The position numbers and the translations under genes are program-made. The notes below the pieces were generated by a model. The model ran no database searches. It was given only the letters and a program-made list of their open reading frames with translations, and was not told the origin of the DNA. Below are positions 1 to 41,359 of a stretch of 41,359 nt of DNA, piece by piece. The number at the start of each line of letters is the position of its first letter. Within the stretch, counting starts at the first letter, position 1. The stretch lies in the IMG/VR virus record IMGVR_UViG_3300004181_000001, positions 1 through 41,359 of that record, one strand, 5' to 3'. Source of the DNA: a virus.

Positions 1-335
1 GTCGCGGCCTCAAACATATTGACACTGAGCGCCTTGACGCCCTTTGCAATGGCCTCGATGGACACGTCGGCCAGGCTGCCCGCATACTTCAGCTCGCTCA
101 GGCTTTCAACGGCAATGCCGGTTTTCTGGCTCAGTTTGCTCAGCTCGTCGGCGCCGTCGATGATGCCCTTGAGGCTGCCCACCGACACCGCCGCCGCAAT
201 GGCTATGCCCAGCGAGCCAAAGCTGGCGGGCAGCGAGCGCGCCTGCTCATTGAGGCCCTGCAGGTTCTTTTTGGCCGAAGCGAATGCTGCGGCGGTCTTG
301 TCTGTTGCGGTGAGGTCGATCTGTGCTTTGGACAT
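1..335 (-). CDS. Tail tape measure protein, N-terminal part (cut by window edge)
   Basis: The frame opens at ATG 335-333 and stays open to base 1, giving 111 codons beginning MSKAQIDLTATDKTAAAF. The block from about residue 55 (SLKGIIDGADELSKLSQKTG followed by IAVESLSELKYAG) is typical of the N-terminus of siphophage tape measure proteins, which set tail length and are packed inside the tail tube. It lies 4 bases downstream of the tail chaperone T-frame stop, the conserved G-T-tape measure order. The rest of the gene is not adjacent; the matching C-terminal part is at the other end of the window (39877-41359). Family identity is confident; the middle of the protein may be missing. Confidence 0.88.
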   Translation of the reverse strand, partial: MSKAQIDLTATDKTAAAFASAKKNLQGLNEQARSLPASFGSLGIAIAAAVSVGSLKGIIDGADELSKLSQKTGIAVESLSELKYAGSLADVSIEAIAKGVKALSVNMFEAA

Positions 336-339
336 GGGG

Positions 340-681
340 TCAGCTTTCAGTTTTTGCGCGCAGCAAGCGCAGCGCCTCTGCAGCCATGGCGCGTACCTCG
401 GTGGTCACCTGCAGCCAGTCGCTGCGCGGCACCTTCTCCAGCTCCAGAAAAAACGGCAGCATGGTCAAGTCCATGCCGATCACACCGCCCATGCCGCCCA
501 TGCGCCACTGGTCCTCCAGGTGCCAGTACACGTTGAAGGCGTGCACGTTTTCCGGCCAGATGCCAAGCGACTGCGGGGCGGCAGCTTCCACGAGCTTGAG
601 GCCCATGGCCGCCAGCGCTTTCTTGGTGGATTTGGTGTCTTCCCATCCGTTGATCAGTCTGGTGACAGCCTCGGTCAGATT
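340..681 (-). CDS. Tail assembly chaperone, T-like frame reached by -1 frameshift
   Basis: This frame encodes 113 residues from NLTEAVTRLINGWEDTKSTK to RLLRAKTES. It has no convincing start of its own, and its upstream extension is a shadow of the neighbouring frame. It continues the chaperone at 675-1007 after a -1 slip on a run of ten A. The central motif QWRMGGMGGVIGMDLTMLP resembles the DUF1799-type T-domain proteins that follow the first chaperone in lambdoid and Mu-like tail modules. The fused product would be about 222 residues (109 + 113). By analogy with lambda gpG/gpGT, the T part recruits tail tube protein to the tape measure complex. Confidence 0.8.
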   Translation of the reverse strand, partial: NLTEAVTRLINGWEDTKSTKKALAAMGLKLVEAAAPQSLGIWPENVHAFNVYWHLEDQWRMGGMGGVIGMDLTMLPFFLELEKVPRSDWLQVTTEVRAMAAEALRLLRAKTES

Positions 682-1007
682 TTTTTTTTGGCTTCCGTCA
701 GCTCGCCGAGGTAAGCCCGGAAGATCTCCCCGCGTGCTGGTGTGTAGTTCGTCAGCAGCTTGGATAACTCCGTGGCGTTGTATGGCACCAGTTCGCCTTT
801 GGCATTGATCAGTCCTGTCCAACCCTCAATCACCTCGCCAAGCAGCTGCACATCGTCGGTAGCGCCGGCGCCCTTGGCCACCCAGGCAGCCACTTCGGCG
901 CGGTTCTTGTGCTTGAAGGTGATCTGCACCTCGATGGGCTCAGCCAGGCCGGGCCGACTCAAGGGAACGGGCGCGGTGAACTGCGGCGCAGGGTCAATGT
1001 TGAACAT
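675..1007 (-). CDS. Tail assembly chaperone (G-like)
   Basis: A 110-residue protein (MFNIDPAPQFTAPVPLSRPG to ELTEAKKKI) lies between the tail tube gene and the T-like frame. Position, size and the C-terminal lysine run at a slippery site match gpG-type tail assembly chaperones, which coat the tape measure protein before tube polymerisation. Most ribosomes should stop at TGA 677-675; a fraction slip -1 on the ten A just before it and make the longer G-T fusion. The exact chaperone Pfam family is not certain from sequence alone. Confidence 0.8.
   Translation of the reverse strand: MFNIDPAPQFTAPVPLSRPGLAEPIEVQITFKHKNRAEVAAWVAKGAGATDDVQLLGEVIEGWTGLINAKGELVPYNATELSKLLTNYTPARGEIFRAYLGELTEAKKKI
680..689 (-). 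other. Programmed -1 frameshift site (A10 slippery run)
   Basis: On the minus strand the chaperone reads GCC AAA AAA AAA ATC TGA. The run of ten A ends two codons before the stop. Slipping back one base gives AAA AAT CTG ACC and enters the open T-like frame exactly. Homopolymer A slippery sites at this gene junction are established for many tail G/GT pairs. Confidence 0.8.
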
Positions 1008-1018
1008 GCCACGCCGCC

Positions 1019-1978
1019 TTACTTGCAGTAGATGATCAGGTCGTCATTGCCGGCAACCGGCACGCTGCGCACGTCAAAGCCGATCAACCGGCGGCCATTG
1101 GCCTCTGCCTTGCTCGGGTTGATCAGTTGCGCCGCCGTCATGTACACACCGACGATGGCGCCTGCGGTGGTGCCATGCTCCATGCTGACAGCCTGCAGGG
1201 TGTTGGCCAGCACGCTGGTCATGAAGGTGGCCTCTTGCGCCGCCGTCAGGTCCAGCTGCAGGCTGCCGGTGACCTCGCGCGCGGTGATGTCGATGTACTC
1301 GGCGCCCAGCAGCGGGGTGTATTGCACCGAGTTGCCCATGTCGAGCTGCAGGCCCCGGCTGGTGTAACTGGTGCCCGCCGTGACGACGCCGGCCGCATAG
1401 GTGCCGCCAAACTTGACGTCTGACGTGTTCGGGTCAGTGATGACCAGCGGCGCCTTCCAGGCCGTCAGGGTGGTGGTGGGGTTGGCCACCGCCGTGACGC
1501 CGCCGTATTTGCCCATGAAGGTGAACTGCAGCGTTGGCCGCTCGCCAATGCCCATGCCAACTTTGAATGTCCCCTTGGCACCGAGCATTTTGTGCAGCAC
1601 GCCGTCGTCGTGGTAGTAGATGGTGCCGCTCTTCTGGTTGGCCGGGGTGTCGGGCGCATAGTGCTTGTAGCCGGCAGCGCCGGTTTCAGCCATACCGCAG
1701 CCGCGCAGCAGCTCACCCCAGGCCGCCGCCGTGCCGGCTGTGCCCGAGCCGGCCAACTCCACCGTGAATGACAGCTCGACATAGGCCGTACCCACCAGCT
1801 GTTCAGAACCACCAAAGTAGTTGCGGATCAGCGCCCGGTCGACGTTTTGCGCATTCAGGGGGTTGATGGTCTGATCAGAAACCAGCAGGGCATTGGCCGC
1901 CCCCGTCGGGGTCGCATCGGTGCCCTCGGTGGTTTCGATCTTGAACAGAATGGCTGAATTGCGGGTGTAACGTCCCAT
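1019..1978 (-). CDS. Major tail tube protein
   Basis: A 319-residue protein starting MGRYTRNSAILFKIETTEGT. The N-terminus, with an early TEGTDATPTGAANALLVSD segment, and the many short beta-prone Gly/Thr stretches are typical of phage tail tube subunits that stack into the tail tube lumen. It sits just upstream of the G/GT chaperones and downstream of the tail terminator, as in lambdoid tails. At 319 residues it is longer than a minimal tube protein, so it may carry an extra domain. No frameshift or truncation is seen. Confidence 0.82.
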   Translation of the reverse strand: MGRYTRNSAILFKIETTEGTDATPTGAANALLVSDQTINPLNAQNVDRALIRNYFGGSEQLVGTAYVELSFTVELAGSGTAGTAAAWGELLRGCGMAETGAAGYKHYAPDTPANQKSGTIYYHDDGVLHKMLGAKGTFKVGMGIGERPTLQFTFMGKYGGVTAVANPTTTLTAWKAPLVITDPNTSDVKFGGTYAAGVVTAGTSYTSRGLQLDMGNSVQYTPLLGAEYIDITAREVTGSLQLDLTAAQEATFMTSVLANTLQAVSMEHGTTAGAIVGVYMTAAQLINPSKAEANGRRLIGFDVRSVPVAGNDDLIIYCK

Positions 1979-1981
1979 GAT

Positions 1982-2416
1982 TTACTCCAGAGAGGGGTTA
2001 TTGGTGCGGTGCAGGACGCGCAGCGCCAGCGTGACGCAGGCCATGTCGTCAGCCTGGCCGTCGAAGTCGTAGGCGAGCGATACCGGGTTGAGGTCCATCA
2101 CCAGGCCGCCCAAAGTGGTGTCCAGCGCCAGGCGGGCCCACACGGCACCCAGCAGGGCATCCACCGCCTGGTCGGCGGTCTGGGTGGCGCCAGCGCTGCG
2201 GGCGTAGCATTCAATGAAGAGGGTGGTGTCCCAGTCGGTGGGGCCGTTCAGAATGGCAAACCGCGAAGCGTCGGCCGCGTCAAGCCGGATCACGACCGCC
2301 GTGTCGCGCGACTCAGGCACCGGCCGCAGCCGCGCACGGTCAACCTGCGGGGCCACGGCCGGGCCGGCTTCCAGCGCGACCTTGATGGCCCCAACGATGG
2401 TGCCGAATGCCGTCAT
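1982..2416 (-). CDS. Tail terminator-like protein (gpU position)
   Basis: A 144-residue protein starting MTAFGTIVGAIKVALEAGPA. It overlaps the head-tail joining gene upstream by 4 bases and is followed three bases later by the tail tube gene. Size and place fit the tail terminator/completion protein (lambda gpU-like) that caps the tail tube and joins it to the head. The segment TDWDTTLFIECYARS followed by a helix (TADQAVDALLGAVWARL) is a common pattern in this family. The function is inferred mainly from synteny. Confidence 0.62.
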   Translation of the reverse strand: MTAFGTIVGAIKVALEAGPAVAPQVDRARLRPVPESRDTAVVIRLDAADASRFAILNGPTDWDTTLFIECYARSAGATQTADQAVDALLGAVWARLALDTTLGGLVMDLNPVSLAYDFDGQADDMACVTLALRVLHRTNNPSLE

Positions 2417-2718
2417 GCGGCTTTCTCCAGCAACAGCAGGCTCACGCCGGTGCCGTCGGGCTCATGCGCGGCGACAACGTAAGAAACGGAATTGACAACC
2501 ACCGATTTGCCCACCGGATCGGTAGGCACATCGGTCGTGGCCAGGGTGAGCACGGGAGCGGTCGAGGCCATGCCCGAACCGCCCACGTCACCCAGCTGGT
2601 AGGCGTTGTCGAAGATTGCGTCGACCACGATGCCGTCCACCGTCGCCTGCGTGTTTGACAGCCGTTTAAAAACGGCTGCATTGACGCGGGCTTCGAGGGC
2701 GGCGAATGATGCGGGCAT
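2413..2718 (-). CDS. Head-tail attachment protein (gpFII-like)
   Basis: A 101-residue protein (MPASFAALEARVNAAVFKRL to VSLLLLEKAA). The N-terminal helix, the VDGIVVDAIFDNAYQLG strand pair and the small size match the FII-type head-tail joining family, which binds the portal/connector and receives the tail. Its stop overlaps the start of the tail terminator gene (ATGA type), indicating translational coupling. It lies between the decoration protein and the tail terminator, where this protein is expected. Confidence 0.65.
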   Translation of the reverse strand: MPASFAALEARVNAAVFKRLSNTQATVDGIVVDAIFDNAYQLGDVGGSGMASTAPVLTLATTDVPTDPVGKSVVVNSVSYVVAAHEPDGTGVSLLLLEKAA

Positions 2719-2750
2719 GCTCTGACAGCCTGGTAACGCTAGTCAGCCGA

Positions 2751-3095
2751 TCAGGTCGCCACAGGCAGGTATTGGCCGATCTTCATGGACACCGTCGTCG
2801 AAGGGTTGACAGCAGCCTCCACCGCGACGCCAACGCACTGCTGGGCCGTAGTGGTCTTGTTGACGACCTTGTTGGTGGCGTCCCAAAAGAGACGGTCACC
2901 AACGGCGATGGCCAATGCGCTGGTTTTGCCGATGGTGACCACACCGTCTGTCTTGAATTCGCCGGGCGTGCTGATTGGCACGTCACCCGTGGCGACGCCG
3001 AACAAGCCGGCGCCGAACAAATAGCCAACGCCAGACGCAACTGCGGCGGCCGGTGTGAGGGTCAGAATGCTGCCCTGTTGGGTAGAGTTTTTCAT
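2751..3095 (-). CDS. Capsid decoration/cement protein (DUF2190-like)
   Basis: A 114-residue protein starting MKNSTQQGSILTLTPAAAVA. The pattern of an N-terminal GSILTLTP.A.V.SG, then GVATGD, then GDRLFWDATNKVVNKTTTAQ and GVAVEAA matches DUF2190 proteins, which cluster next to major capsid genes and act as head decoration or cement proteins. It lies 62 bases downstream of the capsid fusion gene. No catalytic motif is expected or seen. Confidence 0.75.
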   Translation of the reverse strand: MKNSTQQGSILTLTPAAAVASGVGYLFGAGLFGVATGDVPISTPGEFKTDGVVTIGKTSALAIAVGDRLFWDATNKVVNKTTTAQQCVGVAVEAAVNPSTTVSMKIGQYLPVAT

Positions 3096-3157
3096 GATGA
3101 GGTCCTTGAGGTGAAAGAGTTGGAGAAACCCGGCCGCCAGGTGTCGGGTAATTCGCT

Positions 3158-5260
3158 TTACGCGCCGGCAGACTTGTAGAGGCCGCGGAAGTCAACAGCC
3201 TTGGCCGCGAAGTCGAGGCGGCACTTGTAGGAGATGCCGTCGACTTCGAAGCCCATTTCGGATTCGATGACCGGGCCCTCGGCGCCGTCCAGATAGCAGT
3301 ACTCGACCGTGTCGATCTGCGAGTTGCTGGCAGCCAGGTACCAGGCGGTTGCGCTGGCGGCATCCAGCAGCGGCTCGACGATGGGGTCCAGCGCTGTACG
3401 GCCACCGGTGCGGAACTCGTTGACCTCGGACTTTGTGGCAGGTACGTAGTTGCTGCTGGTGAGCTGGTACGCCGTCTGTTCCAGCGCTGCGGGCACGATC
3501 AGGAACGAAGGCGCCAGGTTGAGTTCTTCACTCTGCAGACCTTTCTGCACGCGCATGGCGGTGCGGCCCGTGGTCAGCGAGCTGAACTGCAAGACAGAAG
3601 CGCCACCAGTGGCCAGATTGGCGTGACCGCCCACCGTTGTCACCACCGTGGCGTTGAAAAGGGCACCGGTGTCAGCCAGCGCCGCGTTGGCGGTGAGCTG
3701 GGAGTACACAGTGCGGTTTTCCAGGCGGCGCGAGCTGGAACCAAAGGCGCTGACCAGACGGTCAAAGCCCCGCAGGTCGTCGTTGACGATGGCCTGGCGG
3801 CTCAGCGACACGATGCGACCATAAGTCAGCACGGCGTAGGTCTCGGCGCCGTCGGTCATGGACCCATACTTGAACTCGCCGTGCTCGTTGGTGCGCAGCA
3901 GGTCGGGCGCACCGGACAGCTGCACCACGCTCATGCTCTTGAAGTCGGGCGCATTCGGCGCGCGGCGGGCCCAGCGGCCATAGGTGCCGGGGTTTTCGTC
4001 ATACGCATTGCGCAGGCGTTTGTTGGCCACGTTGGCGAACAGCGAGGCGAAGTCGCTGGTGGTGTGCATGCCTGCCGAGCGGTGCTGCAGCATGCGGCCA
4101 GCCAGCTCCATGCGGGCCATGCCACGGGTGTTCACGCCGCTGGCCTCGAGGTAGTCGCGGCCGATTTCCAGCAGACTCATGCCCCGGTACTGGCGGCCGT
4201 TGTCGGTCAGCGTCACAGATGGCATGACGCGATGCGCAATGGCTTCTTCAATGCCGGCCATGCGCGTGGCCTGCTCGTCGCGCACGGTCTGGACAACCAC
4301 GTTGCGGTGGCCACCGCCAGCGGCATCGCGCCGGGCGATTTCTTCCAGCACGGCGGCGCGCGCCTGCTCGACAGTGTTGCCCGCGCGGATCATGCCGGCG
4401 GCCAACTGCGTCACGCCGTGGCGCTGGCACAGGTCGGTGATGTCAGCGGAGCGGGATTGCTCTGCAGTGCGGGCAGCCGTTTCGACGGCTGCACGGGCGG
4501 CAGTTTCTTGCGCAATGCGGGTTGCTTCCGCCGCGGCGATTTCTTCAGGGGTCATGGCTGATACTCCAGGGTTGAGGTTTGCGGCGGAAATGCCCACCGT
4601 GGGCGGAGACTGGTTGTTTGATGCGCGAATTTCGAGGAATTCGCATGGGAAGGTGCGCAGCTGGACGGCCTCGTCGCCGCTTGCGGAATTGCCGGCCGTG
4701 CGAACCTGGCAGTCCATATCGGCAGGGATGGGCACCAGGGACACCTCGTAAGGCTCCCAGTCGATCACGCGGTAGACCCACATGCCGCCCTCTTCAGCCG
4801 GCTCGACCATCTCGACACGGTGGCGAACGTAGCCCACCGACACGTTACGAATAACGCGGTCTTGCACGTCCTGCACATAGCCGGCAACTGACTCACGGCG
4901 CGAGAAAGTCGTGTCCACCTCGCCTTCGCCCTTGACGATAGAGGGGTTCTCAACCACGCCGAGCTGCGCCTCGAGATCCCATGAGTTGTGGCTGTTCAGC
5001 AGCGGCGCGCCGCGCTGCAGGCGTTCCATTCGGATGGCGCCTTCCTCGACCACCAGCTGCTCCATGTACGGCCGGTCGCGGTACCAGTCATAGCGACGGA
5101 CAGCAGCACCGGAGGTGAAGACCAGCTTGGCCGTGGCCAACGGCGCCAATGCGCCTTCAGCAGGCTCTGCACGCTTGAAGTCGCGGAGCTCCATGGAGCG
5201 GCCTGCAAGCGGCAGGTCGTCGCGGCGCGTGGCTACAGATGTGGTTTTTGCTTGAGGCAT
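3158..5260 (-). CDS. Prohead protease / major capsid protein fusion
   Basis: A 700-residue protein. Residues about 20-185 form an HK97-type prohead protease: LLNSHNS (likely catalytic His91), RNVSVGYV (likely Ser141) and YEVSLVPIPAD. Residues about 236-315 are Ala/Glu-rich and helical, like a scaffold or delta domain. About 330-700 is the major capsid region, ending EVDGISYKCRLDFAAKAVDF. Such protease-capsid fusions are known in phages and prophages; the protease normally frees the capsid and removes scaffold. An internal ATG at 4555 with GGAG 8 bases upstream could make the scaffold-capsid part alone. A terminator and a palindrome precede the gene, suggesting its own transcription unit. Confidence 0.85.
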   Translation of the reverse strand: MPQAKTTSVATRRDDLPLAGRSMELRDFKRAEPAEGALAPLATAKLVFTSGAAVRRYDWYRDRPYMEQLVVEEGAIRMERLQRGAPLLNSHNSWDLEAQLGVVENPSIVKGEGEVDTTFSRRESVAGYVQDVQDRVIRNVSVGYVRHRVEMVEPAEEGGMWVYRVIDWEPYEVSLVPIPADMDCQVRTAGNSASGDEAVQLRTFPCEFLEIRASNNQSPPTVGISAANLNPGVSAMTPEEIAAAEATRIAQETAARAAVETAARTAEQSRSADITDLCQRHGVTQLAAGMIRAGNTVEQARAAVLEEIARRDAAGGGHRNVVVQTVRDEQATRMAGIEEAIAHRVMPSVTLTDNGRQYRGMSLLEIGRDYLEASGVNTRGMARMELAGRMLQHRSAGMHTTSDFASLFANVANKRLRNAYDENPGTYGRWARRAPNAPDFKSMSVVQLSGAPDLLRTNEHGEFKYGSMTDGAETYAVLTYGRIVSLSRQAIVNDDLRGFDRLVSAFGSSSRRLENRTVYSQLTANAALADTGALFNATVVTTVGGHANLATGGASVLQFSSLTTGRTAMRVQKGLQSEELNLAPSFLIVPAALEQTAYQLTSSNYVPATKSEVNEFRTGGRTALDPIVEPLLDAASATAWYLAASNSQIDTVEYCYLDGAEGPVIESEMGFEVDGISYKCRLDFAAKAVDFRGLYKSAGA

Positions 5261-5284
5261 GGGCGCTACTTTGCGCGGGATGCT

Positions 5285-5309
5285 GTCTCAAGTTAAGGAA
5301 ACTTGAGAC
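5285..5309. promoter_or_regulatory. Perfect 10-bp inverted repeat upstream of the capsid gene
   Basis: GTCTCAAGTT (5285-5294), five-base loop AAGGA, AACTTGAGAC (5300-5309). It lies 25-50 bases upstream of the capsid fusion start and just after a terminator. A related copy with one degenerate arm is at 7493-7516; both are followed by GATTT. It is likely a protein-binding site, perhaps for the Mor-like activator at 7435-7827 (inference). Confidence 0.5.
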
Positions 5310-5335
5310 GATTTGCAGCTGCGTATGGCGCCAAC

Positions 5336-5363
5336 AAAAAGGCCCGGGGTCACCGGGCCTTTT
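5336..5363 (-). terminator. Rho-independent terminator between portal block and capsid gene
   Basis: The stem GGCCCGG (5341-5347) pairs with CCGGGCC (5353-5359) around loop GGTCA and is flanked by five A and four T, extending the stem with A-T pairs. Read leftward it ends in five U, so it would stop or attenuate transcripts coming from the portal block. It could also work rightward. Confidence 0.7.
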
Positions 5364-5382
5364 CGCGAACGTCAAAGTAGCA

Positions 5383-5664
5383 TCACGTCGAGGGGCACAT
5401 CCGCCATGAGCCTGTCAATTCGGGGCGCTCGCGCTTGGCCAAGCGCAGCACAAAGGCCTTGGCCTGCACCAGCAGGATTGCCGGTTGGGCTTGGCTTTCC
5501 CCTTCACCGCCGGCCGCCAGCTTGAAGCCGTCGAGCACCCATTTCTTGACCTTGCGGTAGGTTGCGGTAACCACATCAAATGCCGGCCGAATCGCCCAGG
5601 CCACAGTGGATGCAATCGCGAGACAGGCCAGTGCAGCCCAAGCATACGAACGGAACATTTTCAT
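5383..5664 (-). CDS. Small membrane-anchored protein between portal and capsid genes
   Basis: A 93-residue protein starting MKMFRSYAWAALACLAIAST at ATG 5664-5662, chosen because AAGGAG lies seven bases upstream; an upstream Met at 5769 has no such site and would overlap the portal gene. Residues about 4-24 form a single hydrophobic segment (signal anchor), followed by a basic stretch (YRKVKKW) and a soluble tail. I do not recognise a family. Its place between portal and capsid genes is unusual for a membrane protein. The gene ends about 20 bases before a terminator. Confidence 0.6.
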   Translation of the reverse strand: MKMFRSYAWAALACLAIASTVAWAIRPAFDVVTATYRKVKKWVLDGFKLAAGGEGESQAQPAILLVQAKAFVLRLAKRERPELTGSWRMCPST

Positions 5665-5722
5665 AGTGACTCCTTGAAGTAGCCGTGGCTGGCGGCGGAA
5701 TTCCTTGCCATAGCGGAGAAAA

Positions 5723-7222
5723 CTATTTCTTTGCAGGGGGAGATGGCGACGGATCAGCCGCACCATCACCCATCTGCCGGCCCTTCTGCATCATCAGCAT
5801 CACGTCGAGAATGCCGAGCGCTTTGAGCTTGGTGATGTCGGCAGCGAGTTCTTTGAATACCGTCTCGGGTTTGTAGCCGCGGCGCCGCAGTTTCTCGCTG
5901 AAGCTCGACAGGCCACCGCCAATTTCATCCATGTCGGCCCGGACGTCTTGCGCAGGATTGACATAGTCCCACTTCGGCGTGGCATGCTCGACCGTGTAGT
6001 CCGCCTTCTTGACGACACCGGCGAGTTCACACGCGTCGGCAAAGGCGCGGCACATGCGGTCACACAGCTTGGGAATCAGAAGATTCCACTGAGTTACCTC
6101 AGCCTCTCGCCGGAAGTTGAGCGTGAGCCCACGCGCGCTGCTGAAGTTGGTGTCGCTGCCGTCACCGGTCATCATCTCGTACGTCACGCCGAAGCCGGCG
6201 GCAATGAGGTGCAGGTTGAACTTGACGTATTCCACGTAGCCTGGCGCGGCCTTCGGCTCGACCATCGTGAGATTCATACCATCCGGCACCCGTGTGATGC
6301 CGCCGCTGGCAAGTTGGCCCAGCTCGCCAGTGCGCTGCGCAACTGCCTGCTGGTCAGCGCCGGCGTTCAGATCTGGTGGGCCATCGGCCATCGTGGCCGG
6401 GTCGCCACTGGCGATGACTGAAAGGCGTGATTCAAGATTCTTGCGCTGCAGTTCGGCATCCTCGTAGAGCTGCAGATCCCGCACTCGTGCGACCACAGGC
6501 GCCACGCGGGGAAAGCCCCGCCCTTGGCCCGGCCTGTCAGGGGTGAAAAGGTGGATGATTTTGTCGGCCGGCACAAAGCTGCTTTGACTTTTGCGCGAGC
6601 GGAAAGAAACGATCTCGCCGGGATGCTGATCAAACAGCCAATACCCGGTGACGCGGCCCAGGTAGTCGTACTGGATGCCGTTGACGACGGCGTCGGCGCC
6701 ATTGGCTTGGGTTTTCAGCGAGTCGAGCCAGTCAATTTCCAGCAGCTGGAACTGAATCGGCACCAGCAGGCCGTCGCTGACGCGGCGTGGCCGGATGCGC
6801 ACCAGCACTTCGCCGTCGCGTTCCATCGCCTTGTAGGCTGCGGACTGCATGCCGTAGACGTCGAGACGGCCGTCTGCATCCAGCAGGGGAACCATTGCCG
6901 CCCATGCAGCATTGAACTTTTCGCCCTCGGGCCCGGTCCAGTTGGGAGTGATGCCGGTACCAACCACTGCGGCCACCAGGGAGCGCAGCCCCTGGGCGAT
7001 GTAGGGCACATTCTGCTCAAGCGAACGAGAGCGTGTGCGCAGCGTGGTGGCGTCGGCAGCGTGATCGGTATTTGGCGATGCGCCGGGGCGCTTGGGCCGC
7101 CAGCCGTCACGCTGGCTGGCGCCTTCATACGCGCGCTTGAGCAGTTCGCGGGACCGCATGAGCCGCAGGGCGCGGTCCGGGCTGAAGACACCGACAAGCC
7201 TGTCCAGCAGATTCACCATCAT
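5723..7222 (-). CDS. Portal protein (lambda family)
   Basis: A 499-residue protein. Motifs typical of lambda-family portals are visible in order: RSRSLEQNVPYIAQGLRSLV, then VVGTGITPNW, then FQLLEIDWLDS, IQYDYLGRVTGYWLFD, VPADKIIHLFTPDRPGQGRG, and FSSARGLTLNFRREAE near residue 360. The portal forms the dodecameric ring at the head vertex through which DNA is packaged. Length is near the family norm of about 500. The start overlaps the gpW stop (ATGA), so translation is coupled. The start MMVNLLDRL was kept because of this overlap. Confidence 0.92.
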   Translation of the reverse strand: MMVNLLDRLVGVFSPDRALRLMRSRELLKRAYEGASQRDGWRPKRPGASPNTDHAADATTLRTRSRSLEQNVPYIAQGLRSLVAAVVGTGITPNWTGPEGEKFNAAWAAMVPLLDADGRLDVYGMQSAAYKAMERDGEVLVRIRPRRVSDGLLVPIQFQLLEIDWLDSLKTQANGADAVVNGIQYDYLGRVTGYWLFDQHPGEIVSFRSRKSQSSFVPADKIIHLFTPDRPGQGRGFPRVAPVVARVRDLQLYEDAELQRKNLESRLSVIASGDPATMADGPPDLNAGADQQAVAQRTGELGQLASGGITRVPDGMNLTMVEPKAAPGYVEYVKFNLHLIAAGFGVTYEMMTGDGSDTNFSSARGLTLNFRREAEVTQWNLLIPKLCDRMCRAFADACELAGVVKKADYTVEHATPKWDYVNPAQDVRADMDEIGGGLSSFSEKLRRRGYKPETVFKELAADITKLKALGILDVMLMMQKGRQMGDGAADPSPSPPAKK

Positions 7223-7431
7223 TCGCCCCTGCCGGTGGTAAACGTGTACCGGTAGGTGCCGCCGCGGCTGCCACTGGTTGCCGATGCGATTTCATTGGCA
7301 ATGGTGGTGCGGGCCTTGAGCAGGTCATCCATGGAACGGTAGGTGACCTCACGGCCATTGTGCTTGACGGTCAGCTCCCCGCTGGAGATGGCCGCGTTCA
7401 CAGCGTCGAGGTCGGTTTGCGTGAAGGCCAT
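7219..7431 (-). CDS. gpW-like head-tail joining protein
   Basis: A 70-residue protein (MAFTQTDLDAVNAAISSGEL to FTTGRGE). The pattern T..DLDA.NAAI.SGE.TV...GR.VTYRSMDDLL is the signature of the gpW family, small connectors inserted below the portal that stabilise packaged DNA and allow tail attachment. The usual length is 65-75 residues. It is coupled to the portal by an ATGA overlap and preceded by the Mor-like gene, whose stop lies three bases upstream. Confidence 0.88.
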   Translation of the reverse strand: MAFTQTDLDAVNAAISSGELTVKHNGREVTYRSMDDLLKARTTIANEIASATSGSRGGTYRYTFTTGRGE

Positions 7432-7434
7432 GGT

Positions 7435-7827
7435 TTATTCCGTTTTGCTGCGAGATGGACGTTTGGATGGGATAGACCGTACCGGGTTGTTTGTCTCATT
7501 TACAGGAAACTTGAGACTCGATTTACTGCTGCCGGCCTGCTTGAGCCTGCGATACACAGTCGCGCGGCTGATGTCCAGGCGCCGCGCCACCTCGGTTGCA
7601 TTGCGCCCGTTGAAGAGTGCCAGCACCTCAGTGGCCAGCCGCTGCCGTTCGGTCGTGCTGCGGCCGGGAATGTAGGCCTCTGAGCCGCGGAACTCCTCGC
7701 GCACGGCGCGTTTGGACTCCTCCAGCTTCAAGCCGGCTATCTGCGGAAACTCAGCCAGGAGGTAGTCGAAGATCCTGTCGACCAGGTCCGGCTCGGTGAT
7801 GGCTGGGGGTGGGCTTTTGGGGGTCAT
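7435..7827 (-). CDS. Mor-family transcription activator
   Basis: A 130-residue protein from MTPKSPPPAITEPDLVDRIF; this start avoids overlap with the terminase gene, whose stop is four bases upstream. The region FRGSEAYIPGRSTTERQRLA followed by FNGRNATEVARRLDISRATV and YRRLKQ matches the C-terminal dimerisation and helix-turn-helix part of Mu Mor/C-type activators, which switch on middle or late promoters by binding a dyad upstream of -35. Lying inside the packaging operon suggests it boosts expression of the downstream head and tail genes. A palindrome-like site lies within its own 3' end (7493-7516). Confidence 0.75.
   Translation of the reverse strand: MTPKSPPPAITEPDLVDRIFDYLLAEFPQIAGLKLEESKRAVREEFRGSEAYIPGRSTTERQRLATEVLALFNGRNATEVARRLDISRATVYRRLKQAGSSKSSLKFPVNETNNPVRSIPSKRPSRSKTE
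7493..7516. promoter_or_regulatory. Second copy of the GTCTCA/AACTTGAGAC element
   Basis: GTCTCATT (7493-7500) and AACTTGAGAC (7507-7516) repeat the element at 5285-5309. The two copies share GGAAACTTGAGAC and a following GATTT, although this copy lies in the coding sequence of the Mor-like gene. It is 62-85 bases upstream of the gpW start. It may be an activator site for the gpW-portal block (inference). Confidence 0.42.
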
Positions 7828-7831
7828 GAGT

Positions 7832-9862
7832 TCACCATTCGCGTTTAAAAATTCGGCCCTGGTTGGGCTGGGGTGGGGGTGGGGAGGCCGCAGGCGCCGC
7901 GGGCTGGGCTGGCACAGTGGCCGGGGTTGCCAGGTCAGGGGGCAACGGTGCACGCGTTTGCACTGCACCCGCGTCAGGGTCCTGACCCTCGGCATCAGGA
8001 GCCGCAAAGAGATCGTGATTCATTGGGATCAGCCGATCGCGCAGGACCTGCCACCCGTGTTCGTTCTTCTTGTGCAGGCCCAGGTAGTACGCCGCCGCCA
8101 GGTTGTAGTTAGCCAAGTCCAGCGGCTCGTTGGCCTCACCTTTCTTCTGCTCCCAGTGGCTGACCTTGCGCCCGCGCTTGTAGGTGGTGGTGCGGTATTC
8201 GGCAGTCAGGCCCTTGTAGTAGCTTTCAGGGAGGTCGCTACTGAAGTGCATAGCGCCGGGCCCCTGCGTCCTTGGCCACCTAGCCTGCAGGTAGTCCTTG
8301 CCCGTATCGGCGCCAATGTGCCAAAGCTGGGCACCTTTGTTCTCGGTTTTGCCGCGCCACGTAACGTCGACTAAGGTGGGCTTGGCGCTGATGATGGGAC
8401 GGTTAGGCCGACTGGCACCTTTGATGGCAAAGATGTTGCGGCGCTTTCGCGTGTAAGTAAAGTTGTAAACGTCCTGAGTGTTGGAGCCGCCAGAGTCGAC
8501 AAAGGCGGCGCTGATCGTCATCATGGCGCCAGATGCGTGCCGGTACCGCCCCCTGAGCAGCGCGTCGGCCTTGTCCCATGTTTCCTGCTCAGCCGGGGAT
8601 CCGTGGATAACCTGGTAGTCCACCACCCAGCATTCCATGCCCTCGCCCCAGGCCATCACCTTCATCTCCAGCCGGTAGGCCTGCGTGTCAATCGCGGCGG
8701 TCAGCACCAGCCCACCCAACGGCACTGTGCCCAGGCGGTAATCTTCGGCCCGGTTCATCAGGGCGTCATAACGCGTGGTCTCTTTCGTGCGGGCCCAGCA
8801 CTGCGCGAGCCGCGTGTTGTAAAACACGATCATCGACTCTTCGCTGCCCTCTTCCAGCTTGGCCTTGGCGGACTCGTATTGCTTCATCAGCGAGATCCAC
8901 GGCAGCCACCCGTAGGGCAAGAACATCGCCGAGATCATGAAGCTCTCGGTCTCGCCGTCTCCGGGCACGCCCTCGCTCCACAGCCCGCGCGCGAACATGC
9001 GCGACTTGTCGCCCTCTTCGTGCAGTCCCCCGCAGCCGTCGACCTGGCACGGATACATGGCGCGCTTGCCGTCGTCGCTGACGATCAGCCGGGGGTTGCC
9101 GTCTTCGTTGAAGAACTCCATGGGCTGGGCGGCGCCGCAGTGGATGCACTCGAACAAGGCCACGCGCTGGGTGCCGGACAGGTACAGCGTATTGATGGCC
9201 GACTCGCCCTCGATGGTGGGCGAACTGGGGTAGTAGGACTTGCGGTCCTTTTCGTGCGAGGTCTGCCGGGTTTCGGCCAGCTCTTTGGGGTCGCCCTCGC
9301 CGCCGATGTTGTCTTTGCTCCGGTCGACCTCGTCATAAACCACGTAGGTGACTGACAGCTCCGACAAGTTGGCCGCCGCGCCGGCGCTGACGATGTAGAG
9401 CGAGCCGCCCGGGTAAGACTTGATGTCGTTGTTGTTGGTCGACGTGCGCGAGCTGGGCCGAGCGAAACGCTCACGCAGCACCGGCGTGGCCGCCACCGTC
9501 TTGTCGATACGCGCGGCTGCCCGCTTGTGCAGTTTTCCGGTCGGCACGATCCACAGGAAGTTCTTCGGGCGCTGGTGCACCGTCTCGCCCAGGAAGTTCA
9601 GGCCCACCTGCGTCTTCAGCATCTGCGAAGCACCCTGCACCACCACCCGCTTGCAAGGGTGCGAAGGCGCCAGCGCCCGCATCACCGCACGGGCATGCGG
9701 CGTGCGCGAAGTCTTGTAAGCGCCAGGCTCAGACGCCCCCGACTCTTTGGCGATCTGCATGAACGTGTCTGCCCACACATCCGGCAGCAGGTTCGGATCT
9801 GGCTCGAGCCCGCGCGCGATGGCATCCATCAGGACGAAGTAGCCGTCGCGCATGTCGCTCAT
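7832..9862 (-). CDS. terL: Terminase large subunit (GpA type)
   Basis: A 676-residue packaging motor and nuclease. The N-terminal ATPase shows a variant Walker A (VVVQGASQMLKTQ, about residues 73-85) and Walker B with catalytic Glu (TYVVYDEVD, about 172-180). A Cys-rich insert follows (CIHCGAAQP and YPCQVDGCGGLHEE), a feature of GpA-type terminases. The C-terminal nuclease has candidate metal ligands in LTAAIDTQ and FVDSGG. The last about 50 residues are Pro/Ala-rich. GpA-type terminases usually belong to cos-packaging phages. The stop precedes the Mor-like start by four bases; the start overlaps the upstream gene. Confidence 0.93.
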   Translation of the reverse strand: MSDMRDGYFVLMDAIARGLEPDPNLLPDVWADTFMQIAKESGASEPGAYKTSRTPHARAVMRALAPSHPCKRVVVQGASQMLKTQVGLNFLGETVHQRPKNFLWIVPTGKLHKRAAARIDKTVAATPVLRERFARPSSRTSTNNNDIKSYPGGSLYIVSAGAAANLSELSVTYVVYDEVDRSKDNIGGEGDPKELAETRQTSHEKDRKSYYPSSPTIEGESAINTLYLSGTQRVALFECIHCGAAQPMEFFNEDGNPRLIVSDDGKRAMYPCQVDGCGGLHEEGDKSRMFARGLWSEGVPGDGETESFMISAMFLPYGWLPWISLMKQYESAKAKLEEGSEESMIVFYNTRLAQCWARTKETTRYDALMNRAEDYRLGTVPLGGLVLTAAIDTQAYRLEMKVMAWGEGMECWVVDYQVIHGSPAEQETWDKADALLRGRYRHASGAMMTISAAFVDSGGSNTQDVYNFTYTRKRRNIFAIKGASRPNRPIISAKPTLVDVTWRGKTENKGAQLWHIGADTGKDYLQARWPRTQGPGAMHFSSDLPESYYKGLTAEYRTTTYKRGRKVSHWEQKKGEANEPLDLANYNLAAAYYLGLHKKNEHGWQVLRDRLIPMNHDLFAAPDAEGQDPDAGAVQTRAPLPPDLATPATVPAQPAAPAASPPPPQPNQGRIFKREW

Positions 9863-10437
9863 AGACCGTCACTCGCCTGGGTTTGACCGGCCGTTTGCTT
9901 GGCTTCCAGCTTGCCGTAGGCTTCCCACATCCGCAGGTTGGCCAGTCTGGCAATGTCGAGCACGGCGGCCGGTGCCAGCTTCTCGGCGTCGCGGTTCGGT
10001 TTTGCCATGCGTTCGCATCGGACCACGACCTGCACCCGGTCTCGCTCATTTGGCTCGGCCAGCAGCAGGATGCCGCTGTTGACCGGCAGAAATGCAAGCA
10101 AATCCGGCGTCCAGATGGCCTTGGGCATGGCGTAGTAGTGCTTCCAGACCTTTTCAGGCCATTGCCGTTGTTCACGCGGGCGGTCTTCCCACCGGCCCTT
10201 CCACTCGCCGTGCATGCGCCAGTCGAAACTGCGCCACCATTTGTCCTTTTTCAGGTCGGCCTTGAGGTCGGCGCGGCTGATCTTCACCTCGATGTCGATG
10301 ATGCGCAGTCCCTTCTCGACCACCAACACGTCGCACTCGTTGCCGGTCCAGTTGCAGTTGGGCACCAGTACCAGGGCGCTGCGGTTGAAGGTCTGCCGGC
10401 ACAGTGCGCGGCCGATGGTGTGCTCCGTCCAGTTCAC
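9859..10437 (-). CDS. PD-(D/E)XK-like protein between terminase subunits
   Basis: A 192-residue protein read from GTG 10437-10435, chosen because GTGA overlaps the terS stop. The core NECDVLVVEKGLRIIDIEVK followed by ISRADLKADLKKDKWW fits the D...ExK arrangement of PD-(D/E)XK nucleases (Asp near 37, Glu-Val-Lys near 51-53). The end overlaps the terL start. I do not recognise a named family. The position suggests a role in packaging or protection of phage DNA, but it could be structural and inactive. Confidence 0.6.
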   Translation of the reverse strand: MNWTEHTIGRALCRQTFNRSALVLVPNCNWTGNECDVLVVEKGLRIIDIEVKISRADLKADLKKDKWWRSFDWRMHGEWKGRWEDRPREQRQWPEKVWKHYYAMPKAIWTPDLLAFLPVNSGILLLAEPNERDRVQVVVRCERMAKPNRDAEKLAPAAVLDIARLANLRMWEAYGKLEAKQTAGQTQASDGL

Positions 10438-11054
10438 GCGATCACCTCGCGCACAGCGGCTGCGCCGATCTTTTCCCGGAAGCACTTGGACAACAGATCC
10501 TGCAGCGCCCGGTTATGGCGGCGCAGGGTGTCGGCGCATGCGTCGGCACTACTGATGGATGCCAGCTCCGAGGCCAGGCTATTGACCGAGGCCTCCATGG
10601 CGTCGCGCAACTCGCGGCCAATCTCAAACCCCGCGCGGGCAACGTCAGCCGTCACCAGCATCTCGCCGCGCAGCTTCTTCAGGTTGATCTCGGCTGTCTC
10701 TGCGTCGGCCGCTTCGCGCCGGGCCCGGGCGTCGGTGTAGCCGTTGGTCAGCGCTGGCTGGGTCGGCGCTGGTGCCGGCGTCGGCGGTGCAACCGCCTGC
10801 ACCGTAGCCGCGCCGGCCAGAAGGTCAGGCACCGCAGCTGCCTGGGCCTGCGGACTCACGCGGGCCCGGGTGTTGCGCAGCCACTGGGCGTCTGCCAGCT
10901 CGGGGTCGATCAACCCCTTGTCGCCGAAGACCGTGATTGTTTTTCTGTCAACCGCCTTGCGCACCGCCTCACGCGACCCGCCAGAGAGCCCGAGCGCCTT
11001 CCGGTGCCGAGCATACTCGGCCTGCGTCAACAACCGGGTATCAGCTGCGGCCAT
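10434..11054 (-). CDS. terS: Terminase small subunit (Nu1-like)
   Basis: A 206-residue protein. The N-terminus (LLTQAEYARHRKALGLSGGS to VRKAVDRKTI) is a winged-helix DNA-binding motif of the Nu1/'element of external origin' type. A Pro/Ala-rich linker follows at about 80-105, then a helical oligomerisation region (ARRREAADAETAEINLKKLRGE). The small subunit recognises cos DNA and recruits the large subunit downstream. Two 12-bp-spaced TGTCAAC repeats lie directly upstream of its start. Its end overlaps the next gene by GTGA coupling. Confidence 0.82.
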   Translation of the reverse strand: MAAADTRLLTQAEYARHRKALGLSGGSREAVRKAVDRKTITVFGDKGLIDPELADAQWLRNTRARVSPQAQAAAVPDLLAGAATVQAVAPPTPAPAPTQPALTNGYTDARARREAADAETAEINLKKLRGEMLVTADVARAGFEIGRELRDAMEASVNSLASELASISSADACADTLRRHNRALQDLLSKCFREKIGAAAVREVIA

Positions 11055-11171
11055 GTGTCAACCTGTTTGTCAACATTTCCCCAGCAGGCCAGCTAGCGCT
11101 TTTTCGCGCTCGTTTCGCCCCGTGTGGGCAGTGGCGCTGGAAGGACCCATGACGGGGGGTGTGCATGGTGG
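11055..11171. other. Non-coding gap upstream of terS, candidate cos region
   Basis: This 117-base gap contains two direct repeats TGTCAAC (11056-11062 and 11068-11074), a short hairpin AGCGC-TTTTTC-GCGCT near 11094-11109 and a G-rich stretch near 11154-11160. Gaps directly upstream of terS carry cos in lambda-like phages, and short repeats there often bind the small subunit. No cleavage site can be assigned from sequence alone. Confidence 0.35.
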
Positions 11172-11738
11172 TCATGCCCTGCCGTTGAAGCGGGCAACGT
11201 AGAACTTCGCCTCGCGTTCGAAGATGGTGGGGAACTTGGCCTTGATGGCGGCTACCACTGCTGCGTTGATGCGCTTCTGGTTGAACATCTGCGGGACGTT
11301 GATGGTGGCCACCGCCTTGATGGGCAGGCGCTTGGCACCGACACGCTTGAACACCGTGCGGCCCTTGTTGCCGATGAACGCGCCTGTGATGATCTTGCGA
11401 CCGCCTGCCTTCTTGATCTTCACGCTCACACCGGTGCTGACCTGTTTGGCACTGAAGGCGATGACGTTGGCCGAGATCTTGCCCGTGCCCTGCAACGAGG
11501 CCTCGATGTTGAACGCGCCCTGCCTGAAGGTGGCCTTGCTGATGCGAAGCCGCTCACGCACAAAGCCAGCCTTGACCGTGTACTCGCTGGTGATCTCGCG
11601 GATCATCTGCGTGCGTGCCTGCTCCATGGTCTTGTTCACGGCAGAGGCTGACGCCTTGGCGCGCACGTCCTGCTGCAGCTGGTCGAGCTTGCGCTGCACA
11701 TCAGGGAAGTTGGTCTTGATGCTGATCTGCATGGTCAC
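11172..11738 (-). CDS. Prophage minor tail protein Z-like
   Basis: A 188-residue protein starting MTMQISIKTNFPDVQRKLDQ. The sequence KASASAVNKTMEQARTQMIR, then KAGFVRERLRISKAT, then the Lys-rich GRKIITGAFIGNKGRTVFKR and a C-terminal FEREAKFYVARF matches the minor tail protein Z family, which helps tail completion and DNA injection in lambda. Here it lies upstream of terS and next to the replication gene, away from the tail genes, which is unusual. It overlaps the replication gene stop by four bases. Confidence 0.75.
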   Translation of the reverse strand: MTMQISIKTNFPDVQRKLDQLQQDVRAKASASAVNKTMEQARTQMIREITSEYTVKAGFVRERLRISKATFRQGAFNIEASLQGTGKISANVIAFSAKQVSTGVSVKIKKAGGRKIITGAFIGNKGRTVFKRVGAKRLPIKAVATINVPQMFNQKRINAAVVAAIKAKFPTIFEREAKFYVARFNGRA

Positions 11739-12703
11739 ACCTTCACTTGATCTGCCAACGCTTTCACCTTCTGCGCATAGACGTGGAACATGTCCTCCTG
11801 CGCAGCCGTGCGCTGAAAGCGCGCCTCATCCCACGGGCCGACACCGAGCCGAACGCCCATCGCCTCGATGCCCGGGCGCGTATCGCTCCAATGCAGCGCG
11901 GCCGTTGAAACGCCATGCGTCACCTTGTCCAGCCAGCGCGACCCTCGCAAGTAGCGCCGCGGCGCCTCGATGTAGCCCGCCTTCCAGCGCTCGCTTGCCC
12001 GCCGCGCCACCACATCCCGCAGGATCTCCTCGATAAACCGGTGCAGGCCTTTGCGCTTCCACAGCGCCAGGCACAGCACGTAGTCCTGCTTGCCCTCGTT
12101 GTCTGGCCACGCCCGCCAGAACTGGTCAAAGCCCTCGGCCTTGTCCGGACCACCAGCCCTCCCCGCACCCGCCCCCGATTGCGAATCCGCCTCACCGCAA
12201 TTCCCCCCTTGGGGGGTAAGGGGGGTTTGGTTCATGACGGTTAATGATGGTTTGGGTGCAATGGGCTTCACCCGTGGACGAAGCCCATTGCACCCCTGCG
12301 CGAAGCTGGTTTCACCCGTGACCGGCGAGTTATCCACAGATTCCACGGGTGCAAAATTTGCACCCGTGATTTCGGTGATGGGCGGCACAGGCTCACCGCC
12401 TGCCAGCCATTCCTCGCTGATCACGTAATGGTTTGTCAGGCCGCGCTGCCCGGTCGCCTGCTTGCTCAGCACCAGCCACCCACGGGCAACCATGGCGCGC
12501 AATTGGTACTGGACCGCACGCTCACTTCGCCTCGTCTTCTTAGCCAGCGCCGCCACGCTCGGATAGATGTGCGTCCCGTCATCGTGCGCATGGTCCGCCA
12601 GCGCGAGTGCCAGAAGCATCTCGGCCGCATTGGGATAACGCTCGAACACGAGGGACATAACCTTCACCGACATAGGCAGCCCAACCGTGGCGCGGTGCGC
12701 CAT
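11735..12703 (-). CDS. O-like replication initiation protein
   Basis: A 322-residue protein. Residues about 10-95 form a winged helix-turn-helix (YPNAAEMLLALALADHAHDD, then YPSVAALAKKTRRSERAVQY), like the N-terminal DNA-binding part of phage O/RepO-type initiators. Residues about 105-190 are a low-complexity linker encoded by the repeats of the probable origin. The C-terminal part (FDQFWRAWPDNEGKQDY to RRYLRGSRWLDKV) resembles the helicase-loader-interacting region found in many phage replication proteins. An origin embedded in the linker-coding part of the gene mirrors lambda O. No separate helicase or loader gene is seen, so host factors are probably used. Confidence 0.75.
   Translation of the reverse strand: MAHRATVGLPMSVKVMSLVFERYPNAAEMLLALALADHAHDDGTHIYPSVAALAKKTRRSERAVQYQLRAMVARGWLVLSKQATGQRGLTNHYVISEEWLAGGEPVPPITEITGANFAPVESVDNSPVTGETSFAQGCNGLRPRVKPIAPKPSLTVMNQTPLTPQGGNCGEADSQSGAGAGRAGGPDKAEGFDQFWRAWPDNEGKQDYVLCLALWKRKGLHRFIEEILRDVVARRASERWKAGYIEAPRRYLRGSRWLDKVTHGVSTAALHWSDTRPGIEAMGVRLGVGPWDEARFQRTAAQEDMFHVYAQKVKALADQVKV
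12254..12368. other. Probable replication origin inside the O-like gene
   Basis: Elements: a perfect 16-bp inverted repeat (GGGTGCAATGGGCTTC, 12254-12269, with its complement at 12280-12295); a perfect DnaA box TTATCCACA (12330-12338); a perfect 12-bp inverted repeat around one base (12344-12368, arm CACGGGTGCAAA); and extra CACCCGTG iterons at 12269-12276 and 12313-12320. All fall in the linker-coding part of the initiator gene, as with lambda ori in gene O. Confidence 0.68.
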
Positions 12704-12741
12704 TCGTCCTCAAAAAATCGCCGGATGACGCCCATCGCCGC

Positions 12742-13218
12742 TTACCGATCAGCGCCGTGTGCAGCCTGGTGCAACTGGTGGTTGCGTGACCGCACGGCCG
12801 TGAGCACGGCATTGATCGCGCGGACCAGTTCCCCGCTTTCGCGCTCGATGCGCGCCAGTTCGTTGTCGGTGATCTTGCCGTCGTTGCCCAGCGAAATGCA
12901 GATCTCCTGGCAGACCTCGCCGAACTCCTTTGACATACTGGCCAGCTTCACCATGCACTCGTCGGCGCTTGCATCAATGCCATCGGGCAACGGCACGCAC
13001 ATCTGCCCGCACTCAGCAGCAAAGGCCAGCAGAATGCGCAGGTCGCCGCTGTATTTGGTCATCTTCACCGCGGTCAGCAGGCCCAGCTTGGCGCCGCCCG
13101 TTTCCTTCAGCTCATGCGCCAGCGTGGTCGGGTTCTTGTCAATCGCCAGCGCCAGCCCAGCTGTGCGGCCGGGGCGGAAATCTTCCGCAAGGTTGAAGGC
13201 GGCCTGCATCACATCCAT
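12742..13218 (-). CDS. CII-like regulatory protein (CP76 family)
   Basis: A 158-residue protein from MDVMQAAFNLAEDFRPGRTA. The order DVMQAAFNLAEDF, then LALAIDKNPTTLAHELKETG, then LTAVKMTKYSGDLRILLAFA and a C-terminal helix matches the phage regulatory protein CII (CP76) family, which binds DNA by an N-terminal HTH and directs the lysis-lysogeny choice. The start at 13218 is preferred over upstream Met codons because homologous sequence begins there. It lies 38 bases upstream of the replication gene in the same direction. Confidence 0.75.
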   Translation of the reverse strand: MDVMQAAFNLAEDFRPGRTAGLALAIDKNPTTLAHELKETGGAKLGLLTAVKMTKYSGDLRILLAFAAECGQMCVPLPDGIDASADECMVKLASMSKEFGEVCQEICISLGNDGKITDNELARIERESGELVRAINAVLTAVRSRNHQLHQAAHGADR

Positions 13219-13473
13219 AGCGAATCCCCGGGTTTGTTGTAACGGCGCGCCGACAGACGCCGGCGCCACGCATGCCCACACTCGGGGACATGCAAAGAAA
13301 AACCCCCACCGCCCCGACGCGCCCACGCCCTGGCACCTTCCCGCGCCAGGGTTTCTTTCAGGGAGGAGACGACCAGAGCGCGCCGGATGTGATGGCGGCG
13401 GGGAAAATGGTGGGCGACCCGCTTTGCTACATTGGCAGTTCTCACACCAGCCAACCTCGCAAAGGAGCCGCCC
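13219..13473. other. Divergent intergenic region between CII-like and zinc-ribbon genes
   Basis: This 255-base stretch should hold the leftward promoter of the CII-replication-packaging operon and the rightward promoter of the zinc-ribbon gene. A hairpin CCCTGGC (13328-13334)/GCCAGGG (13345-13351) followed by TTTCTTT could be a rightward terminator. I find no convincing sigma70 promoter and none of the TAGCCATTGG operators. Confidence 0.35.
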
Positions 13474-13695
13474 ATGAAATCAACAATCGACTCACAAAGC
13501 ATGGAAGTGCCTTGCCCGCACTGCGGCCGAAAGATCAAGGAAACCCTGGGTCGGCTGAAGAACAGTCCGCACCTCACCTGCATTCAGTGCGGGAAGGGTT
13601 TCGATGTGGATGCAGCCAGCTTGAAAAAGACCATCAAAGCGGTCGAGGACAAGCTGGCGAAATTCCAGCGGGACATCGGGAAGATGTTTCGATAG
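13474..13695 (+). CDS. Small zinc-ribbon protein
   Basis: A 73-residue protein from MKSTIDSQSMEVPCPHCGRK; AAAGGAG six bases upstream fixes the start. Two CxxC pairs (CPHC near residue 14 and CIQC near 35) form a zinc ribbon, followed by a basic helical tail (KKTIKAVEDKLAKFQRDIGK). It is probably a nucleic-acid or protein adaptor; no specific function is claimed. It is the only rightward gene inside the leftward lytic block and sits between the CII-like and YdaS-like genes, so it probably has its own promoter. Confidence 0.62.
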   Translation: MKSTIDSQSMEVPCPHCGRKIKETLGRLKNSPHLTCIQCGKGFDVDAASLKKTIKAVEDKLAKFQRDIGKMFR

Positions 13696-13751
13696 CGCGT
13701 CCAGCGCTGCCAGATAAGGCGCTGGGTCGCAGTCAATTCGAACCACTGCCA

Positions 13752-14057
13752 TCACAGCGCCTCCAGCGAAGCCACAGGGCTTGCCGCACCAGACGGCGCG
13801 TCGGCCGGCGGGTGTTGCGCAGGTGCTGGGGACTGAAGGTCGGCCAACTCCGGCCAGATGTCCTGCCAGTCGTCGGGGCGCAGGTCGCGGCGGGAGACTT
13901 CGCCGCCGGTGGCGCGCTCGATGGCAACGCAACGCTCAAGGGGCACCTGCTTTTTGCCGGTACACCAGTCAGAAACCACGGGCGGTGTAACCCCGAGGGC
14001 GTTTGCAAGCCAGAGCGACCGCCCTCGCTGCTCACCAGTCCAAGCATTTAAATTCAT
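13752..14057 (-). CDS. YdaS/Cro-like helix-turn-helix regulator
   Basis: A 101-residue protein read from MNLNAWTGEQRGRSLWLANA. The HTH is at about residues 10-32 (RSLWLANALGVTPPVVSDWC), followed by PLERCVAIERATGGEVSRRD and LRPDDW, the classic YdaS/Cro-like pattern; the tail is Ala/Pro-rich. It diverges from the repressor gene, so it most likely acts as Cro. The promoter TTGACA-18-AATAAT (14093-14064) places the transcript start at or next to this ATG, so the mRNA may be leaderless. Met codons further upstream (14075, 14093) lie in the promoter and are unlikely starts. Confidence 0.78.
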   Translation of the reverse strand: MNLNAWTGEQRGRSLWLANALGVTPPVVSDWCTGKKQVPLERCVAIERATGGEVSRRDLRPDDWQDIWPELADLQSPAPAQHPPADAPSGAASPVASLEAL

Positions 14058-14063
14058 ACCCAA

Positions 14064-14100
14064 ATTATTAGCCATTGGATTAACACATGTCAATAGCCAT
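14064..14100 (-). promoter_or_regulatory. Promoter-operator of the Cro-like gene
   Basis: On the minus strand: -35 TTGACA (14093-14088), an 18-base spacer, and -10 AATAAT (14069-14064). ATGGCTATTGACAT and TAATCCAATGGCTAATAAT flank a 4-base variable core. The same 37-base arrangement, identical except for the 4-base core, is at 15421-15457. The ATGGCTA repeats 25 bases apart overlap -35 and the spacer/-10, so a repressor bound there would block transcription. Confidence 0.75.
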
Positions 14101-14117
14101 TAGCGAATTCCAAAGAT

Positions 14118-14139
14118 TAGCCATTGGAAATCCAATGGC
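14118..14139. promoter_or_regulatory. 20-bp palindromic operator at the repressor start
   Basis: GCCATTGGAAATCCAATGGC (14120-14139) is a perfect palindrome and overlaps the likely repressor start codon. It contains the same TAGCCATTGG half-site as the promoter-operators at 14064-14100 and 15421-15457, so the repressor or Cro protein probably autoregulates here. Confidence 0.65.
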
Positions 14140-14527
14140 ATGGATGCACACCTCCGCTGAAACCCGCCGTTTGCGCCTCGAAATGCTTGTCAAGAGCCAT
14201 GGCTCTGCGGCCTCACTAAACACCGCTTTAGGTTGGTCCCGAACTGACCCAAAACTAGCCCAGATCCGCAACGCAAACATTCGTCCTGGCCGGGCAAAGC
14301 CCTATCAAATGGGCGACGCGATGGCGCGTGAAATTGAAATTAAACTTGGACTCGAGCACGGCTGGATGGACACGCCACCGACCTATGCAGAGCTACACGG
14401 CGAAAACGATCCGCGCACCAAGGCCATGGCGCTGATGGAGGCCCTTCCGCCTGATCAGTGGGACACGGCGCTACGGCTTATTGATGCGCTTGCGAAACCA
14501 GCCAAGAAAAACGGAACCGATGATTAA
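14135..14527 (+). CDS. Phage repressor (CI-like, without peptidase domain)
   Basis: About 130 residues from MAWMHTSAETRRLRLEMLVK. The N-terminal HTH (RRLRLEMLVKSHGSAASLNT, then ALGWSRTDPKLAQIRN) and the segment GDAMAREIEIKLGLEHGWMD match the DNA-binding region of many phage repressors; the C-terminus (MALMEALPPDQWDTALRLID) is a short helical oligomerisation-like region. No LexA-like peptidase domain is present, so induction would not be by RecA-stimulated self-cleavage. The start is uncertain: ATG 14087, 14135 and 14144 are all in frame and none has a Shine-Dalgarno site. It diverges from the Cro-like gene over shared operators. Confidence 0.7.
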   Translation: MAWMHTSAETRRLRLEMLVKSHGSAASLNTALGWSRTDPKLAQIRNANIRPGRAKPYQMGDAMAREIEIKLGLEHGWMDTPPTYAELHGENDPRTKAMALMEALPPDQWDTALRLIDALAKPAKKNGTDD

Positions 14528-14586
14528 AATAGACGGTGTCGTGATACCTTTCCGAGGACGCGAACCGCATAAGAACGAAGGCAACC

Positions 14587-14940
14587 ATGATTCAATCTAG
14601 AGCCGTTTTACTATTTATTGTGGTCAGCTTGGTGAGCATTAACATCGCTGCGCAGACCATCTCAGAATCACTTAAGAAGCGCGCAAAAGCAGCGCTCTCT
14701 AAGAACCTCAAAGACCCTGGAAGCGCAAGGCTCGACAATCTTTTTACCACCAGGGCAAAAGACGGAAGTCTTGTTCTATGCGGCACCATTGATGCGAAAA
14801 ACAGCTTTGGGGCCTACGGTGACAGGCGATGGTTTTTTTACGTCGACGACAAGAAGGACGCATTCGGCGCAATGGAAGGCGACGGCCTAGAAAGTCTGAT
14901 CAAAGTGTTTTGCGCTGAGGCGCCCGCTGGCGCGAAATAG
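14587..14940 (+). CDS. Exported small protein in the lysogeny operon
   Basis: A 117-residue protein. Residues 1-23 (MIQSRAVLLFIVVSLVSINI, then AAQ) form a clear Sec signal peptide. The mature part has KRAKAALSKNLKDPGSARLD, then LVLCGTIDAKNSFGAYGDRR and WFFYVDD, a pattern seen in small periplasmic proteins of proteobacteria. The gene is noticeably less GC-rich than its neighbours, suggesting a separately acquired 'moron'. Expression with the repressor suggests a role during lysogeny, such as envelope change or exclusion of other phages, but this is inference. Confidence 0.6.
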   Translation: MIQSRAVLLFIVVSLVSINIAAQTISESLKKRAKAALSKNLKDPGSARLDNLFTTRAKDGSLVLCGTIDAKNSFGAYGDRRWFFYVDDKKDAFGAMEGDGLESLIKVFCAEAPAGAK

Positions 14941-15015
14941 TCCACAGAAAGCAGAGCGATCATGGGCAAAGAAAAATATGCGATTCTCCAGCGAAGCCAC
15001 GCCGCTGGCGGGTAG

Positions 15016-15237
15016 ATGAATTACTACCTGGAGGTCTTTGGTGACGAGATCGCCAGGCGCGAGGGCTACAAAGAAGCGCGCGGCATGGATGCTGTGCATT
15101 TTTACCTGATCCAGAAGCACCACTGGCTGCCGCGTGATGTGCGCTCTATGTCGGCAACCGATTTGCAATTTCTCTTGCTTGAAGAGCTTTCAGGCTGGAC
15201 TGCGCCAGCAGAAGCCCGGCCCGAACAGGGCAACTAG
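15016..15237 (+). CDS. Small conserved-looking protein, unknown function
   Basis: A 73-residue protein MNYYLEVFGDEIARREGYKE to ARPEQGN. I do not recognise a family. The central segment MDAVHFYLIQKHHWLPRDVR followed by SMSATDLQFLLLEEL looks like a compact helical domain. Its ATG overlaps the TAG of a 17-codon upstream reading frame (14962-15015, beginning MGKEKYAILQRS) as TAGATG, which suggests translational coupling to a short leader. It is the last gene before the terminator at 15327-15351. Confidence 0.5.
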   Translation: MNYYLEVFGDEIARREGYKEARGMDAVHFYLIQKHHWLPRDVRSMSATDLQFLLLEELSGWTAPAEARPEQGN

Positions 15238-15326
15238 CCGCCCGCGCTTGGCGGGCCAGTAACTCGGCATCGCATTCGAGCACCACTCGGCGCAACTGCG
15301 CCATCACGGCACCACCCAGCACGTCC

Positions 15327-15351
15327 ACCGCCCCTTGAGGCGGTTTTTTTT
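15327..15351 (+). terminator. Rho-independent terminator of the lysogeny operon
   Basis: The stem ACCGCC (15327-15332) pairs with GGCGGT (15339-15344) around loop CCTTGA, followed by a run of eight T. It separates the repressor operon from the early promoter at 15421-15457. Confidence 0.8.
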
Positions 15352-15420
15352 CGACTTCCATCATTGAACCCTTTGCCCCGCACCATGCGGGTTTTGGCAT
15401 TATCGCAAAATAATTATCCT

Positions 15421-15457
15421 ATGGCTATTGACATACAATAATCCAATGGCTAATAAT
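15421..15457 (+). promoter_or_regulatory. Rightward early promoter with repressor operators
   Basis: -35 TTGACA (15428-15433), 18-base spacer, -10 AATAAT (15452-15457). ATGGCTA direct repeats at 15421 and 15446 overlap the -35 region and spacer. The block is identical to 14100-14064 (minus strand) except for four central bases, so both promoters should respond to the same repressor. Confidence 0.75.
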
Positions 15458-15487
15458 CGGCCTCACGTTCAACAAAACGGAGGCCAA

Positions 15488-15799
15488 ATGCAAACACCTT
15501 CCCCCATCACCGCAGTGATCGAGCTGCAAGCCGACGGCCTGACGGTCAGGCTTTCTTTCGAGCTGTCACATCCCGAATTTTCAACACAGCTATCTGGAGA
15601 TCCATTAGCCGGCGGGAGATTGTCAGAAGAGTTCGCCCCTGCGGAAGCGACGGCAATTCAGTGCGCGCAGGCAGCAGGGCCAGGGCTTCTTCAAGCTTTT
15701 GAGCAAGCGCAGTCAGTTGTTCAGGCGTCATTGGGGCGCCATGCAGAAAAGCAGCGCCAGTCGCTGCTGAGCCAACATCCTATCGGCGGTGCAGCATGA
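15488..15799 (+). CDS. Early protein of unknown function
   Basis: A 103-residue protein from MQTPSPITAVIELQADGLTV, with CGGAGG five bases upstream deciding the start. It is the first gene of the long rightward operon, about 24 bases after the expected transcript start. The N-terminal half is beta-prone (VIELQADGLTVRLSFEL) and the C-terminal half is helical and Gln/Ala-rich. No family recognised. Its stop overlaps the next start (ATGA). Confidence 0.5.
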   Translation: MQTPSPITAVIELQADGLTVRLSFELSHPEFSTQLSGDPLAGGRLSEEFAPAEATAIQCAQAAGPGLLQAFEQAQSVVQASLGRHAEKQRQSLLSQHPIGGAA

Positions 15800-16068
15800 G
15801 CACCAGCCTGCACCCCACCAGTGCACGCGCATGCACTGCCAGCACGGCGCCAGATCCTGCAATCTCCATTGCGCGCAATGGCCACTACTCCTGGCACAAC
15901 TGCCAGCAGGCCAAGGACATGCTCACCGGCGCCCAGCGCTTCCACGGCCAGTGGGGCATGGAGGGCTGGGTCGGCTACCGCTACGCCGACAGCGCCCCGG
16001 GCACCATTGCGCGCCGCTTTCCGATGGTGGTCAATGACTTCGGCGACCTGGTCGAGGTGCCAGCGTGA
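15796..16068 (+). CDS. Early protein of unknown function
   Basis: A 90-residue protein (MSTSLHPTSARACTASTAPD to FGDLVEVPA). The start overlaps the previous stop (ATGA) and its own stop overlaps the next GTG start, so it is part of a tightly coupled chain. The C-terminal part YSWHNCQQAKDMLTGAQRFH and WGMEGWVGYRYAD is Trp/Tyr-rich. No family recognised. Confidence 0.5.
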   Translation: MSTSLHPTSARACTASTAPDPAISIARNGHYSWHNCQQAKDMLTGAQRFHGQWGMEGWVGYRYADSAPGTIARRFPMVVNDFGDLVEVPA

Positions 16069-16364
16069 GCGCCGCGCACACCCTCGGCAAGCAGTGCGAT
16101 GCGTGCGAGGGCTTCTGCCTGCACACGCCTACTGTGCTTCACATCATCCGCACCGCTGCCGCTGACTGCGCTGCGCAGGGCAACAACCTGGCGAGCAATG
16201 AACTGCTGGATGCTGCCGCGATGGTCAAGGACCTGCTCAAGACCATGGATGTCGTCGCCGATGGATTGTCTGCAGACGGGCGAACCATGGACGGCATGAC
16301 CAAGGCTGCCGCCGCAACCAAGTTGCGCGCCTCCATTGCCAAAGCCAACGGAGCGGCGTCATGA
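16065..16364 (+). CDS. Small early protein with N-terminal cysteines
   Basis: A 99-residue protein read from GTG 16065 (GTGA overlap with the previous stop). It has CDACEGFC near the N-terminus, possibly metal-binding, and then mostly helices (NELLDAAAMVKDLLKTMDVV). No family recognised. Confidence 0.5.
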   Translation: MSAAHTLGKQCDACEGFCLHTPTVLHIIRTAAADCAAQGNNLASNELLDAAAMVKDLLKTMDVVADGLSADGRTMDGMTKAAAATKLRASIAKANGAAS

Positions 16365-16633
16365 CCATCAAGCACACAGCGGCCACATCCCGTATCCAGC
16401 GCCGCCTTGAGCAATGGGAACTGAGCCACCTGCGCGCCCTCGCCGCTCAGCAGGATCAGGAAATCGGCGATCTGCAAGCGCGCCTTTCAAGCGCCGAAAG
16501 AATGGCTGATTTCTGGTGCGAGTCGCACCACGAACTCGAAGAACACTTGCTCAATGGCACCGAGGAAGCACGCTCCATCGGCCTCACCCAGAGCGGTGAA
16601 TTGCTGGTTATTCGTACTGGAGCACTGCAATGA
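16361..16633 (+). CDS. Small helical early protein
   Basis: A 90-residue protein starting MTIKHTAATSRIQRRLEQWE by ATGA overlap. Heptad-like Leu/Ala spacing through RALAAQQDQEIGDLQARLSS suggests a coiled coil. No family recognised; it is likely an accessory early protein. Confidence 0.5.
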   Translation: MTIKHTAATSRIQRRLEQWELSHLRALAAQQDQEIGDLQARLSSAERMADFWCESHHELEEHLLNGTEEARSIGLTQSGELLVIRTGALQ

Positions 16634-17172
16634 AATCCACCACCTACGCCATAGCCGGCGCCCTGGCCCTCATCGCCCTGGCTGCGTCGTTCAACATCGA
16701 CAACAGCTACATCAACGCCCTGCACTGGGTGCTGGCCGGCGCTGGCCTGCTTTGCCTGATGGGCATCATGCTCTACTGGGCCGCCGATGTGTGGGAGCAG
16801 ATCTGCGAGGTGCTGGAATACCGCACCGCCAACGGCTTCTGCATTGAAAGCCAGACGCGCAAGCTGCAGGCCGACGCCTCCCGCGGCCTGCCCGCGCCAC
16901 GCCACCAACTGCCGCCCTTCAAGCCCGGGCCCACGCGCCAGCCGGCCGCCGTCACCAGCCTTGACAAAGGCTACATGGCCGTGCTGGCACAGGCCAAGGC
17001 GTCAGGCGAGGCGGCAGGCCTGCTGCAGGCCCAGGGCGGCCCGGTGGCCGTCAACCCGCACAAGCCCGGCAGCCGCGCCTACATCGTGTGGCTGACCAGC
17101 TGCGAGGCCGTGCTCGAAGCCAAGGCCGCCGCCGACGCCCACCAGGCGCACAACCAGCGCACCGCCGCCTGA
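16630..17172 (+). CDS. Early inner-membrane protein with two TM helices
   Basis: A 180-residue protein starting MKSTTYAIAGALALIALAAS (ATGA overlap). Two hydrophobic segments, about residues 6-22 and 32-52 (HWVLAGAGLLCLMGIMLYWA), are followed by a long cytoplasmic-type Ala/Gln-rich tail. No family recognised. Membrane proteins in early operons may modify the host envelope or exclude other phages, but nothing here proves that. Confidence 0.55.
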   Translation: MKSTTYAIAGALALIALAASFNIDNSYINALHWVLAGAGLLCLMGIMLYWAADVWEQICEVLEYRTANGFCIESQTRKLQADASRGLPAPRHQLPPFKPGPTRQPAAVTSLDKGYMAVLAQAKASGEAAGLLQAQGGPVAVNPHKPGSRAYIVWLTSCEAVLEAKAAADAHQAHNQRTAA

Positions 17173-17179
17173 GCCCACC

Positions 17180-17578
17180 ATGCAGCCCGCAGCGCCTGCC
17201 GCCGCAACACCCGCCACACCTGTCGCGCCAGAGGTGTGCATCCGGGTGCGCGCCTTTCTCACCATGCGGCCTGCCGAATGCACCACCGGCGCCAGCCTGG
17301 AGGCAGAGCGCGGCCTGATTCTGCGCGGGCGCGACACGTCGGGGCAACTGGCCGGCGACCTGTGCGTGCGCTGGATGGGCGCCGACGCCACCCAGTTCTT
17401 CAAAGACCACCACGACGAACTCAAGGCCGGCCGCTCGCTGGATCTGGAGGTTTACGCCGTCAAACCGGTGGACTCAGAACTGCGCGGCCACGTCAAAACC
17501 TGCGAACTTGCCCCGCTGCCGCCGAGCTGGGTCAAGCATGCCGAAAAAGTTACCTCAACCACGGAGAGCACCCAATGA
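17180..17578 (+). CDS. Early protein of unknown function
   Basis: A 132-residue protein. After a Pro/Ala-rich leader (residues 1-17) comes a compact region CIRVRAFLTMRPAECTTGAS to DLEVYAVKPVDSELRGHVKT. No known family is recognised. Its stop overlaps the start of the following DNA-binding-like gene. Confidence 0.5.
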   Translation: MQPAAPAAATPATPVAPEVCIRVRAFLTMRPAECTTGASLEAERGLILRGRDTSGQLAGDLCVRWMGADATQFFKDHHDELKAGRSLDLEVYAVKPVDSELRGHVKTCELAPLPPSWVKHAEKVTSTTESTQ

Positions 17579-18120
17579 GTCCAGACATTTACGACCCACG
17601 GCCCGACACCCTGCCCGGGCGCGTGATGGCCTATTTCCGCCGCCTGCCAGACGAAGAACTGAGCGTGGCCGACATCGCCCTCAAATTTGGCGATGACAAA
17701 AACTCCATTAACGCCAAGCTCAAACTGGCCGTGGAAAACGATGCGCTCGTGCGCGACGGCCAGGTTTACTCAGCCGGGCCCAAGATTGGCAAGGCCGAAG
17801 CCGGCGCCAAGCTGACAGAGCAGCCAGCCCGCGCCCGCAAGCCCGCCGCCAGCGGCTTCACCAGCACCCGGCACGCGCTTGACTTTGACGCCCTGGTGGT
17901 CGAAGAAGGCGTGCCGGCCCCCGTCAAGGGCTACAACGGCGGCAGCAAGTGGGACCCGCTCTTCAGCAAGCTCACCAAGGCCGGCCAGAGCATTGGCGTG
18001 CACCTCAGCCTCAAGGGTGCCCTGGCTGCAGAAGCCGCCAAGCGCAACAAGCTCAAACACGGCACCTTCAAGGTCGCCCAGACCGGCGCCGATAAAGCGC
18101 GCATCTGGAGGATGTCATGA
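17575..18120 (+). CDS. Winged-helix-like DNA-binding protein
   Basis: A 181-residue protein from MSPDIYDPRPDTLPGRVMAY (ATGA overlap). Residues about 14-60 (RVMAYFRRLPDEELSVADIA, then KFGDDKNSINAKLKLAVEND and ALVRDGQVYSAG) have a winged-helix shape. The C-terminal half contains GVHLSLKGALAAEAAKRNKL and a basic segment. It probably binds DNA; the target is unknown. It is followed immediately by another winged-helix-like gene. Confidence 0.58.
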   Translation: MSPDIYDPRPDTLPGRVMAYFRRLPDEELSVADIALKFGDDKNSINAKLKLAVENDALVRDGQVYSAGPKIGKAEAGAKLTEQPARARKPAASGFTSTRHALDFDALVVEEGVPAPVKGYNGGSKWDPLFSKLTKAGQSIGVHLSLKGALAAEAAKRNKLKHGTFKVAQTGADKARIWRMS

Positions 18121-18509
18121 GCGCCTTCCACCTCGTGCCCGCCTGGAAGCTGCACAGCATCAACGCCCGCGCCGCCAGAGCACTGCGCCCTTGCGTTCAA
18201 CCTACGGCGCCGGCCGTGCCCATGTCTGCCCTGCCCTTCCTCACACGCCGCGTGCTGCGCATCATCGCCAACCAGCCCGCCATTCAACTGGCTGCGCTGG
18301 ACAGACAGGCCGACCTTGAGACCCGCGACGCCGCCCGCGCCACGGCCGACGCGCTGGTGCTGCAGGGCCTGGTGCAGCGCACCGGCCAGCGCAGCGACAG
18401 CCTGCACTACACCCTGACCAGTGCCGGCCTGCAGACCCTGCTGCAAAGCCAGGCCGATGCCGACCGGCAGCTCGGCCTGAGCGCCGCGGCAAAGCTGCCG
18501 GCCGCATAA
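18117..18509 (+). CDS. MarR-like winged-helix protein
   Basis: A 130-residue protein (ATGA overlap with the upstream gene). Residues about 42-108 (FLTRRVLRIIANQPAIQLAA to LVLQGLVQRTGQRSDSLHYT) have the helix-helix-wing order of MarR-type readers, with the wing at TGQRSDSLHYTLT. Possibly an early transcription regulator acting with its upstream neighbour. No specific family assigned. Confidence 0.5.
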   Translation: MSAFHLVPAWKLHSINARAARALRPCVQPTAPAVPMSALPFLTRRVLRIIANQPAIQLAALDRQADLETRDAARATADALVLQGLVQRTGQRSDSLHYTLTSAGLQTLLQSQADADRQLGLSAAAKLPAA

Positions 18510-18533
18510 CACCCACCAACCACAAGACCAACC

Positions 18534-19214
18534 ATGACCAAACCCTTCACCCTCATCGGCCTCACCGGCCCCAAGGCCAGCGGCAAAGACACCGTGGCAC
18601 GGCTGCTGCAAACACATTGCGGCTTCATCAGCTACGGCTTTGCCGACCCGCTGTATGCCGAAGTCGCCAACGCCTTCGGCATCAGCATCCAGCAGCTGCA
18701 GGAGCGCGAAACCAAAGAACACCCCATGAGCGCGCTGGCTCTGGGAATGTGCCTGGAAGACGGCTTCACCGCCAACATGATCAACGCGCTCTGGGCCAAG
18801 GGCGAGCACGTTGACCTTGCCAAACCGCGCAGCCCGCGCCAGCTGCTGCAGTGGTGGGGCACCGAGTACCGGCGCAAACAGTCCGAGGCCTACTGGATCA
18901 ACCAGACCAGCAAGCGCATCGCCTACGCCATGAAAGAGCAGTTCGCCACCAAATTCGTCATCACAGACTGCCGCTTCCACAACGAAGTCAGCATGGTCCG
19001 CGACAACTTTGGCGGGCTGATCTGGCAGATCAAGCGCCCCGGCTGCGACGTTCCCGCCGGTAGCCACACGTCCGAAACCACGGGCGAAGAATTCGCACCC
19101 GACGCGGTGATCAACAACGACCACGACATCCGCCACCTGCAGCAGCTGGTGCTGGGCGAGTTCTGGGCACACGACGCCGGGCTGACGGGCGTCAAGGTGG
19201 AGATCGAGGCATGA
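18534..19214 (+). CDS. Deoxynucleoside monophosphate kinase
   Basis: A 226-residue cytosolic kinase. The N-terminal P-loop GLTGPKASGKDTVARLL (about residues 9-25) and the later VITDCRFHNEVSMVRD with IWQIKRPGCD match phage dNMP kinases of the T4 gp1 type. The LID-like segment FGISIQQLQERETKEHP and QWWGTEYRRKQSEAYWI fit substrate binding. It phosphorylates dNMPs so that nucleotides can feed phage DNA synthesis. It is preceded by a 24-base gap and overlaps the next gene by ATGA. Confidence 0.82.
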   Translation: MTKPFTLIGLTGPKASGKDTVARLLQTHCGFISYGFADPLYAEVANAFGISIQQLQERETKEHPMSALALGMCLEDGFTANMINALWAKGEHVDLAKPRSPRQLLQWWGTEYRRKQSEAYWINQTSKRIAYAMKEQFATKFVITDCRFHNEVSMVRDNFGGLIWQIKRPGCDVPAGSHTSETTGEEFAPDAVINNDHDIRHLQQLVLGEFWAHDAGLTGVKVEIEA

Positions 19215-20800
19215 GCACCCCCACCTACACCCAGGCCGTGCAGGCCACGGCCCAACGAATCTTCGAACGCGTCCAGGGCTGGAACACCGCCACCATCGGC
19301 TGGCAGGACAACATCCCCGGCGACTACGAACGCGCCAGGGAAGCGCACGACCTCAAATGCATGGACCTGATCGCGCAGGACATTGCGGAGTTTGCCAGCC
19401 AGGCGCCTGTCGCTTCACCAGCGAAGTCGGTGTATCTGGTAGCTACTGGCGTGCACCACGAAGGCGAAGAAACCTACACCCGGCACGATGCCTGCCCACC
19501 CATGTGCGATGCCGAGAAGCTCTACACCATCCCTGCTGGCGCCGATGCCGGCACGGCAGAGCCACCGATTCACATCTGGAAGGACGGTTACGACGTAGGC
19601 AGGAAGGGCGGCCTGAATGCGCCAACCATGAACGAGAACACCGCCAATCTCGTTCTACGGTTTTCCGACGCCCTGCGCGAGAAACTGGCCGCAGCCGAGC
19701 AGAAATACGGCTATAGCGACGGCTGGATGTCGCCCGACTGGATGGACGAATGTCGCGCCGAGCTGGTGGAGCACGTCGCCAAGGGCGACCCGCGCGACGT
19801 GGCGGCGTACTGCGCGTTCCTGTGGCATCACGGCGAAAGCACTACCCCTGTGCCCGGTGGTGCTGGTGGCGATGTGGGGGCGAAAGCCCCATGCCGGCCG
19901 CTGGAGACTGCGCCGAGGGATGGCACGATCATCAGGCTCTTGGTCGATTTTGAGGATCACCGGCTTGAGGACAGCGAGCATCCTCAGTGGACCATCGGCG
20001 GCAACAGTTTCGACAACACCGGCGTGGACGAATGGCAGTTCGCGGGCTGGAGCTGGGAGCAGGACTGTTTCTGTGAGGGCACCGGCAAGGTCATCGGCTG
20101 GGAGCCTTTCGCCACCCCTGCGGCTTCTGTTCCTGCGGGGGGTGAGGTGGACATGCGCGCCATCTGCGAGGCGTTAGGCTTTGACCCGGAGAACCACCAC
20201 AACGCGGCTCGCTGCCCCTACTGCACGCCACCCAAGCAGGATGCCGCACCAGTGGCCGTAGAGGCGCCCGAGAAACGGGAAGTCTGGAATTTGCTGCATG
20301 AGTGGCGAGAAACGCAAGACACGGAGCGGGCCGACTGGATAGAGCATCGCGTTGATGAATTGATGCGACTCGCCGCCACTCTACCAGTGGTGCAGCCCAC
20401 CCCTGCGCTGGATGGCGGGGATGCGCGACCACTGAAGGACCTGCCGAAGTCTGAATTGCAGCTTGAGTTGCATTTGCGGAGCGGTCCGGTCTATCAGTGC
20501 CAAAGCCCATCATGCCGCTCATACGAAGACCGGGTGGGGAAATGGGACACCTGCCCCTCGTGTGGCCTCAAAGGCTTTCTGAGCGGCAGCTTTGTGCTGA
20601 ACAAGGGGAGTGCCGAGTACAAGAACTGGGAGGCTCGCGTATTCAAACAACACCGCGCCGCCATTCCCGTCAGCGCCAGCCCTGCAACTGCCGCCACCCC
20701 CCACGGCGTCCGCTGCCACAACGACGCCTGCGCCGGCGGCCAGCTGCAATGCCCAACCCCCGAGGCCTGCGGCGTTGTCGCACCACACCACCCCGTCTGA
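19211..20800 (+). CDS. Multi-module early protein with zinc ribbon, unknown function
   Basis: A 529-residue protein. The N-terminal module (residues about 1-60) is typical of small phage accessory proteins. Around 230-300 comes PLETAPRDGTIIRLLVDFED to WEQDCFCEGTGKVIGWEPF, resembling DUF551-type phage modules ('TAPRDG...W'). Around 355-390 is a short helical module, and about 430-450 a zinc ribbon (CQSPSCRS and CPSCGLKG). The mosaic look suggests fusion of several small phage modules. The function is unknown. Confidence 0.55.
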   Translation: MSTPTYTQAVQATAQRIFERVQGWNTATIGWQDNIPGDYERAREAHDLKCMDLIAQDIAEFASQAPVASPAKSVYLVATGVHHEGEETYTRHDACPPMCDAEKLYTIPAGADAGTAEPPIHIWKDGYDVGRKGGLNAPTMNENTANLVLRFSDALREKLAAAEQKYGYSDGWMSPDWMDECRAELVEHVAKGDPRDVAAYCAFLWHHGESTTPVPGGAGGDVGAKAPCRPLETAPRDGTIIRLLVDFEDHRLEDSEHPQWTIGGNSFDNTGVDEWQFAGWSWEQDCFCEGTGKVIGWEPFATPAASVPAGGEVDMRAICEALGFDPENHHNAARCPYCTPPKQDAAPVAVEAPEKREVWNLLHEWRETQDTERADWIEHRVDELMRLAATLPVVQPTPALDGGDARPLKDLPKSELQLELHLRSGPVYQCQSPSCRSYEDRVGKWDTCPSCGLKGFLSGSFVLNKGSAEYKNWEARVFKQHRAAIPVSASPATAATPHGVRCHNDACAGGQLQCPTPEACGVVAPHHPV

Positions 20801-20813
20801 CCGAAAGCCCGCC

Positions 20814-23081
20814 ATGAAAGAATTTTCCCAATCCACGGGCGAAGCCTTGCCCGCCGACACCCACACCGACGCCGGCGAAGAGTTCACCCGCATGGACAGG
20901 CGCCTGCTGGTGCCCAGCCTCACCAACCGCCCGCCCATCGCGCTTGAAAAGCTGCAAGCCATGGCCGCCACCATGGCCGGTGGGCGCGGCGTGCGCCAGG
21001 CGCTGATTGTTCGCCCCCTGCCTGGCGCCCGCGTGCCCGACACGCGCCTCAACACCCCCAAGGGCCAGCCGCTGCCCACGCACGAGATCGTCTGCGGTGA
21101 GCAGCGCTGGCTGGCCGCCGGCCTGGCACAGGTTAAAGACCTGCCCGTCATCGTGCGCGACCTGTCCGACGCCCAGGCACTCGAAGAGCAGTTCATTGAA
21201 AACTTCCAGCGCCAGAACTTCACCGAGCTCGAAGAGGGCGAAGGCTTCCAGCGCCTCATGCAGCACAACCACCTCACCGCCGACCAGGTGGCCGCCAAGG
21301 TGGGCTGCAGCCGCCGCCACGTGTTCAACCGCATCAAGCTGCTCGACTTGCGCATTGAAGCCCGCAAGGCCCTGCTGGCCGGCGACATTGACGCCACCCG
21401 CGCCCTGCTGCTGGCCCGCATCCCTGACCACACCCAGCAGCTCAAGGCCCTGCCCCTGCTCAAAAAGCACGAACACACCGGCGAGTTCACCCTCACCGTG
21501 CGCCAGGCAACAGACACGCTTGAGCGCGACTTCATGCTCGAGCTCAGCAAGGCCCGCTTCAAGATCACCGACATCACCCTGGTGCCCGAGGCCGGCAACT
21601 GCATGGAATGCCACAAGCGCACCGGCCACAACCCCGACCTGTTTGCCGACATCAAGGGTGCAAACATCTGCACCGACCCGCCCTGCTACCAGCGCAAGCA
21701 AGACGCCTACGAGACCCGCGTGATGCAGGAAGCCCACGCCAATGGCCAGACCGTCATCACCGGGCGCGAGGCCAAGGCCCTCATGCCCAACAGCTTTGGC
21801 GGCATTGAAGGCTTTTTGCGGCTCGACGACGCCAAAGACAGCCCCACCGACAAACCCCTGCGCAAGCTGCTGGGCAACCTGCTGGAAAAAGACGACATCA
21901 AGCCCACGCTGGTGGAAAACCCACACCAGAAAGGCGACCTGATCGCCGTGCTGCCCGCGCAGACAGTGCGCGACCTGCTCAACAAACGCGGCCATAAAGT
22001 CGCTGCAGCCCTGCTTGAAACCCAGAACACCGCCGACAGCAAAGCCCAGGCCGAAGCCGACAAGGCGCGCGACAAGGCCGACAAGATCCACGCCTACGAG
22101 CAGGGCTGGCGTGACGAGGTGCTGGCCCAGACCTACGCGCTGATCTGCGCCGGCCCGCACAAAGGCCAGGAAGACTTGTCCGACGAAGTGCTGCGCATCA
22201 TCGCCAGCCGCCTCGCCAGCCAGGCCAATGGCGAGCAGACCCGCCAGCTGTGCGCCTTGCTGGGCCTGGGCAAGATTGCCCCGCGTGAGGCGCTGGCTGA
22301 CCATTGCCGCACAGCCAGCCAGCCCGAGCGCCTGGTGCTGCTGCTGGTCATGCACCACGACGTCGCCTTCAAAGACTTCCAGCCCGACCCCGCCGCCACC
22401 AACCCGGGCCTGCTGCAGGTCGCCAGCGACTACGGCATCGACGTGGATGCAGTGCAGGCCGGCGTCAAGCAAGCCATGCGCGCCAAAACCGGCAGCAAAG
22501 TGCAGGCCCCCGACGCCGTTTCCGCTGACTTGCCACCCCAGGGGGGAGGGGGGGCCAAGCCCAAGGCAGCCGCCCCAACCCGCAAAACCAGAACATCAGC
22601 AGCCGAAGCCAGTCAAGGCATCGCTGCCGCGATGCAAGGCATTGAAGCGTCGGCACATGCCGACGCGGGCAACCTGAGCGATGTCGAAGGCATGACGCCC
22701 GAGCTGATTGCCAAGCTGAATAAAGCCGGTGTCGCCACCCGTGACGACCTGGCTGAACTGGCCTTGGAGGAACTCACGGAGATCACAGGCCAGTCCGAGG
22801 CCGAGGCCAAGACCCTGATCATGACCGCGCGCGCACATTGGTTCGCCGACGATGCCGCCGCGCCCGTCAACGCCGCCGGCGGCACACCGCTGGCGGTGGG
22901 CCTGCAGGTCACCGTCACCAGCGACACGGACCGCTTGGGCATGACCCAGCAGCGCTTCGCAGGCAAGCGCGGCCACATCACCAGGCGCGAAGACGGCGGC
23001 GGCTTCTGGGACGTCACCTTCAAAGGCCGCACTGGCGGCGTGGCGATGTTTGCCGAAGAACAACTGTCGCAGGCCGCATAA
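20814..23081 (+). CDS. ParB-like protein (PRTRC type) with C-terminal HhH and KOW-like domains
   Basis: A 755-residue protein from MKEFSQSTGEALPADTHTDA. The N-terminal ParB fold shows CGEQRWLAAGLAQVKDLPVI (GEQR about 95-98) and EEQFIENFQRQNFTELEEGE, then an HTH at about 155-176 (TADQVAAKVGCSRRHVFNRI). A Cys cluster (NCMECHKRTGH, ICTDPPCYQ) lies near 260-290. A helix-hairpin-helix-like module is at about 620-680 (VEGMTPELIAKLNKAGVATR) and a KOW/SH3-like end at about 700-755. It resembles PRTRC-system ParB proteins. No ParA partner is present, so a role in partition is doubtful; it may act as a DNA-binding or CTPase regulator. Confidence 0.75.
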   Translation: MKEFSQSTGEALPADTHTDAGEEFTRMDRRLLVPSLTNRPPIALEKLQAMAATMAGGRGVRQALIVRPLPGARVPDTRLNTPKGQPLPTHEIVCGEQRWLAAGLAQVKDLPVIVRDLSDAQALEEQFIENFQRQNFTELEEGEGFQRLMQHNHLTADQVAAKVGCSRRHVFNRIKLLDLRIEARKALLAGDIDATRALLLARIPDHTQQLKALPLLKKHEHTGEFTLTVRQATDTLERDFMLELSKARFKITDITLVPEAGNCMECHKRTGHNPDLFADIKGANICTDPPCYQRKQDAYETRVMQEAHANGQTVITGREAKALMPNSFGGIEGFLRLDDAKDSPTDKPLRKLLGNLLEKDDIKPTLVENPHQKGDLIAVLPAQTVRDLLNKRGHKVAAALLETQNTADSKAQAEADKARDKADKIHAYEQGWRDEVLAQTYALICAGPHKGQEDLSDEVLRIIASRLASQANGEQTRQLCALLGLGKIAPREALADHCRTASQPERLVLLLVMHHDVAFKDFQPDPAATNPGLLQVASDYGIDVDAVQAGVKQAMRAKTGSKVQAPDAVSADLPPQGGGGAKPKAAAPTRKTRTSAAEASQGIAAAMQGIEASAHADAGNLSDVEGMTPELIAKLNKAGVATRDDLAELALEELTEITGQSEAEAKTLIMTARAHWFADDAAAPVNAAGGTPLAVGLQVTVTSDTDRLGMTQQRFAGKRGHITRREDGGGFWDVTFKGRTGGVAMFAEEQLSQAA

Positions 23082-23126
23082 GCCCGCGCCCCACCACTTT
23101 CCCACCACCAACCACCAGGAGTTTTC

Positions 23127-23741
23127 ATGAACGCAAAAGCAACCCCAGCCGCAGCCCTGCCTGCAACCATCGGGGCCGCCTACGAAGGCGGCTTCTACGG
23201 CGGCCAGATCCGCATGGGCGCGGCGATCTTCGCCGTGTGCTGGGCACCCAAGGCCCAAGGCGATATCAAAGGCCCATGGCTGCCCAGCCACACCGGCGTG
23301 CCGGGCGCCTGCAGCTACTTCGACAGCGCCGCCAACACCCAGGCTATGGCCGACGCCGGCAGCCCGATCGCCAAGCAGGTGCTGGCGCTCGACATCGACG
23401 GTGTCTCCGGCTGGAGCATCCCGGCCCGCGACGTGCTGGAGCTGGCCTACCGGCACCTCAAACCCACCGCGGAAGAAAACTACGTCCACCGCAGCGGCGA
23501 CAACCCCAGCAGCGTGCCGGCGGGCTACCCCTACACAGAAGACTCCCCAGCAAAGACCACGGTCGAAGCCTTCCAGGAGGGCGGCGCCGAAGCTTTCGAA
23601 GATGCCTGGTACTGGTCCAGCACGCAGTACTCGGACGACAGCGCCTGGGGTCAGACCTTCTACTGCGGCGGCCAGGGCTACGGCAGCAAGAGCTACGAGG
23701 GGCGTTGCCGAGCCGTCCGCCTGATTCAACTCAGCACTTGA
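23127..23741 (+). CDS. DGR target protein 1 (DUF1566/C-type-lectin fold)
   Basis: A 204-residue protein from MNAKATPAAALPATIGAAYE (CAGGAG eight bases upstream). The C-terminal part WYWSSTQYSD...AW.Q.F, then KSYEGRCRAVRLIQL, is the hallmark of DUF1566-type C-type-lectin-like folds used as DGR variable proteins. The last 35 residues are encoded by VR1 (23622-23720). GWSIPARDVLELAYRHLKP upstream is also typical of the family. No signal peptide or membrane segment is seen. Codons matching the TR AAY positions now read Asp, Ser, Gly, Thr, Tyr, Cys, Gly, Gly, Tyr, Gly and Ser. It probably acts as a ligand-binding protein with a hypervariable surface. Confidence 0.88.
   Translation: MNAKATPAAALPATIGAAYEGGFYGGQIRMGAAIFAVCWAPKAQGDIKGPWLPSHTGVPGACSYFDSAANTQAMADAGSPIAKQVLALDIDGVSGWSIPARDVLELAYRHLKPTAEENYVHRSGDNPSSVPAGYPYTEDSPAKTTVEAFQEGGAEAFEDAWYWSSTQYSDDSAWGQTFYCGGQGYGSKSYEGRCRAVRLIQLST
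23622..23720 (+). repeat. DGR variable repeat 1 (VR1)
   Basis: It aligns without gaps to TR (offset 1223) for 99 bases. 83 are identical and 16 differ, every one at a TR adenine: TR positions 24860, 24864, 24872, 24873, 24879, 24884, 24887, 24888, 24893, 24894, 24899, 24900, 24902, 24905, 24906 and 24909. All eleven AAY codons of the TR are altered. The shared 3' end GAGGGGCGTTGCCGAGCCGT is the likely IMH region. Confidence 0.95.
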
Positions 23742-23773
23742 ATCCTTCAATTCTTTAACTCTGAAAGTTCACC

Positions 23774-24283
23774 ATGGATGCCACCATCAGCATTGATCTT
23801 CAACTGACCGAGCGCTCGCGAATCCTGCTCGACGCACTGGCCAAAGCGTTGCCGCCGCGCGTCGTTGCACCGGCGCCAGACGACGCCGTGCAGACAACTG
23901 CACAGCCCGACAACGGCTTCCTCAAAATCGGGCAGCACTCTGCGGACGTAGGCGGCATTTACGCCGGCATCGCGCGCGGCCTGGACGGCGAAGCCGATGG
24001 CCACCTATATCTCCTCGACGACAAGCCCACCACGGAACTGGCATGGGCGGCCGCCAAAGAATGGGCAAACGGCCTGGGCAACGGCGCCCGCCTGCCCACC
24101 CGCTTCGAAAGCGCCCTGCTTTACGCCAACCTGCAGGACAAGTTTGAAAGCGGCTGGCACTGGACCGGCACGCAGTACTCGGACAGCGGCGCCTGGCTTC
24201 AGGACTTCGGCAACGGCGACCAGAGCACCGGCGGCAAGAGCTACGAGGGGCGTTGCCGAGCCGTCCGCAGATTAGCCCTTTAA
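23774..24283 (+). CDS. DGR target protein 2 (DUF1566/C-type-lectin fold)
   Basis: A 169-residue protein. Residues 1-30 (MDATISIDLQLTERSRILLD and following) form a short helix that may mediate oligomerisation. Residues about 45-169 are DUF1566-like: GLDGEADGHLYLLDD, then AWAAAKEWANGLGNGARLPT, then WHWTGTQYSD...W.Q.F and KSYEGRCRAVRRLAL. The C-terminus is encoded by VR2. It lies 32 bases after target 1, and the two differ in their N-terminal halves, so they probably recognise ligands in different settings. No export signal is seen. Confidence 0.88.
   Translation: MDATISIDLQLTERSRILLDALAKALPPRVVAPAPDDAVQTTAQPDNGFLKIGQHSADVGGIYAGIARGLDGEADGHLYLLDDKPTTELAWAAAKEWANGLGNGARLPTRFESALLYANLQDKFESGWHWTGTQYSDSGAWLQDFGNGDQSTGGKSYEGRCRAVRRLAL
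24170..24273 (+). repeat. DGR variable repeat 2 (VR2)
   Basis: It aligns to TR (offset 675) over 104 bases with 15 differences, all at TR adenines: 12 A to G, 2 A to C, 1 A to T (TR positions 24861, 24863, 24864, 24872, 24873, 24878, 24884, 24885, 24893, 24900, 24903, 24905, 24906, 24908, 24909). Ten of the eleven AAY codons are changed; the codon at 24887 is still AAC. It extends about five bases further than VR1 at the 3' end (CAGATT). Confidence 0.95.
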
Positions 24284-24303
24284 CCCTTTAATCCTTTCGA
24301 GCC

Positions 24304-24672
24304 ATGACACTGCACACTGACCTGCCGATTTACAAGACGGGGCGCGACTTGGTCGCCCTCGCCTTCAACGTGCAGCAGCAAATGCCGCGAAGCTTCAAGC
24401 GCACCCTGGGCGAGAAGATCACCGTGCACTGCTGCGACATGCTGGACTTGATGGCGCTGGCCAACGCCTCGCGCGGGCCGGATCGCGCAGTGCACATCCG
24501 CACTCTGCTGCAGCGGCAGCACACCACCACCGTGCTGCTGCGCGTCTGCCACGACATGCGCTTTATCTCGCACAAGGTCTGGGCAGAATCCATCGTGCTG
24601 CTCGACAGCATTGGCAAGCAGGGTGGCGGCTGGCTCAAGTCATCGCACCACAGTAAAGCGCCTGCAGCATGA
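24304..24672 (+). CDS. avd: DGR accessory variability protein (Avd-type)
   Basis: A 122-residue protein. LPIYKTGRDLVALAFNVQQQ, then MPRSFKRTLGEKI, then LMALANASRG and LLRVCHDMRFISHKVWAESI match the four-helix-bundle Avd/bAvd family, also related to 23S rRNA intervening-sequence proteins. Avd forms a basic pentamer that binds the reverse transcriptase and TR RNA and is needed for mutagenic homing. The Arg/Lys-rich surface, for example RSFKR, fits RNA binding. It sits between the second target gene and the TR, its usual place. Its TGA overlaps an ATG (ATGA) that opens the reverse transcriptase frame. Confidence 0.85.
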   Translation: MTLHTDLPIYKTGRDLVALAFNVQQQMPRSFKRTLGEKITVHCCDMLDLMALANASRGPDRAVHIRTLLQRQHTTTVLLRVCHDMRFISHKVWAESIVLLDSIGKQGGGWLKSSHHSKAPAA

Positions 24673-26045
24673 CGGTCAAGTCCATCATGCCCGTGCGCAA
24701 TTTGAATCTGGTTGTGCCGCTGGCCCACAAGGCCACCGCCATGCGCACCACGGATACCGCTGCGCCACCGCAGGCCAGGTTCGGCGCAGTTACCCCGCTG
24801 ATCGGCGCAAGCCTTCGGCAGGGCGACGTAGATAGCACATCACGACGCAGTACTCGGACAACAACGCCTGGAATCAGAACTTCAACAACGGCAACCAGAA
24901 CAACAACAACAAGAGCTACGAGGGGCGTTGCCGAGCCGTCCGCAGATTCATTGCCCTACGCATTCGAGGACCTGCTGCAGGCCTACCTCGACTGCCGCGC
25001 CACCAAGCGCAACACCGCCAGCGCGCTGGCGTTTGAGGAGCGGCTCGAGGCCAACCTGATCACCCTGCACCATGAGCTGCAGGGCGGGCACTACCGGCCC
25101 GGCCGCTCCATTTGTTTTGTGATCACCCGGCCCAAGCCGCGCGAGGTGTGGGCGGCAGAGTTTCGTGACCGCATCGTGCACCACCTGCTGTACAACGCCA
25201 TCGCCCCGCGCTTCATCGCCAGCTTTGACGTTGGCAGCTCCGCCTGCATCCCGGGCCGGGGCACCCTGTACGCTGCACAGCGCCTGGAGCACGGCGTGCG
25301 GTCAGTCACACAAAACTGGAACCGGCCAGCCTTTTACCTGAAGATGGATCTGGCCAACTTCTTTGTGGCCATCGACAAAGCCACAGTGCTGGCCCAGTTG
25401 GCCCGCAAGGTGACAGAGCCCTTTTGGCTGGATCTGGCGCGCACCATTCTTTTCCACGATCCGCGCAGCAACGTCGAGGTGCGCGGCAATGCCGCCCTGC
25501 TAGCCCGCGTGCCGGCGCACAAAAGCCTGTTCAACGCGCCGGCAGACACAGGCCTGCCGATCGGCAACCTGAGCAGCCAGTTCTTTGCCAACGTGCACCT
25601 GGACGCGCTTGACCAGTTCTGCAAGCACAAGCTCAAGGCCAGGCACTACGTGCGTTATGTCGACGACTTCATCCTGCTGCACGAGTCACCCCAGCACCTC
25701 AACCAGGCGCTGCAGAAAATCACCGCCTGGCTGCCCGAACGGCTGGGCGCCCACCTGAACCCCAGCAAGACCATCCTGCAGCCCGTGGAGCGTGGCATTG
25801 ACTTTGTGGGCCACGTCATCAAGCCATGGCGCCGCACCACCCGCAAGCGCACCCTGACCACCGCTGCCACCCGCCTGCAAGCCATGCCGGCAGAAGACGT
25901 CTACGCGGCCAGCAACAGCTACCTGGGCCTGCTGCGGCAGGCCACCCACAGCCACACCGACCGCGCGCGCCTGGCGAATGTCCTGCGCGATCGCGGCCAC
26001 GCCGTCAGTGGCGATTTGACCAAGATTTTCAGGAAGGCAGCATGA
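24669..26045 (+). CDS. DGR reverse transcriptase
   Basis: The open frame is 458 codons; the conserved domain begins near codon 95 (SLPYAFEDLLQAYLDCRATK), just after the TR. RT motifs: FVITRPKPREVWAAEFRDRI and HHLLYN; YLKMDLANFF (motif A, about 223-232); GLPIGNLSSQFFANVHLDAL (DGR-type SQ, 295-304); YVDDFILL (catalytic Asp pair, 330-337); LNPSKTILQP and GIDFVGHVIKPW. The enzyme copies TR RNA with adenine infidelity. The start is unclear: ATG 24669 overlaps the avd stop and reads through the TR, and there is no ATG between codon 25 and codon 225. TTG 24951, directly after the TR, would give 364 residues, a normal DGR RT length. Confidence 0.93.
   Translation: MTVKSIMPVRNLNLVVPLAHKATAMRTTDTAAPPQARFGAVTPLIGASLRQGDVDSTSRRSTRTTTPGIRTSTTATRTTTTRATRGVAEPSADSLPYAFEDLLQAYLDCRATKRNTASALAFEERLEANLITLHHELQGGHYRPGRSICFVITRPKPREVWAAEFRDRIVHHLLYNAIAPRFIASFDVGSSACIPGRGTLYAAQRLEHGVRSVTQNWNRPAFYLKMDLANFFVAIDKATVLAQLARKVTEPFWLDLARTILFHDPRSNVEVRGNAALLARVPAHKSLFNAPADTGLPIGNLSSQFFANVHLDALDQFCKHKLKARHYVRYVDDFILLHESPQHLNQALQKITAWLPERLGAHLNPSKTILQPVERGIDFVGHVIKPWRRTTRKRTLTTAATRLQAMPAEDVYAASNSYLGLLRQATHSHTDRARLANVLRDRGHAVSGDLTKIFRKAA
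24845..24948 (+). repeat. DGR template repeat (TR)
   Basis: It begins ACGCAGTACTCGGAC and ends GCCGAGCCGTCCGCAGATT. In the frame used by the targets it reads T-Q-Y-S-D-N-N-A-W-N-Q-N-F-N-N-G-N-Q-N-N-N-N and then KSYEGRCRAVR. It has eleven AAY codons (ten AAC, one AAT), the classic set-up for adenine mutagenesis without stop codons. It is preceded by an in-frame TAG in that frame, so it is not translated as a target protein. It lies between avd and the RT domain. Confidence 0.95.
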
Positions 26046-26518
26046 AACCCCGCGCCACACCCCCCACCTACAACCACTGGCACATCCTGCTCGCCAGCCC
26101 GACAGCGCCCATGCCCGAGGCCAGGCGCCTGCACCAGCTCACCGCCATGTGGCTGGGTCTGGCCGCGCTTGAGAAAGGCGCAGCGCCTACCACCGACGAC
26201 TGGCGCGTCTGCAGCGACGCCGTCAACCTGATGGAAACACTGGTCAGCCAGGGTACCGTGCAAGACACCAGCGGCCTGCTGATCGAAGCCATCACCGCCC
26301 TGGCCATGGCCGGCAGGCGCCACCTCGAAGGCGGCCAGATCCGGCTCGACGGCCGCGGCATTCAGGCCGTGCGCGCCGTCCTCGAAGACTATGCCGCGGT
26401 GCTGGCCGCCCTGCCCGAGCGCACCATGGTCCAGTGCCACCGAGACACCGAAAGGCGCCTACGCGCCATCCTGGCAGGCAAGAGCCTGCCTCACGACGTG
26501 AAGGTCATGGCTGTATGA
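26042..26518 (+). CDS. Small helical protein after the RT, unknown function
   Basis: A 158-residue protein from MKPRATPPTYNHWHILLASP; ATGA overlap with the RT stop fixes the start. It is mostly alpha-helical (ALEKGAAPTTDDWRVCSDAV, GLLIEAITALAMAGRRHLEG). I do not recognise a family. Coupling to the RT may only reflect operon packing, so I do not call it a DGR component. Confidence 0.55.
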   Translation: MKPRATPPTYNHWHILLASPTAPMPEARRLHQLTAMWLGLAALEKGAAPTTDDWRVCSDAVNLMETLVSQGTVQDTSGLLIEAITALAMAGRRHLEGGQIRLDGRGIQAVRAVLEDYAAVLAALPERTMVQCHRDTERRLRAILAGKSLPHDVKVMAV

Positions 26519-27180
26519 AGGAAGGTCCAATTCTGATGAGCGCAGCCATGGTGGTGGCGACTCTGCGCGAGGTTGATCCAAAGACGCAGACGCGGCGGGC
26601 AATGAAGATCGCTGTGCCCGACGGCGTCACCGATTTTTGCTCTTACTACCACCCTGATCCAGGATACTGGCTGTATGGCTGGGACGACAGCGCGAAGTGC
26701 CTGCTGGAGTGGTGTGCCAAATCCCCCTACGGCGGGCCCCGCGATCGCCTCTACGTGCGCGAAAACGGCTGGCAGCGCCCCGAGCGCACCGCCAAGATGA
26801 TGCGCGAGGGCGCCGACACTTGGGCGCCCTACTACTTCGACGCCGACGGCCTCACCGAGCAAGACGTCGCCGACTTCAAAGCCTGGGGTTTCAAGCGCCG
26901 CCCCAGCATCCACATGCCCCGCTGGGCCAGCCGCATCCTGCTCGAGGTGGTCAGCATCCGCGTCGAGCGCCTGCGAGACATCAGCGAGGCTGATTGCATT
27001 GCCGAGGGCATTACCCGGCTAGGCGATGACGGCTTCGGACTGCCTGACGGTCGCCACTATCACGCGGCCGACCCGCGCATCAGTTACCTCAGCTTGTGGG
27101 AAGCCATCAATGGCGACGGGAGCGTTGAGGCTAACCCCTGGGTATGGGTAGTCGAATTCAAAAGGATCAACCATGTCTGA
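26515..27180 (+). CDS. ASCH-like phage protein
   Basis: A 221-residue protein read from ATG 26515 (ATGA overlap). PILMSAAMVVATLREVDPKT followed by QTRRAMKI, DRLYVRENGW, PSIHMPRWASRILLEVVSIR and LRDISEADCIAEGI form the pattern of phage 'ASCH-like' proteins, related to PUA-type RNA/nucleotide-binding folds. The activity is unknown. The C-terminal SLWEAINGDGS and PWVWVVEFKRI are conserved in such proteins. The start of the next gene lies just inside its end. Confidence 0.72.
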   Translation: MKEGPILMSAAMVVATLREVDPKTQTRRAMKIAVPDGVTDFCSYYHPDPGYWLYGWDDSAKCLLEWCAKSPYGGPRDRLYVRENGWQRPERTAKMMREGADTWAPYYFDADGLTEQDVADFKAWGFKRRPSIHMPRWASRILLEVVSIRVERLRDISEADCIAEGITRLGDDGFGLPDGRHYHAADPRISYLSLWEAINGDGSVEANPWVWVVEFKRINHV

Positions 27181-27448
27181 ATCCTCCCGCGCCAAGGCCC
27201 ATCGCGGCCTGACCAAGACCCTGGCCAACATGGCCAACTGCGGCAACCTGAGCAAAGACCAGTTCGCAGCCGCGCGGCAGCGCCTCATTCAGTCACAGCC
27301 CGGCTGGTCGCCCGCCAGGTGCCGCCAGCGGGCCATGGTAGAGGCCTACCTTGCACCGCAGCAGCAGCAACTACAACAGCCCAGCCACACCAACCCGGCA
27401 CTGGTGGTGGCCGCCGTGCAGGCCTTGACCGCGCGGGGTGCAGCATGA
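27173..27448 (+). CDS. Small early protein of unknown function
   Basis: A 91-residue protein (MSESSRAKAHRGLTKTLANM to TARGAA) overlapping the ASCH-like gene by 8 bases and the excisionase-like gene by ATGA. It is mostly helical, with a Gln-rich stretch. No family recognised. Confidence 0.5.
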   Translation: MSESSRAKAHRGLTKTLANMANCGNLSKDQFAAARQRLIQSQPGWSPARCRQRAMVEAYLAPQQQQLQQPSHTNPALVVAAVQALTARGAA

Positions 27449-27735
27449 GCGCCGAAGCCTACACCCTCGAAGAAGCCGCCGTCATTCTCGACTGCGAGCC
27501 AGAAACAGCTGCAGAGCGCATCGCCAACGGCGACCTGCCAGGCGTCAAATTTGGCCGCAGCTGGATACTCCCGCGCGACGCCTTCAGCCAGCGCCTCAAC
27601 GAGATCGCCCTGGAAGAGTCAGCCCGCCGCCGCAACGAACGCCAGGCCAGGGGCACCGCCGGCAACGTGATCAGCGCCGCCAAGGGCAAAGCCCCGCGTG
27701 CGCGGGTGGCGCCTACGCTGCCAGCACAATCTTAA
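27445..27735 (+). CDS. Excisionase-like (HTH_17/MerR-type) protein
   Basis: A 96-residue protein from MSAEAYTLEEAAVILDCEPE. Residues about 5-50 (YTLEEAAVILDCEPETAAER, then LPGVKFGRSWILPRDAF) match the small winged-helix excisionase family that bends attachment-site DNA and steers the integrase towards excision. It lies about 450 bases before the 3' end of the convergent integrase gene, a common int/xis neighbourhood. The Arg-rich C-terminus (ESARRRNERQARG) may add DNA contacts. Confidence 0.72.
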   Translation: MSAEAYTLEEAAVILDCEPETAAERIANGDLPGVKFGRSWILPRDAFSQRLNEIALEESARRRNERQARGTAGNVISAAKGKAPRARVAPTLPAQS

Positions 27736-27760
27736 AATTCTGAAAAACAGAGGCTGAAAA

Positions 27761-28225
27761 ATGATCAATCGCGAAATGCTGGAGTGCGGGTTCGAGACGA
27801 TGAAGGAGTTGGGCGACAAAGAAGTCAGCAGACTGGAGTTCCTGTCCGACCACATCTTCGAATTCACCACTTACGACACAGAGGTGAGCGAGCTATTTGC
27901 CAGAAAGGCCCTGGAAGTGTGTGCCGCAATCAGCGATGAACGCACTTTCGAATACATCAAGGACCCGGATAACTATCGCTGGTTTCTGCTCATGGTCAAT
28001 ATGCCATTCTTCGCCGGCCGTCTGGATTGGGGAACATCCATTCGTGGAGCGTGGTGGTCCCACGACGACACAACACTGGAAAGCAACGGCATCTGGCGCG
28101 AGGGCAAGCAATTGCGCGCGATCAAACTCACCAGGAACGATTGGCTATCTTTCGTCGCTACGCTCCTTGAGTTCGCCGGCGCGAGCGTCACACCCACAGC
28201 CGCTGCGCCAAGTCCTCAGCCCTGA
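27761..28225 (+). CDS. Accessory protein of unknown function
   Basis: A 154-residue protein from MINREMLECGFETMKELGDK (GAGG ten bases upstream). Base composition is clearly lower in GC than its neighbours, suggesting a late gain. Segments DNYRWFLLMVNMPFFAGRLD and IRGAWWSHDDTTLE look like a globular domain. No family recognised. The last about 38 bases overlap the convergent integrase gene. Confidence 0.55.
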   Translation: MINREMLECGFETMKELGDKEVSRLEFLSDHIFEFTTYDTEVSELFARKALEVCAAISDERTFEYIKDPDNYRWFLLMVNMPFFAGRLDWGTSIRGAWWSHDDTTLESNGIWREGKQLRAIKLTRNDWLSFVATLLEFAGASVTPTAAAPSPQP

Positions 28226-29360
28226 AGCTGGCATAACGCGCCGGCATCGAGCTGCCGGGCGCCCAGCCCATAATTTTCTCCACCTCTTTGTCGCGGTACA
28301 TCCAGCCGCCGCTGGCGTCGCGCATCTCATACCACTGGCAGGTGGCCTCGTGGCGCAGGTCGTGCTCTGTCAGGCCCGGGCACTGCGCATAGGCAAACAG
28401 CCGGCCAAACTGCGTTGACAGCCTTGACGACACCCGGGCCAGGTTGGCAGCGTCGCCATCCCACCACGGAAACAGCAAGTCATCCGGCCCGTACTCGCGC
28501 AGGCCCAGGTAGTGCACGGCCGCGGCGTGCAGCTCCTTGCGCATGGGCACGTCGCGCCACTTCTCGCGCCCATACCACTGCTTTGAGGCCCGCACCTTCA
28601 CCACCCGCTCGCGCAGCTGCAGCTGGCCGGCGCGCATGGTGTAGGCCTCGCGCAGCCGCACGCCCGTCAGGTAGATCAGCAAAAACAACATGCGCAGCCC
28701 GTCAGCCTCTTTCAGGTCCAGCGCCCGCTCCTTGTCCTCGCGTTTCTCGCCGGCCAGCGCCTTGATGATGCGGGCATACTCCCCCGGTTTGAGCCGCCGG
28801 TCACGCACCACGTCCACCTTGGCCACCTTGTCGGTCTCGCCCAGCTTGTCCAGGTGGGCGCGGTCCTGGGCGTTGTACGTCGAGGCGCCGCGCGGCAGCA
28901 GGCGCAACGGGTTGGCCACCGTCACGTCGGGGTGCTTGCGCAGGTAGTCGTCCAGGCAGCGCGACAGGGCCCCCACGCGCTTCCTGATGGTGCCCGGCGC
29001 AAAGTTCTGCTCCAGCTTCATGTGCTTCACCCAGGCCTGCGCCCAGTTGTAGGTCAGCTCATTCACCGTGACGCCGCCCACCTCAGACTTGAGCAGCTGC
29101 AGCACGTCGCTCTCAGACGGCGCCGCCTGGCCAGAATTGAGCCACGCCGCGATGATGATGGCCAGCCGCTCCTGCGGCCTGGCCTTCTCTGCCACAAGGC
29201 CTGCAGGCACCACGCCGGCCTTCAGCAGTCGGTCGACCTGCTCGCCGTAGCTGGTGGCCTCTGCCCGGTCGCCAAAGGTAAGGTACACCGGCTTGGGCAG
29301 CAGCTTGCTTTTGATGCACAGCTCATACTTGCCGCCCGGCGTAGCGCGCACACTGGCCAT
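28188..29360 (-). CDS. int: Tyrosine integrase
   Basis: A 390-residue protein from MASVRATPGGKYELCIKSKL; GGGGCGA upstream favours this start over Met 29402. The N-terminal arm-binding part is followed by a core-binding domain (LTYNWAQAWVKHMKLEQNFA) and the catalytic domain: TGVRLREAYTM (first Arg), EHDLRHEATCQWY (His-x-x-Arg), IMGWAPGSSM and a final Tyr in ARYASF. It recombines attP with attB. It is divergent from, and adjacent to, the attP site at 29539-29588, the usual integrase-attP arrangement. Expected lysogen site: host tRNA-Cys. Confidence 0.9.
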   Translation of the reverse strand: MASVRATPGGKYELCIKSKLLPKPVYLTFGDRAEATSYGEQVDRLLKAGVVPAGLVAEKARPQERLAIIIAAWLNSGQAAPSESDVLQLLKSEVGGVTVNELTYNWAQAWVKHMKLEQNFAPGTIRKRVGALSRCLDDYLRKHPDVTVANPLRLLPRGASTYNAQDRAHLDKLGETDKVAKVDVVRDRRLKPGEYARIIKALAGEKREDKERALDLKEADGLRMLFLLIYLTGVRLREAYTMRAGQLQLRERVVKVRASKQWYGREKWRDVPMRKELHAAAVHYLGLREYGPDDLLFPWWDGDAANLARVSSRLSTQFGRLFAYAQCPGLTEHDLRHEATCQWYEMRDASGGWMYRDKEVEKIMGWAPGSSMPARYASFRAEDLAQRLWV

Positions 29361-29421
29361 GGTCTCGCCCCTGTAGTTTGGTGCGAGTGTACTGACCAAC
29401 ACGACAAAAGATGACGATGGC

Positions 29422-29442
29422 GGGCGGTTTGACCGCCCTTTT
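29422..29442 (+). terminator. Rightward rho-independent terminator near integrase start
   Basis: The stem GGGCGGT (29422-29428) pairs with ACCGCCC (29432-29438) around loop TTG, followed by TTTT. It would stop rightward read-through of the early operon before attP. Confidence 0.62.
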
Positions 29443-29480
29443 CAGGCGGTTTCAAGCCGAAACGAGGCCAGTCGAGCCCG

Positions 29481-29510
29481 GAAAAAGAAAAGCCACCGCG
29501 AGGGTGGCTT
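29481..29510 (-). terminator. Leftward terminator just past the tRNA-Cys 3' end
   Basis: The stem AGCCACC (29491-29497) pairs with GGTGGCT (29503-29509); read leftward, the U-rich tail is the complement of the A-rich stretch 29482-29490. It lies directly downstream of the tRNA-Cys 3' end (minus strand). In a lysogen it would terminate the rebuilt tRNA transcript. Confidence 0.68.
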
Positions 29511-29538
29511 GTAAGTGCTTGATTTAAAAGGCTATTTA

Positions 29539-29588
29539 TGGAGGCGCGGGCCGGAGTCGAACCGACCTACTCGGATTTGCAATCCAAA
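29539..29588 (-). other. attP core: 3' half of tRNA-Cys (anticodon GCA)
   Basis: Read on the minus strand, this starts in the anticodon stem (GGATTGCAAATCC, anticodon GCA at 29580-29578), continues through the T arm (GGTTCGACTCC) and ends with acceptor GCGCCTCCA. It resembles bacterial tRNA-Cys. The 5' half is absent, so this is not a working tRNA but the piece that rebuilds the host gene after integration. It lies about 180 bases upstream of the integrase start. Confidence 0.8.
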
Positions 29589-29756
29589 TACCTCACATGA
29601 AATCAACGACTTACGTGAGAACCGCTCGATTCAACCGCTGCACTTCTCCCCATCAACACCGCGATCATACCTAAACTCAGGCCGACCATTCGCATCGTCG
29701 GCGCCGCCGACAGCCCGTTTGCCTCCACTTCTCCGACCGCATATCATGGAGACCCT
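29589..29756. other. attP flank and short intergenic region
   Basis: No gene is seen in these 168 bases, which separate the attP core from the next rightward gene. The AT-richer part (29589-29680) would be an arm for integrase and host-factor binding. Confidence 0.4.
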
Positions 29757-30062
29757 ATGGCCGAACCCGTCAACACGTCGCAGCTGGAGCGCAACCAACT
29801 GGTGGCCGCGCTGGCCAGGCTGTACCCGTCAGGGCTGAAGCGCACGGCGATCGAGGGCTGGCGTGATGGCTGGCACAGCTGCGTCTACATCGACCTGCCC
29901 ACCGGCCAAGTGAGCTGGCACTACCATGACAGCCACGCCTACCTGTTTGAAGGCCTGCCACCCTACCCAGGGGAATGGGACGGCCACGACACCGCCGAGA
30001 AATACCGGCGGCTCAATGCGCTGCGGCCGGCACGTGCAGGCGACGGCCTACAGCAGAAGTAG
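29757..30062 (+). CDS. Small phage protein of unknown function
   Basis: A 101-residue protein from MAEPVNTSQLERNQLVAALA (GGAGA ten bases upstream). WRDGWHSCVYIDLPTGQVSW followed by HYHDSHAYLFEGLPPYPGEW and DGHDTAEKYRR is a conserved-looking block found in small phage proteins, with several His and Asp residues that could bind metal. The function is unknown. Confidence 0.6.
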   Translation: MAEPVNTSQLERNQLVAALARLYPSGLKRTAIEGWRDGWHSCVYIDLPTGQVSWHYHDSHAYLFEGLPPYPGEWDGHDTAEKYRRLNALRPARAGDGLQQK

Positions 30063-30137
30063 CTGCCAGCCTTGCCCGGTGACCATGGCGACGGCTATCC
30101 TCGGCGCATGACCACCACTGCCACCAAGGAGCCCGCC

Positions 30138-30389
30138 ATGCCCGCCCTGCACCTACGCCGCCTGGCTGTCTTCGTGGATGAGCCGGACCCGGGCTGCTAC
30201 TACTGGGTGCTGATCGAGTCGCTGCATGACGCCTCGGTGTGGGAAGACGTTCAGTCTTCAGATGAGTCGTTTGACACCTGGCAGGCCGCCCACGAGGCAG
30301 GCAATGCCGAGCTGCTCAAGCTGGTCGCGGACCCAGACAAGGGCCCTCTGGCGGCCGGCGAGGACGAAAACGCCAGCCCGGTGGGCTAA
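30138..30389 (+). CDS. Small protein of unknown function
   Basis: An 83-residue protein from MPALHLRRLAVFVDEPDPGC with AAGGAG seven bases upstream; earlier Met 30108 lacks such a site. The segment GCYYWVLIESLHDASVWEDV has a strand-helix pattern. It ends three bases before a convergent minus-strand gene. No family recognised. Confidence 0.55.
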   Translation: MPALHLRRLAVFVDEPDPGCYYWVLIESLHDASVWEDVQSSDESFDTWQAAHEAGNAELLKLVADPDKGPLAAGEDENASPVG

Positions 30390-30392
30390 CCA

Positions 30393-30590
30393 TCAGTCAG
30401 GAATCGGCGGCGTCCCGCTTTTGAACTCCTCATGCGCCACGGCAACAGGGTCGCGGTCGCCCTTTTCTGCCTGGGCCTGCATCGCCCAGCTGGCCACCTG
30501 CAATATATCCACCTCGCCGCCGGCCAGCGTGAAGATGGTGTCGGTGAATATCTGGCGCCACTGTTTGCGTTCGCTTGTCGGCATGGTCAT
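30393..30590 (-). CDS. Small protein coupled to the SRAP gene
   Basis: A 65-residue protein (MTMPTSERKQWRQIFTDTIF to FKSGTPPIPD). Its start overlaps the SRAP stop by 4 bases, so it is probably co-translated with it. No family recognised. The sequence DTIFTLAGGEVDILQVASWA is helical and mildly hydrophobic. Confidence 0.5.
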   Translation of the reverse strand: MTMPTSERKQWRQIFTDTIFTLAGGEVDILQVASWAMQAQAEKGDRDPVAVAHEEFKSGTPPIPD

Positions 30591-31300
30591 TCCTGAATAA
30601 GTTCTTCGGCCTTCGGCGCCAGCGGCTCGCCGACGGCCGCCAATCGGTCAGCGGGATACTGCACCAGGAAGTCCCTGGCGCGCTCGGCCGGCGCGTCCAG
30701 CCAGGCAAGGTAGGCGTCATCGTTGAGGATCACCACCATGCGCTTGTCCTGCATCTCGGGCGGGCGCTTGGGGTCCGGCCGGTGCAGCTCTTTGAATACG
30801 GCGTGGGTGTCGGCGTTGATGGTGATCATGGCAAAGGAGTTCACCCACTGGCCGGCGGGCGACTTCCACGGCTGCCACAGGCCGGCCACACCCAGCGGCT
30901 CGCCGTCGGCCCGGGTGATGCGCGTGGGGATGTGCTTGCCGGTGCGCCAGTCAGGCTCATAAATGGCCTCGCACGGGATGATGCAGTGCCGGGCCTTGGC
31001 CCAGGCGTTCTTGAAGCTGGCCAGCTCGTGCACCGTTTCCGCCCTGGCGTTGTAGGTTCGCACGCCGTACTTGATGTCTTTGGCAAAGCCCGGCAGCAGG
31101 CCGTAGTGGGCCGGCACCGCCTCGACTTCTGGCACCGCGTCGTCGCCGGTGCCGCGCTCAGCCGGCCGGCGGATGATGGGGGCGACTTGCGTGGGGTAAA
31201 TATGGGAGGAGCCTGGCGGCGGCTCCCAGTCCATCGGTAGCGTGAAGCCCATGCGCTCCAGCCGTTTGCGCGACTTCTCTGCCTGGTAATGACTGCACAT
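30587..31300 (-). CDS. SRAP-family protein (YedK/HMCES-like)
   Basis: A 237-residue protein. Catalytic Cys2 is right after Met (MCSHYQAEKS). The conserved blocks HYGLLPGFAKD (cf. W-G-L-I-P), YNARAETVHE (84-88 core), RHCIIPCEAIYEP (Glu near 115) and KRMVVIL (187-193) fit the SRAP fold. HMCES/YedK proteins form a covalent thiazolidine with abasic sites in single-stranded DNA and so shield them. In a phage this could protect replicating DNA. It starts on the CATG shared with a rightward gene and is followed by a 65-residue partner gene. Confidence 0.85.
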   Translation of the reverse strand: MCSHYQAEKSRKRLERMGFTLPMDWEPPPGSSHIYPTQVAPIIRRPAERGTGDDAVPEVEAVPAHYGLLPGFAKDIKYGVRTYNARAETVHELASFKNAWAKARHCIIPCEAIYEPDWRTGKHIPTRITRADGEPLGVAGLWQPWKSPAGQWVNSFAMITINADTHAVFKELHRPDPKRPPEMQDKRMVVILNDDAYLAWLDAPAERARDFLVQYPADRLAAVGEPLAPKAEELIQE

Positions 31301-31664
31301 GGCCGCAGTTTACCCCGATGCGCGCTATGCTTTCCGGGTGTACTGCACCATCTACCGCCTGCGAAAAGACGGCGAGCGCCTGCCCGCGGACGCCGTGCGC
31401 GCCACCGGCACCGTGGCGCGCCTGCGTTACGAACGCCACGCCCTGGGCCAGCCCACCTACGTGGCCACCATGCTCGACGTCGTCACCGGCGAGGCTATCA
31501 GCCAGCTCGGCACGGCCAACATCAAGCTGGTCGACGAGGGCATCAAGATCGCCGGCTGGGAGGGCTACCCCGGCCGCGTGCAGCTATGGTGGTGCGTGCC
31601 GCTGACGCCCGAGCAGAACACCGAACTGAAGGCCACGCTGGCGCGCATCCGCCCCGCCCCATGA
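31299..31664 (+). CDS. Small protein divergent from SRAP, unknown function
   Basis: A 121-residue protein, the frame starting MAAVYPDARYAFRVYCTIYR at a CATG shared with the SRAP start; a GTG at 31338 (VYCTIYRLRKDGERLPADAV) could be the true start. It is rich in beta-prone segments (ATGTVARLRYERHALGQPTY), perhaps a small OB- or SH3-like domain. No family recognised. It ends at the terminator hairpin at 31664-31698. Confidence 0.5.
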   Translation: MAAVYPDARYAFRVYCTIYRLRKDGERLPADAVRATGTVARLRYERHALGQPTYVATMLDVVTGEAISQLGTANIKLVDEGIKIAGWEGYPGRVQLWWCVPLTPEQNTELKATLARIRPAP

Positions 31665-31698
31665 AAAAACCCCCGCAGGCCGTGAAGCCTGCGGGGGT
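31664..31698 (-). terminator. Strong terminator of the late operon
   Basis: A 12-bp stem, ACCCCCGCAGGC (31669-31680) with GCCTGCGGGGGT (31687-31698), encloses a 6-base loop CGTGAA. The leftward transcript ends in six U, from AAAAAA at 31664-31669. It lies just past the Rz stop and should end the late transcript. Confidence 0.85.
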
Positions 31699-31746
31699 GA
31701 ATCCCAGGCACTCGCGGACCCGGGAGGAGACAACTGTCACTGTCCG

Positions 31747-32187
31747 CTATTTGGTGGTCAACGAGTCGTACTGGGCGTAGCAGGCTTCAAGGCCGGCTCG
31801 GAGGGTGTCTGCTCGGGCAGCTTCCCTTGCAAGAAATCCTGCATCCGGTCTTGAAAGGTCGGCCCCAGTGGAACCTTTGCAATCGGCGGGATCGCCGGCG
31901 GCGGAACTGCGCCGCTCGGGGCGGTTGCGCAACTCGTCAAGAGCAGCGACAAGAAGATCATTGATATGGCGGATTTTTGCATCTTTGGCTTTCGTGATTT
32001 CCCCGGCCATGGACTGCCGGCGTTGTTCGATACGGCGGTTTTCAGCGGAGGCCGCCAGGTCGGCAGCCGTCTGTTCGGCCTGGCGCCGGTCGTAGCCAAT
32101 GCCCTGCTGGTGGTTGGCCCACCCGACGTAGGCGGCTATCAGCGCCAGCGCGATCGCGGCGTAGATGGCGATTTTGGTGAGGCTCAT
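31747..32187 (-). CDS. Inner-membrane spanin (Rz-like)
   Basis: A 146-residue protein. Residues 1-25 (MSLTKIAIYAAIALALIAAY and following) form one N-terminal membrane anchor, followed by a long helical periplasmic part (QAEQTAADLAASAENRRIEQ). This is the usual Rz (i-spanin) architecture. It works with the outer-membrane lipoprotein Rz1, nested in another frame at 31758-31982, to fuse the two membranes and complete lysis. It is the last gene of the late operon. Confidence 0.78.
   Translation of the reverse strand: MSLTKIAIYAAIALALIAAYVGWANHQQGIGYDRRQAEQTAADLAASAENRRIEQRRQSMAGEITKAKDAKIRHINDLLVAALDELRNRPERRSSAAGDPADCKGSTGADLSRPDAGFLAREAARADTLRAGLEACYAQYDSLTTK
31758..31982 (-). CDS. Outer-membrane spanin (Rz1-like lipoprotein), nested in Rz
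   Basis: A 74-residue reading frame, from MQKSAISMIFLSLLLTSCAT, lies inside the Rz gene in another frame. A lipobox LLLTSC with lipidated Cys and a Pro-rich mature part (AVPPPAIPPIAKVPLG) match Rz1. An alternative start is Met 31961. The nested Rz/Rz1 layout is established for lambda-like phages. Confidence 0.75.
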   Translation of the reverse strand: MQKSAISMIFLSLLLTSCATAPSGAVPPPAIPPIAKVPLGPTFQDRMQDFLQGKLPEQTPSEPALKPATPSTTR

Positions 32188-32188
32188 G

Positions 32189-32299
32189 TCAGCACACCCA
32201 TCGGCCCAGGTGGGGAGCGCACAGGCTGAGATAGCCGTACAGCGGCACCACGATCGCCAGCAGCACGATGCACACCAGGAAGATCCGTGCGGCCTTCAC
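32189..32299 (-). CDS. 36-residue membrane peptide in the lysis cassette
   Basis: A GTG start at 32299-32297 overlaps the endolysin stop (GTGA), and the peptide ends at TGA 32191-32189, one base before the Rz start region. It reads V/M-KAARIFLVCIVLLAIVVPL and then YGYLSLCAPHLGRWVC: one clear hydrophobic helix with three cysteines. The position between endolysin and Rz suggests a lysis-related membrane peptide (holin-like or accessory), but this is unproven. Confidence 0.5.
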   Translation of the reverse strand: MKAARIFLVCIVLLAIVVPLYGYLSLCAPHLGRWVC

Positions 32300-32754
32300 A
32301 CCAGCTCCTGAATGCCCAGCTGCGCGCCGGCGTCGGTGATGGTGATGACGCGGTTCGCCACCTTCTCAGGCACGCGTGTGCTGACGTGCACCCACTGCTT
32401 GCCCTTGACGCCCTCCAGGATCAGCTGGCCGATGCCCAGCACGCTCACCAGCGGCGCCAGCGCCTTGGCGATCTGGTATGGCGTGCCGTAGCCAGGGCAA
32501 ACGAAGTCTGCTGCGTGCCCCTGCGGGTGATCCGAAGTGCTGGCGCTGCCTACAGCGCGGTTCACGGCGGCAGAACGATAACCACTGGTGACGATGACTG
32601 GCGCGCCCAGCGTGCTGCGAATGCGCTCCAGCATCTCGGCCGTCAACACCAGGCGCGGCAGCAGCTCAGGCGGCGGGGTGTTGTCCAGCCCGAGCTGCAG
32701 GGCCTTGCTGCTGGCCGTCAGTTCGGCCAGGGTGAAGTGTTGCGACAGTTTCAT
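32296..32754 (-). CDS. Endolysin, M15-type peptidase
   Basis: A 152-residue protein, MKLSQHFTLAELTASSKALQ. The zinc-peptidase pattern includes VTSGYRSAAVN, then STSDHPQGHAADF (His and Asp ligands) and QWVHVSTR (final His). M15A D-Ala-D-Ala peptidases of this size are common phage endolysins that cut peptidoglycan cross-bridges. No signal peptide is seen, so release depends on a holin. Its ends overlap the genes on both sides. Confidence 0.85.
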   Translation of the reverse strand: MKLSQHFTLAELTASSKALQLGLDNTPPPELLPRLVLTAEMLERIRSTLGAPVIVTSGYRSAAVNRAVGSASTSDHPQGHAADFVCPGYGTPYQIAKALAPLVSVLGIGQLILEGVKGKQWVHVSTRVPEKVANRVITITDAGAQLGIQELV

Positions 32755-33113
32755 TTGGCGTACTCCTTGAATCGGGACCGAACAATCAGCAGCGCGAAGC
32801 CGCCGACAAAAAGCAGATCCACCAGGCTGACCCGGTCGACCACCAGGTAGCTGGCAAAGTGGAAGCGACCGTCAGCCGGGACCACCACCCAGGGCCGGGC
32901 CAGGGCGCCGGCAGCGCCCAGCGACAGGCAGAACCACGCCACCGCCTTGAGCAGCAGCACAAAGCGCCCCAGCAGGCCCGTGCAGGGCTGCCTGGCGGCG
33001 ATGCGCTCCAGCTTGTTCAGGCCCTCGGCCAGCACGATGAAGCCCGAGACCCAGTGCAGGGCCGGAAAGAGGTGGTCCGCCAGGTAGGCGGCAAAAAGGT
33101 CAAGCCGCGGCAT
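32751..33113 (-). CDS. Membrane protein of lysis cassette, possible holin/antiholin
   Basis: A 120-residue protein MPRLDLFAAYLADHLFPALH with about three hydrophobic stretches (HWVSGFIVLAEGL, FVLLLKAVAWFCLSLGAAGA, VDLLFVGGFALLIVRSRF). Its overlaps with endolysin and the next membrane gene place it in the lysis cassette. Which of the two membrane proteins is the holin cannot be decided here. Confidence 0.58.
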   Translation of the reverse strand: MPRLDLFAAYLADHLFPALHWVSGFIVLAEGLNKLERIAARQPCTGLLGRFVLLLKAVAWFCLSLGAAGALARPWVVVPADGRFHFASYLVVDRVSLVDLLFVGGFALLIVRSRFKEYAK

Positions 33114-33567
33114 CGGGGCCTCCTTCGTCTTTCTTGCCGCCCAAAGCGGTCAATTTGGCGTTTTTGCTGTTGAGCCATTTGCGCAGGTAGAACTGCGCAC
33201 CCACCCCCATGAAGAAGGCGATGCTCAGCATCAGCCCCTCCGGGATCTTGAGGTTCTGGCCTTCCATCAGCATGAAAAGCGGCGTCATGTAGCCGGCCGC
33301 CACGCTGCTGGCCAGGATGTGCCACATGCGCCGCCAGGTGGTGCGCACCAGCTCGCGCAGGGTGTCGCCGCTGCTGGGCACGGTGTCCAGCAGCACAATG
33401 GCCACCAGCGCGCCGGCAAAGCCCGCCACCAGCACATCGGCGCGTAGGCCCAGGGCAATGCCGAACACGACAATCTGCGGCACCACCGCCGGCGCAGTGG
33501 CCAGCAGCGGCAGCGCCACACCGGCACTGATGATGGTGGCCGCCGTGGGCGCCGCAGGTTCAAGCAT
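33100..33567 (-). CDS. Putative holin-like membrane protein
   Basis: A 155-residue protein with three or more hydrophobic segments (ATIISAGVALPLLATAPAVV, FGIALGLRADVLVAGFAGAL, GLMLSIAFFMGVGAQFYL) and a charged C-terminus (KNAKLTALGGKKDEGGPD). This is the general shape of phage holins that time membrane lesions for endolysin escape. It overlaps the next membrane gene by 14 bases. Confidence 0.6.
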   Translation of the reverse strand: MLEPAAPTAATIISAGVALPLLATAPAVVPQIVVFGIALGLRADVLVAGFAGALVAIVLLDTVPSSGDTLRELVRTTWRRMWHILASSVAAGYMTPLFMLMEGQNLKIPEGLMLSIAFFMGVGAQFYLRKWLNSKNAKLTALGGKKDEGGPDAAA

Positions 33568-33568
33568 T

Positions 33569-33919
33569 TCAGGCTCCTTTGTTGTTGCGGTGGTTGTCGA
33601 TCAGATCCAGCAGCGGCTGCTCTTTGGCATTGGCGCCCACGCAGTGGCCGGGCTGGTCGACGCGGTCGGTGATCCAGATGATTCCGCGCGCCCACCAGGT
33701 GGTGCGCACGCGGCCGCAGTGGCTGCTCATGGTCTCGAACGGGTTGCCGGCCAGGGCGCTGGCATTGGCGGCCATGTCATAGGCGCGCAGGGCGCGCTTT
33801 CCGGCGTCGGCATCGCCTGTGACCAGCATCCACAGGAAGCGGATGAAACCGGCCCACAGGCACGGCAGCAGCAGGCACAGCAGCACCAGGCCGCGGAAAA
33901 TGATTTTGGTGCGGCTCAT
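33569..33919 (-). CDS. Membrane protein of unknown function
   Basis: A 116-residue protein from MSRTKIIFRGLVLLCLLLPC; ATGA overlap with the upstream gene stop at 33916 chooses this start. One strong N-terminal hydrophobic segment (GLVLLCLLLPCLWAGFIRFL) is followed by a soluble part (RVRTTWWARGIIWITDRVDQ). No family recognised; it lies between fibre and lysis genes. Confidence 0.55.
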   Translation of the reverse strand: MSRTKIIFRGLVLLCLLLPCLWAGFIRFLWMLVTGDADAGKRALRAYDMAANASALAGNPFETMSSHCGRVRTTWWARGIIWITDRVDQPGHCVGANAKEQPLLDLIDNHRNNKGA

Positions 33920-34320
33920 ATCGGGTCCAGTGCCTTGATGGCGTCGAAGGTCGGCCGGTGGGCCACCTTGAGCGTGTTGGTAATTTCCAGATAAACAATG
34001 GTCGCCCATTGCTTCACCGCGCCGTCCACGGCAGTGACGATGCGCTGGTCGTTGAAGAAGCCCTCCAGCGAGCTGATGGCGTTGTCGATGGCCAGCAGCA
34101 CCGGGGCAGTCGCTCCAGCGCCTACCGCCTTGCGGCGCTCACGCTCCAGGTGCCACAGCAGGGTGTCGCGCAGACTCATGGCTTCTTTGAGCAGGCGTTT
34201 TTTCACCACGTCGGGGTCTACCCAGATCTCTGCCGACTCGACAAACTCCTGGCCTTCGTACTGCGCGCACGAATAGATGCCGATGACATGCCCGGCCTGG
34301 TTGCGGTCAACGTAGGGCAT
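33916..34320 (-). CDS. Hypothetical protein following the tail fibre gene
   Basis: A 134-residue protein MPYVDRNQAGHVIGIYSCAQ. Position right after the fibre gene suggests a fibre-associated or chaperone role. The N-terminal motif GHVIGIYSCAQYEGQEFV is similar in style to proteins that follow fibre genes. The C-terminal half is helical. The function is inferred from position only. Confidence 0.48.
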   Translation of the reverse strand: MPYVDRNQAGHVIGIYSCAQYEGQEFVESAEIWVDPDVVKKRLLKEAMSLRDTLLWHLERERRKAVGAGATAPVLLAIDNAISSLEGFFNDQRIVTAVDGAVKQWATIVYLEITNTLKVAHRPTFDAIKALDPI

Positions 34321-35243
34321 CAGGCGTCCCTCCCGCGGCGGATGGTGTAGCCGACCACCGAGCCGAGCAGTGTGGTGGTCGCGGCGCTGGCCACGGAGTA
34401 GATCTGCGAGCTGGTGTTGGTCATCACCTCTTCACAGGAATAGCCGCCGTAGCCGCTGGGCGATGGCACCAGAGCGGTATGGTGGCCACCGGCCAGCGTC
34501 TGAGCACCCAGCGCCGGGTCATACAGCTTGACCTGAACGGCGGCGCTGGTGTGAGAAACATAGCCCGAAAGTTTGGCAAGCGCCTTGATGCCAAGCGGCG
34601 TCGGCAGGGTGCGAAGAATGGGCAACGTGCTCTGGTCGGTGACGTAGATGTCAGTGCTGTTTGGCGAGTCCCACGTCCAATGATCGCCGTTTTGAATAAA
34701 CTTGACCCAATGCGCGCTGCCGTTGGTCAGGCCCGAACCAACCCAGCGGTATTGCGTGTAGGCTGCCGGCACGTTGCCGCCACCCGCCACATAAGAGGCG
34801 GCTGTGAGCCCCGTCGCCGGCGGGCTGGTGCTGAAACACACGTCCTCCACGCCCGTGTCAGGCCGCTTGATCGCGTAGAAGTGGTACCAGGTATTGTTGG
34901 CCACCGCCCCAGCCTCGGCCTTGCCGCCGTTGCCCGTGCCCACCACCCACGCGCCCGTGGTTTTGGCGATCGATGACGTCAGCACAATCAGGTCCGTATT
35001 GGCCGCATCCATCGCCTCACCGGCGCCGATGGTCATGGTGGCCGAGCTGCCGGCGGTAGACATGATGAAGCCGTCAAAGTCCTTGACGGTGCTGACACCC
35101 AGCACGGTGCGGGCTGTGGCCTTGGTGCTGTCGGTGCCAAACAGGTCCGCAATGAAGGTGCGCAGGTTGGCAACAAAGGTTTTCTTGTTGCCTTGCGTGG
35201 CTGCCGACGAGGTGTAGTCTGATGATGGTGCGAGTGTGGTCAT
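34320..35243 (-). CDS. Tail fibre protein
   Basis: A 307-residue protein MTTLAPSSDYTSSAATQGNK. An N-terminal attachment-type segment is followed by low-complexity Ser/Thr/Gly/Ala and aromatic-rich beta segments (NTWYHFYAIKRPDTGVEDVC, NGDHWTWDSPNSTDIYV), typical of phage fibre proteins. It follows the J-like tail tip gene. It carries no DGR VR-like sequence. Likely contacts the host surface. Confidence 0.72.
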   Translation of the reverse strand: MTTLAPSSDYTSSAATQGNKKTFVANLRTFIADLFGTDSTKATARTVLGVSTVKDFDGFIMSTAGSSATMTIGAGEAMDAANTDLIVLTSSIAKTTGAWVVGTGNGGKAEAGAVANNTWYHFYAIKRPDTGVEDVCFSTSPPATGLTAASYVAGGGNVPAAYTQYRWVGSGLTNGSAHWVKFIQNGDHWTWDSPNSTDIYVTDQSTLPILRTLPTPLGIKALAKLSGYVSHTSAAVQVKLYDPALGAQTLAGGHHTALVPSPSGYGGYSCEEVMTNTSSQIYSVASAATTTLLGSVVGYTIRRGRDA

Positions 35244-35244
35244 G

Positions 35245-38200
35245 TCAATATCCTTGAAGGGTTGCGGTTACGGTGCCGTTGACGGCGCTATTGGTGTCGT
35301 CGCGTGTGGTGACGGTGCGCGTGGCGCGGTTTTCAATGCGTGCTGTGCGCGCGGTGCCGCCATCGGCCACCAGGGTCAGGCCGATCTCCACATGGCGCCA
35401 TGTCTTGGCAGTGGGGATGACGGTGCCGCCTGCCAGAACGCTGACCAGGCCGACGTTTTCAAACTGGTCTTCAACATCGAGGCTGAATGCCAGCGCCGAG
35501 ATCACGCCTTGAACATCACGGCTTTGAATGGTGACTTGCGCCTCGTAGCGGCCGCCCTGGGCCACGACGGAACCGGGCCATGGCCGCCAGGCCTCTACGC
35601 TCCAGGCCGGGTCGTCGTCATTGGTCCAGCCGGGCTCTGTGTCGCCGGTCCAGCCGGGCGCGTCGCCGTCCCTTCGGTACTCAATCAGGTAGGCGGCGCC
35701 GGCGATTTCATTGGGCAGCGTGAGCTGGGCGCCTGCGTCTGCATCGTCAACAATAAACACGTCGGGCCGGTACGTGACCGCACCGTAGGTGTCCAGCGAC
35801 CAACCAGGGTCGCTGTCCAGCGTCCAGCCCGCAGTGTTGGGGTTCGGGTCCCAGGCCAGTGGCGAAGCGTCAGCCGTAGCCACCAGGTTGCCGCCAACCA
35901 CCGTGGCGCCGGTGTAAACGCCCGGCCAGCTTGCCGCCTTGTAGTCATACGCCAGGATGACGTTGGCCACCAAAGGGTCGCCCAGGTTGATGACTGAAGC
36001 GGCTACATTGCGCGACTCATTGCCAAGTGGAAACTCAGGACTTTGCGACGTGTCGAAGGCCTTGATCATGAATGTGGCCGTGACCGTGGGCCGGATCTGG
36101 ATCATGTAGGGCCCGCCCGGCAACAGCCCGGTGTGCAGCGGCGTGGCATCGCCCCAGCTGCGGTTGTTGCCTGGCTGCCAGCGGATCTGGAAGCCCGCCA
36201 GATCCGGCACGCCGGTCATGGTGGGCCAGCTGGCCAGGCCGTCCAGCGCCACGGCGAAGCTGCTCACGTCAGGCGGCCGCTCAGTCTTGCCGATGACGGT
36301 GTGGCTCACCACCGGGCACCAGTCCCCTTGGCGCCCCTGCCCAGTGACGCAGCGCCCGCGAAACAGCATCAAGTCGCGGTCCACCAGCTCGCCGGTGAAT
36401 ATTTCGACATCGCCCCCGGGAACGGCCGCCAGGGTGGTCCAGTCGTCGCTCAGCACGGTAGCACTCTTGTGTTGCCATTCGACCTTGCCGCCCTGCCGCA
36501 CGTAGCTGTTGGTGATCTGATCCCAGCGCACGCGGGCGCGACTGATCACGGTGCCATCGCCAAGCACCTTCAGGACGGCGGTGCCGCTTTCAATCTGCAC
36601 GCCAGTTGGCACGGGGATGGTGGACACATCGGGCAAACTGGTGTTAGGAATGTCCACCCCGGCGCCAGCCATGGCGTAGTTCCAGTTCCACACCTCGGGG
36701 CCGGTTTCCTGCAGCACATAGACGAGCGTGTTGTTTTCAAACTCGCGGCGCAGGTTGGTAAACACCTTGTTGGCGTAGCCCAGCCGCGCCAGGTTGACAT
36801 TGACGGTGTGCAGCGGCGCGCTGTCATAGCCTTTTAGTGTGGTGCCCAACTGCAGGGTGAGTGGCTGTCGCGCGCGGGCCAGCCGCTGCCAGGCAATCAT
36901 CTGGCAACGTGCCGGCTCATTGACCAGCTCGAAGTTGACCTCGGCCGGCAGCAGCTCGTCGCCGTCTTGCGCCTGGTAGACATCGCTGGTCACCATGTCA
37001 TAAGCCATGCGGGTGTAGCCGGCATAGACGTTCACAAACGTGCCCTTGACAGCGTTGAAGAGGTCGCGCTTGGCGGTGCGCGGCGCCACGGTGATGCCGG
37101 CGCCAGACAGTGTGTCCTCGTTGATCTCCAGCGTGGGTTCTCTGTAATAGCCAGCGATGATCTGCCATTGCCCACTGATCCACACGGCGTCGCCGTCCAT
37201 GGCGTCGAGGATGTGGTTGAGGTTGTCCAGCGGGCTGGCGGCGCTGGTGAGTTGGCCGTTGGCCTGGTAACGCTGGTCTAGCCTGGTCGGGCTGAAATAG
37301 AGTCCCTCGTCACACACATTCGCGCTTGCCAGCAATTCCCCGGCATGCACCTCTGCATGAAGCGTTTTCGGAGCAAATCCACTGTTTACCATCAACCAGC
37401 GAGCCAGCAGCGCTGGATTGCGGGTCCACGCCGTGGCATCGAGCCGGGGATCGTAGGCCCTCACGCCACGCGTCACGGCGCTGATGTTGGGCACGCCGAT
37501 CTGGCCTAGGATGTTGTAGTCGGCCTCCATCACGCAAGTCACGTAGCAAATGCCAGTGCCCTTTCGGCTGGCGTCCCAGGCACCCGGAATGCCGGCAGCC
37601 GCCGCCGCGGCTATAAGCTCGGGAGCGGCGGCCTGACCAGGTGAGCCCAGGTACTTCCTGATGTAGAACAGCGGCTGCGTTTCCACCACCGTGTAGTTCA
37701 CATTGGTGAAGGTGGTGTAGACGGGGTTCTCGCCACCTTGCGTCATGGCCATCACGACCGCAGTGCTATCTATGCGCGTCGGCGTGCGAGACAACACTAC
37801 TGGTTGCCCCTCCGGGAAACTTTCGCTGTAAGTGTTGCTAATGACGCGCACGTACTTGGCCGGCGCAATCACCGCGCCGCTGCCGTCCAGCGTGACCGGC
37901 TCATGGTTGAACATGATGGTTTCAATGGCGTCGCACTCATGCCCGGCCAGCACCACCCCAAAGGCGTGGAAGTTGCGCAGCGGGCCGTAGGTAAACCAGC
38001 AGGCCAGCGGGCCGCTGGCCTCGTCGCGGCCCAAAATGATGTTGCGCGGCTGGATGGCGCTGCGGATCACCGTGGTGCGGTCTACCAGCCCGGCGTTGAA
38101 AGCGGCGCGCTGCTGTTCGGCGGCGGCGCGCTGGGCTGCTTCGGCCTTCTTTTGCGCGCGATTGGCCATGGCGCTGCTGATGGCAAATGACGCCACTGCA

Positions 38201-38271
38201 AACACAATCTGTCCAACCGTGATGGTGCCAACCACTACGGTGCTGAGGGCGACTGCAATTGCTGCCGGCAT
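35245..38271 (-). CDS. Tail tip / host-specificity protein (J-like)
   Basis: A 1008-residue protein. The N-terminal hydrophobic segment (VVVGTITVGQIVFAVASFAI, about 10-35) and an Ala/Gln-rich coil (RAQKKAEAAQRAAAEQQRAA) are followed by tail-hub-like domains and fibronectin-like repeats to the C-terminus. Size and place fit gpJ-type tail proteins, which bind the host receptor and close the tail tip. The stop at 35245 lies one base before the fibre start. Confidence 0.8.
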   Translation of the reverse strand: MPAAIAVALSTVVVGTITVGQIVFAVASFAISSAMANRAQKKAEAAQRAAAEQQRAAFNAGLVDRTTVIRSAIQPRNIILGRDEASGPLACWFTYGPLRNFHAFGVVLAGHECDAIETIMFNHEPVTLDGSGAVIAPAKYVRVISNTYSESFPEGQPVVLSRTPTRIDSTAVVMAMTQGGENPVYTTFTNVNYTVVETQPLFYIRKYLGSPGQAAAPELIAAAAAAGIPGAWDASRKGTGICYVTCVMEADYNILGQIGVPNISAVTRGVRAYDPRLDATAWTRNPALLARWLMVNSGFAPKTLHAEVHAGELLASANVCDEGLYFSPTRLDQRYQANGQLTSAASPLDNLNHILDAMDGDAVWISGQWQIIAGYYREPTLEINEDTLSGAGITVAPRTAKRDLFNAVKGTFVNVYAGYTRMAYDMVTSDVYQAQDGDELLPAEVNFELVNEPARCQMIAWQRLARARQPLTLQLGTTLKGYDSAPLHTVNVNLARLGYANKVFTNLRREFENNTLVYVLQETGPEVWNWNYAMAGAGVDIPNTSLPDVSTIPVPTGVQIESGTAVLKVLGDGTVISRARVRWDQITNSYVRQGGKVEWQHKSATVLSDDWTTLAAVPGGDVEIFTGELVDRDLMLFRGRCVTGQGRQGDWCPVVSHTVIGKTERPPDVSSFAVALDGLASWPTMTGVPDLAGFQIRWQPGNNRSWGDATPLHTGLLPGGPYMIQIRPTVTATFMIKAFDTSQSPEFPLGNESRNVAASVINLGDPLVANVILAYDYKAASWPGVYTGATVVGGNLVATADASPLAWDPNPNTAGWTLDSDPGWSLDTYGAVTYRPDVFIVDDADAGAQLTLPNEIAGAAYLIEYRRDGDAPGWTGDTEPGWTNDDDPAWSVEAWRPWPGSVVAQGGRYEAQVTIQSRDVQGVISALAFSLDVEDQFENVGLVSVLAGGTVIPTAKTWRHVEIGLTLVADGGTARTARIENRATRTVTTRDDTNSAVNGTVTATLQGY

Positions 38272-38273
38272 AC

Positions 38274-38687
38274 TCAGACCCTCCAGGCGGCCACAGCCGC
38301 GGTAATGGACAACATCACCATGCGCTCAGGCCCGGGCGCGGCCAGGTGGGCGCCTACGCAGATCCCCAGCGCCTGCGGCCCGTAGGGCTCTGCCATCTCA
38401 AACAGCACCACGTCGCCCCGGCCGGCCAGTGCAGGCGCCGGCAAGGGCTCACCCAGGTGCTGCGTTACCAGCGCCTGCAGGCTGCCGGCGCGCTTGATCA
38501 GCCGCGCCGCGCCGGCCTGGGTGGTGTACTTGCCGCGCAGCGGCGCCATGGCGTCTTCCCCGGTGATGGCCTGCACCGCGCCGGCGGCAAAGGTGCAGCA
38601 GTCGTTGTGCACCCAGGCAAACGGCAGTGCGCGGGCGTTGGCCAGGTGCGCAGCCAGGCGGGTGGGCCAGTCGGGGTGGCGCGTCAT
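38274..38687 (-). CDS. NlpC/P60-like tail protein (DUF6950-like)
   Basis: A 137-residue protein with FAWVHNDCCTFAAGAVQAIT (Cys-containing NlpC/P60 start, catalytic Cys near residue 31) and ALAGRGDVVLFEMAEPYGPQ. In many phages such a small peptidase sits between the distal tail proteins and J, where it may help penetrate peptidoglycan. Position and the C.T.AAG motif support the call. Confidence 0.68.
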   Translation of the reverse strand: MTRHPDWPTRLAAHLANARALPFAWVHNDCCTFAAGAVQAITGEDAMAPLRGKYTTQAGAARLIKRAGSLQALVTQHLGEPLPAPALAGRGDVVLFEMAEPYGPQALGICVGAHLAAPGPERMVMLSITAAVAAWRV

Positions 38688-39253
38688 CGCATCTGGCTTT
38701 CTTTGGAGAAGACCACGATTTCGGCGTTTTCCATCGCCTCAATGCCCAGAAAGAAGTTGTCGGTCGGGTCCACGCGCTGCTGGTCAGCATGGTTGAACAC
38801 GAGCTTGCGCGGGCGCTGCCAGTCGGCCATGCGGTTTTCAGCCGTCACGGTGATGGTGCTGGTGGTGCGGCCCAGGGCGATGCTGGGCACATCGAGCCGG
38901 CCCTGCCAGGCGGTGGGGTCCACATGCAGCGTGGCGCCGTCCAGAAACGCCCACAGCACCGTCACGGCGCGGCCCTGGTACTCCTCGGTCTGGGCGTCGG
39001 CCAACGCCTCGTCAGTCACGCCGGACAGGGTGAATTTCAGGCCTTCCACCTGGTCAGGCGTTTCCACGGTTTTTTCAATGGTGCCGATGCCGCGCGCCGC
39101 CAGCCAGGTGTGCCCGTCATAGTCAATGTCGAAGTCGGTGCCGGCCAGGTAGACGGTGGCCGAGTCGAATTCAATCTTGATCAGCGGAAAGTAGGGAACG
39201 TGGTCGTTCTGCAGCGCTGCGACCAGCCCGGCGTCAAGGCCCCGGGCGCTCAT
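38684..39253 (-). CDS. Distal tail/hub protein (DUF2163-like position)
   Basis: A 189-residue protein MSARGLDAGLVAALQNDHVP. Beta-rich (PLIKIEFDSATVYLAGTDFD) with VDPTAWQGRLDVPSIALGRT. Lies between the preceding distal-tail gene and the NlpC-like gene, the usual order of the hub proteins downstream of the tape measure. Family assignment is tentative. Confidence 0.62.
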   Translation of the reverse strand: MSARGLDAGLVAALQNDHVPYFPLIKIEFDSATVYLAGTDFDIDYDGHTWLAARGIGTIEKTVETPDQVEGLKFTLSGVTDEALADAQTEEYQGRAVTVLWAFLDGATLHVDPTAWQGRLDVPSIALGRTTSTITVTAENRMADWQRPRKLVFNHADQQRVDPTDNFFLGIEAMENAEIVVFSKESQMR

Positions 39254-39876
39254 GCAAACACCTCTTCAAATTCCACCGTAAAGGGTTCGTACATGGCCGA
39301 GGTGCGCGGCGCGTGGAAGCTGTCGGCCAGTACAAACAGCGCGGCGGGCCGGATCAGCGTGACGGCAGCGTTGGCAGCGGCCTGGGCACGCAGGCGCGAG
39401 GGCACTAGCACCGGCATGTCGCCTGAGCCGTCGGCGGTGGCCAGCTCGCAGTTCTCGATCAGCTGGCCGTTGATGGCGAACATGTCGCCCGGCGCCAGCG
39501 TGGCGCCAGCGCCGCAGCCTTTGAACACCACTGCAATCCCGAACTGCGCCACGGTGGTTTTGACCTGGACGCCGGTGGTGGCAATAGTGCCGGCCGGGTA
39601 GCCTGGAGCGTTGCCCACGCCGAACTTGCGCATGTCCCACAGGCTCACGCGGTGTTCCTTGCCGTTGAGCTTGCGCAGAAAGCCCAGCAGATCCTGCCGG
39701 CGGTCGGAGCGGTCTTCAGGGAAGGTCAGCGCCATTTGCCAGTGCGCGCCTGGCTGGCCGCTGGTCTGCTGGCCGCCGCCGAGCACCGAGCGCTCGACCA
39801 CGTCGGTGTTGAGCAGCCACATGTCCGCCTGCCGCGGCATGAAGGCCCGTGTGGTGGGCCAGGCGTAGGTGGTCAT
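39250..39876 (-). CDS. Distal tail protein-like
   Basis: A 208-residue protein MTTYAWPTTRAFMPRQADMW. It follows the tape measure directly. The pattern RAFMPRQADMWLLNTDVVER and GAHWQMALTFPEDRSDRRQD followed by LLGFLRKLNG is typical of distal tail proteins that form the ring beneath the tail tube. The C-terminal MYEPFTVEFEEVFA overlaps the next start by ATGA. Confidence 0.66.
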   Translation of the reverse strand: MTTYAWPTTRAFMPRQADMWLLNTDVVERSVLGGGQQTSGQPGAHWQMALTFPEDRSDRRQDLLGFLRKLNGKEHRVSLWDMRKFGVGNAPGYPAGTIATTGVQVKTTVAQFGIAVVFKGCGAGATLAPGDMFAINGQLIENCELATADGSGDMPVLVPSRLRAQAAANAAVTLIRPAALFVLADSFHAPRTSAMYEPFTVEFEEVFA

Positions 39877-41359
39877 TTAGCCGCGCCTCCGACGGCCGTC
39901 TTCCACGCGGTCGCGGCGGGCTTCGGCCCGCACCTGCTGCATGCCGGCCACCACCTCGGCCCGGCTGACCCCGTTGCCGAAGGTGTAGTTGTTGACCACG
40001 GTGGTGCTGCCGCTCACCTTTTGGCCCTTGCTGTGGTCGACCACGGTTTCCTGTGGGTGCAGCATGGCCCAGAAGCCGCCCTTGCCATCCAGGCCGCCGG
40101 AGCGCAGGCCGTTGCCGGTGTGGCCGCCACCATCAAAACTCAGCGACCCGGCCAGTTCAATGCCGCCGGCGTCATTCATGAAGCTGGCAGGGCTGCCGCC
40201 GCCGCCCATCAAGCTGGAAATAGCGCTCATGATGCTGCCGCCGGAACTGCCCTTGAGCGCGCCGGTCAATGCATCGTTTCCGGCCTGCACAATAGGGGTG
40301 ATCAGCGGCTGCAGCACGGTTTTGGCAAACTGGGCTTTCAACTCGGTCAGGAAGATGTCGGCCAGGCTCTTGCCGTTGCGGAAGCCGTCGAGCAGGCCCT
40401 CGCTGATGCTCTGGCTGATGCCTTCGGCGCGCTTCTTGTTGTCCTCAATCTCGGCGGCGCGAATCTCCTTGGCGCCTTCCTGCGCCTTGAGCTCGCGCTC
40501 CCGGCGCAGCAAATTAATTTTTCGCTCCGTCTGTGAAATCACCGCATCGCCAAGGTCTTTGCTTCGGGCATCAATGAGCAGTTGCTCCTCGTGCGCGATG
40601 TTGGCGTCAAGCCGGGCCAGCTTCAGGACATTGAGCGCCTCAGCACTCAGGCCGATCGCTTCGACCTCTTCCAACAGCGTCTGGTTGCTTTTGACCAGCT
40701 GCTCGTTTTCGGCAATCATGCTGGCGAGGTATCTGTCGCTCAGCTCAGCCGTTTTGGCGCGGACCTCGCCAAGCTTGGCCTCTGCCTCGGCGGCGGCCTT
40801 GATGGCCGGCTGCTTGGCCAGCAAGATGGCCTGCTGCTCGGTCAGCTGCTTGAGGCTGATGGCACCCTTGCCGTAAATGGTATTGAGGCGGTTCCAGTCT
40901 TCCGAAAACGTGCCGCTCAGGCCCGACAGCTCGGCCAGCAGCTTGGCTTGTTCGGCCAGCTCTTTGTTGGCGGCCTTGGCGGCTGAGTCGGCGCCTGATT
41001 TATCTCCGAGTGCAGGGGTGCTCCGGCCAGAGTCATAAAAATCAGACTCCAACTTGCTAGCGTTACCGCTGGCCGATTTGAAAATCAATGAATCAAAGTA
41101 CTTTTGACGCTTCTGCGCTGCGTCGAGCTCGCGCTGTGCCGCTGCAAGTCTTGAAGATGACTTGGCCGAACCACTCGGTCCGACAAACGCAGCGCCGCCG
41201 CCGTTTTCCCCAACGACGGCCTTACCCGCCTGAAGACGGGCAACCTCTCCAGCAAGCCGGGACACGTCCGTCTGCGCCTTTTTGGCACCGTCCGACCAAC
41301 TGTCAAACGGGTTTGTTTTGAGCCCGATCTCGACGAACGCCGCCCAGTATGAGCCGAAG
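39877..41359 (-). CDS. Tail tape measure protein, C-terminal part (cut by window edge)
   Basis: 493 codons from the window edge to TAA 39879-39877. Long helical stretches (SRLAAAQRELDAAQKRQKYF, then LAELSGLSGTFSEDWNRLNT) precede a C-terminal domain typical of lambda-family tape measure proteins (SLADIFLTELKAQFAKTVLQ, SFDGGGHTGNGLRSGGLDGK). Joining it to the N-terminal part at 1-335 keeps the frame (ACC codon across the edge) and would give about 605 residues. There may still be a missing piece between them. Confidence 0.85.
   Translation of the reverse strand, partial: FGSYWAAFVEIGLKTNPFDSWSDGAKKAQTDVSRLAGEVARLQAGKAVVGENGGGAAFVGPSGSAKSSSRLAAAQRELDAAQKRQKYFDSLIFKSASGNASKLESDFYDSGRSTPALGDKSGADSAAKAANKELAEQAKLLAELSGLSGTFSEDWNRLNTIYGKGAISLKQLTEQQAILLAKQPAIKAAAEAEAKLGEVRAKTAELSDRYLASMIAENEQLVKSNQTLLEEVEAIGLSAEALNVLKLARLDANIAHEEQLLIDARSKDLGDAVISQTERKINLLRRERELKAQEGAKEIRAAEIEDNKKRAEGISQSISEGLLDGFRNGKSLADIFLTELKAQFAKTVLQPLITPIVQAGNDALTGALKGSSGGSIMSAISSLMGGGGSPASFMNDAGGIELAGSLSFDGGGHTGNGLRSGGLDGKGGFWAMLHPQETVVDHSKGQKVSGSTTVVNNYTFGNGVSRAEVVAGMQQVRAEARRDRVEDGRRRRG

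Follow-up and report, generated by a model that had tools for sequence, protein, structure and literature searches.

Organization of the two-target cassette

The window analysed here is a single virus record of 41,359 bases. A complete diversity-generating retroelement (DGR) with two target genes had been predicted at positions 23127–26045, and our analysis bears this out: two target genes (T1 and T2), an Avd gene, one TR and a DGR-type reverse transcriptase (RT) lie contiguously and head to tail on the plus strand. T1 (23127–23741) encodes a 204-residue Lcl_C/DUF1566 protein with VR1 (23622–23720) at its C-terminus. T2 (23774–24283) encodes 169 residues, comprising a short N-terminal helix and an Lcl_C/C-type-lectin domain, and again carries its VR (VR2, 24170–24273) at the C-terminus. 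Avd (24304–24672) is followed by the RT open reading frame (24669–26045), whose conserved core begins at about 24954. The TR lies within this open RT frame and spans 24845–24943 in common with VR1, or to 24948 with VR2. It contains 11 AAY codons in the target frame, corresponding to 15^11 (~9e12) combinations.

The T1 product matches Pfam Lcl_C with an E-value of 1.2e-5, which is under the curated cut-off, and phrog_4245 at 3e-29. Its AlphaFold model (pLDDT 86.8) gave weak fold matches to 4eps and to the Lcl C-terminal domain (8q4e), with an E-value of 3e-3. T2 also matches Lcl_C (E 3e-4) and was modelled with good confidence (pLDDT 89.6); the top Foldseek match was the Legionella Lcl C-terminal domain 8q4e (E 1.9e-6, TM 0.72 by target), and C-type lectins were matched as well. 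Burkholderiales relatives carry T1-like proteins in the first slot, and in Pseudomonas relatives these are found in the slot next to avd. Published surveys describe DUF1566 as the commonest DGR target domain.

Avd was identified through PF22296 (bAvd; E 1.2e-10) and phrog_3206, annotated as "Avd protein of DGR" (E 1e-23). The RT matches RVT_1 (E 5e-14) and phrog_1423 (E 2e-108) and is 34% identical to Brt of Bordetella phage BPP-1 (tblastn 1e-37). Its translation contains the YVDDF and IGNLSSQ motifs, which we take to mark DGR RTs. When the protein was examined as a possible retron-type RT, the retron_St85 model scored 43 bits against a cut-off of 235.

The cassette in the window follows genes for a ParB-domain protein and a nucleotide kinase, and the head and tail genes, including one for a J-like fibre at 35245–38271, are on the opposite strand. 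Related cassettes in phages Magia, Cruim01, QDWS, LPPA56, Haboob and phPA-G lie among early, recombination and integrase genes; most of the control phage DGRs adjoin tail or baseplate genes. Because the cassette sits among early-type genes with head and tail genes elsewhere, its targets are not obviously tail fibres. Judging from their predicted folds, these two small C-type-lectin-like proteins, whose genes lie among early and nucleotide-metabolism genes, probably act in binding and present variable faces. The phage had also been described as temperate, which is plausible: a repressor homologue at 14087–14527 and the presence of relatives in bacterial chromosome contigs speak for it, but no integrase was found among the window ORFs scanned.

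Variation at TR adenines and the wider lineage

It had further been claimed that the VRs match the TR except at adenines, and 31 of 31 mismatches indeed fall there. TR 24845–24943 differs from VR1 at 16 of 99 bases, all of them among its 34 adenines; TR 24845–24948 differs from VR2 at 15 of 104 bases, all among 36 adenines, with the VR2 match running five bases beyond the common 99. The chance of every mismatch falling on an A is 2e-9 for VR1 and 1e-8 for VR2. No further VR was found when the whole 41,359-base record was searched. The DGR hallmarks present in the window are an adenine-only TR/VR pair, a DGR-type RT, Avd and a C-terminal VR in a C-type-lectin-like target.

A search of public genomes for homologous cassettes, as proposed in the original prediction, yielded 166 related loci, drawn from bacterial genomes, GenBank phages and IMG/VR. 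They belong to a lineage, named here after its RT-15 RNA (described below), to which the window adds a new member; the hosts are Burkholderiales and Pseudomonas, plus some other proteobacteria. Across the family, 3998 of 9510 TR adenines differ in the VRs (42%) compared with 58 of 21,550 other bases (0.3%), a contrast that the VR finder exaggerates somewhat by penalising non-adenine mismatches. The TR/VR matches extend over the full ~100 nt despite this penalty.

Many VR changes at non-adenine positions in related genomes had been named as evidence that would count against the element. In six close but non-identical pairs with identical TRs, we counted 180 VR differences at adenines and one elsewhere. 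The clearest case is that of the isolated phages Haboob and phPA-G, which have identical TRs and a core that is 99.3% identical; their VRs carry 12 and 13 changes, all at adenines and none at other bases. A trio of loci (L122, L081 and L083) considered as evidence of independent VR turnover was set aside as a possible assembly chimera. Since VR change between close relatives is confined to adenines, the DGR is very likely active.

The suggestion that two targets served by one TR are much less usual did not hold. Among the 156 relatives with more than 2 kb of upstream sequence, a first scan found 127 with two VRs and 14 with three. Four more records that were first scored as VR-less have two or three VRs once the TR is sought further from the RT, which brings the multi-VR total to 145 of 156, a frequency that describes the nearest RT relatives and not DGRs at large. 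Elsewhere, multi-VR DGRs have been put at about one in seven (PMC3521204) and at 28.6% (PMC6642488), and phage DGRs with two targets have been published (PMC10743442). Judged by sequence comparison, the two-target DGR is real and is ordinary for its lineage.

A structured RNA leader, a long-range helix and target-side repeats

A structured RNA at 24656–24847, which had been overlooked in the original prediction, forms a 5' leader of the TR RNA. It matches the RT-15 covariance model (RF03018) at 178.9 bits, compared with a gathering cut-off of 82 (E 1e-43), and ends at the TR start. An Rfam scan of 12 family loci placed RT-15 directly 5' of the TR in all 12, with the RNA again stopping where the TR begins. 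By comparison, the Rfam Phage_DGR RNA of BPP-1 and the RT-14 RNA of BalMu-1 both lie 3' of their TRs. The BPP-1-type layout, with a structured, primer-containing spacer 3' of the TR, was not found here, and the 3' spacer is essentially absent. The literature searched, from which the presumed RT-15 source paper was absent, yielded no account of RT-15 or of a 5' priming RNA in DGRs, nor of pairing between RT-15 and the TR end. We also considered the TR as conserved coding sequence for an N-terminal extension of RT, and rejected this as a family feature; only 75 of 165 loci, under half, have a frame that stays open through both RT-15 and the TR, and the conserved signal is RNA structure.

Within RT-15, TTGAATCTG (24702–24710) is complementary to CAGATTCAT (24943–24951) at the TR 3' boundary, except for the outermost pair in the window. 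The pair 24704–24949 shows all four Watson-Crick types over 137 loci (98.5% paired) and ranks third in covariation strength across the region, alongside pairs of RT-15's own helices. In alignment A1, 92.6% of helix cells are paired compared with 17–46% in slid registers, and two-sided changes number 41 versus 9.3 in shuffles. Mapped onto the RT tree, the helix shows 23 double-compensatory changes, against 0–4 for slid registers. Some pairs at the outer end are broken in 10–30% of loci. The minimum-energy fold of the window sequence alone also contains the helix. RT-15 plus TR, folded as a single sequence, is not significantly more stable than shuffles (z −0.72), so support for the helix comes from covariation. 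Together, these comparisons indicate that RT-15 and the TR 3' boundary are linked by a helix that is conserved and covaries.

TR/VR1 homology stops at 24943, which contributes the first pair of the helix. G24711, the base directly 3' of TTGAATCTG in RT-15, faces G24942, and both positions are G in 137 of 137 loci.

The target side was examined in the same family. According to a proposal by Guo et al. (PMC3240598), DGRs have a conserved requirement for a hairpin after the VR that is GC-rich and carries a GRNA loop. Such a hairpin follows only 5 of 264 family VRs and neither VR of the window, compared with 10 of 12 control DGRs in the same test. A different hairpin after VR1 in the window (GATTCAA/TTGAATC) is not common to the family. 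Instead, tracts of lag-8 repeats follow the VRs: CTTGAATC CTTCAATT CTTTAACT (23737–23760) after VR1 and CTTTAACC CTTTAATC CTTTCGAG (24278–24301) after VR2. At least two in-phase 8-nt repeats (about CTTNANYC) are present in 213 of 247 VR flanks, compared with 2 of 247 shuffled flanks, none of 136 TR flanks and none of 12 controls, and most tracts start 9 nt past the last VR base. A smaller excess at lags 7–8 was also seen in the 12 controls (0.37 and 0.34 versus 0.27), so short-period repeats may occur more widely and be most pronounced in the RT-15 family. The idea that the octamers are copies of the RT-15 priming segment was discarded, as octamer base 4 does not track the RT-15 base.

Proposed priming mechanism and comparison with known systems

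To our knowledge, the start of DGR cDNA synthesis and the finding of targets are understood essentially from one element, BPP-1. The placement of a structured RNA on the opposite side of the TR, paired with the far end of the template, suggests a differently wired start of DNA copying. We think it likely that the window carries a working DGR of the RT-15 lineage whose cDNA is primed from the 5' leader RNA. In this model, an Avd–RT complex would bind the RT-15 leader, and the helix would close the TR into a loop, setting G24711, just 3' of the proposed priming segment at 24702–24710, beside the TR end. With G24711 as the putative priming ribonucleotide, RT would begin the cDNA there and copy the TR towards RT-15, misincorporating opposite adenines, and the mutated cDNA would replace VR1 or VR2. 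The octamer tracts 3' of each VR would mark the target side in place of the BPP-1 hairpin. By analogy, the helix resembles the BPP-1 priming device, and we infer that the priming RNA has been shifted to the 5' side as in retrons. The broader proposal, on which we are evenly divided, is that this widespread DGR lineage of Pseudomonas and Burkholderiales phages primes cDNA, in a retron-like geometry, from a structured RNA 5' of the template that a conserved helix links to the TR 3' end. Targets would be recognised by tandem octamers instead of the hairpin regarded as a general DGR requirement, so that one template could serve several targets independently.

We weighed this model against the possibility that the element is an ordinary BPP-1-type DGR, in which the start of the RT coding sequence conceals the priming spacer and RT-15 serves only as a binding or regulatory leader. 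In favour of this, the RT, Avd, TR and VRs are all homologous to BPP-1 components. In BPP-1, the cDNA starts at an adenine in the 3' spacer (PMC12875486), and we found a 7-base match between spacer positions 48–54 and TR positions 123–129, just 5' of the priming A56, which shows the same priming logic. In the RT-15 family, however, little room is left for such a spacer: the median distance from TR end to RT core is 12 nt, compared with 39–318 nt in 12 other phage DGRs. There is also no excess of synonymous constraint at the RT start, and thus nothing to suggest that the coding sequence harbours a spacer; we rejected that candidate on this ground. Moreover, in L105/L010 and L107/L020 (four records that represent two sequences, each seen twice), the TR lies beside RT-15 and about 1 kb from the RT, and the helix persists with C-G as a variant pair. 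Finally, covariation with the TR 3' end was found in RT-15 and nowhere else. We therefore regard a hidden spacer as unlikely.

Slightly less likely still, in our estimation, is that the RT-15/TR helix acts mainly as a translation switch that masks the RT start. In the window, the open RT frame runs through RT-15 and the TR, and 106 of 165 loci have no ATG, GTG or TTG between the TR and the RT core, so that RT must start inside or upstream of the TR or at a non-canonical codon; in many family members the RT start may indeed lie within the TR. Yet the helix is retained in the loci whose TR is about 1 kb upstream of the RT, and so does not simply control RT translation, and it sits precisely at the end of TR/VR1 homology, where cDNA initiation would be expected. 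A DGR that has decayed or fallen silent and is carried along as a passenger, its VR differences being relics, would fit a single metagenomic contig that captures one state of each VR, but is very improbable given intact ORFs, the catalytic YVDDF, the absence of non-adenine drift in VR1 and VR2 and the active-looking VR turnover in close relatives.

A large natural lineage that lacks the target hairpin and has its structured RNA on the other side of the TR distinguishes the essential features of DGRs from those peculiar to BPP-1. It could also provide a compact template RNA able to function at a distance from the RT gene and to supply several targets, which would be useful for the directed evolution of binding proteins.

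The closest systems are the RT-15 host phages Cruim01, QDWS, Magia, LPPA56, Haboob and phPA-G, together with Pseudomonas and Burkholderiales prophages; they share the same RT-15, two VRs, adenine-only mismatches and the early-region site, and the window shows no fundamental difference from them. With the BPP-1 DGR (mtd/avd/TR/brt), the window shares a homologous RT and Avd, a TR that precedes the RT, adenine-specific mutagenesis, a C-terminal VR in a C-type-lectin-like target, and a TR 3' end that matches the proposed priming RNA segment. BPP-1, however, has one tail-fibre target beside tail genes, a structured RNA 3' of the TR and a hairpin after the VR, whereas the window has two small targets among early genes, RT-15 5' of the TR and octamer tracts, and lacks both a 3' spacer and a hairpin after its VRs. 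A TR within the RT frame and two VRs also recall the "group 3" DGRs of Schillinger, in which the TR overlaps the end of the RT ORF, and the multi-VR DGRs, as described in passages of that survey (PMC3521204). The same passages do not treat a 5' RNA, the helix or octamers, which are features of the window and its family. Retrons, which are marked by branched msDNA primed from a 2'-OH, offer a geometric analogy only, in that a structured RNA lies 5' of the copied template and priming is proposed to occur within structured RNA; unlike retrons, the window has a DGR-type RT with Avd and adenine-mutagenic TR/VR copying. Taken together, these sequence comparisons provide good support for the RT-15 lineage as a new DGR variant in both RNA layout and target-site signals.

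Reading frame across the template repeat

In the window, the open reading frame of the reverse transcriptase (RT) begins at an ATG that overlaps the avd stop codon (ATGA), and the 24669-24953 portion of this frame stays open across both the RT-15 structured RNA and the template repeat (TR). In 106 of 165 relatives, the stretch separating the TR from the RT core lacks any ATG, GTG or TTG, and the TR may therefore double as the RT start region. The TR and RT are separated by about 1 kb in a set of Polaromonas/Rhodoferax elements (L105, L010, L107 and L020).

Targets and neighboring sequences

Three variable repeats (VRs) are found in family members L032, L045, L047, L106, L108, L110, L120, L143, L145, L153, L170, L181 and L182. 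Some of these VRs lie several kb away from the cassette, which suggests that the elements can gain targets at remote sites. Locus L122 has a core that is identical or near-identical to those of L081 and L083, and each of these two loci is matched by one of the L122 VRs. Either two prophages have exchanged a VR, or the assembly is chimeric. Directly upstream of the window cassette, a long ORF (20610-23081) carries ParB N-terminal and HTH domains together with a C-terminal helix-hairpin-helix domain.

Tandem octamers downstream of the variable repeats

Across 166 loci, 8-nt tandem repeats occur in the 3' flanks of VRs and none follow the TR. The window tracts lie 3' of VR1 (23737-23760) and VR2 (24278-24301). 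Tandem octamers after VRs could possibly constitute a target-site signal. For both targets in the window, the stop codon falls wholly or partly within the first octamer. In control phage DGRs from outside the RT-15 family (L091-L102), the stretch from the VR to the GC-rich hairpin likewise has a weak 7-8 nt periodicity, exemplified by the ATCTG repeats of BalMu-1 and FP_Lagaffe.

Follow-up and report, generated by a model that had tools for sequence, protein, structure and literature searches.

Diversity-generating retroelements (DGRs) are usually described as randomizing template adenines, and those that are spared are put down to selection or codon choice alone. The BPP-1 DGR (mtd, avd, TR, brt) shares with the locus analyzed here the order target-Avd-TR-RT, A-only transfer, and a lectin-type target. 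The two differ in their RNAs: in BPP-1, RF03022 lies downstream of the TR (4819-4951 in L164) and RT-15 has no match, whereas the window (the whole stretch of viral DNA under study, 41,359 nucleotides) carries RT-15 upstream of the TR, the only match of a whole-window search, which did not find RF03022 (Phage_DGR RNA) downstream of the TR. In DiGReF group 3 DGRs, as in the window, the TR overlaps the 5′ end of the RT ORF; the same survey, in the part of its text available (PMC3521204), calls substitutions “essentially random,” argues against a strong enzymatic bias, and does not report neighbor context. The Treponema denticola DGR likewise has lectin-fold targets and A-directed changes, but its Lys codons are described as hypervariable (PMC4891356, available in part), whereas AAG is nearly constant in the RT clade of the window. 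For BPP-1 bRT, the accessible passages of Unlu et al. 2026 (PMC12875486) report an error profile that, as in the window's clade, is governed by the base 3′ of the template adenine, which in unselected cDNA weighs more than the 5′ base; they give G misincorporation at NAG as 0.08%, with the total NAG rate absent from that text, and describe nothing like the near-complete ApG immunity of the window's clade. No report of ApG immunity in DGRs was found in a search of the text of mainly open-access papers.

Layout of the locus

By its sequence, the locus is a DGR with two C-type-lectin-like targets, Avd, TR, and RT (Table 1). All 31 of the 31 TR/VR differences fall at TR adenines, an Avd accessory protein is encoded, and the 3′ end of each target gene encodes a C-type-lectin-type domain that contains the VR, an assignment that for the VR1 protein comes from the Lcl_C profile match, under the curated cutoff, and for the VR2 protein from a predicted structure (pLDDT 89.9) whose best PDB match is the Lcl C-terminal domain (8q4e, E 5.5e-6). 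The best PDB sequence match of the RT is the entry group 8ub7-8ube, which we take to be the BPP-1 complex. The RT also carries the DGR motif pair (I/V/L)GxxxSQ and YxDD, as PIGNLSSQF and RYVDDF, the SQ motif being defined as in the available text of PMC3521204. VR2-TR identity extends 5 bases past the 99-base alignment, up to TR position 24948, and a hairpin search found a 7-bp stem downstream of VR1 (z −1.4) and none downstream of VR2 (z +1.2).

RT-15 stops at the TR start and overlaps the 3′ end of avd and the 5′ end of the RT ORF, which reads through the TR, open, in the other frame; the conserved RT part begins at about 24957. That the RT N-terminus upstream of the TR is a conserved protein was considered and rejected: its conservation is better read as that of RNA, because the RT-15 Rfam RNA occupies the same stretch and one TR cluster (45 loci) has a stop inside the TR in the RT frame. 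In favor of a protein, matches to many relatives begin at residue 1, and the ATG sits in an ATGA overlap with avd.

Table 1. Positions of the DGR features in the window
Feature	Position	Strand	Basis or remark
Target gene 1, 204 aa	23127..23741	+	Lcl_C-like C-terminal domain; Pfam Lcl_C E 1.2e-5 (under curated cutoff), phrog_4245 E 3e-29
VR1	23622..23720	+	16/99 differ from TR, all at TR adenines
Target gene 2, 169 aa	23774..24283	+	C-type-lectin-like fold
VR2	24170..24268	+	15/99 differ from TR, all at TR adenines
Avd accessory protein gene	24304..24672	+	Pfam bAvd, phrog_3206
RT-15 structured RNA (RF03018)	24656..24847	+	178.9 bits, full model
Reverse transcriptase ORF	24669..26045	+	RVT_1, phrog_1423, IGNLSSQ and YVDD
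TR	24845..24943	+	gap-free alignment with both VRs
Diversified core	24860..24910	+	TR-VR alignment; holds the 11 AAY codons
ApG adenines	24849 (CAG, 24849..24850), 24876, 24897, 24912, 24914, 24921, 24934	+	unchanged in VR1 and VR2
AAG codon	24911..24913	+	both adenines unchanged; first A 15/254 elsewhere at same column

Adenine changes in VR1 and VR2

VR1, VR2, and TR align without gaps over 99 bases. As the first-pass annotation had it, the differences (16 in VR1, 15 in VR2) are confined to TR adenines in eleven AAY codons, and the 12 other adenines of the interval are the same as the TR in both VRs; its view of DGR hypermutation with independent diversification of two targets also stands, the VRs differing from each other at 16 positions, all TR adenines. 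Every one of the 22 adenines in the AAY codons is changed in at least one VR. Were positions random, all differences would fall on A with P = 1.9e-9 (VR1) and 8.6e-9 (VR2) and, given A, all within AAY with P = 3.4e-5 and 9.2e-5, respectively. The NNY arithmetic is right (15 amino acids, no stop; 15^11 = 8.6e12), but effective diversity is lower because 24 of the 31 changes are A to G. Retrohoming is presumably active at the locus. Exclusivity to AAY holds for this pair and does not extend to the system: in the RT clade of the window (clade A), represented by 301 TR-VR pairs at 145 loci, GAC, GAT, and TAT also mutate, with interior second-position adenines changed in 144/270, 121/253, and 37/66 cases.

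Of the window's 12 untouched adenines, seven precede G and one more opens the AAG codon; the remaining four, neither ApG nor AAG, lie in ACG, TAC, GAC, and TAC. Most would be locked by context (CAG, AAG, GAG, AGC, CGA-G); the four, at quieter columns and in contexts that can mutate, would owe their silence to chance. The silence had earlier been ascribed either to selection for the lectin fold or to a sharp 3′ mutagenesis boundary. A boundary between the last AAY codon and K-S-Y-E would agree with the lack of change 3′ of offset 64 in the window, but mutagenesis passes column 28, the window's Tyr of K-S-Y-E, since 207/434 non-ApG adenines are changed there in the clade; relatives are also diversified at column 26 (218/364 non-ApG adenines) and in part at column 29 (10/48), and two CAGs within the core, where a boundary cannot apply, are untouched as well. 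Nor is a boundary needed, because codon- and column-matched rates give P = 0.17 for every non-AAY adenine staying silent in the two VRs, and we consider the existence of a boundary extremely improbable. With trinucleotide-type rates and no position term, the same silence has P = 0.015, which makes the 5′ edge somewhat less changed than expected from context alone.

Adenines before G in clade A

In clade A, adenines before G are changed in 5 of 730 cases, versus 3231 of 5970 for all other adenines; by next base, the latter, counted as interior adenines, divide into 1670/2603 before A, 1205/2560 before C, and 356/807 before T. The ApG level (0.68%) is close to that of non-A bases (22/9919), a rate that is biased low by the choice of pairs with at most one non-A mismatch, and the five ApG changes that do occur count against complete immunity. 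In held-out pairs with unseen TR cores, 0/83 ApG and 317/552 other adenines are changed, and over all held-out viral pairs ApG stands at 0/102; together, clade A and the held-out RTs form a monophyletic group (77 tips, support 0.999). The loci, which fall into 61 TR clusters with up to 49 loci each, are related, and a cluster-level count at tolerant columns gives 3/27 units for ApG versus 991/1219.

Filtering removed 22 duplicates from the first pair set, along with 9 pairs in which non-A mismatches exceeded one, 8 loci lacking a TR, and 3 with fewer than five changes, leaving 297 pairs. An A-only repeat is present in 331 of 420 sequences, giving 529 pairs; the context-rate set kept 463 pairs, with 45 duplicates, 16 short upstream ORFs, and 5 ambiguous frames dropped. 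Twelve of 20 extra genome regions yielded pairs, and eight of these 12 had ApG sites.

Purifying selection on the lectin fold could leave the same trace if mutagenesis were uniform over adenines and CAG, AAG, GAG, and AGC variants were culled. Consistent with this, the VRs show almost no variation at Gln columns 2, 13, and 20, W130, F145, and Q150 are nearly invariant across the target family, and selected BPP-1 reporters kept coding adenines despite cDNA mutated throughout, according to the part of PMC12875486 available. ApG is, however, likewise spared in disrupted copies, at fourfold sites, and at those columns where relatives tolerate change. With stratification by column and codon position, 13 tolerant columns show 3/89 ApG changes where 46.8 are expected (CMH χ2 97.6); at column 26, AGC is changed in 0/24 cases across 9 TR clusters and AAC position 1 in 116/156. 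GAG and GAA both encode Glu, yet they differ at one column (column 16, position 2: GAG 1/34, GAA 5/13, GAT 61/101). Fourfold third-position adenines are changed in 0/17 (ApG), 9/16 (ApA), and 18/88 (ApT) cases, and in a stricter set in 0/5, 12/22, and 18/88. Five disrupted VR copies, the only data other than VRs already past selection, show 0/25 changes at ApG and 49/91 elsewhere, and two of the disrupted copies, with nonsense codons, 0/13 and 24/48. Selection alone also gives no account of why Lys, Gln, and Glu fill clade A TRs and are near-missing from those of clades B, C, and D. We therefore regard selection as an unlikely source of the pattern; of the two options first offered, neither is supported as such, and selection may contribute at conserved Gln columns. 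The neutral (fourfold) ApG sites are few (17 or 5) and mostly close to the 5′ edge; pooling fourfold sites beyond the first-to-last-change interval was rejected as circular, adenines there being unmutated by definition.

RT clades, template codons, and a proposed mechanism

Other RT clades do not show ApG immunity, a comparison in which B (19) and E (8) contribute few ApG sites. BPP-1 RT relatives change ApG in 6/19 cases versus 5/730 in the window's clade and, unlike the latter, have TRs almost without Lys, Gln, or Glu. In clade D, of which one RT carries IGNYLSQ and YADD, 79 CAG adenines comprise 73 read as G, 4 as T, and 2 unchanged. An ApG rate pooled over all clades (107/903) was set aside, as it masks opposite behaviors. 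Counted per TR cluster, Lys, Gln, and Glu make up 278/2070 TR codons in clade A, versus 5/651 in B, 13/1400 in C, and 18/1093 in D. NAG accounts for 268/278 of these codons in clade A TRs versus 599/1025 in other parts of the targets (p 3e-41), an excess that is no general third-base bias (fourfold NNG:NNA 129:38 versus 1024:419, p 0.10). NAG over NAA was rejected as proof of a lock, since the third A of NAA would mutate anyway; with that preference expected without a lock, the case rests on mutability and on the presence of Lys, Gln, and Glu at all. In clade C, 12/13 Lys/Gln/Glu codons are also NAG.

We posit that the RT, acting with Avd, copies TR-bearing RNA into cDNA and misreads template adenines, and that this cDNA overwrites VR1 and VR2. 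Misreading would depend on the 3′ neighbor of the adenine, the base copied immediately beforehand: an adenine before A, C, or T would be misread about half the time and one before G copied almost faithfully, while clade templates would hold Lys, Gln, and Glu as NAG codons within the variable region. Most likely, the window's RT clade copies ApG faithfully, and NAG codons in its templates keep these three residues constant; the fuller account, of a DGR in which the clade RT misreads adenines by 3′ base with near-faithful ApG and templates keep Lys/Gln/Glu as NAG, we consider quite probable. ApG could instead be spared by template RNA structure, RNA modification, or heteroduplex repair during integration, given that the data are end products only and that RT-15 shows the template RNA to be structured beside the TR. 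The effect, however, follows a single 3′ base over many positions and TRs and tracks RT clade over several bacterial hosts, which fits an enzyme better than local folding or host repair; we thus infer that the RT is the cause, rather than a host factor or RNA structure, and judge a cause other than RT fidelity improbable.

We lean slightly toward a broader view, in which each lineage of DGR RTs reads template adenines by its own near-deterministic rule and TR codon content follows that rule: a 3′ G would lock the adenine in the window's clade, making NAY variable and NAG constant Lys, Gln, or Glu, whereas clade D would read CAG as G. Faithful reading of ApG by one RT lineage would give the template a further instruction, “keep this residue,” and would allow a phage to hold Lys, Gln, and Glu fixed within a hypervariable stretch. 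From this reading, variable residues can be predicted for hundreds of related prophages, an ApG lock would help in building targeted mutagenesis tools, and clades with opposite context rules would form a natural RT set for finding residues that set adenine fidelity; the question of mutagenesis bias or selection is reduced to one cDNA sequencing run.

All 145 clade A RTs carry YVDD. Its V was rejected as the cause of the lock and is insufficient alone, because the lone clade B YVDD locus shows ApG changes in 2/6 cases. In the TR, 316 Ser codons are TCN and 71 are AGY, compared with 910 and 1264 in other parts of the targets; the lock is thus not exploited at every opportunity.

The DGR locus and its variable repeats

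The IMG/VR record (41,359 bases) encodes terminase, head protease and tail-fibre genes and carries, flanked by a ParB-like gene and unassigned genes, a DGR with one template repeat (TR) and two variable repeats (VR1 and VR2); no further TR or VR copy was found in the whole record. The DGR as such is a known kind of system, and the new part of our explanation is a 3′-G context rule. Both targets are small stand-alone lectin-like proteins encoded between the ParB-like gene and the RT, distinct from the tail-fibre gene. The target 2 model has a confident fold (pLDDT 89.9), for which the Lcl C-terminal domain is the best match among solved structures, followed mainly by C-type-lectin-like proteins. 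The closest relative found in genomes, located in an Acidovorax MAG, shares the TR cluster and has 80% RT identity.

Features in the window
Feature	Position	Remarks
Both targets	23127-24283	
Target 1	23127-23741	contains VR1
Target 2	23774-24283	contains VR2
Avd	24304-24672	
RT-15 (RF03018)	24656-24847	ends at TR start
RT ORF	24669-26045	carries IGNLSSQ and YVDD
RT frame crossing TR	24669-24957	
TR	24845-24943	
Tail-fibre gene	35245-38271	minus strand

Recounting TR, VR1 and VR2 reproduced every number of the first-pass annotation, which had confined the differences to eleven AAY codons; this observation is true, and chance is ruled out for both the A-only and the AAY-only pattern. Twelve TR adenines are untouched: seven have a 3′ G (ApG; offsets 4, 31, 52, 67, 69, 76 and 89 within the TR), an eighth opens the AAG codon (offset 66), and the other four lie in ACG, TAC, GAC and TAC (offsets 0, 7, 13 and 73). 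A to G accounts for 24 of the 31 changes.

Sparing of adenines followed by G

RT searches collected loci of the window's RT clade (clade A), 80 from viruses and 80 from genomes. A first scan for repeats differing at A only supplied 297 non-redundant pairs (143 loci), and another, seeded one supplied 301 (145 loci, four phage records among them). In the 297-pair set, GAC (154/291), GAT (123/257) and TAT (46/86) mutate at rates similar to AAC position 2 (1180/2465), and CAG adenines nearly never do (2/669); the clade A rule is thus "A without a 3′ G", and "AAY only" holds for VR1 and VR2 but not for the clade. Changed ApG adenines (5/730 in the 301-pair set, one each in loci L043, L073, L088, L123 and L151) are about as rare as changed non-adenines (22/9919, a rate biased low by choosing pairs with at most one non-A mismatch). 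These alignments suggest that the spared adenines are mostly due to the 3′-G context, a rule near-absolute in clade A and absent or reversed in other clades.

The first-pass annotation had proposed either a sharp 3′ mutagenesis boundary or selection for the lectin fold. The boundary is contradicted by the columns of the window's Ser and Tyr codons, which vary in relatives (218/364 and 207/434 non-ApG adenines changed), and by the two CAGs inside the core, which are just as silent as those at the ends. With codon- and column-specific rates taken from loci of other TR clusters, 1.58 changes would be expected among 26 observations of non-AAY adenines, and their complete silence has P = 0.17; rates based on context alone predict 3.0 in 24 (P = 0.015), the lower P owing chiefly to GAC at offset 13, close to the quieter 5′ edge.

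Selection, which would remove changes at these adenines after they arise, is mainly not the cause, as judged from homologous columns, fourfold sites, disrupted copies and replication. Across 13 columns with freely varying ApY adenines, 3 of 89 ApG adenines changed against 46.8 expected; column 16 reads GAG 1/34, GAA 5/13 and GAT 61/101, and column 26 AGC 0/24 versus 116/156 at position 1 of AAC. At interior fourfold synonymous adenines, ApG changed in 0/17 and ApA in 9/16 (0/5 and 12/22 in a stricter pair set). The check in non-functional copies that had been suggested exists in a small natural version: five disrupted clade A VRs, with a nonsense codon in frame (L019, L028) or no upstream reading frame (L032, L130, L137, two of them short matches), show ApG 0/25 and other adenines 49/91. 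The last viral scan (37 pairs) gave ApG 0/102, and pairs with a previously unseen TR core, plus three genome loci, gave 0/83 against 317/552 for other adenines.

An RT reads the base 3′ of an adenine immediately ahead of the adenine itself, so that dependence on this base points to the primer terminus. We infer that the enzyme causes ApG sparing, although repair or RNA structure may also be compatible with the end products. Unlu et al. (PMC12875486) report that the 3′ neighbour position is likewise dominant in BPP-1 cDNA made without selection, and describe context effects for one RT, NAG having the lowest G misincorporation; DiGReF (PMC3521204) rates substitutions essentially random and argues against strong enzymatic bias. 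No earlier report of ApG immunity was found in the literature searched, whose coverage was incomplete.

Dependence on RT clade

ApG sparing belongs to the RT clade. ApG changed in 6/19 cases in clade B (BPP-1 relatives), 13/61 in clade C (Vibrio phage VP58.5 relatives), 82/85 in clade D (cr50_1 relatives), 1/8 in clade E (small gut sets) and 10/22 in eight more distant DGR loci; L440, at 48% RT identity, has 0/6, and the RT tree places it with clade A (a group of 77 tips, support 0.999). With each TR cluster represented by a single TR, clade A templates devote 13.4% of their codons to Lys/Gln/Glu (96% of these are G-ending) versus 14.2% in the rest of the targets; the shares in TRs of clades B, C and D are 0.8%, 0.9% and 1.6% versus 10-18% in the rest of their targets. 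Templates seem to avoid these residues if ApG is unprotected and to retain them if it is protected.

AAG is the weak spot of the otherwise stop-free clade A template: the nonsense codons of the L019 (359-458) and L028 (2779-2885) VRs lie at AAG sites (AAG to TAG) in the TR-homologous frame. In clade D (L334, L339, L342, L344, L345, L346 and others), TR CAG adenines read G in the VR nearly every time, at many positions (73 G, 4 T and 2 unchanged of 79), with adjacent adenines random. Outcomes at the second adenine of AAC (G 575, T 328, C 132 in clade A; G 72, T 58, C 51 in BPP-1 relatives) make the base spectrum clade-dependent as well.

Template RNA and the RT reading frame

RT-15 was matched in 8 of 12 loci tested, all clade A and ending no more than 4 nt from the TR start (besides the window, L008, L036, L040, L055, L063, L096, L118 and L137); in L036 it still ends there though ~0.7-0.8 kb separate the TR from the RT ORF downstream of it. 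RT-15 looks like the leader of a DGR template RNA; it sits directly upstream of the TR, and BPP-1 has the mirror arrangement, with RF03022 downstream. Translation of the RT may run through its own template or start within it. In 145 clade A loci the RT frame crosses the TR, differing from the VR frame; it is open in 100, 39 of which have no in-frame ATG in the TR, and 45, from a single TR cluster, have a stop within the TR and an ATG afterwards.
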